This document shows positions 1-33,924 of a stretch of 33,924 nucleotides of DNA, in pieces. The notes under the pieces were generated by a model that saw nothing but the letters and a program-made list of their open reading frames with translations, did not search any database and was not told the origin of the DNA. The stretch is from Planctomycetaceae bacterium (GTDB lineage Bacteria > Planctomycetota > Planctomycetia > Planctomycetales > Planctomycetaceae): positions 1-33,924 of the forward strand of contig JANQQW010000207.1 in NCBI GenBank assembly GCA_028284885.1, written 5' to 3'. The number at the start of each line of letters is the position of its first letter. Position 1 is the stretch's first letter. A program made the position numbers and the translations under genes.

Positions 1-155
1 GACGGCCAGTCGTGCCGGAGGGCGCGGGCCCACTGCTCGGGCGTCGAGCCGACGGCCAGCTCCGGGTAGACGAGCATCCCGGCTGCGGCGGCGAGACCGG
101 CGACGACCAGCACGGCGAGTCCCGTACGGACCAGCCATCCCCGCAGGCGTCGCAT
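1..155 (-). CDS. Exported or membrane-anchored protein, 5' end only
   Basis: The reverse strand from the ATG at 155 reads openly to the window edge, giving the first 51 residues of a protein. It starts [20 protein letters not shown], a basic N-terminus followed by a hydrophobic run rich in Ala, Val and Leu up to about residue 25, and then a polar stretch ([21 protein letters not shown]). This is the form of a signal peptide or N-terminal membrane anchor. The gene is divergent from the ABC-2 permease at 297, with about 140 bp between the two starts that must hold both promoters. The function cannot be judged because the rest lies outside the window. Confidence that it is a real gene rests on the clean signal-like N-terminus. 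Confidence 0.6.
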
Positions 156-296
156 GGGATCCTCCGTTCGCTTCCCGGTGCCCGAGCACGACCGCAGTCT
201 ACCGGATTCGCCGTTCGCCACGCGGCGGCGGGTCGTGAAGAATTGACGAGTGCCCGGCGACCCTCAATCATTGCCGGGCCTCCCGCCGGACAAGTC

Positions 297-1205
297 ATGC
301 TCGCGAACCTGCGTGTCAACTGGGTCATTCTCCGCACCTGCATCGAGGAGCGGCTCGTCTACCGGGCCGACTTCGCGTTCGCGACGCTGGTCCGCTTCCT
401 GCCGATCGTCACGCAGATCTTCCTGTGGGGGGCGATCTTCGCCTCGGCGACGGACGCGAGCATCAACGGGTACACCTACGCCAACATGGTGACGTACTAC
501 CTGCTGGCGATGCTCGCGCGGGCGTTCTCGTCGATGCCGGGGCTCGCCTCGGGCATCGCCCGCGACGTTCGCGACGGCACGATCAAGAAGTACCTCACCC
601 AGCCGATCGACATGCTGGGCTACCTGTTCTGGCACCGCGTGGCCCACAAGCTGGTGTACTACGTGGTGGCGGCCGGGCCGTTCCTGCTCGTGTTCTGGCT
701 GTGCGGCGACTACTTCCCCGACTGGCCTCCCGCCTGGACGTGGCTCGCGTTCCTCGCGTCGCTGGTCATGGCGTTCCTCGTCGGGTTCCTGATCGAGTCG
801 CTGATCGGGCTGATCGCGTTCTGGTTCCTCGAGGTCAGCTCGCTGCTGTTCATCTACATGATGATGAACTTCTTCCTCTCCGGGCACATGCTGCCGCTCG
901 ACTGGCTGCCGGAGCGGCTCGTCGTGGTCTCGGTCGAGGAGGGCCTGCTGTACCCGGACTTCGGCGACGGATCGGAGGTCCCCGAGGGGTGGGGGCTCCC
1001 GTGCCGCCCGGCGATCGACCTGCTCCCCTTCAAGTACCTCGCGTACGTGCCGCCGGCGATCTTCCTGCAGCGGGACGGATACGACTCGCCCCGGGCCGTC
1101 GGCTGGGCCCTGCTGATTCAGGCGGCCTGGATCGTGGTCCTGTTCGGGCTGAACCGCTTCGCCTTCGCCCGGGGGGTGAAACGCTACTCGGCCTTCGGGG
1201 GCTGA
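297..1205 (+). CDS. ABC-2 type transporter permease (DUF990/ABC2_membrane_6-like)
   Basis: This 302-residue protein is a polytopic inner-membrane permease of the ABC-2 exporter class. Hydrophobic segments cluster at about residues 25-45, 60-80, 115-140, 145-170, 175-200 and 270-290. The N-terminal part ([20 protein letters not shown]) and the middle element [17 protein letters not shown], followed by a second membrane block, match the family in which the permease pairs with a separate ATPase. The C-terminus ends KRYSAFGG, also typical. The open frame extends upstream to position 12, but the ATG at 297 is preferred because the residues before it are low-complexity and the homologous-looking part begins here. 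No ATPase or second permease gene lies beside it, which is unusual. The substrate is unknown. Confidence 0.82.
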
Positions 1206-1319
1206 CGGGCGACCTGCGCGCAGAAGCCGGTTCCGGGCGGCTCGCCGAAGTGTCGAGCGCGAACCCGGTCGGCCGCCGCGGCCTCTGCGAGAACGTCCGG
1301 AGACCCGTTCTGGACGCCC

Positions 1320-1328
1320 TGCTACAAT
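1320..1328 (+). promoter_or_regulatory. Extended -10 promoter element for the MFS gene
   Basis: TGC directly precedes TACAAT, giving the extended -10 pattern TGnTAnAAT. It lies 66 bp upstream of the GTG start at 1395 in otherwise very GC-rich sequence. No good -35 hexamer is visible at the expected distance, which is tolerable for an extended -10 promoter. Confidence 0.45.
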
Positions 1329-1394
1329 CCCGCCTACGACCGACCGGTCGTCCTGCCTCCCGACGGCCTCGGCCGTTCCACCCGAAAGCTCCCC

Positions 1395-2741
1395 GTGAGT
1401 GCCGACCGCACCACCACCGACGTCTACGGCCGCGTGTTCTGGCTGTCGTACGTCGCGAACATCGCGCTGGTGACGGCGAACGCCCTCACGTTCCGCTTCG
1501 CCGAGCTGATCCACGTTCGCGGTGGCAGCGAGCAGATCGCCGGGGCGATCGTGGGGACCGGCATGGCCGGGGCGCTCGTGGCCAGGCTGTTCCTCGGCCA
1601 GGCGATCGACCACTACGGCGTGAAGAAGCTGTGGCTCGGTTCAGCGCTGCTGTTGGTCGTGGGCGTGGTCGGGTTCCTCGCCGCCGGCGGGATCGGCTGG
1701 CCGATCTACGCGGCCCGCGTCTCGTTCAGCGTCGGCCTCGCCGGCATGTTCACCTGCTCGATGGTGCACATCCAGAACCAGGTTCCGCCGGAACGCCGCA
1801 CCGAGATCATCGCCTCGCTGGGGAGCAGCGGCTTCGTCGGCATGATGCTCGGGGCCGTCCTCGGCGACGCGATCCTCGACTCCTACGCCGGAAGCGACGC
1901 CCGGTTCACGGTCCTGTTCGGCGGCTCGGCGGCCCTCGGGGTGCTCTACTTCCTGATCGTCTACGTCGTCACGCGGGGCGACGTGCACGACCGGCCCCTC
2001 TCGACCCCCAACCTGGCCGAACTGCTCGGGCGTCACTGGCCCGGCGTGGTGTTGCTGGTGGCGACGGTGATGGGCGTGATGTTCACGGTGATCAGCGTGT
2101 TCCTCACGCGGTACGCCACGCACCTGGGCATCGCCGGGATCGGTCCGTTCTTCGTCGCCTACGCGGTCACGGCCTTCACGTTCCGGATCCTCACGCGGAA
2201 CTGGAACCGGATCATCGGCCGGCACCGGATGATCCTGCTGGGCCTCGCCGGGCACTCACTGGGGACCTTCTCGTTCCTGGTCGTCTCGCAGGCGTGGCAT
2301 CTCGTGATGCCGGCCCTGTTCATGGGCTTCGGCCACGCGTTGCTGTTCCCGGCCGTCGTCTCGCTGGGAGCCGGGGCGTTTCCCCGGGAGTACCGCGGGT
2401 CGGGCACGACGGTCGTCCTCGGCTTCACCGAGGTCGGCGCGATGATCGGCGCCCCGATCCTGGGCAGCGTCATCGACTACGCCGGGTTCGAGGCGATGTT
2501 CCTCACGGCTGGCGGGTTCGCCCTCGTCACGGGCGTGTACTACGCCGTCTCGGCGAACTGGGCCGAGGACGAGGACCTGGAGTTCGTCCGGCAGTCGAAC
2601 GTGCTCGAGTGCCCGACGTGTGCGGCGATCACGCCGGACACCGCGTTCGCCCCGAAGTGCTGCCCGGTCTGCGGGACCCCGCTCGACCGACGCGAGCCGA
2701 TGCCGCAGACGACCCCGGCGGCCGCCGGCGGCCGGACCTGA
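1395..2741 (+). CDS. Major facilitator superfamily transporter with C-terminal zinc ribbon
   Basis: This 448-residue protein has about 12 hydrophobic segments in two halves, as in MFS secondary transporters. The loop after the second segment reads ARLFLGQAIDHYGVKKLW, resembling the MFS motif A (G-x-x-x-D-R/H-x-G-x-K). The GTG at 1395 is chosen because an extended -10 box lies upstream and the MFS fold begins within 20 residues. After the last membrane helix the chain continues into a cytosolic tail with CPTC at 406-409 and CPVC at 423-426, a rubredoxin-like zinc ribbon. Such a tail is not part of a standard MFS protein, so it is probably a binding or sensing add-on. The transported substrate is not recognisable. 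A reverse-strand gene converges on it downstream. Confidence 0.85.
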   Translation: MSADRTTTDVYGRVFWLSYVANIALVTANALTFRFAELIHVRGGSEQIAGAIVGTGMAGALVARLFLGQAIDHYGVKKLWLGSALLLVVGVVGFLAAGGIGWPIYAARVSFSVGLAGMFTCSMVHIQNQVPPERRTEIIASLGSSGFVGMMLGAVLGDAILDSYAGSDARFTVLFGGSAALGVLYFLIVYVVTRGDVHDRPLSTPNLAELLGRHWPGVVLLVATVMGVMFTVISVFLTRYATHLGIAGIGPFFVAYAVTAFTFRILTRNWNRIIGRHRMILLGLAGHSLGTFSFLVVSQAWHLVMPALFMGFGHALLFPAVVSLGAGAFPREYRGSGTTVVLGFTEVGAMIGAPILGSVIDYAGFEAMFLTAGGFALVTGVYYAVSANWAEDEDLEFVRQSNVLECPTCAAITPDTAFAPKCCPVCGTPLDRREPMPQTTPAAAGGRT

Positions 2742-2844
2742 CGGGTGACCGCCCGGGGCGCATTTCCTGAGCCCGTGGTGGTCGTGATGCGACTCAGCGG
2801 CGGCCCAACGGCGTTCGAGTCGCCGAGCCTCGCCGGTTTCGGGC

Positions 2845-3108
2845 CTAGATCTTCCCCGCTTCGACGTCCTCGACGACGGCGGCGAGCACGGCCGGATCCT
2901 GCTTCTCCATCACGTGCTCGATGCGGGTCTTCGGCACTTTCAGCCGTTCCATCAGGCCGCGGGCCGTCTCCCACATCTTCTCGCGCTTCTTGCCGCTGGC
3001 GAGGAACAGGTTCGTCACCAGTTCGCTCAGCCGCTGGGCGTCGATCGACTCGCGGTTGTCGTAGTACCGCTTGATGACCTTCCGCTGGTAATCCGAGTAT
3101 TCCTTCAC
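2845..3108 (-). CDS. Conserved-looking small helical protein
   Basis: This is an 87-residue soluble protein rich in charged residues and predicted to be helical, with no membrane segment or signal peptide. It starts VKEYSDYQRKVIKRYYDNRE and contains SGKKREKMWETARGLMERL. The reading frame is open up to 3249, but the residues before the GTG at 3108 look non-coding, so this GTG is preferred. It is convergent with the MFS gene. I do not recognise a named family. The amphipathic, basic helices (RKVIKRYY, KKREKMWETARGLMERLKV) could suit protein or nucleic-acid binding, but that is a guess. Codon use and residue composition support a real gene. Confidence 0.7.
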   Translation of the reverse strand: MKEYSDYQRKVIKRYYDNRESIDAQRLSELVTNLFLASGKKREKMWETARGLMERLKVPKTRIEHVMEKQDPAVLAAVVEDVEAGKI

Positions 3109-3558
3109 GGCCGATTCCCGGTGAGGACGATAGGAGAGGCGACATGTTAGCCCATCGTCCCGCCTGGAACAGGTGGGCGAGCGGGTGGACGCGTGCCGAG
3201 GAGGGAACCGGGGCACGACGGGCGATTTCGAGTGCGCCCACGAGTGCACCCTTTCCCTTGCCTTTCGCCCAGATTATCTTGATTGACGGTCACGCACCGG
3301 AGGTGACGCCGACCACGAACGGACGACGACCGGTCTCTGGGTCGGACGGGTTCGACGCCCTCGTGGAGCACGGCACGGAACGACGCCGAAACCCCACCAG
3401 AACGGTCGGCCGCGACGGCCGGCCACCCACCCCGGACACCCGTCCGTTCGACCCAATCCGTATCCGTCGAGTGCCAGGCAGCCGGGACGAATGGCTGCCC
3501 CGCACGCCAAGAATCTCGAACGACCGCCACGGATGGTCCTTCGGTGGAGTGAACCAGC
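3109..3558. other. Non-coding stretch between divergent genes
   Basis: These 450 bp separate the divergent 87-residue protein and the desaturase gene. Open frames exist on both strands but encode Arg/Pro/Gly-rich low-complexity peptides typical of GC-rich non-coding DNA. A relatively AT-rich patch near 3270-3288 carries GATAAT on the reverse strand (3273-3278), which could be the -10 box of the reverse gene. I see no convincing RNA structure or repeat here. Confidence 0.5.
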
Positions 3559-4662
3559 GTGTCCGTCACCACCTTCACTGCTGACGAAAAGAAGGCGATC
3601 CGGGAGAAACTGACGCTCCCGCGATTCCTCATCTTCCCGGCCGGCTCGGCCGCGTTCCTCGCCCTCGCCCTGGAGTGGCCCTACAGCCAGTGGCCGTACG
3701 GCGAGTGGACCGTGATGACGCCGCTCATCCTGTTCCACGGCTACATGCTGTTCTGCTGGACCAGCTGCTTCCACGAGTGCGCCCACCAGACGCTGTGCGG
3801 CTCGCGGTTCGTCAGCATCTGGCTCGGACGGGGCATCGGGACCGTGCTCGGCGTCCCCTACACGGTCTACCGCGAGAGCCACATTCGGCACCACGCCTAC
3901 CTGAACAAGCCGTCCGACTGGGAACTCTGGCCCTACTCGGACCCGAACACCTCGCTGACGTTCCGCCGCGTGTTCGTCTGGTTGGACCTCGTGTTCGGCG
4001 CGCTCACCGCCCCGTACATGTACGGCCGCCTGTACTTCCACCGCGACTCGCCGCTGAGCGCGGAGCAACGACGCGCAGTGCGGCTCGAGTACGTCGGCAT
4101 CGCCCTCTTCTGGGCCACGGTGCTGGGCGTCGTCGGCTACTTCGGCATCTGGTGGGACTTCATGCGGGTGTGGGGCCTGTCCCACCTGTTCGCCGGGTTC
4201 CTCCAGAACTCGCGGAAGCTGACCGAGCACCTCGGCATGGAGAGCTACGACCCGCTCGTCGGCACGCGAACCGTCATCGGCAACTCCTGGTTCACCAAGC
4301 TCTGCACGTTCCTGAACTTCGACATCTTCGTCCACGGCCCGCACCACCGGCACCCGCGGGTCGCCCACGACAAGCTCGTCGAGAAGATGGACAACTACCA
4401 GACGGAGCACCCGGAGCAGGACTACCCGGTCTACTCCTCGTACACGGCCGCCACCTGGAACATGCTCCCGTGGATGTTCCGGAACCCCGGTGTGGGCGTG
4501 AACGTGGGGGCCCCGCTGCCCGAGCGAGAGAAGGCCAAGGTGGCCGACTTCGTCGCCGACGTGACCGAGGAGGTCCTCGCCGACGCCGACCGTCGGACCG
4601 ACCCCGCCCACGACAACGCCCCGCCCCACGAGCAGCCCGCTCCGCGGCAACGGGTCGGCTGA
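3559..4662 (+). CDS. Membrane fatty-acid desaturase / hydroxylase family protein
   Basis: This 367-residue protein belongs to the di-iron membrane desaturase superfamily. It holds the three histidine clusters that bind the two irons: HECAH at 72-76, HIRHH at 108-112 and HGPHH at 259-263. Hydrophobic pairs lie before the first cluster (about residues 20-70) and between clusters two and three (about 135-205), so the His boxes face the cytosol. Members insert double bonds into acyl chains or hydroxylate or ketolate carotenoids, using O2 and an electron donor. The sequence does not tell acyl from carotenoid substrates. The GTG start follows a long non-coding stretch. The C-terminal 40 residues are polar and rich in Pro, Asp and Arg. 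The next gene begins about 95 bp downstream and need not be co-transcribed. Confidence 0.85.
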   Translation: MSVTTFTADEKKAIREKLTLPRFLIFPAGSAAFLALALEWPYSQWPYGEWTVMTPLILFHGYMLFCWTSCFHECAHQTLCGSRFVSIWLGRGIGTVLGVPYTVYRESHIRHHAYLNKPSDWELWPYSDPNTSLTFRRVFVWLDLVFGALTAPYMYGRLYFHRDSPLSAEQRRAVRLEYVGIALFWATVLGVVGYFGIWWDFMRVWGLSHLFAGFLQNSRKLTEHLGMESYDPLVGTRTVIGNSWFTKLCTFLNFDIFVHGPHHRHPRVAHDKLVEKMDNYQTEHPEQDYPVYSSYTAATWNMLPWMFRNPGVGVNVGAPLPEREKAKVADFVADVTEEVLADADRRTDPAHDNAPPHEQPAPRQRVG

Positions 4663-4756
4663 ACGCGTCGCGAGGACGCGTCGGTTCGGGCATAATCGCG
4701 ATCGGAGTGCACGCCGGGTGCCGGTGTGCCGTGCCCCCTCTCCGAGAGCGCTCTCC

Positions 4757-5791
4757 ATGTCGACTCACGACCGCCGCACGTTTCTCGCTCGTTCCGCCGC
4801 CTTCTCCGCGGCCCTCTGGCTCGGCAACGGTGCCCGCGGCGAGGCGAAGCCGACCGACTACTCCGGGCTCGACTCGGCGAAGTACCTCGGCGAGCCGAAG
4901 GTGATCGCGACGGTCGACGACGAGACCGTCTTCACCGAGGGTCCGGCCGTCGCCGCCGACGGAACGCTCTACTTCACGAACGTCCCGATGTCCAAGATCC
5001 TGAAGTGGGATCCGAGGACGTCGAAGCTCTCGACGTTCGCCGAGAAGACCAACAAGACGAACGGACTCTACTTCGAGCCGGACGGCAGCCTGCTCTGCTG
5101 CGAAGGGGACACCGGCCGACTGACCCGCCGCCGCAAGCTGACCGGCACGCCCGAGGTGCTGGCGAGCGAGTACAACGGTTTCCCGCTCGCTCCGCCGAAC
5201 GACGTCTGCCGCGACGGCAATGGCCACGTCTACTTCACGTCCCGACCGAGTCCCTCGGACAACGACCCCGAGAAGGGGAACGTCAACGCCGTCTACCGGC
5301 TCGACCCGGACGGCAAGCTCGTCCAACTCCTCGGCTGGCCCGACGTCCACATGCCCAACGGCATCGTCACCTCGCCCGACGACAGGACGCTGTACCTCAT
5401 CGAGGCCCACCCGGACGCCGACCGCAACCGGAACATCCTCGCCTTCGACCTCAGCACGAAGGGCGAGCTCTCGAACCGCCGCGTGCTGGTCGATTTCTAC
5501 CCCGGCCGTAGCGGAGACGGCATGGCCGTCGACGCGAAGGGGAACCTCTACGTCGCCGCCGGCCTGCACGCCACCCGCAAGACGAGCGAAACCCTCGACA
5601 CCCGCCCCGGCATCCACGTCGTCTCACCCACCGGCAAACTCCTCGCCTTCGCCCGCACGCCGAAGGACACCGTCACGAACTGCACCTTCGGCGGCCCCGA
5701 CCTCCGCACCCTGTACGTCACCTGCGGCACCAAGATCGTCCGCATCGATACGACGATCCAGGGAAAGGCGTCGTACAAGCCGAAGGGGTGA
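4757..5791 (+). CDS. Tat-exported SMP-30/gluconolactonase-like beta-propeller protein
   Basis: This 344-residue protein begins MSTHDRRTFLARSAAF, a twin-arginine motif followed by a hydrophobic stretch and a likely AxA-type cleavage near residue 30 (GARGEA), so it should be folded in the cytoplasm and exported. The mature part is a six-bladed propeller of the SMP-30/gluconolactonase/LRE class. The metal-site motifs are visible in order: EGPAVAADGTLYFTN, PPNDVCRDGNGHVYFTS, MPNGIVTSPDDRTLY and GDGMAVDAKGNLYVA. These supply the Glu, two Asn and Asp ligands for a divalent cation. The family hydrolyses sugar lactones or related esters; the true substrate is unknown. An upstream ATG-free extension to 4718 was rejected because the Tat signal starts at 4757. 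A CATAAT box lies at 4691-4696, 60 bp upstream. Confidence 0.87.
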   Translation: MSTHDRRTFLARSAAFSAALWLGNGARGEAKPTDYSGLDSAKYLGEPKVIATVDDETVFTEGPAVAADGTLYFTNVPMSKILKWDPRTSKLSTFAEKTNKTNGLYFEPDGSLLCCEGDTGRLTRRRKLTGTPEVLASEYNGFPLAPPNDVCRDGNGHVYFTSRPSPSDNDPEKGNVNAVYRLDPDGKLVQLLGWPDVHMPNGIVTSPDDRTLYLIEAHPDADRNRNILAFDLSTKGELSNRRVLVDFYPGRSGDGMAVDAKGNLYVAAGLHATRKTSETLDTRPGIHVVSPTGKLLAFARTPKDTVTNCTFGGPDLRTLYVTCGTKIVRIDTTIQGKASYKPKG

Positions 5792-5885
5792 GAGCTCCCG
5801 GGCCGACGGGTGACCTTTGACGGCGCTCTCCGCGGCTCCGTAGCATGGGGGCTCGCTGATGCATCCCCGCCGACGAGAGCCCGCC

Positions 5886-8159
5886 GTGACAGACTTCCGC
5901 CGCTCGTTGCCCCCCCTACTGTTGCTCGCGGTGCCCGCACTTGCTGCGGCCGCTCCCGTTGTCTCGTTCACGTCGCCCGGCTCCGTGCGTCCCGGCGAGA
6001 CGACCCGGCTCGTCGTCCGCGGCAGCGGGCTGCAGAACGTCAGCACGCTCTGGACGAGCTTCCCGGCCGAGGCGACCATCGACGCGGCGAGCCGCAAACC
6101 GAACGCCGTCGCGTTCCAGGTGAAGGTACCGGCCGACGTCTCGCCCGGACTAAATGCGATCCGTGTCCTCGGGCCGGACGGCGTTTCGGCCCTCAAGCTG
6201 TTCGTCGTCGACGACCTGAAGTCCGTCGACCGCACGTCGGGGAACGACTCCCTCGAGAAGGCCCAGCCGCTCGAACTGCCGACCGCCGTCTCCGGTCACG
6301 TCGACGGGCTCCGGGCCCACTTCTTCCGGTTCTCGGTCGAGGCCGGGCAGAAGCTCACGTTCGAGGTGCACGCCCCCCGCGTCGGCTCGCCGCTCGACCC
6401 GATGATCCGCCTCCTCTCGCCGAACGGCACCGAGATCGCCTACAGCGACGACGAACTCGGCCTCGCCGGCGACGCCCGCCTGCGGCACGAGTTCGCCGAG
6501 GCCGGCAAGTACCTGCTGGAACTCCGCGACGGCACCTACAAGGGGAGCGGCAACCACCGCTTCCACCTCCGCATCGGCGACTTCCCGACCGTCGACACCC
6601 CGTTCCCGATGTCGGCCCAGCGAGGCACGCCCACGAGTGTCGGGACCACGGGTCCGAACTCCGTGCCGCTCGAACCAGTCGTCGTCGACCTGCCCGGAGA
6701 CGACAGCGTCCATCGTGTGAACGTCCCAGCACGCTTCGCGGACGGGCCGTCGGCTTTCGTTTCTCTACCCGTCGAGGCCGCGAAGCAGGTTCAAGAGGTG
6801 GAGCCGAACGACGACGTGAAGTCGGCGACGCCGGCCGAGTTCGGCGCCACGCTGCACGGCCGCTTCGAGAAGCCGGGCGACGTGGACCATTTTCGCTTCA
6901 CCGCGAAGAAGGGGCAGGTCCGGGTGCTGCGGGCGATCACCCGCAGCCAGTACTCGGCGACCGACGCCGTGCTCCGGGTGCTCGACGTCAACGGTCGGCA
7001 GCTCGCGACCGCCGACGACACCGGGGCGGCCGACGCAACGATCACGTTCAACCCTCCGGCCGACGGCGAGTACGTCGTCGCCGTCAGCGAGCTGCTCGAA
7101 CGCGGCGGGCCGCGGTTCGCGTACCGGGTCACCTCCACGCCGCCGCCGCGTGGCTTCGAGTTGACGCTCGCGGCGGACCACGTGAACGTGCCCGACACCG
7201 GGGTCGGAGCGATCGCCGTCAACGTCGTTCGCCGCGGCCACAACGGGCCGATCGAGCTGACCGCCGTCGATCTGCCCGAGGGGATCGTCAGCGACAAGGC
7301 CGTCGTCGGCCCGGGGCAGAATGCCGGCGTGCTCACGATCCGGTCAAACGGTCACGCTCGCGGCACGCTCGTGCCGCTGAAGATCGTCGGCCGTGCGACG
7401 TTCGCCGGCCAGCCGTTCGAGGCAACCGCCACGGCGACCGCCGCCGTCAAGGCGTCCCACTTCAACATGGCCTACCCGCCCGAGACGTTCGCCGACGACG
7501 CCGTTCTCGTCGTCACCGGCCCGCCGGCCTTCACCATCGACGTCGCCGGCCCCGTGGTCTCCGGCAGGCTGCTCTCGGGCAAGACCCGCGTGCAGGTGAA
7601 GCGTCGCGACGGCGTCGCGGGGGACGTGAACCTCGTCGTCGAACTCGACAAGGCGGGTCTGCCGCCGAACGTCGCGCCCGCCGTCAAACCGGTCAAGAAC
7701 GGCACCGATGCCGTCGAAGTCGCCTTCAACGGCGCAGCGAACGCCCCCTTCGGCCGGTTCACCGCCGTTCTGCGGGGCACGTTGAAGCAGGGCAACACGA
7801 CGCACACCGTCTTCTCGCCGGCGTTCGAACTGCGGTTCGCGAAGACGTTGAGCCCGACGGTGAAACCGGCCGGCGGCACGGTCAAGAAGGGAGGCGAGTT
7901 GCGGCTGGCCGTCGATCTCGGTCGCAACCCGGCCCTCGCCGGTCAGGCCGAGGTGCAGATCGACGGCCTTCCCGCCGGCGTCCGCCTCGCCCGCGTCGGC
8001 GTGACCGGCTCCGACAACTCGGTCACGCTGGTGCTCGCCGCGGCAGGCGGGGCCACACCCGCCGAGGCGAAGAACGTGACCGTCACCGCCACCACGACGG
8101 TCGGCAAGTCCAAGGTCGTCGAGAAGTCCGCCCCGTTCACGGTCAAGGTCGTCGACTGA
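5886..8159 (+). CDS. Secreted protein with two pre-peptidase C-terminal (PPC) domains
   Basis: This protein of about 757 residues starts at GTG 5886 with [20 protein letters not shown], a Sec signal peptide. Next comes an Ig/IPT-like stretch ([20 protein letters not shown]). A first PPC-type beta-sandwich covers roughly residues 120-240 ([20 protein letters not shown]) and a second covers about 300-420, opening with the diagnostic EVEPNDD and [13 protein letters not shown]. The remaining C-terminal 340 residues are further beta-rich, Ig-like modules without a recognisable catalytic site. Such all-beta proteins are common in planctomycetes and are exposed on the cell surface or released; no protease domain is present here. 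A start nine codons earlier (ATG 5859) is possible but would place extra charge before the signal. TAGCAT at 5841-5846 may be its -10 box. Confidence 0.82.
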
Positions 8160-8198
8160 CACCGGACCACGACGGTTTCGGCCGACACCGTCCCCCTC

Positions 8199-8204
8199 TA
8201 GAAT
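8199..8204 (+). promoter_or_regulatory. Putative -10 box upstream of purA
   Basis: TAGAAT lies 74 bp before the purA ATG in the short gap after the PPC gene. The hexamer about 17 bp upstream (TTTCGG) matches the -35 consensus only weakly. The spacing agrees with similar boxes before other genes in this window. Confidence 0.35.
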
Positions 8205-8278
8205 CCGCAACGCGCCGCGCGTCCGTGCGCCGGGCCTGCCGTCGGACTCCGAGCCGAGCGAACAGAGAAGACCGCATC

Positions 8279-9559
8279 ATGATCACCTCCGTCATCGGTC
8301 TGCAGTGGGGCGACGAGGCCAAGGGCAAGATCGTCGACCTGCTGACCGAGAAGCACGAGATCGTCGTCCGCTACCAGGGCGGCAACAACGCCGGGCACAC
8401 CGTCAAGTTCGGCGGCCAGACGTACAAGCTGTCCGGCCTGCCGATCGGCGTGCTGCACGACCACGTCACGGCCGTCGTCTGCCCCGGCGTCGTCCTGAAC
8501 CCCGAGACGTTCCTCGCCGAGCTCGACGCCGTCGAGGAGCGCCGCGGCCCGGTCGAGGACCGGCTGAAGATCAGCGACCGGGCGCACGTCATCATGCCGT
8601 GGCACATGCTGGAGGAGGCGGCCCTCGACAAGGCCCGCGGCGGCGAGTCGATCGGCACGACCATGCGGGGCATCGGCACCTGCTACCGCGAGAAGGCAGG
8701 ACGCGGCCACGCCGTCCGCTTCGGCGACCTCTACAAGCCGGACTCGCTCCGCCCCCGCTTCGACGAGATCGTCTCCTTCAAGAACACGATCCTGCAGGCG
8801 CTCGACCCCGAACTCGAACCGCTCGACACGGGCGACGTCTTCGACCGCTACCAGGTCTTCGCCGAACGCCTGCGGCCCTACGTCGCCGACACGACCGCCC
8901 TGCTCCACCAGGCCCTCCGCGACGAGAAGAAGATCCTCTTCGAGGGGGCCCAGGGGAGCCTGCTCGACATCGACCACGGCACGTTCCCGTTCGTCACGTC
9001 GTCGAACAGCTCCGGCTGCGGCGTGCACGCGGGCAGCGGCGTGTCGGAGCGGGTCATCGACCGCATGATCGGCGTGGTGAAGGCCTACACGACTCGCGTG
9101 GGGGGCGGCCCCTGCCCGACCGAGCTGCACGACGACACCGGGCAGCACATCCGCGACCGCGGCCACGAGTACGGCACCGTCACCGGCCGCCCCCGCCGCT
9201 GCGGCTGGTTCGACGCCGTCGCCGCCGGCTACGGCGCCCGCATCAGCGGCGTCGACCAGATCGTGGTCGCTCTGCTCGACGTGCTGGACGAACTCCCGGA
9301 GGTCCGGATCTGCGAGGCGTACGAGATCGACGGCGTGCGGACGACGAACTTCCCCGCCCACGCCGACGACCTCGCCGCGGCGAAGCCGGTCTACCGCACG
9401 CTGCCCGGCTGGCAGTCCGACACCTCCGGCTGCCGCCGCATGGACGAACTGCCGGCGAACGCCCGCGCGTACGTCGAGACGATCGCCGAACTGCTGGAGG
9501 CCCCGCTCGCCTACGTCTCGGTCGGACCGGACCGCGAGCAGACGATCGTCGTGGAGTGA
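8279..9559 (+). CDS. purA: Adenylosuccinate synthetase
   Basis: This 426-residue cytosolic enzyme joins IMP and aspartate using GTP to make adenylosuccinate, the first committed step from IMP to AMP. The P-loop reads GDEAKGK at 11-17; most family members have GDEGKGK, so the Gly-to-Ala change is a small oddity. Asp12 and His40 (in GGNNAGH) correspond to the catalytic Asp and His of the family. Other signatures are [34 protein letters not shown] and [11 protein letters not shown]. Length and end-to-end similarity are normal. The ATG at 8279 gives the expected start [17 protein letters not shown]. The frame is open far upstream into the PPC gene, but that is a shadow. Its stop codon overlaps the start of the next gene by one base, suggesting translational coupling. 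Confidence 0.96.
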
Positions 9560-10341
9560 TGACCACTCGCGTGGTGCTCGAGTGCACGGCGTGCGGCGAG
9601 ACCGCGGAGATCGACTCGTCCGCCGCCTCGCAGGACGTTCGAGTCTGCGCGGTCTGTGGCGGCCGGTTCGAACCGCGTGCACGACCAACGGACGACGCGG
9701 CGCGGATCGAGCCCGAGGTCGCACGACGACTCGGCACGGGACTCGACCTGATCCTGTGGGGCTACGCCGTCATCCCGACGGGACTGGTTCTCAGCGTCGT
9801 GGTCGGTGCGTTCGACGCGTCGGGGTGGACGACCCGTTCGCTCCTGCTGCTCACGTGGGCCGGCTTCCCGGTCCTGCATGCGGTCGGACTGTGGCAACTC
9901 GTCGTCGGTACCGTCCCGGGACTCCGTGGAGCGGTCTTGGCGTCAATGGTCTTCAACGCGTTGGGCATGCTGCTGTGGGGTGGCAGCGTGGTGTGGACGT
10001 GGTTCGATGCCCTGGGTGAACGACCGTTGCCGGACGGCCTCTTCACGGCGCTGCTCTTGGTGGCGCTGGCGTTGGTACTGTGGACGATCGGCTTCTGCAC
10101 CATCGTCACGGGAGTCTCACGACTGGCCGGTCATCTCGGGCTGTCGACCGAGAAACGAAGTGCGACTTGTGCGTTCTACCTTGCGTTGTGCCTGCTGTTG
10201 GCGGGCCCGATGGTGGTCCCGTACCTGACGACTTCCTGGCCCTTGAGCATGCTCTGCCTGGTCGTGGCCAGCGTGACCGTGGCGTGTGCGGCCTCCGGCA
10301 TCATCGGGGTCCGTAGCCGACTTCGTGACATGGGGCTCTGA
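9559..10341 (+). CDS. Zinc-ribbon multi-pass membrane protein, paralogue 1 of 4
   Basis: This 260-residue protein has an N-terminal zinc ribbon with CTAC at 9-12 and CAVC at 30-33, a linker rich in acidic and polar residues to about residue 55, and then about six hydrophobic helices to the C-terminus (for example GYAVIPTGLVLSVVVGAF and GAVLASMVFNALGMLLWGG). The ATG overlaps the purA stop codon by one base, and the next gene starts immediately after its own TGA, so 1 and 2 are probably translated with purA. The membrane part gives no known family to me. It belongs to a tandem set of four genes with the same architecture. The role is unknown; a membrane-bound sensor or assembly factor with a cytosolic zinc ribbon would fit, but this is inference. 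Confidence 0.82.
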   Translation: MTTRVVLECTACGETAEIDSSAASQDVRVCAVCGGRFEPRARPTDDAARIEPEVARRLGTGLDLILWGYAVIPTGLVLSVVVGAFDASGWTTRSLLLLTWAGFPVLHAVGLWQLVVGTVPGLRGAVLASMVFNALGMLLWGGSVVWTWFDALGERPLPDGLFTALLLVALALVLWTIGFCTIVTGVSRLAGHLGLSTEKRSATCAFYLALCLLLAGPMVVPYLTTSWPLSMLCLVVASVTVACAASGIIGVRSRLRDMGL

Positions 10342-11127
10342 ATGAGCGCGCCCATTCGCTGCCACGCCTGCGGCGAAGAGTTGGACCGGTTCCGTGGTTG
10401 GAGGCGGAGAACGGTCGTCTGTCCGATCTGCGGGACCGAGAACGAGATCCCGCCGGAGCCCCGGGAACAGGTCACGTTCAACGCCGACGAACTGCGGACA
10501 CTCGTGGCCGTCCAGCACGGTCTGGCGTGGCTGCTGGCCGGGAGCGGACTCGCCCTGCTGCTGGTTGCCGTGACCGTCGGAACGGTGTTGTTCCGGGGGG
10601 TCCCGTCCGACGGTCCGTTCGGCCCTCCGTGGATCGTCGCAGCGGGCGCCTTCTCGGTCGTGACGTCCGTTGGTCTGTGGTTCTGTACGAAGGTGCCGCG
10701 GAGGACGTCGCCTTGGGAAGTGGCGCGCACGGCGTTCACGCTTCAGTGCCTCGCCACGGCGTTCGCCTTCGCCGTCGTGGCGGTCTCGCTGTTCAGCGGC
10801 GTCGATCTCGACCTCGTGGAGGGGCTCGTGCGGGTGTCGCTGCTCGGGACGGCGTTCTCGATGCTCCCGTTCCACGCCTTCGCGTCGCGGCTGGGCCACC
10901 TGCTCGGTCGGCACGTCGCGGGGGCGAAGGGGACGTTGTTCAACGTGCTGGGCGTCGTCCTCGGTATCGTGATCCTGCTCTCGATCGGCAACGGCCCGTT
11001 CGTCGGAGGTCGAACCGCGGTGGTGGTACTCGCGGTCGGACTGGCAGTCCTGCACGTCAGCCTGCTGTTCGACCTTCGCAAGGCGATCGCCGAGACCGTC
11101 GCCGAGACGCCGTCGTCGGCCGGTTGA
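10342..11127 (+). CDS. Zinc-ribbon multi-pass membrane protein, paralogue 2 of 4
   Basis: This 261-residue protein has CHAC at 7-10 and CPIC at 27-30, followed by GTENEIPPEP, then a short linker and about six membrane helices (among them LAWLLAGSGLALLLVAVTVG and LFNVLGVVLGIVILLSIG). The polar loops contain RLGHLLGR, which resembles the loop of paralogue 1 (RLAGHLGL), and the protein ends with a helix followed by DLRKAIAE, comparable to QLRSAIREVA in paralogue 3 and ELRRRAFEIAGE in paralogue 4. The ATG follows the TGA of paralogue 1 directly. The arrangement implies one operon and shared function. No named family is recognised. Confidence 0.83.
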   Translation: MSAPIRCHACGEELDRFRGWRRRTVVCPICGTENEIPPEPREQVTFNADELRTLVAVQHGLAWLLAGSGLALLLVAVTVGTVLFRGVPSDGPFGPPWIVAAGAFSVVTSVGLWFCTKVPRRTSPWEVARTAFTLQCLATAFAFAVVAVSLFSGVDLDLVEGLVRVSLLGTAFSMLPFHAFASRLGHLLGRHVAGAKGTLFNVLGVVLGIVILLSIGNGPFVGGRTAVVVLAVGLAVLHVSLLFDLRKAIAETVAETPSSAG

Positions 11128-11201
11128 GGGCGATCGTTTCTTCTCGCTGGGCGTCTGTGTAGTGTGGGGTTCGACCTCCGCTCTCCCCCACGCGACCCGT
11201 C

Positions 11202-11975
11202 ATGCCGATCAGCCTCACCTGCCGCAGCTGCGGCGAGACCTACTCCGCCCCGGACTCCGCGGCCGGACGCCAGCTCCCCTGCCCGATCTGCGGAACCGAG
11301 AACCGCGTCCCGGCGACGAGCGTTCACACGACCGACCTGACGAACCCGGAACGGGACTCGCTGCGGACGGTCGGACACGGGCTGGGGCTCGTGATGCTGT
11401 CGATCGCGATCTACGTCGTCAGCGTGATGTACATCATGCTGGTGATGTTCACGCAGTCGTTCTTCCTGCTGGACACGTTGTTCGTGGTGACGGGGCTGGT
11501 CGGGTTCGTCGTCCCGATCCTGCACATGGTCGGCATGGGGCTGTGCCTCGTGGTGCCGACCCGCAGCAAGGCGAAGGGGATGGTCACGACGGCGTTCGTG
11601 CTGCAGCTGCTGGCCACGCTGATCACGATCCTCACCACGATCGCGGCGATCAACCGACCGTTCCAGAACGACCCCCAGCCGTTCACGATGATCGCCGGCC
11701 TGATGATCATCGCGGGCCTCGTGTTGTTCGTGCTGTTCCTGGCGCGGACGGCGGAGTTCATCGACCGTCCGAAGATTTCGAGCCGGGCGATGATGTCGAT
11801 GTACCTGGCGATCGCGACGTTCGTGCTGCTGTTCCTCACCGGCATGTTGGGGGCGGCGATCGGCGAGGTTGCGCTCTTGTTCGGACTGATCCCGCTCGTC
11901 GTGGGCATCATCGCGTTGCTGCGGTACGTCGGCTCGATCTCGCAGCTGCGGTCGGCGATTCGCGAGGTCGCGTGA
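11202..11975 (+). CDS. Zinc-ribbon multi-pass membrane protein, paralogue 3 of 4
   Basis: This 257-residue protein has CRSC at 7-10 and CPIC at 27-30 followed by GTENRVPA, nearly the same ribbon as paralogue 2. A linker containing LTNPERDSLRTVGHGLG leads into about six membrane helices with unusually many Met, Ile and Thr residues. The loop ARTAEFIDRPKISSRAMM matches LARFLDVPQARTTAG in paralogue 4, supporting common descent. A 74-bp gap separates it from paralogue 2 and contains TAGTGT at 11160-11165, so genes 3 and 4 may have their own promoter. Function unknown. Confidence 0.84.
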   Translation: MPISLTCRSCGETYSAPDSAAGRQLPCPICGTENRVPATSVHTTDLTNPERDSLRTVGHGLGLVMLSIAIYVVSVMYIMLVMFTQSFFLLDTLFVVTGLVGFVVPILHMVGMGLCLVVPTRSKAKGMVTTAFVLQLLATLITILTTIAAINRPFQNDPQPFTMIAGLMIIAGLVLFVLFLARTAEFIDRPKISSRAMMSMYLAIATFVLLFLTGMLGAAIGEVALLFGLIPLVVGIIALLRYVGSISQLRSAIREVA

Positions 11976-11979
11976 GCCG

Positions 11980-12744
11980 ATGAGCGTCAGCGTCGTCTGC
12001 AGCGAGTGCGGAGAGAGCTACTCGGTCCCCCGTTCGCGCGTGGGCGAGTCCGTCGCTTGCCCGGTGTGCGGTGCCGCGAACCAGGTCGTTCTCGATTCCC
12101 CGGAGCCCGGCGAGTACACCGACGCGGAACGCCGGGGCCTGCGGTGGGTCGGCCGGGCGTTGACGCTGATCCTCGTCACGTCCGGCATCGAGACGCTGTG
12201 GTTCGCGACCTGGTGGCCCCTCGCCATGCTCTCGAACGACCTCCACCGCCCACTACTGATCCTCGCCGACTCGATGTGCCTGATCCTGCCTTCGTCGAGT
12301 TTGGCGGGCCGTCTCCTACTCGTCCGCACACCATCCCGATCGCGAACACGTGTGCTGGCCATCCTCAACATCGTCTCGCCGGTGGTCGTGTGGCTGTTCG
12401 CGAGCCAGCGGCTCGAGACGAGTTTCGCCGTCCGAGGCTTCTGGGACGACGGCATCGGCCACGCCGTTTCCCTGTTGGCGGCCATCCCCCTGGTCGTTCT
12501 CGTCGCCCGACTCGCTCGATTCCTCGACGTCCCACAGGCGAGGACGACAGCCGGCATCGTGCTGGCAATCAGTGTCTTGGCGTGCCTGACAGGACTCGCA
12601 CTCGACTTTGACCAGTCTGGCCCCGAACAGTTCCAAGGGTTCGGGGGCTGGGTGTTGATGGCCGTCGGCTTCGTCGCGGTCGCCTTTCACGCCTCCGCAC
12701 TGTGGGAGTTGCGTCGAAGGGCGTTCGAGATCGCCGGCGAGTGA
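11980..12744 (+). CDS. Zinc-ribbon multi-pass membrane protein, paralogue 4 of 4
   Basis: This 254-residue protein has CSEC at 7-10 and CPVC at 27-30, then GAANQVVLDSPEPGEYTDAERRGLRWVGRALT, where the segment T-x-A/P-E-R-x-x-L-R-x-V-G is shared with paralogue 3. About six membrane helices follow, and the chain ends LWELRRRAFEIAGE. It begins four bases after the stop of paralogue 3. The downstream neighbour (DUF2237 protein) converges on it with only seven bases between stops, so this is the end of the array. Function unknown, as for the other three. Confidence 0.84.
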   Translation: MSVSVVCSECGESYSVPRSRVGESVACPVCGAANQVVLDSPEPGEYTDAERRGLRWVGRALTLILVTSGIETLWFATWWPLAMLSNDLHRPLLILADSMCLILPSSSLAGRLLLVRTPSRSRTRVLAILNIVSPVVVWLFASQRLETSFAVRGFWDDGIGHAVSLLAAIPLVVLVARLARFLDVPQARTTAGIVLAISVLACLTGLALDFDQSGPEQFQGFGGWVLMAVGFVAVAFHASALWELRRRAFEIAGE

Positions 12745-12751
12745 CGACGGC

Positions 12752-13117
12752 TCACACCTCGACTGCGTACTTCTGCAATTCCTCGAGATCGACGAACTCG
12801 AGCATCGAGACGTGCGTCGACTCCAGCACGATCGGCGCGGCGACGCCGGCCTCGAGGGCGTCCTTCCACCGCGTGGCGCAGACGCACCACCGGTCGCCCG
12901 GCTTCAGGCCGGGGAAGTCGTACATCGGCATCGGCGTGACGAGGTCGTTCCCCTGCTCCACGCTGAACTCGAGGAACTCCTCGGTCACCTCGACGCAGAT
13001 CAGGTGCAGCCCCATGTCGCCGGGGCCCGTGTTGCAGCAGCCGTCGCGGAACCAACCGGTCACGGGCGACTCGCTGCAGGTCTGAAGATCGGTTCCGAGG
13101 ACATTCTTGGCGGGCAT
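12752..13117 (-). CDS. DUF2237 family protein
   Basis: This 121-residue soluble protein starts MPAKNVLGTDLQTCSESPVT and continues GWFRDGCCNTGPGDMGLHLI, the hallmark opening of DUF2237, with CATRW further on and a C-terminal helix after APIVLESTHVSMLEF. The family is widespread in bacteria, is about 120 residues long and has no established activity; conserved Cys, His and Asp residues suggest a small ligand or metal site. The frame is open to 13327, but the N-terminal extension is low-complexity and the family starts at this Met. It is convergent with zinc-ribbon paralogue 4 and divergent from the DUF1559 gene. Confidence 0.88.
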   Translation of the reverse strand: MPAKNVLGTDLQTCSESPVTGWFRDGCCNTGPGDMGLHLICVEVTEEFLEFSVEQGNDLVTPMPMYDFPGLKPGDRWCVCATRWKDALEAGVAAPIVLESTHVSMLEFVDLEELQKYAVEV

Positions 13118-13366
13118 GAGTGGTCTCGCGGCGAGGGACGGGGCGGATTGTCGTCGGGCCGGCCCAGCTTCGCAACGCGGCGGCCGAGAATTCGCGGCGG
13201 CCCGACCAACGGCTCTCCACCACCGCGCCAGGGAAACTGAGCAAAACCGAAAGAGTCGAATCATTCCGACGAACGTCGAAGACCCGGAACGGGTTCCCGA
13301 CTGAGCCGGAACACATGTAACCGGCACGACACTCCTTCGACCCTCATCCTGCCGACAAGCCCACCC

Positions 13367-14197
13367 ATGAAGACTTCCGAGTCCCCCCGCCAGCGATCCG
13401 GGTTCACCCTGATCGAACTGCTCGTCGTGATCGCCATCATCGCTATCCTGATCGCCCTACTGCTCCCGGCCGTTCAGCAGGCTCGCGAGGCGGCCCGCCG
13501 CAGCGACTGCAAGAGCAAGCTGAAGCAGATCGGCATCGCGATGCACAACCACCACGACATCTACAACGCCTTGCCCGCCGGCACGACCGAGCGGTCGGCC
13601 TGGGCCGGGTTCATCCTCGCCCAGATGGAACAGGCGAACCTCTACGAGGCCCTCGACCCGCGTGGCGCGACGCCCAACACGGTGACGCAGGAGGTCTTGG
13701 GCCCGCTGTCGATCTACGCCTGCCCGTCGAACGCGAACCCGCAGACCGAAGACCTGATGTGCTACAAGGGCGTGGAGGAAGGGGCCTCCGGCGGTGACGA
13801 CGGCCCGCTCAACAACACCGGACAAACCCACCCCATCGCGAACGAGAACGGTCGGCTGTTCCGCGACATCACGGACGGCCTGTCGAACACGGCTCTCGTC
13901 GGCGAGACGCGGCAGATGTGGAACGGCTGGGCCGGACCCGACCCGATCGACGACGACAGCGACCCCAGCACGCCCGACGTCCCCGGCGTCTGGGCCGACA
14001 GTGCAGGACCCGACGACCCGGTGGTCGCCATGAACGGCATCAACGTCGCCGACGGCAACTTCAGCAGCTTCCACACCGGCGGGGCCCAGTTCCTCGCCTG
14101 TGACGGGGCCGTCCACTTCATGAGCGAGAACACCAACGTCGCCGTGCTCCAGGCCCTCGGCACCATCGGCGACGGCGACCAGGGCTCCTTCGACTGA
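13367..14197 (+). CDS. DUF1559 pilin-like protein (type IV prepilin N-terminus, H-X9-DG)
   Basis: This 276-residue protein starts with a class III signal: a basic leader ending RSG before [20 protein letters not shown], with Glu at the fifth position after the cleavage site. A prepilin peptidase should cut after Gly12 and leave an N-terminal hydrophobic helix. The region [20 protein letters not shown] then leads into a beta-rich head domain of the DUF1559 (SBP_bac_10-like) family. The C-terminus has His236 followed after nine residues by Asp246-Gly247, the H-X9-DG motif of this planctomycete family. These pseudopilin-like proteins occur in many copies per planctomycete genome and are thought to be surface or secretion components, but their function is not settled. 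A perfect hairpin follows the stop codon. Confidence 0.93.
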
Positions 14198-14234
14198 CCG
14201 CGCGACCGACGCGGCTGCAGAATCGGCATATTCG

Positions 14235-14266
14235 CACCGGGCGTTGCGTTTTCGCAACGCCCGGTG
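14235..14266 (+). terminator. Hairpin terminator after the DUF1559 gene
   Basis: A perfect 14-bp stem, CACCGGGCGTTGCG paired with its complement, closes on a TTTT loop 37 bp after the stop codon. There is no long T run behind it (TTGCGTT follows), so it may act as a weak intrinsic terminator or as an RNA-stabilising 3' end. Confidence 0.7.
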
Positions 14267-14405
14267 TTGCGTTGGTCCGACACGCATGCGTTCTGCGCGA
14301 TACGTTCTCGGGCCGGCGCGACGGAGCGCCTGCGATCGCCCCACCGGTTGGCCCGGACGAAGTGGCCCCACGTCGTCCCGCGCTCGCCGCACGCGCCCGC
14401 CCGAG

Positions 14406-16795
<2,390 letters not shown>

Positions 16796-16799
<4 letters not shown>

Positions 16800-16820
16800 G
16801 GTGGGCTCCGCCCACCAACG
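16796..16820. repeat. REP-like palindrome (family A), single unit over the ftsK stop
   Basis: GTAGGGTGGGC-TCC-GCCCACC forms a 7-bp hairpin with a 3-base loop. The TAG in its first bases is the ftsK stop codon (16797-16799). The same unit recurs near 17114, 17167, 31174, 31861, 31918, 31964 and 32018. Confidence 0.8.
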
Positions 16821-16838
16821 CGACAGGCTGGACGACGG

Positions 16839-16979
16839 GGTGGCACTGGCGTCTCGCCAGTACGCGGAGCGTTCCCAGCTTGCACTTGGTCGGTTTGATC
16901 GACTGGCAACGCAGAGCGAATTCGGTCGAGCAAGCCTCCTTCCTTTGCCACCGAGCACTGGCCAGAGGCCAGTGGTACC
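16839..16979. repeat. Inverted repeat pair, family C
   Basis: The left arm at 16839-16862 (GGTGGCACTGGCGTCTCGCC...) and the reverse complement of the right arm at 16956-16979 (GGTACCACTGGCCTCTGGCC...) match at 19 of 24 positions. Each arm is a hairpin of its own (ACTGGC...GCCAGT). About 93 bp of apparently non-coding sequence lie between them. Confidence 0.6.
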
Positions 16980-17012
16980 CGTCGACTACTGGAGAACGTC
17001 GGGCTTCGGTAG

Positions 17013-17084
17013 GTAGCCCGGAGCGCAAGCGATGGGACTTCGCGCTGATGGAACCGAAGTCCCATCGCTTGCGCTCAGGGCTAC
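17013..17084. repeat. Inverted repeat with 30-bp arms, family B
   Basis: The arms 17013-17042 and 17055-17084 are reverse complements at 29 of 30 positions, with a 12-bp loop; the core is GAGCGCAAGCGATGGGACTT. Near-perfect arms imply recent origin or selection for the hairpin. No transposase lies beside it. It sits between family C and family A units in the ftsK-downstream gap (16800-17207), which holds no gene. Confidence 0.85.
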
Positions 17085-17113
17085 TTGCCTGACATTCATC
17101 GACAGCTGGTCCA

Positions 17114-17190
17114 GTAGGGGTGGGCTCTGCCCACCAACGCCGCGGATCAGACGCCGAACGTCGGGGCTGGTGGGCAGAGCCCACCCTACG
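17114..17190. repeat. REP-like inverted pair (family A)
   Basis: The left unit 17114-17138 (TGGGCTCTGCCCACCAAC) and the right unit 17167-17190 (TGGTGGGCAGAGCCCACCCT) are inverted around a short centre containing GACGCCGAACGTCGG. The layout (two hairpins facing each other, about 77 bp in all) is the same as in the elements beside the RAYT gene at 31174-31249 and 31964-32040. Confidence 0.85.
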
Positions 17191-17207
17191 ACTGACTCGC
17201 CAGCCGC

Positions 17208-17408
17208 CTACCGTCGCCCGCTCCGCCACCACGAGAGCAGCCAGCCGCTTCCTCCTCCGAGGAGGAACGTGAGCAGGAGCACCACGGAGAGTGGCCAGGT
17301 CACGTGGCCGAACAGGAAGAAGATCTCCGTCCCCTTCCAGTTCTGGGCGATGACGATCAGCGCGAGAACGGCGGCGACGATGCCGCCGGCGAGTTTGACG
17401 CGGTCCAC
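17208..17408 (-). CDS. LapA/DUF1049-like small membrane protein
   Basis: This 66-residue protein has two hydrophobic helices: KLAGGIVAAVLALIVIAQN and WPLSVVLLLTFLLGGGSGWLLSWW, separated by KGTEIFFLFGHVT. The pattern (first helix, Asn, a short beta-like loop, then Pro-Leu-hydrophobic-Gly-rich second helix ending in basic residues) matches the lipopolysaccharide-assembly protein A domain, LapA/DUF1049. It starts at GTG 17408 behind a purine-rich stretch. It follows the CPBP protease gene on the same strand after 32 bp, so the two are likely co-transcribed. In other bacteria LapA proteins act with LapB in envelope homeostasis; whether this copy does is unknown. Confidence 0.75.
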   Translation of the reverse strand: MDRVKLAGGIVAAVLALIVIAQNWKGTEIFFLFGHVTWPLSVVLLLTFLLGGGSGWLLSWWRSGRR

Positions 17409-17440
17409 GGTGAGCCCCCGTGTGTTGTGGTGAGTCTTGG

Positions 17441-18367
17441 TCAGCCTGACTTGTAGAGCCAGTAGACGGCGAGGGCGTCCATCGTCCAGGCGACGGCGAT
17501 GTGGATGGCTGCCCCCAACCAGATGCTCCGCGTCTTCAAGCTGGTGAACCCGAGGACGACGCCGGCCGCGATCGCCCCGAAGTTCTCGGCCATCGGCTTC
17601 CCGAAGTGGATCATGCAGTAAGGCACCATCATGACGAAGATCGCCATCGAACCGAAGCGATGCTTCGTCCCGTGTAGCACGAACCCGCGGAAGAAGAACT
17701 CCAGCGCCACGAACTGCAGCGCGTACAGCAGCTCCCAGACGAGGAACCGCGGCCACAACGGCTCGTCCGCCCGCAGCCGGTAGAACGGGTACTTCGACTG
17801 GAACGACTCCGTCGTGCTGCAGTACCAGACAACCGGCAGCATGACGGCGAACATCAGCAGGTACAGCCCGGCCCCCTCGAACGGGTTCCGCGTGGCGACG
17901 CCGTAGTCCGCGACCCGTTCGCGCAGGACGAACCAGATCACGGGGACGGGTATCAGGACGTAGCCGACGTACTGCCCGGCGACCCACAGCACGAGCCGGG
18001 CGATCTCGCGGTTCTTGGCGAGCCGGGTCCAGCTGCGGAGGTCCTCCGCGGCCGTCGGGGCGACGGAGCCGAGCACGTTCAGCCAGCCTTCGAGGTCGGA
18101 GCCGCGGAAGACGTACTCCTGGACGACCAGGGCGACGGCCATCGTCACCAGCACCACCATCGTCCGCGTGTCGGGCCCGGACGGCTGCTGCAGGTACTGG
18201 AGAGCGTCGGCGTCCGCTCGCCGAACGGGACCGGCAACGAACTCGCGGAGGCGGTCCCAGAGGGCCAACGGGTCGGTCTCGCAGGCTGCGTGAGGTCGTG
18301 AGACGAGGGGTTCTCGGACGGCCGCGGAGTATAGCGGTTCTTCTTGTCCTGCAGCCAGTTCCGACAC
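17441..18367 (-). CDS. CPBP family glutamic-type intramembrane protease
   Basis: This 308-residue polytopic membrane protein has about seven hydrophobic segments after a soluble N-terminus of 65 residues. The Rce1/Abi motifs are recognisable in the second half: LEFFFRG at 222-228 (motif 1, normally EExxxR; here only Glu223 and Arg227 remain), HFGKPMAENFGAIAAG with His254 and Glu261, and His289 near the C-terminus. Family members cleave substrates within the membrane, as in CAAX processing and bacteriocin immunity. The physiological substrate is unknown. The start is GTG 18367. It is divergent from the kinase gene with about 200 bp between starts and upstream of the LapA-like gene on the same strand. 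Confidence 0.85.
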   Translation of the reverse strand: MSELAAGQEEPLYSAAVREPLVSRPHAACETDPLALWDRLREFVAGPVRRADADALQYLQQPSGPDTRTMVVLVTMAVALVVQEYVFRGSDLEGWLNVLGSVAPTAAEDLRSWTRLAKNREIARLVLWVAGQYVGYVLIPVPVIWFVLRERVADYGVATRNPFEGAGLYLLMFAVMLPVVWYCSTTESFQSKYPFYRLRADEPLWPRFLVWELLYALQFVALEFFFRGFVLHGTKHRFGSMAIFVMMVPYCMIHFGKPMAENFGAIAAGVVLGFTSLKTRSIWLGAAIHIAVAWTMDALAVYWLYKSG

Positions 18368-18570
18368 GTCGTCGACGCCCGTGTGTCTTCACCGAAAACA
18401 CGCATTACGGGTAGTTCCCCGGTTTCGCGGGGTGCGGTAGCATCTGACCGGCAGTCTGCGGTTGGGCCAACGGATCGTCGGATGCATCCGTCCCGCCGGC
18501 GCGTTAGCATCGACTCCCCTGCCTGACTCGTCCATCCGTCCTGCCGCCCGAGCCTCCCCGGAGCAATCCG

Positions 18571-20133
18571 TTGGTCGCCAACAAGATCGACTTCGAGGGT
18601 CGGGTGATCGCCAACGAGCGGTACGAGATCCTCGGTCTGCTCGGCGAAGGCAACATGGGCCTCGTCTACAAGGCGCGAGACCGCAATCTCGACGCCGAGG
18701 TGGTCATGAAGGTGCCCACCGAGGAGAGCCTTCGCGACGAGGAGTTCGTCGAGCGGTTCAAGATCGAGATCCGTTCGATGGTGCGGCTCAGCCACCCGCA
18801 CGTCGTCAGCATCATCGACACCGGCAACCACGTGGACGACGACGGGGAGAGCGTCCCGTACGTCGTGATGCAGTACCTCTCCGGCGGGTCGCTGAAGGAC
18901 CGCATGGTCGGGAGCGACGGTCGTCGGAAGCCGATGCCGGCGGAGTCGCTGGGCGACTGGCTCGTCGAGGTCGCCAAGGCCCTCGACTTCATGCACGGCC
19001 AGCAGTACATCCACCGGGACGTGAAGCCGGCGAACATCCTTTTCGACCGGCACGGCAACCCGTTCCTCAGCGACTTCGGCCTCGCCAAGGTGCTGAGCGC
19101 CCACGAGGAGGACCGGGCCTCGAACTCGCTGACGGCCGCCGGGTTCCTCGTCGGCACGCCGAACTACGTCGCCCCGGAACTCGTCATGGGCGAACCGGCG
19201 ACCGCGGCGGTCGACCAGTACTCGCTGGCCATGACGGTCTACGAGGTGCTCACCGGGACCTGCCCGATGGAGGGCCCGACCGCCTCGGCGACGATGGTCA
19301 ACCAGACGAACCGGACGCCGTCGCCGCCGCACTCGGTCGTCGAGAGCATCCCGGCCGGGGTCTCGACGACGGTCCTCAAGGGACTCTCGAAGAGCGTTGA
19401 AGACCGGTTCCCCTCGTGCGTTGCCTTCGCCGAGGCCGTGTTGGCCGCGGCCCGTGGCTCGTCCGCGGCGACGAACGGAGGGCCGCCTCGGACGGGTACC
19501 GGCAAGGCACGACGTTCCGCCCGCAAAGCGCCCCCGTCGCGTTCGACTCGCACCACGGCTCCCGAGCCGACGGAGGACGAGTTCGACGACTTCGACGACT
19601 TCGACGGCTCCACCAACGGGGCCAAGATGCCCCCCAAGGTGACTCGGGGCGGAGGCGGCAGCAGCAAGAAGCGGTCGAAGGGCACCTATGGCAAGGTGAA
19701 GTGCCCGGCCTGCGGGCGCGTGCTCCCGCTCAAGCCGGAACACGCCGGACAACGGGGCAAGTGCATCCACTGCAAGTCCCGACTCGAGATCGGCAAGGAC
19801 CTCAAGTCGCTCACGCTGATCACCGCCTCCTCGCCGCGACTCTCGGTCCGCTCGGGCGACACCTCACGCGGGGGCAGCAGTGCGACCAGTCGTCATCCCG
19901 TCGGCGAGGACATCCTCATCGGCGAGAAGATGTTCGGGTTGGACCTCAGCAAGAAGGCCGCCATCTCCATCTTCTTCGCGCTGATCACCGTCGTCGTCGG
20001 CGCGTCGATCTTCATCGGCGTCTACTCGTCGAGGGACAAGGAGAAGGAGAAGCAGGACGCGATCGACGACATCCGTCGGCCGGAGAACTCCAGCCCCAGC
20101 CGTCCGGCCGCATCGACGCCGCGCCCGAGCTGA
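18571..20133 (+). CDS. Ser/Thr protein kinase with zinc ribbon and membrane anchor
   Basis: This 520-residue protein starts at TTG 18571. A Hanks-type kinase domain covers about residues 18-290: Gly-rich loop LGEGNMG at 24-30, Lys47, catalytic HRDVKPAN at 148-155, DFG at 168-170 and GTPNYVAPE at 195-203, so it should be active. A Pro/Ser/Arg-rich linker with an acidic FDDFDDFD patch follows. A zinc ribbon has CPAC at 378-381 and CIHC at 398-401. One membrane helix lies at about 462-486, leaving a 35-residue polar tail outside. Unlike PknB there is no PASTA or large sensor domain. TAGCAT boxes at 18438 and 18505 may be -10 elements. It converges on the HTH-repeat gene, with 63 bp between the stops. 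Confidence 0.92.
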   Translation: MVANKIDFEGRVIANERYEILGLLGEGNMGLVYKARDRNLDAEVVMKVPTEESLRDEEFVERFKIEIRSMVRLSHPHVVSIIDTGNHVDDDGESVPYVVMQYLSGGSLKDRMVGSDGRRKPMPAESLGDWLVEVAKALDFMHGQQYIHRDVKPANILFDRHGNPFLSDFGLAKVLSAHEEDRASNSLTAAGFLVGTPNYVAPELVMGEPATAAVDQYSLAMTVYEVLTGTCPMEGPTASATMVNQTNRTPSPPHSVVESIPAGVSTTVLKGLSKSVEDRFPSCVAFAEAVLAAARGSSAATNGGPPRTGTGKARRSARKAPPSRSTRTTAPEPTEDEFDDFDDFDGSTNGAKMPPKVTRGGGGSSKKRSKGTYGKVKCPACGRVLPLKPEHAGQRGKCIHCKSRLEIGKDLKSLTLITASSPRLSVRSGDTSRGGSSATSRHPVGEDILIGEKMFGLDLSKKAAISIFFALITVVVGASIFIGVYSSRDKEKEKQDAIDDIRRPENSSPSRPAASTPRPS

Positions 20134-20196
20134 CGCCGAAGCCGCGCAGCCGACTTACCGCAGCGGTCGTTCGTCGCGCCGTGCCCGCCTCGCCCG

Positions 20197-22056
20197 TCAG
20201 GGAATCAGGTCGGTCATCTGGTCGACGGTCTTGTCGAACACGGTCCGGTCGGCCTCGGCGACGGCCCCGGTCCACATCACCCGCATCGACTGCCAGGTCA
20301 TCGCGGCGCTCGCGAGCATGACCAGCGTACACATCGTCAAGCCGACCATCGGGACGGCTCCCCACTGTGGTCCGGAGGGAGCCTTCTTGGCGACCGGCTC
20401 GTCGAACTCGTCGTCCTCGAACGGGTCCTCGTCGAGCCCGGCCCCGACCTCGGCGAACTCGTCCTCCTCCTCGTCGAACTCGTCGAGCTCGTCGATCTCC
20501 TCCAACTCGTCTGCGACGTCGTCGTCGATCTCGTCGAACGCGTCGCCGCTCTCGAATTCCTCCTCGCCGACTTCGGCGAGGTCGAACTCCGAGTCGACCA
20601 CGCCGATCGGCACCTTCTGGGTCGCGTCGGACTCGTCCGACTCGCTCTCCTCGTCGAAGTCGGCGAAGTCCGCCGGGGCGTCGTCGGCCGTGACGTGCAT
20701 CCGTTGAGTACCGTCGACCGCCCCGCCGCCGTCAATCCCGGAGTCCACGAGGTCGAGCGCGAGGCCGCTGTCGCCCGCGTCGAGGGCGATGCCGCTGTCC
20801 CCGCCGACGTCGAGCGCGATCCCGCTGTCACCGGCGTCGAGGGCGATGCCACTCTCGTCGCCCGCGAAGTCGAGGGCAATGCCGCTGTCGCCCGTGTCCA
20901 GCGCGATCCCACTGTCGCCCGCGTCGAGAGCACTCCCGGTGTCGAGATCGAGGGCGATTCCGCTGTCGCCGGTGTCGAGGGCAATGCCGCTCTCCTCGCC
21001 CGCGAAGTCGAGGGCGATGCCGCTGTCGCCCGTGTCGAGGGCGATGCCGCTCTCGTCGCCGACGTCCAACGCGATCCCGCTGTCACCCGTCTCGTCGAGG
21101 TCCACGTCGGACTCGCCCGAGGCGAGGGCGGAGACGTCGCTGTCCCCGAAGTCGGTTCCGGACATCGCCTCTGCACCGACGACCACGCGGCTGTCCTCCT
21201 CCGCGAGCACGGGTGCCGCGACGTCGTCGAGCGCGTCGCTGCCGGAGAGAAGCTCGCTGTCGGAGACGAGATCGACGCCACTCTCAGGCGAGAGCACGTC
21301 CGACGTCCCGAGCGCGAGCCCGCTGTCGGTGTCGGCGAGGATGATGCCGCTGTCGTGCTCGTGCAGCTCGGCGGGAACGGCGTCCGTGTCGCCCGGCACG
21401 AGGTTCACGCCCGGGTCGTCCTGCTGTTCCGCGGCCGGTTCCGCGGTGCGGGGCTCGCCGGGATCGACATCGACGTCGGGCCGCTCCAGCTTGCCGGTGC
21501 TGCCGCCGCCCGGCTTCACCGCCTTCGCCTCCTCCGACAGGTCGGCCGTGCCGTCCGCGGTCGCGAGCGGGTCCGGCAGAGGTCGCTTCGCCGTCTCGTT
21601 GGACGAGGGCTCCGTCTCGGGTACCTCGAACTCCTCGACGAGGAAGTCGCCGTCGTCGTCACGCGGCGTGGGCGGTGCCTTGGGCTTCGGCGGCTCGGTG
21701 TTCGCCGGCTCCGCGAACTCGGCCGTCCCGCCGAAGTCGAAGTCGCCGTCGTCGGTCAGGTCCACTCCCGGAATCGCCTGACGACCGGTCTCGTCCGAGG
21801 CCGGGGCGTCTGCTTCCCCTCCACCGATGCGAAACAGGTCGCTCGCGCCGGGGCCGGACTCGTTGAACAGAGGACCGTCCGACTCGGCACCGGCCCGGGA
21901 CTGCTGGTACTCCTCGAGGTGGTCCTTCCGGAACTTCCAGTTCCCCTTGTCCGCGAACCCACGGAGGTCACCGCTCTCGCGGAGTCCTTTCACCTCGTCG
22001 GCGGTCAGGCCGAGGAAGGCGGCTGCCTCTTCGAGGGGGAGGTACTCGTGGGCCAT
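20197..22056 (-). CDS. HTH protein with acidic DSGIALD repeats and C-terminal membrane anchor
   Basis: This 619-residue protein has three parts. Residues 3-52 ([20 protein letters not shown]...[13 protein letters not shown]) look like an excisionase/MerR-type helix-turn-helix (HTH_17). Residues 60-560 are extremely acidic and low in structure; between about 325 and 437 they contain roughly eleven copies of a degenerate unit GDSGIALD plus T, V, A or F, with weaker copies from residue 234. A single hydrophobic helix ([19 protein letters not shown]) lies at about 568-587, followed by a 30-residue tail. The start at ATG 22056 is fixed by the HTH. It could tether a DNA or protein partner to the membrane through a long flexible arm, but this is inference. 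It is divergent from trmL and convergent with the kinase. Confidence 0.82.
20746..21084 (-). repeat. In-frame tandem repeat coding for DSGIALD units
   Basis: About 27-30 bp units encode GDSGIALD with one or two variable residues. The copies differ in synonymous bases, so they are old or maintained at protein level. The repeat lies wholly inside the HTH protein and is not a CRISPR array. Confidence 0.85.
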
Positions 22057-22110
22057 CGTGCGCAACTCGTCCGGGGAGGAAACTCGCGGAAATCGCTGGA
22101 TTCTCCACTC

Positions 22111-22116
22111 TACAAT
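22111..22116 (+). promoter_or_regulatory. Putative -10 box upstream of trmL
   Basis: TACAAT lies 84 bp before the trmL ATG, in the divergent gap between trmL and the HTH-repeat gene. No clear -35 is visible at the expected distance. Confidence 0.3.
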
Positions 22117-22200
22117 AGACTCGCCTGCCGAGGAGAAGCAAACTCCGTCTCTCACCCGGGAGTGGGTCCGGTCGAAGGACCGAGGTGGACTGCTTCCGCC

Positions 22201-22704
22201 ATGTTGCCGAACTTCAACGTCGAGCGAACCGTGCCGTTGCTCCACGTCGTCCTCCACCAGCCGGAGATTCCGCAGAACACCGGCAACGTCGGCCGCACAT
22301 GCGTGGCGGTCGGGGCGAAACTGTGGCTCGTCCGGCCGCTCGGGTTCGCGCTCGACGCCCGCCACCTGCGGCGGGCCGGCATGGACTACTGGCCGCTGCT
22401 CGACTGGGAGGCGGTCGATTCCTTCGAGGAGGCCCAGCGGCAGACCGCGACCGCCCGCAACACCTGGTGCCTGACGAAGAAGGCCGAACGACTGGTGTGG
22501 GACGCCAGTTTCGAGCCGGGCGACGTCCTGGTGTTCGGCAGCGAGTCCCGCGGACTGCCGAACGCGATCCTCGAGGCCGACCCGTCACGCAACCTGCGGC
22601 TGCCGATGCGGTCCGAGGTACGCAGTCTGAACCTCGCGAGCACGGTGAACACGGTGGTGTACGAGGCCATTCGCCAGTTCGGCGGCCTACCGGAGGAACC
22701 GTAG
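22201..22704 (+). CDS. trmL: tRNA (cytidine(34)-2'-O)-methyltransferase
   Basis: This 167-residue SPOUT-class enzyme methylates the 2'-OH of the wobble base of certain tRNA(Leu) species using S-adenosylmethionine. The three SpoU motifs are clear: [14 protein letters not shown] near 22-35, [10 protein letters not shown] near 113-122 and LRLPM...[19 protein letters not shown] near the C-terminus, forming the trefoil knot. The length is typical of TrmL (about 155-170). The frame extends upstream as an antisense shadow of the HTH-repeat gene; ATG 22201 is the sensible start because the SPOUT fold begins about ten residues later. It is transcribed divergently from the HTH-repeat gene. A GC-rich inverted repeat follows the stop. 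Confidence 0.92.
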
Positions 22705-22770
22705 CGGACCGTCGAAATGGCTCCCAAGAGGGACGTTACTCACGTCAAGTGGCGAACGTGTCCTTCCTCT

Positions 22771-22834
22771 GGCCCCCTCGCCCCCGCATTGAGTGGTCCA
22801 ACGGTGTCGACTTCGCTGCGGGGGAGAGGGGGCC
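22771..22834. repeat. Inverted repeat after trmL (possible terminator)
   Basis: The arms GGCCCCCTCGCCCCCGCA (22771-22788) and its near complement at 22817-22834 match at 17 of 18 positions with a 28-bp loop. It may end trmL transcription, although no T run follows, or it may be another dispersed repeat. The rest of the gap 22705-22923 shows no gene. Confidence 0.6.
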
Positions 22835-22923
22835 TGGTCGTTGCGTTGCTCGGAGGTGGGATCACCACAGCTCTCGGACGTCCCCAACGGCTGCCGCGGT
22901 CGATTGCCGGTCGGACGGGACGC

Positions 22924-22932
22924 TGATATCAT
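22924..22932 (+). promoter_or_regulatory. Extended -10 promoter element for the 30-residue protein
   Basis: TGA followed by TATCAT gives a TGn-extended -10, 56 bp before the ATG at 22989. Confidence 0.4.
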
Positions 22933-22988
22933 TGACGATTCGCGCAGTTCGTTGATCGAAACCGAAACAACGAGAGGAGTTGCCCGGA

Positions 22989-23081
22989 ATGGGAACGAAG
23001 AAGTCTGGCAAGGGTCGGCGGAAGTTGGGTCGGAAGAAGCGTCGGATGCGCTCGAAGATTCGTCACCGCAAGGACCGCTGA
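22989..23081 (+). CDS. 30-residue highly basic protein, ribosomal/COX24-like
   Basis: A short frame encodes 30 residues beginning MGTKKSGKGRRKLGRKKRRM and ending IRHRKDR; more than half the residues are Lys or Arg and there is one acidic residue. It is preceded by a strong ribosome-binding site (GAGAGGAG, about ten bases upstream) and an extended -10 box, and it stands alone between trmL and a small membrane protein. The lysine/arginine pattern (RKKRRMRSKIRHRK) resembles the AURKAIP1/COX24 segment of mitochondrial mS38 and the tiny bacterial ribosomal protein bS22, so a ribosome-bound peptide is the leading idea. The match is by eye and short, so it is not given a symbol. Too short for standard gene callers in many settings. 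Confidence 0.75.
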   Translation: MGTKKSGKGRRKLGRKKRRMRSKIRHRKDR

Positions 23082-23211
23082 CCGACTGTCGTCCCCTCCG
23101 GTGCGTGGCGGGCCGAACCGCTGCGCGTCGCTGCTCGGTTCCCGTTCCGGACGACGTCGCCATGCGAGTCGCCCTCGGTCCCGCCGGACTCGACGCCCGC
23201 CCGGGTGATCC

Positions 23212-23634
23212 GTGAACGCGGGACGCCCGAACGACGACGCCGTCGTCGGCCTGCTGCGACTGGTCGGCGTCGTCGACTGCCTGGCGGCGGTCGCCGTGGT
23301 CCTGCCGTCGTCGGCGATGGACTCCGTGCACCGCGCCCTCGGCCTCGGGGCGCTGCCGACCGAACCGGTCGTCGAGTACCTGGCCCGTTCGCTGTCGCTG
23401 CTCTACGTCTTCCGCGGCGTGGTCTACCTGTACGCGTCGGGGGACGTCCCCGGCCGTCGAGGGCTGGTCCGCGTGCTGGCCTGGACGTCGGTCGGGATGG
23501 CGGTCGCCCTGCTCGTGATCGACCTCGTCGCCGGCATGCCACTGGCCTGGACACGGACCGAGTGGCTGCTCGTCCTCGTCCCCGGTCTGCTCCTGCTGTA
23601 CTTCACGAGGGAGCCCCGGGCTGACGAGGACTGA
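23212..23634 (+). CDS. Small four-helix membrane protein of unknown function
   Basis: This 140-residue protein starts at GTG 23212 and has four hydrophobic segments: about 11-33 (VVGLLRLVGVVDCLAAVAVV), 60-80 (LARSLSLLYVFRGVVYLYAS), 87-108 (VRVLAWTSVGMAVALLVIDL) and 117-130 (WLLVLVPGLLLLYF). Loops are short and the tail is charged. The position of Arg in the second helix (SLLYVFRGVVYLY) and the polar loops are typical of small conserved integral membrane proteins, but I do not recognise the family. It follows the 30-residue protein by 130 bp and precedes greA by 150 bp; co-transcription is possible but not shown. Confidence 0.75.
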   Translation: MNAGRPNDDAVVGLLRLVGVVDCLAAVAVVLPSSAMDSVHRALGLGALPTEPVVEYLARSLSLLYVFRGVVYLYASGDVPGRRGLVRVLAWTSVGMAVALLVIDLVAGMPLAWTRTEWLLVLVPGLLLLYFTREPRADED

Positions 23635-23788
23635 ACGCCCGCGTGGACAACCGGGCCGTCAGTCGATATCAATTCGGGATGAAGACTCTGCACGGGTCGC
23701 GGCCGGGTGCCGTGCCCCGTGCTTCTTTTGTGCCCCGCCGAAAGCCGCCTGCCCGCGGCGGCCGGGCCGACCGTGAAGGAGACGTTTC

Positions 23789-24268
23789 GTGGACCTGCAG
23801 CCCATTTCCCGCGCCGGCTGGGACAAGAAGAAGGCCGAGATCGCCGAGCTCGAGGACCAGCTCGCCGAGGTCGCCGAGAAGGTCAAGGAGGCCCGCGAGG
23901 AGGGGGACCTCAGCGAGAACGCCGAGTACCACGGCCAACGTGAGCAGCAGGGCATGATCCAGGCCAAGATCAACCAGCTGAAGAGCCAGCTAGCCAGCTG
24001 CAAGATCGTCGACGCCAGCGACATGCCCAAGGGTGTCGTCGGGTTCGGCTCGAAGATCACCGTCAAGGACCTCGACGACGGCATGGAGGAGCAGTACGAA
24101 CTCGTCGGCCCCGGCGAGGAGGACTACGAGGGCGAGGTCATGAAGATCCTCACCAGCAGCCCCATCGCCGACGGCCTCCTCGGCAAGAAGGTCGGCGAGA
24201 AGGCCGAGATCGATCTCCCGAACGGGACCGTCGAGTACGAGATCACCGAGATCGTCGATCCGGAGTGA
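23789..24268 (+). CDS. greA: Transcription elongation factor GreA
   Basis: This 159-residue protein enters the secondary channel of RNA polymerase and stimulates cleavage of the backtracked transcript. The N-terminal coiled coil covers residues 10-75, and its tip carries [12 protein letters not shown] with Asp40 and Glu43, the acidic pair that coordinates the catalytic Mg2+. The C-terminal FKBP-like domain includes [26 protein letters not shown] and ends with the typical [14 protein letters not shown] segment. The length matches GreA. The start is GTG 23789; an AT-rich patch with TATCAA at 23667 lies upstream. A family D repeat lies directly behind the gene. Confidence 0.95.
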
Positions 24269-24287
24269 CCGGGTCGAGAGTCGAGAA

Positions 24288-24311
24288 CGTAGGACGGACT
24301 TCCAATCCGTC
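24288..24311. repeat. Single family D repeat between greA and the PQQ gene
   Basis: The sequence from 24288 has the core GGACGGACTTCCAATCCGTC and differs from the copies inside ftsK at one to three positions. It can fold as GACGGA...TCCGTC. It lies 20 bp after the greA stop. Confidence 0.75.
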
Positions 24312-24349
24312 GTACGAAACCCCGCCCTCCCTTCCAACCGGCACCCCCA

Positions 24350-25600
24350 ATGATCCGAGCCGCCATTCTTCTCGTCGTCGTCTGCGGCACCACCCACGCC
24401 GGTGACTGGCCTCGCTTCCGCGGGCCGGACGGGGACGGCACGTCGGCCGCGAAGGACGTTCCGGTCGAGTGGGGGCCGGAGAAGAACGTCGTCTGGCGGA
24501 CGGAGCTCGCGGGCGAGGGATGGTCGTCGCCTGTCCTGCTGGAGGGACGGGTCTATCTGACCGCGGCCGTGCCGCCCGAGGAGGCCGAGGGGAACGCCCG
24601 CTCGCTGCGTGTCCTCTGCCTCGACGCCAAGTCCGGCAAGGTCGTCTGGAACGTCGAGGTCTTCGAGCAGACGGCCGAGACCGCCGGCCGCATCCACCCG
24701 AAGAACTCCTACGCCAGCCCCACCCCGGTCACCGACGGCGTGCGGCTGTTCGTCCACTTCGGCAACCAGGGGACCGCCTGCCTCGAACTCGACGGCAAGG
24801 TCGTCTGGCGGAACAACGAGCTGAAGTACAAGCACGTCCACGGCAGCGGGCCGACGCCCGTGCTCGTCGGCGAGAACTTGTTCGTCAACTGCGACGGCGG
24901 CAACACGCAGTTCGTCGTCGCCATGAGCCAGAAGACGGGCGAGATCGTCTGGAGGAAGGAACGGCGGGCCGTCGAGGGGAAGCCGTTCTCCTTCGCGACC
25001 GCCGCCGTGCTCGAGGTCGACGGGAAGACGCAGATCGTCAGCCCGGCCGCCGGGCAGGTCGAGGCGTACGACCCGGCCGACGGCAGCGTTCTCTGGTACG
25101 TGCGGTACGACGGGTACTCGGTCATCCCCAAGCCGGTCGTCGCCCACGGCCTCGTGTTCCTCGCCACCAGCTACGACCGGCCGAGCTTCCTCGCGATCGA
25201 CCCGACCGGCTCCGGCGACGTGACCGACACGCACCTGAAGTGGAGCTTCCAGCGGGGCGCGCCGCACACGCCCTCCCCGGTCGTCGTCGGGGACGAGGTC
25301 TACGTCGTCAGCGACCGCGGCATCGCCACCTGTGCCGACGCGAAGACCGGCGAGGTCCACTGGCAGGAACGGATCGGCGGCAACTTCTCCGCCTCGACGA
25401 TCGCCGTGACGACCGGCACGCCACGCGTCTACTTCACCGACGAGGCGGGCAAGACGACCGTCGTGAAGGCGGCGAAGACGTTCGAGCTCCTCGCCGAGAA
25501 CGACCTCGGCGAACGCACGCTCGCCAGCCCCGCGATCGACGACGGGACGATCTACCTCCGCACGTCCGCCGCGCTCTACCGCATCGGCAAGTCGCCATGA
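24350..25600 (+). CDS. Secreted PQQ-like beta-propeller repeat protein
   Basis: This 416-residue protein starts with a short Sec signal (MIRAAILLVVVCGTTHA, cleavage after Ala17) and then DWPRFRGPDGDGTSAAKDVP, the usual opening of planctomycete outer-membrane-type PQQ-like propellers. Repeated Trp-docking blades are visible: LCLDAKSGKVVWNVEV, LELDGKVVWRNNEL, VAMSQKTGEIVWRKE, EAYDPADGSVLWYVRY and ATCADAKTGEVHWQE, about seven to eight blades in all. There is no dehydrogenase active-site signature, so it is more likely a binding or scaffold protein similar to BamB than an enzyme. Its stop overlaps the start of the next frame (ATGA). Confidence 0.9.
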   Translation: MIRAAILLVVVCGTTHAGDWPRFRGPDGDGTSAAKDVPVEWGPEKNVVWRTELAGEGWSSPVLLEGRVYLTAAVPPEEAEGNARSLRVLCLDAKSGKVVWNVEVFEQTAETAGRIHPKNSYASPTPVTDGVRLFVHFGNQGTACLELDGKVVWRNNELKYKHVHGSGPTPVLVGENLFVNCDGGNTQFVVAMSQKTGEIVWRKERRAVEGKPFSFATAAVLEVDGKTQIVSPAAGQVEAYDPADGSVLWYVRYDGYSVIPKPVVAHGLVFLATSYDRPSFLAIDPTGSGDVTDTHLKWSFQRGAPHTPSPVVVGDEVYVVSDRGIATCADAKTGEVHWQERIGGNFSASTIAVTTGTPRVYFTDEAGKTTVVKAAKTFELLAENDLGERTLASPAIDDGTIYLRTSAALYRIGKSP

Positions 25601-25950
25601 TGACGTGGTGTCCGAGTGACCTCGCCAAGTTGCCTCCCGGCCAAGAGGTCGTCGGCTGGTTCACCTACGGGCACTTGGTCGTCGAAGGACGGTGCCTTCG
25701 GCTGGTGGACTCCGACGATCCGTCGTTCTGCATCGAGGTTCACGACCCGGAGTTCCTCGACTTCTTCGACGTCGAGAACTGGCCCTTCAGGCAGAGCGCG
25801 GGATTCCTGCTCGAAGTCGATGCCGAGTGGTTTCTCTCGGACTTGCGTATCACTCGCGTTCTCGAGATGAGCTTGGAGGTCCGTTCGTTCGCCAAGTACT
25901 CGACGGTTTGGCCACCATGCTCAGGGCGACGCCGCGACAACAGTCGCTGA
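25597..25950 (+). CDS. Small hypothetical protein overlapping the PQQ gene
   Basis: This 117-residue frame starts ATGATG at 25597, overlapping the TGA of the propeller gene by four bases, a layout typical of translational coupling. The first 100 residues look protein-like: balanced composition with many aromatic and acidic residues (GQEVVGWFTYGHLVVEGRCL, VHDPEFLDFFDVENWPF, GFLLEVDAEWFLSDLRI). There is no signal or membrane helix. The last 17 residues (PPCSGRRRDNSR) look like read-through, so the gene could be slightly frayed at its 3' end. No family is recognised. It might be an immunity-like or housekeeping small protein; nothing in the neighbourhood decides this. Confidence 0.5.
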   Translation: MMTWCPSDLAKLPPGQEVVGWFTYGHLVVEGRCLRLVDSDDPSFCIEVHDPEFLDFFDVENWPFRQSAGFLLEVDAEWFLSDLRITRVLEMSLEVRSFAKYSTVWPPCSGRRRDNSR

Positions 25951-26082
25951 CACGCGGCAAGAGGATGCACGACAACGACTTACGACCCACGTTGACGCGA
26001 TCTCGGGTTCGTCCGATACTTCCGCGGAATTCCCAGACTGGCAGGAGGCCGTCTTTCCGTTCTCTTGCCCTGCACCGCACGC

Positions 26083-27339
26083 ATGTCCGAACTCGCCGAC
26101 TACTGCCGCGAAACCGCCGAACGGGCCCGTCGGGCCGCCCGTGATCTCGCCGTCGTGAAGGGGCAGGTGAAGATCGACTGGCTCCGCCGGGCTGCGACCG
26201 CGATCCACGCGAAGAAGGCCGAGCTCGCCGCCGCGAACGAGAAGGACCTCGCGGCCGCCCCGGACTTCGGACTGACCGACGCCCAGGTGGACCGCCTACG
26301 ACTGACCGACGACCGACTCGAGTCGATCGCCGCGGCGCTCGAACAGGTCGCGTTGCTGCCCGACCCGGTCGGCTCCGTTCGCGAGAGCACGATTCGGCCG
26401 AACGGCCTCGTGGTGAACAAGGTGGGCGTGCCGTTGGGCGTCGTCTTCTTCATCTACGAGTCGCGGCCCAACGTGACGGCGGACGCCGCCGCCCTGTGCG
26501 TGAAGAGCGGGAACGCCGTCGTCCTGCGGGGCGGCAAGGAGGCGTTCCACTCGAACACGGCCCTGCACGCCCTGCTCGCCGACGAACTCGAGGCCTCGGG
26601 ACTGCCGCGTGACGCCGTGCAACTCGTCTCGACGACCGACCGCGCGGCCGTCGGCGAGTTCCTCGGGCTCAGCGACCTGATCGACGTCACGATCCCTCGC
26701 GGCGGCAAGGGGCTCATCGAACGGGTGGCCGCCGAGGCGACGATGCCCGTCATCAAGCACTTCGACGGCATCTGCCACGTCTACGTCGACCGGGCCGCCG
26801 ACCTCGACATGGCGGTCGCGATCGCCGTGAACGCGAAGTGCCAACGGACGGGCGTCTGCAACGCGACCGAGACGCTGCTCGTTCACCGCGAGGTGGCCGG
26901 GACGTTCCTGCCGCGCGTGGCGAAGGAGTACGCCGCGGCCGGCTGCGAACTCCGCGGCTGCGAACGAACCCGCGAGATCCTGCCGGACGTGAAGCCCGCG
27001 ACCGACGAGGACTTCCACACCGAGTACCTCGACCTGATCCTCTCGGTCCGGGTGGTGGACGACCTCGAGCAGGCGATCGACCACGTCGAGCAGTACGGTT
27101 CGCACCACACCGACGCCATCTTGACCAACGACCTCGCCGCGTCGGAGCGGTTCACGGCCGCCGTCGACTCGGCCGCCGTGATGGTCAACGCGAGCACCCG
27201 CTTCAACGACGGCGAGGAGTTCGGTCTGGGTGCCGAGATCGGTATCAGCACGGACCGTTTCCACGCCCGCGGCCCCTGCGGCCTTCGAGAACTGACGAGT
27301 TACAAGTACGTGGTCCACGGAAGTGGACAGACCAAGTGA
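26083..27339 (+). CDS. proA: Gamma-glutamyl phosphate reductase
   Basis: This 418-residue cytosolic enzyme reduces gamma-glutamyl phosphate with NADPH to glutamate semialdehyde, the second step of proline synthesis. It is of the aldehyde dehydrogenase superfamily: [32 protein letters not shown] forms the cofactor-binding start, [12 protein letters not shown] follows, and the catalytic cysteine is Cys259 in [14 protein letters not shown]. The C-terminus ([27 protein letters not shown]) is diagnostic of ProA. The length is standard. The ATG at 26083 fits the family start [16 protein letters not shown]; the frame opens 18 bases earlier without support. The partner kinase gene proB is not in the window. 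Confidence 0.96.
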
Positions 27340-27354
27340 AGAGGCGGTCGGCAA

Positions 27355-27398
27355 TCAGCGGTCAGCGGTCAACCCGAGAGTTGACAGCTGAGAGCTGA
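27355..27398. repeat. Heptamer-based inverted repeat between proA and fliM
   Basis: The left arm 27355-27372 is two TCAGCGG heptamers plus TCAA; the right arm 27381-27398 begins TTGAC and continues as AGCTGAG heptamers (three in a row to 27406). The arms pair at 15 of 18 positions around CCCGAGAG. It may act as a terminator of proA or may be a dispersed repeat; it ends only 13 bp before the fliM start. Confidence 0.65.
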
Positions 27399-27418
27399 GA
27401 GCTGACGGCTCCCCGCCA

Positions 27419-28519
27419 ATGGCCGACGTCCTCAGCCAAAGCGAAGTCGAGTCCCTGCTCGCCGCCCTCGACGGCGGGGGTGACGGGGACGGTGCGGCCA
27501 CGGCGCACGCCCCGCTGACGGCGGCCGACCTCGGCGGGTTCGACGCCCCGATCAGCATCTACGACTTCAAGCGGCCGGAACGGGTCAGCAAGGAGCAGAT
27601 GCGGGCCTTCCAGGCCCTGCACGAGGGGTTCAGCCGGGAGTTCGGGGCAGCCCTCAGCGGCATGCTGCGGACCATCGTCGAGTGCAAGCTGATCAGCGTC
27701 GACCAGCTGACCTACAGCGAGTTCGTCTTCAGCCTGGAGAACCCCACCTGCTTCAACATGCTCGAGAGCGACGTGCTCGAGGGGTACCTCATCCTCGACG
27801 TGAACCCGGGCATCGTGTTCCCCATCCTCGACCGGCTGCTGGGCGGCGGGAAGGACGGCCGGGCCAAGGCCCCCGCCCGGCCGTTGACCGAGATCGAGAC
27901 GAACCTCGTGTCCCGCATCACCGGTGCCGCCCTGCGGGGGCTCGAGTCCGCGTGGTCGAACATCGCCCAGCTGGGGCTGCGTGTCGCCAAGGTCGAGAGC
28001 AACCCCCAACTCGTGCAGATCGTGCCGCCGACGGAGGTCGTGGTCCTCGTCAGCTTCGAGATCACGCTGAACGAGAGCCGGGGCATCATGAACTTCTGCC
28101 TGCCGTTCAACGCGATCGAGCCGCTGACGAGCAAGCTGACCTCCGACACGTGGTCCCGGTACACGAAGCGGACGGCGTCGAAGGAGCAACGGCTCAACCT
28201 GGAGGCGGGCGTCTCCCGGGCGGCCGTCCAGATCACTGCCGAGCTGGCCCGCACCACGATCACGGCCGGCGAGCTCGCCGGCCTCGCCGTCGGGGACGTG
28301 CTCGTCACCGACCACGACCAGAACCTCGGCATGGAGATCCGGGTCGAGGACCGGCCGATGTTCCGAGCGAAGCCGGGCGTCCTGAAGGGGCACAAGGCCA
28401 TTCGGCTAGAGGAGACGATCGAACGGCCGAAGGACCTCGTCGCCCGACTGATGGCCGAGAACGACGAATCCGCAACGGACGGAACGGACGCGGCGGCTGG
28501 CGAAACCGACGCCGCCTGA
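27419..28519 (+). CDS. fliM: Flagellar motor switch protein FliM
   Basis: This 366-residue protein is a C-ring component that binds phosphorylated CheY and sets rotation direction. The N-terminus holds the CheY-binding peptide [13 protein letters not shown] at about 5-17, followed by a flexible Gly/Ala linker. The middle CheC-like domain begins at [20 protein letters not shown] and includes [11 protein letters not shown]. The C-terminal SpoA/FliN-like domain covers about 275-345 ([17 protein letters not shown]...GHKAIRLEE). A polar tail of about 20 residues ends the chain. It is the only flagellar gene in the window and sits between proA and the rpmI-rplT-pheS cluster, so flagellar genes are dispersed in this genome. 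An intact sequence suggests flagellated stages. Confidence 0.95.
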
Positions 28520-28550
28520 GCCTCGGTCGCTGGATCGTCGCGTGTCGTTC

Positions 28551-28559
28551 TGCTACACT
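28551..28559 (+). promoter_or_regulatory. Extended -10 promoter for rpmI-rplT-pheS
   Basis: TGC followed by TACACT is a TGn-extended -10, 81 bp before the rpmI ATG in the gap after fliM. The hexamer 17 bp upstream (TGGATC, 28531-28536) is a poor -35. The 5' leader of roughly 70 bases could hold a regulatory structure, but I cannot identify one. Confidence 0.5.
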
Positions 28560-28640
28560 CTCGGACTTCCCACGCTACTGGCACCGCGCACAGACCGCGC
28601 GAGGACGACTCCCGTCGTTCACCGAACCGGGGACGAGACG

Positions 28641-28841
28641 ATGCCGAAGCAGAAAACCCACAAGGGCATGAAGAAGCGGTTCAAGGTCACCGGTTCCGGC
28701 AAGGCCAAGCACCGTAGCGCCTTTCGTGGACACAAGTTGCAGAGCAAGAGCGCCAAGCGGAAGCGGCAACTCCGGCAGGACGGAATTGTCACCGGCAAAG
28801 AGGCGAAGAACATCGTCGAAGCCCTCCGCCCCTGTCTCTGA
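28641..28841 (+). CDS. rpmI: 50S ribosomal protein L35
   Basis: This 66-residue, strongly basic protein starts [20 protein letters not shown] and contains [20 protein letters not shown], the standard bL35 sequence; bL35 binds 23S rRNA in the large subunit. The length is normal. The frame opens 99 bases earlier, but the conserved MPKxKTHxG start is at ATG 28641. It is followed 67 bp later by rplT. In most bacteria infC precedes rpmI; here fliM does, so infC has moved elsewhere or is outside the window. Confidence 0.95.
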
Positions 28842-28908
28842 TTCCACCGTACCGAGCGAACATCGCAATCGTTGACGAGGCGGACGAAGCCGCCCGACGA
28901 GGTCAGCC

Positions 28909-29277
28909 ATGAGAGTCACCAAGGGAGCGGCACGACGGCGTGCCAAGAAGCGTCTCTTCAAAGAGGCCCGCGGCAACCGCGGCGGCCGCGGCAAACTGCT
29001 GCGGACCGTCAAAGAGACGATCGTCCGGTCGCGAGCCTACGCCACGCGGGACCGCAAGACCCGCAAACGCGACTTCCGCCGCCTCTGGATCACCCGCATC
29101 TCCGGCGCCCTGATGGAACACGGACTGCGGTACTCCGAGTTCATCCACGGGCTCTCCGTGGCGAACGTCGCCCTCAACCGCAAGATGCTCAGCGAGATCG
29201 CCATCCACGATCCGGGCGTCTTCACGGAGATCGTCGCGATCGCGAAGGAAGGGCTCTCCCAAGCGGCCGCTGCCTGA
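28909..29277 (+). CDS. rplT: 50S ribosomal protein L20
   Basis: This 122-residue basic protein is bL20, an early assembly protein of the large subunit that binds 23S rRNA and in many bacteria represses its own operon. Typical segments are [60 protein letters not shown] and YSEFIHGL, then [13 protein letters not shown]. The RNA-binding basic tail spans residues 1-60. The start ATG is preceded by GACGAGG. It lies between rpmI and pheS, with a hairpin in the gap before pheS. Confidence 0.96.
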
Positions 29278-29304
29278 CAACTCGACGCACCACCATGGCG
29301 CTCC

Positions 29305-29335
29305 CGAGCCCGGCTTCCCCGTGAGGTCGGGCTCG
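29305..29335 (+). terminator. Hairpin between rplT and pheS (terminator or attenuator)
   Basis: CGAGCCCGGC (29305-29314) pairs with GTCGGGCTCG (29326-29335), a ten-base-pair stem with one G-U pair and an 11-base loop, followed directly by TTTC. It lies 28 bp after rplT and 40 bp before pheS. It could reduce read-through from the ribosomal genes into pheS. Confidence 0.5.
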
Positions 29336-29374
29336 TTTCACATCCACACCGACACGACGAGGACGGCCCGAACC

Positions 29375-30376
29375 ATGGACCCCATCCAGGCCTTCTCCGA
29401 GTACGAACGCGAGGCCCTCGAGGCGATCGAGAACGCCGGCGACGAACAGTCGCTTGAGCAGTCCCGCATCACGTTCCTCGGCAAGAAGGGGGGCCGGCTC
29501 AAGGACCTCCAGAAGCTCGTCGGACAGGTCGCCGCCGAGGTCCGCCGCGAGGTCGGCAAGGCCTTCAACGACGTCAAGACCCGTGTCAACGAGGCACTCG
29601 AGGCTAGGAAGGCCCTGCTCGCGAAGCCGAAGGCCACCGCCACCGCCATCGACGTCACCCTGCCCGGCACCCCCTTCTCCACCGGCGGGCTGCACCCCGT
29701 CACGCAGACGATGCGGGAGTTCAAGGACATCATGGGCCGCTTCGGCTTCACCGCCGTCGAGGGGCCGGAGATCGAGGACGAACGGCACAACTTCGTCGCC
29801 CTCAACATCCCCGAGGCCCACCCCGCCCGCGATCCGCTCGACAACTTCTACCTCGCCACCGCCAGGTCCTGGGCGGGCGGCCCGCTGCTCCTCCGCAGCC
29901 AGACCTCGACCGTGCAGATTCGCGAGATGGAGAAGACGAAGCCCCCCATCCGCATCGTCTCGCTCGGCCGCGTCTACCGGCCGGACACCATCGACGCGAC
30001 GCACTCCTGCATGTTCCACCAGATGGAGGGCCTGATGGTGGGCGAGGACGTGACGATGGCCCAGCTGAAGACCGTGCTGCACCTGTTCGCCAAGGCGTAC
30101 CTCGGCGAGGAGGTCACGGTCCGCTTCCGCCCGTCCTTCTTCCCATTCACGGAGCCGTCGGTCGAGGTCGACATGCTGTGGGGGGACGACTGGATCGAGG
30201 TCGGCGGGGCCGGCATGGTCGATCCGAACGTCTTCAAGGCGGTCGGCTACGACCCGGAGGAGGTCCAGGGCTTCGCCTTCGGCCTCGGCATCGAACGCTT
30301 CTGCATGCGACGCCACGAGGTCACCGACATCCGCCGCTTCTACGAGAACGACGTCCGCTTCCTGCGGCAGTTCTGA
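29375..30376 (+). CDS. pheS: Phenylalanyl-tRNA synthetase alpha subunit
   Basis: This 333-residue protein is the catalytic subunit of the class II (alpha-beta)2 enzyme that charges tRNA(Phe). An N-terminal coiled coil (about 1-90) that contacts tRNA is followed by the catalytic core with motif 1 ([20 protein letters not shown]), motif 2 ([24 protein letters not shown]) and motif 3 ([20 protein letters not shown]), ending NDVRFLRQF. The length and end are standard. The ATG 29375 gives the typical start; the frame is open 54 bases earlier. The beta-subunit gene pheT is not downstream: the next gene is on the other strand, so pheS and pheT are separated in this genome. Confidence 0.95.
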
Positions 30377-30393
30377 ACGGGTTGCCCCGAGTT

Positions 30394-30420
30394 GGTCGCG
30401 TCCCGACACTGCGGGAGACC
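30394..30420 (+). terminator. Weak hairpin after pheS
   Basis: TCCCG-ACACTG-CGGGA is flanked by GGTC and GACC, making a bulged stem in the 52-bp gap between the convergent pheS and lipoprotein genes. There is no T run. Confidence 0.3.
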
Positions 30421-30428
30421 TCTACGGG

Positions 30429-30854
30429 TCAGCTGCCGGGTCGGAGGAGGATCTTCACCTTGTCGGTCACCGGGACCTCGACTTCCTTGCCGGCGTAGAC
30501 GATCTCCTTGGTCTGCTTCGACTCGCCGACGAAGACGTCGAAGACGTACTTGTCGCCGGCGTCCGTGGTTCCGGCGTAGAACAGTTCGTAGTTCACCCCG
30601 TCGCCGGCCGCTCCGAGGTGGGAGAGTCGGTAGCCGTCGCCCGCCTCGTCCCAGATCGCCCTGTCACCTCGGCCGCCGAGACCGGTGACCTCGACCGCGA
30701 CGCCCGGGGACCGCGGTTGGACGATCGCGCCGTGGTCGACCCGACCGTCCCCACTCTTCGGCTGTTCGCCCTCCTCGGATCCACCACAACCCGTGGCGAG
30801 GAAGAGAGCGAACAACAGGGCCGGGAACAGCGAGCGGGAGTTGGTGATCGTCAT
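30429..30854 (-). CDS. Small lipoprotein of unknown function
   Basis: This 141-residue protein starts MTITNSRSLFPALLFALFLA with a lipobox LATGC, so Cys22 (approximately) should be lipidated after signal peptidase II cleavage. A Ser/Gly/Glu-rich spacer follows, then a compact beta-like domain (RAIWDEAGDGYRLSHLG, GVNYELFYAGT, KYVFDVFVGESKQTKEIVYA) ending VTDKVKILLRPGS. No known family is recognised. The open frame reaches 30968, but the lipoprotein signal fixes the start at ATG 30854. It converges on pheS. The upstream 320 bp carries no gene. Confidence 0.8.
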   Translation of the reverse strand: MTITNSRSLFPALLFALFLATGCGGSEEGEQPKSGDGRVDHGAIVQPRSPGVAVEVTGLGGRGDRAIWDEAGDGYRLSHLGAAGDGVNYELFYAGTTDAGDKYVFDVFVGESKQTKEIVYAGKEVEVPVTDKVKILLRPGS

Positions 30855-31173
30855 CGTCGAACCGAACAGGGGGGTGGCGAGTCGCGACGACCCGACGGCC
30901 GTCTCAGGTCCCGAAACGAACCCACCCGTCGTCCGGATCACGGCAATCCGCCGCGCTTCCCCGGCCACCGGCGTACCGTGCCCGAGCAGCGACGCGAGCA
31001 GGCGATGTCACCCCACCGTCCGGCCACGCACCGGGTATTCACGCTGGTCCAAACCCGGCCACCCCGCCGCCAGCACCAACGTCCTGAAACGCCTCAATCG
31101 GTGTCCGTTGCGGCCAGGATCGCCAATTCCCTCTTTGCGGGATCCGCACACGCGATTCCGATGTCCCAGTGAA
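30855..31173. other. Non-coding stretch upstream of the lipoprotein gene
   Basis: About 320 bp between the lipoprotein start and the first family A repeat. Frames here encode low-complexity Arg/Pro/Thr-rich peptides and I see no credible gene, RNA or hairpin. It should contain the lipoprotein promoter on the reverse strand, which I cannot pinpoint. Confidence 0.45.
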
Positions 31174-31249
31174 GTAGGGTGGGCTTTGCCCACCAGCCCC
31201 GTTGTTCGACGTCCAAAGTTCGGCATGGTGGCCAGAACCCACCCTACGG
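31174..31249. repeat. REP-like inverted pair (family A) at the 3' end of the RAYT gene
   Basis: The left unit GTAGGGTGGGCTTTGCCCAC begins at 31174, the right unit (reverse) ends with CCCACCCTACGG at 31249, and the centre holds TTCGACGTCCAA. The RAYT stop codon (TAG on the reverse strand, 31244-31246) is part of the right unit. The right hairpin is slightly degenerate (GGTGGCCAGAACCCACC). Confidence 0.85.
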
Positions 31250-31801
31250 TTCTCCGGCGGTTGCGGCGAGGTCGTCGAACGTGAGGGCCGTGCGGCCCCA
31301 GTGCTCGTCGTACACGCCACGCGCCACCCAACGACGAAACGAGGAGTGCGGCCAGTCTGCGGGAGACGAGGCCAACCCGTGCTTCACGGGGTTGTAGTGC
31401 ACGTAGTCGAAGTGGCGGTCGAAGTCGTGCTCGTCCTCGACGGCGTGTTCCCAGAACCGCGGCTGCCAGACGCCGCGGTCACCACGATCCCGGCGAACCT
31501 CGGAGACCGGTTGTTCGGCTCCCCCGGCCGCGAGCCAGGCCTTCGTGAACTCCTTCTTGATCCACGCCCACCGCTGGCCGTAGTCGGAGTCGCCGCGCGG
31601 CAACGTCCAGATCGCGTGGAGGTGATCTGGGAGCAACACGATCGCATCGATCTCGAACGGCCACGCTTCCCGACACTCGCGCAGTTTGTCGCCGAGGAGC
31701 TCCCGAGCCGACACGTCCGCAAACAGTGGGCTCCGTCCGTGCGTGACGACGGTGAAGAAGTACGTCCCACCCTCGATGCGTGAGCGGCGGTAGTCGGCCA
31801 T
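31244..31801 (-). CDS. REP-associated tyrosine transposase (RAYT, Y1/IS200-like)
   Basis: This 185-residue single-domain protein belongs to the Y1 HUH nuclease family that includes IS200/IS605 TnpA. It contains YFFTVVTHGR near 14-23, the HUH metal site as PDHLHAIW (His60, His62), the RAYT-type block WQPRFWEHAVEDEHDF at about 112-127 and the tyrosine motif DYVHYNPVKHG with Tyr133 as the likely nucleophile, then WPHSSF. Such enzymes cleave single-stranded REP hairpins and are linked to REP spread. The start is ATG 31801; the longer frame to 31933 runs through a repeat. The gene is bounded on both sides by inverted family A units, which are its probable substrates. The coding frame is intact. 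Confidence 0.93.
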   Translation of the reverse strand: MADYRRSRIEGGTYFFTVVTHGRSPLFADVSARELLGDKLRECREAWPFEIDAIVLLPDHLHAIWTLPRGDSDYGQRWAWIKKEFTKAWLAAGGAEQPVSEVRRDRGDRGVWQPRFWEHAVEDEHDFDRHFDYVHYNPVKHGLASSPADWPHSSFRRWVARGVYDEHWGRTALTFDDLAATAGEP

Positions 31802-31811
31802 CGCCTCCTCC

Positions 31812-31881
31812 GTAGGGTTCCGCCGACCAGACCCGGGATTGGACGTCCGATCTGCAGCGTGGTGGGCAAAGCCCACCCTAC
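31812..31881. repeat. REP-like inverted pair (family A), one arm degenerate, 5' of RAYT
   Basis: The unit facing the gene is worn (GTAGGGTTCCGCCGACCAG from 31812), the outer unit is intact (GGTGGGCAAAGCCCACCCTA, 31861-31880), and the centre holds ATTGGACGTCCGAT. It starts ten bases upstream of the RAYT start codon. Confidence 0.75.
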
Positions 31882-31917
31882 AAGACTCTCGACCAAGTCG
31901 AACCCGCGTTTCCGCGT

Positions 31918-31940
31918 GGTGGGCAGAGCCCACGCTACGG
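31918..31940. repeat. Single REP-like unit (family A)
   Basis: GGTGGGCAGAGCCCACGCTA forms the 7-bp hairpin with a 3-base loop; one base differs from the usual CCCACCCTA end. No partner unit lies beside it. Confidence 0.75.
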
Positions 31941-31963
31941 GACGAGACCGTTGATCCGCAGAC

Positions 31964-32040
31964 GTAGGGTGGGCTTCGCCCACCAGCCCGAGTGTTTGAC
32001 GTTCAATCCGCGGTGTGGTGGGCAGAGCCCACCCTACGGG
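31964..32040. repeat. REP-like inverted pair (family A), intact
   Basis: GTAGGGTGGGCTTCGCCCAC (from 31964) faces GGTGGGCAGAGCCCACCCTA (32017-32036), with TTTGACGTTCAAT in the centre. It is the best-preserved example, and it lies 40 bp downstream (in the gene's sense) of the HTTM gene stop. Confidence 0.85.
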
Positions 32041-32079
32041 AGGGATCGGAGGCGATCTAGACTGATGAGCCGCAGGGCG

Positions 32080-33039
32080 CTACGAGGCCTCTGCGCGGTG
32101 GCCGAGGGCGTTGCGGAGGGGGGACCAGTGGGTGAGGCGGGTGGTGGTGGTGCGGAGGTGGTCGAAGAGGGGAGACCAGGGGACGTAGGCGGCGAACATC
32201 GCGCCGCTCATCTGGTAGTCGAAGTGGATCCCCATGATCCAGGCGATGCCGTAGTGCATGCCGAACGTGGCGATCGCCCACCCGGCGAGCAGGCGGCGGT
32301 TCACGAGGAACAGCGGCGCCCCGATCTCGACCACGAGTGTCATCACGCCGACGAACGTGAATACCGCGACGTAAGGGTACAGCATCTCGCCGAGCGGCGA
32401 GCTCGCCTCGCCGAACAGGTGCTTGCGGACCAGGTTGACGGCCACCTGCGACCGGACGACCTCGCCGGACGCCCAGCCCCACCCGGCCGGCCCCAGGACC
32501 TTCGCCACGCCGGCGAGGAAGTAGACCATCGCCGTGACGGACATCACGAGGGCGACCGGCCAGCCGTACCGCCAGTCGGTCGCGGGCACGGTCGAGCTTC
32601 GGCGCGAGCCGAACAGTCGGTCGAGCGAGAGGGAGTCCGCGGCGTGCGAGACGCCGACGACGAGCAGGTGCAGCGCGAACAGGTTGTGCGAGTGGTGCAC
32701 CATCCCGAACGAGTTGCGGTAGCTCAGCAGGAACATCATCAAGAGGGCGAACGCCGGCCCGGTCACCCGGAACGCGGCCCCCAGCAGGAAGGCGACGTTC
32801 AGGACGACGGCCGCGGCGATCAGCCAGCCGACGACCTCGGGCGGGAGCGGCACGGACAGCAGTCGGGCCAAGCCGACCGGACGAAACAGGTCGCTCGGCA
32901 GTTCGGCCGTGCGCGACAGCAGCTTGTACCGGGACTCCAGGTAGAACAGCCCGTAGCCGCCGAGGACGATGCGGATGGCGGCGAGGCCGTCCGCGCGACG
33001 CGGCTGCCAGAACCAGTCGAGAACGACGCGCGGACTCAT
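32080..33039 (-). CDS. HTTM-domain (vitamin K-dependent carboxylase-like) membrane protein
   Basis: This 319-residue protein has six or seven hydrophobic segments, at about 20-40, 70-90, 95-115, 120-140, 165-190, 230-255 and 260-280. It matches the HTTM group: an opening with RADGLAAIRIVLGGYGLFYL, the internal motif MVHHSHNLFALHLLVVG, then MVYFLAGVAKVLGPAGWGWASGEVV and ATFGMHYGIAWIMGIHFDYQM. HTTM proteins resemble the membrane part of gamma-glutamyl carboxylase, but their own activity is unknown. The start overlaps the stop of the upstream gene by four bases (ATGA), so it is in an operon with the next two genes. Read downstream, it runs into the family A repeats. Confidence 0.85.
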   Translation of the reverse strand: MSPRVVLDWFWQPRRADGLAAIRIVLGGYGLFYLESRYKLLSRTAELPSDLFRPVGLARLLSVPLPPEVVGWLIAAAVVLNVAFLLGAAFRVTGPAFALLMMFLLSYRNSFGMVHHSHNLFALHLLVVGVSHAADSLSLDRLFGSRRSSTVPATDWRYGWPVALVMSVTAMVYFLAGVAKVLGPAGWGWASGEVVRSQVAVNLVRKHLFGEASSPLGEMLYPYVAVFTFVGVMTLVVEIGAPLFLVNRRLLAGWAIATFGMHYGIAWIMGIHFDYQMSGAMFAAYVPWSPLFDHLRTTTTRLTHWSPLRNALGHRAEAS

Positions 33040-33533
33040 CGGTTCGTCCTTTCCACCGGCAGGCCGAAGACGACCCGCACGTTCTCCGGTTGTCGGTCGC
33101 CCGCCATGAAGTCGTCGAGCCGGTACGTCGAACGGACGACGGCGACGTTCACGAGGTCGCGGTGCCGTTTCTTGCCCGACGTGGCGATCCGTTCGGCGAC
33201 CCGTTCACAGACCTCGAACGCGCGGCCGCAGCGGACGGCCCGGTTGAGGTTGCGACGGACCTGGTTCATCCCGCCGGTCGCGACGTCTGCGTGCCGGAGC
33301 AGGTGTGGCCGCATCCGGCCGTCGAGCCCGACGACGTGGTTCACGTGGACGGTCTCGCCGCGGACCTTGGAGAACATCGGGTAGTACGAGAACGGGAACC
33401 CGTCCGGCGGGTCGTCGGCCCAGTTCAGGACGACGGGGGCCGTCACGGCGAGCAGCAGCCCGGAGGCGAACAGCCCGGCGAACGCGGACTCCAGTCGTCG
33501 GCCGGAAGGACGGGTGGTTCGGTCGTCGTTCAC
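33036..33533 (-). CDS. Single-pass membrane protein co-transcribed with the HTTM gene
   Basis: This 165-residue protein starts at GTG 33533 with a short polar N-terminus and a membrane helix at about 14-38 (ESAFAGLFASGLLLAVTAPVVLNW). The outer part contains GFPFSYYPMFSKVRGETVHVNHVVG, then a basic stretch and EVCERVAERIATSGKKRHRD, ending VVFGLPVERTNR. The YPMFS motif is common in proteins encoded beside HTTM or DoxX-like membrane proteins, which suggests a shared complex. The stop overlaps the HTTM start, and the GTG overlaps the stop of the upstream gene, so the three are translationally coupled. The longer frame to 33743 is a shadow of the upstream gene. Confidence 0.78.
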   Translation of the reverse strand: MNDDRTTRPSGRRLESAFAGLFASGLLLAVTAPVVLNWADDPPDGFPFSYYPMFSKVRGETVHVNHVVGLDGRMRPHLLRHADVATGGMNQVRRNLNRAVRCGRAFEVCERVAERIATSGKKRHRDLVNVAVVRSTYRLDDFMAGDRQPENVRVVFGLPVERTNR

Positions 33534-33924
33534 CGATTCGTCTCCTCGAGAGCGGCGTGAGCCATCAAGGCGCTGAGGGCGTGCTGGACGTAGTCGACGC
33601 GAATCTCCGTCGAGCGGCGGTTGAACGCCGGGGTGTAGAGCGGGTGGCCGGGCGCCAGTCGGAGAACGGCCCGAGGGATCGCCCCGGCGAGCAGCGAGAC
33701 GGTGATCTGCGAGCGGCCGAGGAAGTGGACGCCGGCGTCGCACGCCTCGCGGACGCGGGCCCGGCGTTCGGCGTCCTCGGGCGGCAGGAACTCCAGCGCG
33801 GCGAGCAGCCCCTCCAGGCGGGTCGCCGTGGGGCAGGTACGGCCGTCCGACGTGAAGCAGCCGTGCGTCGGCGTTTCGACGGGCCAGTCGTACCGTTCCG
33901 CGAGGATGCTGTCGCAGATTTGGC
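33530..33924 (-). CDS. Protein of unknown function, C-terminal part
   Basis: The reverse strand from the window edge reads openly to a TGA at 33530-33532, giving the last 130 or so residues of a protein. The visible part runs CDSILAERYDWPVETPTHGC, then FTSDGRTCPTATRLEGLLAA, GVHFLGRSQITVSL, GHPLYTPAFNRRSTEIRVDY and VQHALSALMAH near the end. Alternating helices with Gly and aromatic residues between them could suit an alpha/alpha toroid such as terpenoid-cyclase-like or glycosyl-hydrolase-like folds, but this is only an impression. Its stop overlaps the GTG of the next gene. It is absent from simple frame listings because its start lies outside the window. Confidence 0.7.
   Translation of the reverse strand, partial: QICDSILAERYDWPVETPTHGCFTSDGRTCPTATRLEGLLAALEFLPPEDAERRARVREACDAGVHFLGRSQITVSLLAGAIPRAVLRLAPGHPLYTPAFNRRSTEIRVDYVQHALSALMAHAALEETNR

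Follow-up and report, generated by a model that had tools for sequence, protein, structure and literature searches.

The 33,924-nucleotide stretch of DNA analysed here (the window) very probably carries a planctomycete REPtron, in which a RAYT gene is framed by inverted REPs of a single sequence that the encoded protein would bind, nick and spread as REPINs. That this REPtron has a REP family of its own is well supported: we observe the protein family, the hairpins flanking the gene, 28 exact copies of the unit in the genome and, among relatives, stems that agree with the protein beside them. REPs are widespread among bacterial repeats. On how each RAYT recognises its own REP, comparison of the relatives gave a strong statistical lead that residue 106 of the RAYT is likely a specificity determinant, and this residue-level lead is new as far as the literature searched shows.

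A RAYT gene between inverted hairpin repeats

The window protein is a RAYT, scoring 192.8 bits against the NF047646 (RAYT / TnpAREP) profile, for which the curated cut-off is 80. It has a DHLH HuH motif at residues 59–62, WQPRFWEH at 112–119, a Y motif YVHYNP starting at Y133 (YVHYNPVKHG, 133–142) that follows the RAYT pattern NP(L/V)(R/K)xG taken from PMC2817692, and a tail with G183-E184. The open reading frame, these motifs and the profile score bear out the sequence-only reading of this gene, which had described an intact Y1 HUH protein with RAYT features. A structure model supports the fold and places helices at residues 74–91 and 101–105 (the latter short) and a strand at 117–120, with further residues after 155. 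This model was built from 59 sequences and replaced a first one, from 24 sequences, that was dropped as poor (pLDDT 61).

Of the GTAG-contacting residues of E. coli TnpAREP, Q95, E100, H101, G160 and E161 are conserved as Q113, E118, H119, G183 and E184 of the window RAYT, but R104 is replaced by E122. The protein also has the traits listed for TnpAY1 subclass 2.2 in Table 1 of PMC6006769, namely DHLH, YVHYNP, a C-terminal extension and an alphaC-beta4 insertion, although the W motif is WE in that table and WQ in both the window RAYT and E. coli. The long, mostly bulged REPs of this subclass are not what we find here: a 3-nt loop closes a perfectly paired stem of 7 bp. In the genome, an assembly of 399 contigs, there is one close copy of the RAYT, which is the single RAYT gene for its REP type, and one homologue of 29% identity on contig C130.

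The C130 homologue (L012, G000; ~29% identity) is accompanied by GTGG hairpins of a different sequence. It is one of a distant RAYT-like subclass (L012, L124, L274, L275 and L276; about 28–33% identity) whose hairpins, for example GTGGCACGCCC and GTGGCCCAGACA, are GTGG-footed and not GTAG-footed.

Table 1 RAYT gene, REP units and REPINs in the window
Feature	Position	Strand	Remark
RAYT / TnpAREP gene	31244..31801	minus	185 aa ORF; ATG 31799-31801
R106 codon of RAYT	31484..31486	minus	in other RAYTs the counterpart residue varies with stem bases 4-5 of the REP
GGAGGAGG	31804-31811		upstream of RAYT ATG
REP unit GTAGGGTGGGCTTTGCCCACC	31174..31194	+	exact
REP unit	31227..31247	-	2 mismatches; GTAG foot gives RAYT stop TAG (31244-31246)
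Worn REP unit	31812..31832	+	GTAGGG foot kept, stem broken; just upstream of ribosome-binding site
REP unit	31861..31881	-	exact
Single REP unit	31918..31938	-	1 mismatch, GTAGCG foot
REP unit	31964..31984	+	exact; left half of best-kept REPIN
REP unit	32017..32037	-	exact; right half of best-kept REPIN
Single REP unit	16796..16816	+	GTAG foot contains TAG stop of ORF 14244-16799
REPIN pair	17115..17189	.	left unit with extra G after foot, right unit exact

The gene is framed by inverted GTAG REPs, and the unit around it has the sequence GTAGGGTGGGCNNNGCCCACC (Table 1). At up to two mismatches the window holds nine matches to the hairpin core compared with 0.41 expected, and none of 100 shuffles reached nine. 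Folded as single-stranded DNA, the pair at 31964–32037 gave −27.1 kcal/mol (z = −7.1) and the pair at 31174–31247 gave z = −3.3; the half-worn pair did not stand out (z = −0.6). The sequence-only reading had already placed these units around the gene, and its half-worn pair (31812–31832 with 31861–31881) and single unit (31918–31938) are confirmed, but its two outer pairs extend only to 31247 and 32037, and the first of them, which it called intact, contains one worn hairpin. It had further proposed that a conserved centre, GACGTYCAA, might be part of the recognised element. We rejected this, as GACGT occurs in only 5 of the 16 head-to-head pairs listed and the centre is not conserved.

Counting the unit genome-wide, as that reading had called for, we found 28 exact GTAG units in 6.47 Mb (399 contigs), 13 forward and 15 reverse, against 0 in a reversed-pattern control. 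The REP is scattered through the genome, and many of its copies form inverted pairs: head-to-head pairs take in 22 of the 28 exact units and, among the 16 distinct pairs listed, 15 span 63–77 bp and one spans 124 bp. These pairs agree with the definition of a REPIN as two inverted REPs, about 60–80 bp long, with a hairpin fold, for which the best-kept pair gave the z of −7.1 above. Loops start with T in 27 of the 28 exact units. As for an extended target AGTGAA before GTAG, 6 of the 28 have GTGA within the 12 nt that precede the foot.

Two genes in the window, the RAYT (31244–31247) and the ORF at 14244–16799 (16796–16799), have their TAG stop inside the GTAG foot of a REP. The stop lies inside the GTAG foot of a perfect unit in 6 of 207 RAYT loci (L053, L061, L066, L069, L104 and L130). 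A gene for an HTTM-domain protein (PF05090; 32080–33039), with a best relative at 45% identity, adjoins the RAYT and is present in 7 of 150 family genomes, its own included.

Hairpin stems and unit counts across relatives

We read the flanks of 84 loci from a 150-genome family sample, together with those of 80 named loci, 65 of which were typed. The tree holds 150 distinct RAYTs, 116 typed by stem and 34 untyped; duplicate protein sequences were left out, as were RAYTs below 140 bits from the trees and column scans. The window RAYT groups with L043 and L044 (support 97), both of which have GGTGGGC stems, and falls in a clade of 43 rows (support 95) with stems typed in all 43. Several RAYT loci of the family sample match named planctomycete MAG loci in identity and flanking hairpins, such as L043 with L126 (Rhodopirellula sp. 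bin.212), and it is this agreement that the term planctomycete is based on here. Perfectly paired GTAG hairpins, with stems of at least 7, were present in 74 of 82 adjacent 300-bp segments compared with 4 of 76 segments 1 kb away, and permuted feet yielded 0–2 units compared with 102 for GTAG; in the 43-row clade, 97 of 104 units have loops of 3–4 nt. The 11 stems of this clade require 14 changes on the tree, where shuffling gave a mean of 30.5 and none of 500 shuffles was as low, and for all 116 typed rows 52 stem changes compare with 95.8 after shuffling. Of the 34 untyped RAYTs 28 were examined, and in 22 of these both sides share an inverted GTAG repeat, mostly with an imperfect stem. The GGTGGGC stem, present in 10 rows with 6 changes, is spread over several separate branches of RAYTs.

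The exact unit is present in 32 of the 150 family genomes, with a control of 0 in all, and RAYT-like proteins at E 1e-3 or better are present in 113. All five genomes with a GGTGGGC-flanked RAYT, the window's own included, hold at least 8 exact units (8, 20, 28, 30 and 73; median 28). In contrast, at least 4 units are held by only 8 of 50 genomes with RAYTs of another stem or untyped and by 9 of the 95 that lack a RAYT of at least 100 bits (median 0 in each; Mann-Whitney p 1.5e-5 and 7.1e-8 for the count comparisons, uncorrected for kinship). In genus g16, the genome with a GGTGGGC RAYT has 73 units and four sampled mates have 1, 13, 1 and 0. Five stems were counted in the 150 genomes and found in 32, 58, 34, 29 and 49 of them; over these stems and 27 genomes the coupling score was 95.1 compared with a permuted mean of 43.9 (sd 7.2), a value reached by 0 of 20,000 permutations, again uncorrected for kinship. 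The GTCAGGC stem was weak (p 0.072, with at least 4 units in 3 of 6 genomes). In only 16 of the 27 genomes does the most frequent of the five stems belong to a typed RAYT of that genome. A coupling of RAYT type to REP abundance is thereby seen outside gammaproteobacteria.

The flanking hairpins and these counts support the earlier suggestion that the hairpins are the probable substrate family of this RAYT, and the unit is not equally frequent in genomes that lack one. The related expectation that presence of the unit follows that of the RAYT holds in part: the three groups of genomes differ as expected, but 15 of the 32 unit-bearing genomes have no RAYT of at least 100 bits. Possible reasons for such orphan units are that the RAYT gene was lost, that the draft assemblies have gaps or that another RAYT serves them. 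In the orphan genomes examined, the distant RAYT subclass was not supported as their source, and the distant RAYTs of G008, G086 and G093 carry GTGG hairpins of a different sequence.

Two genomes stood out in these counts. G057 has 251 exact GGTGGGC units (143 forward, 108 reverse), and its only full-length clade RAYT is flanked by GGCAGGC; no GGTGGGC unit was found in two stretches of G057 around distant RAYT homologues. In G039, a single contig, the unit GTAGGGCAGGC(TCT/TCC)GCCTGCC occurs 31 times forward and 11 times reverse, mostly unpaired. The places listed, from 164 kb to 3.09 Mb, are all on the plus strand, and the orientation looks replichore-wise.

Other explanations of the locus were weighed. 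It is improbable that another RAYT, or one since lost, amplified the units and that the resident gene is a bystander. Orphan units exist, and GGTGGGC is found on several separate RAYT branches, two members of which (L143 and L162) also have TGT loops; against this, the units flanking the resident gene have T-first loops like 27 of the 28 units of its genome, other loci (L104, L110 and L142) have mostly A-loops, and the second homologue of the genome (C130, 29% identity) is accompanied by a GTGG hairpin that differs. We consider it very improbable that the hairpins serve the host alone, as terminators, mRNA ends or protein-binding sites, and lie near the RAYT by chance or selection. Such functions have been hypothesised for REPs (PMC3733652) and would suit the finding that 15 of the 32 genomes with units lack a RAYT of at least 100 bits, yet in the 43-member clade the stem changes when the RAYT does, the hairpins are concentrated beside the gene and the genome counts track RAYT type. 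Finally, the block at 31174–32037 could in principle be a single mobile element of the IS200/IS605 kind, bounded by the REPINs. This we find hardly credible: several near-identical copies moving as a unit would be expected and there is one close copy in the genome, REPINs are found apart from the gene, and a tblastn search of 50,697 phage records gave no match at 1e-5.

Residue 106 and bases 4 and 5 of the stem

With its 11 stems on 43 closely alignable proteins, the planctomycete-methanotroph clade is a natural mutagenesis set, and its data point to one residue, reducing the recognition question to a single-substitution test. In a column scan of 40 of the 43 rows (L119, L138 and L139 were left out), residue 106 was R in all three rows with G at base 4, mostly E/Q with A and mostly D/N with C. 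Of the 73 typed rows outside the clade, 72 have G at base 4; here R106 is present in 24 of 24 GC/GT rows and also in 10 GG rows, although K is commonest with GG, and H106 is present in 5 of 7 GGTGGGC rows. Tabulated by residue, position 106, which lies in the alphaC-beta4 loop, had K with GG in 41 of 41 cases, E/Q with A in 23 of 23, D/N with C in 16 of 19 and R with GC/GT in 34 of 51. Across 153 typed rows and 170 columns, column 106 carried 1.23 bits on the class of bases 4–5 compared with 0.66 for the runner-up, column 108, while column 102 led for base 3 (0.40) and column 79 for base 7 (0.68). As a rule, residue 106 fits 98 of 111 callable training rows and fails in 13.

We fixed this rule in writing before fresh RAYT loci were fetched. 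The fresh set comprised 52 loci, of which 51 were kept (one was a duplicate), 39 typed and 12 untyped, and 29 were callable; the ten typed loci without a call were eight with Y106 (seven of them with GGTAGGC, base 4 A), one gap and one T. The rule was right for 25 of the 29 callable RAYTs, compared with a shuffled mean of 9.8 and 0 of 10,000 shuffles reaching 25, in a held-out set that is not fully independent, with similar paralogues such as L237/L252 and L218/L244. By residue, the calls were right in 4 of 4 cases for E/Q, 10 of 10 for K/H, 10 of 13 for R and 1 of 2 for D/N, the last being the only two held-out calls of the C class. The four misses were R with GCTGGAA, R with GGTGGAT (twice) and D with GGCAGGT. 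Among RAYTs with imperfect hairpins, read by eye, K106 fits GG in 7 of 7 cases and H106 in 4 of 6 (L097 and L111 have GGTGTGA). R106 fits in only 1 of 5 (L188, but not L088, L100, L117 or L161), and R is thus the weak letter of the code.

Edge-disjoint pair tests, averaged over draws, were carried out on a tree built without residues 98–110. Base 5 C/T compared with G for R106 gave 13.1 pairs in the same and 0.0 in the opposite direction (median p 0.00024), base 4 G compared with A/C for a basic residue gave 5.0 and 0.0, and C compared with A for D/N gave 2.6 and 0.0, although in this last comparison a few of the 200 draws pointed in the opposite direction. When pairs were contrasted, unmatched for divergence, 87% of those with different stems also differed at residue 106, compared with 23% of those with the same stem. 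This ranks it first of 179 columns, with an excess of 0.63 compared with a mean of 0.12 over all columns.

It is possible, though in our judgement rather unlikely, that this association is hitchhiking on shared ancestry and that specificity is set elsewhere in the protein. One tree is common to stem and protein, columns 108, 79, 83 and 102 are also informative, the stem-same pairs are unmatched in divergence to the stem-different pairs, and well-supported branches alone leave 1–6 independent pairs per test, too few for significance. However, all columns have the same tree, yet column 106 leads by a factor of nearly two, comes first in the pair contrast and has opposite pairs averaging 0.0. Prediction from the closest training relative (by identity) succeeded in 20 of the 29 held-out calls, and where it and the rule disagreed, the rule was right 8 times and the relative 3.

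Because residue 106 predicts both bases in most cases, the RAYT likely reads stem bases 4–5 through this residue. We lean slightly towards a readable RAYT code in which residue 106 would read pairs 4–5 (K/H for GG, R for GC/GT, E/Q/Y for A and D/N for C), residue 102 would help with base 3 and single substitutions would switch the hairpin family. The structure model puts residue 106 behind the short helix 101–105, within the alphaC-beta4 segment, and E. coli TnpAREP is without this segment. The pattern at residue 106 recalls Arg with G and Gln with A, which are common protein-DNA contacts. If true, the code would account for the dozens of REP families that a single protein family has acquired in different phyla, and it would turn the RAYT into a programmable single-strand-hairpin nuclease. 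Subclass 2.2 alphaC-beta4 insertions are described as lying near a region involved in REP recognition (PMC6006769). We found no residue-level RAYT-REP code in the literature searched, which included PMC3686654 and PMC3116915 and covered few subscription papers or preprints.

Proposed mechanism and known REP systems

By analogy with E. coli TnpAREP, the RAYT would bind its REP as single-stranded DNA and nick it near the GTAG foot by the tyrosine of the Y motif, and REPINs would be mobilised in trans while the RAYT gene stays put. The REPs would in this way spread through the genome as head-to-head pairs. We propose that the GTAG foot would be held by the conserved Q113, E118 and H119 with G183-E184 of the tail, and that helix alphaC and the alphaC-beta4 loop would read the stem, with residue 106 likely reading base pairs 4–5 and residue 102 possibly base 3. 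A change of residue 106 would be predicted to retarget the RAYT to another hairpin family.

The REPtron belongs to a known kind, since RAYT-REP coevolution, planctomycete GTAG REPs and a nearly identical Haemophilus influenzae REP were all reported earlier. Coevolution, with RAYT presence correlated with REP abundance, was described for gammaproteobacteria in 2010 (PMC2817692). The H. influenzae REP, GTAGGGTGGGCTTcAGCCCACC (RAYT NP_438385; Nunvar 2010, PMC2817692), also from a gammaproteobacterium, has the same foot and first 7 stem bases, but its stem is one pair longer and its loop has two nucleotides; the likeness is drawn on the REP alone. In planctomycetes, the repeats of Rhodopirellula baltica (Di Nocera 2013, PMC3733652) are likewise GTAG-tagged REPs, the likeness here being that of the tag. 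The sequence-only reading had held that such pairs are well described in gammaproteobacteria and much less studied in planctomycetes; the first part agrees with the gammaproteobacterial reports, but GTAG REPs of R. baltica were already catalogued in 2013, in a paper that describes REPtron organisation in general terms (PMC3733652). The head-to-head doublets of about 70 bp of Pseudomonas fluorescens, proposed there as the replicative unit (Bertels and Rainey 2011, PMC3116915), have their counterpart in the doublets of the window genome, with its 28 exact units.

Other features set the window REPtron apart. E. coli REPs are long and require a bulge (PMC8266576), whereas the window stem is perfect and bulge-free; compared with E. 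coli TnpAREP (RayT, PDB 4ER8), the window protein also has the extra alphaC-beta4 segment and E122 in place of R104. The Stenotrophomonas and Marinomonas duos of group 3 (subclass 2.5; Corneloup 2021, PMC8266576) have a short, perfectly paired REP, as here, but the window protein has the HuH and Y motifs of subclass 2.2 and a C-terminal tail. As set out in PMC8266576, group 2 proteins go with bulged REPs and group 3 proteins with perfect ones. The window REPtron is a departure from this two-group scheme, combining group-2-like motifs and tail with a perfect 7-bp stem. For the perfect-stem group, the same paper describes the contacts as only open to speculation without structures.

Four methanotroph RAYTs, L131, L133, L137 and L138 (Methylomonas, Methylovulum, Methylococcaceae and Methylobacter), fall within the 43-row clade, which is planctomycete apart from them, and have the stem GGTACGC in common. 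This nesting of gammaproteobacterial RAYTs, with a shared stem, suggests that a REPtron passed horizontally between phyla. At another locus, L089 (G039:C1:572408-573816), the RAYT gene is followed by four repeated stretches that match residues 122–176 of the query.
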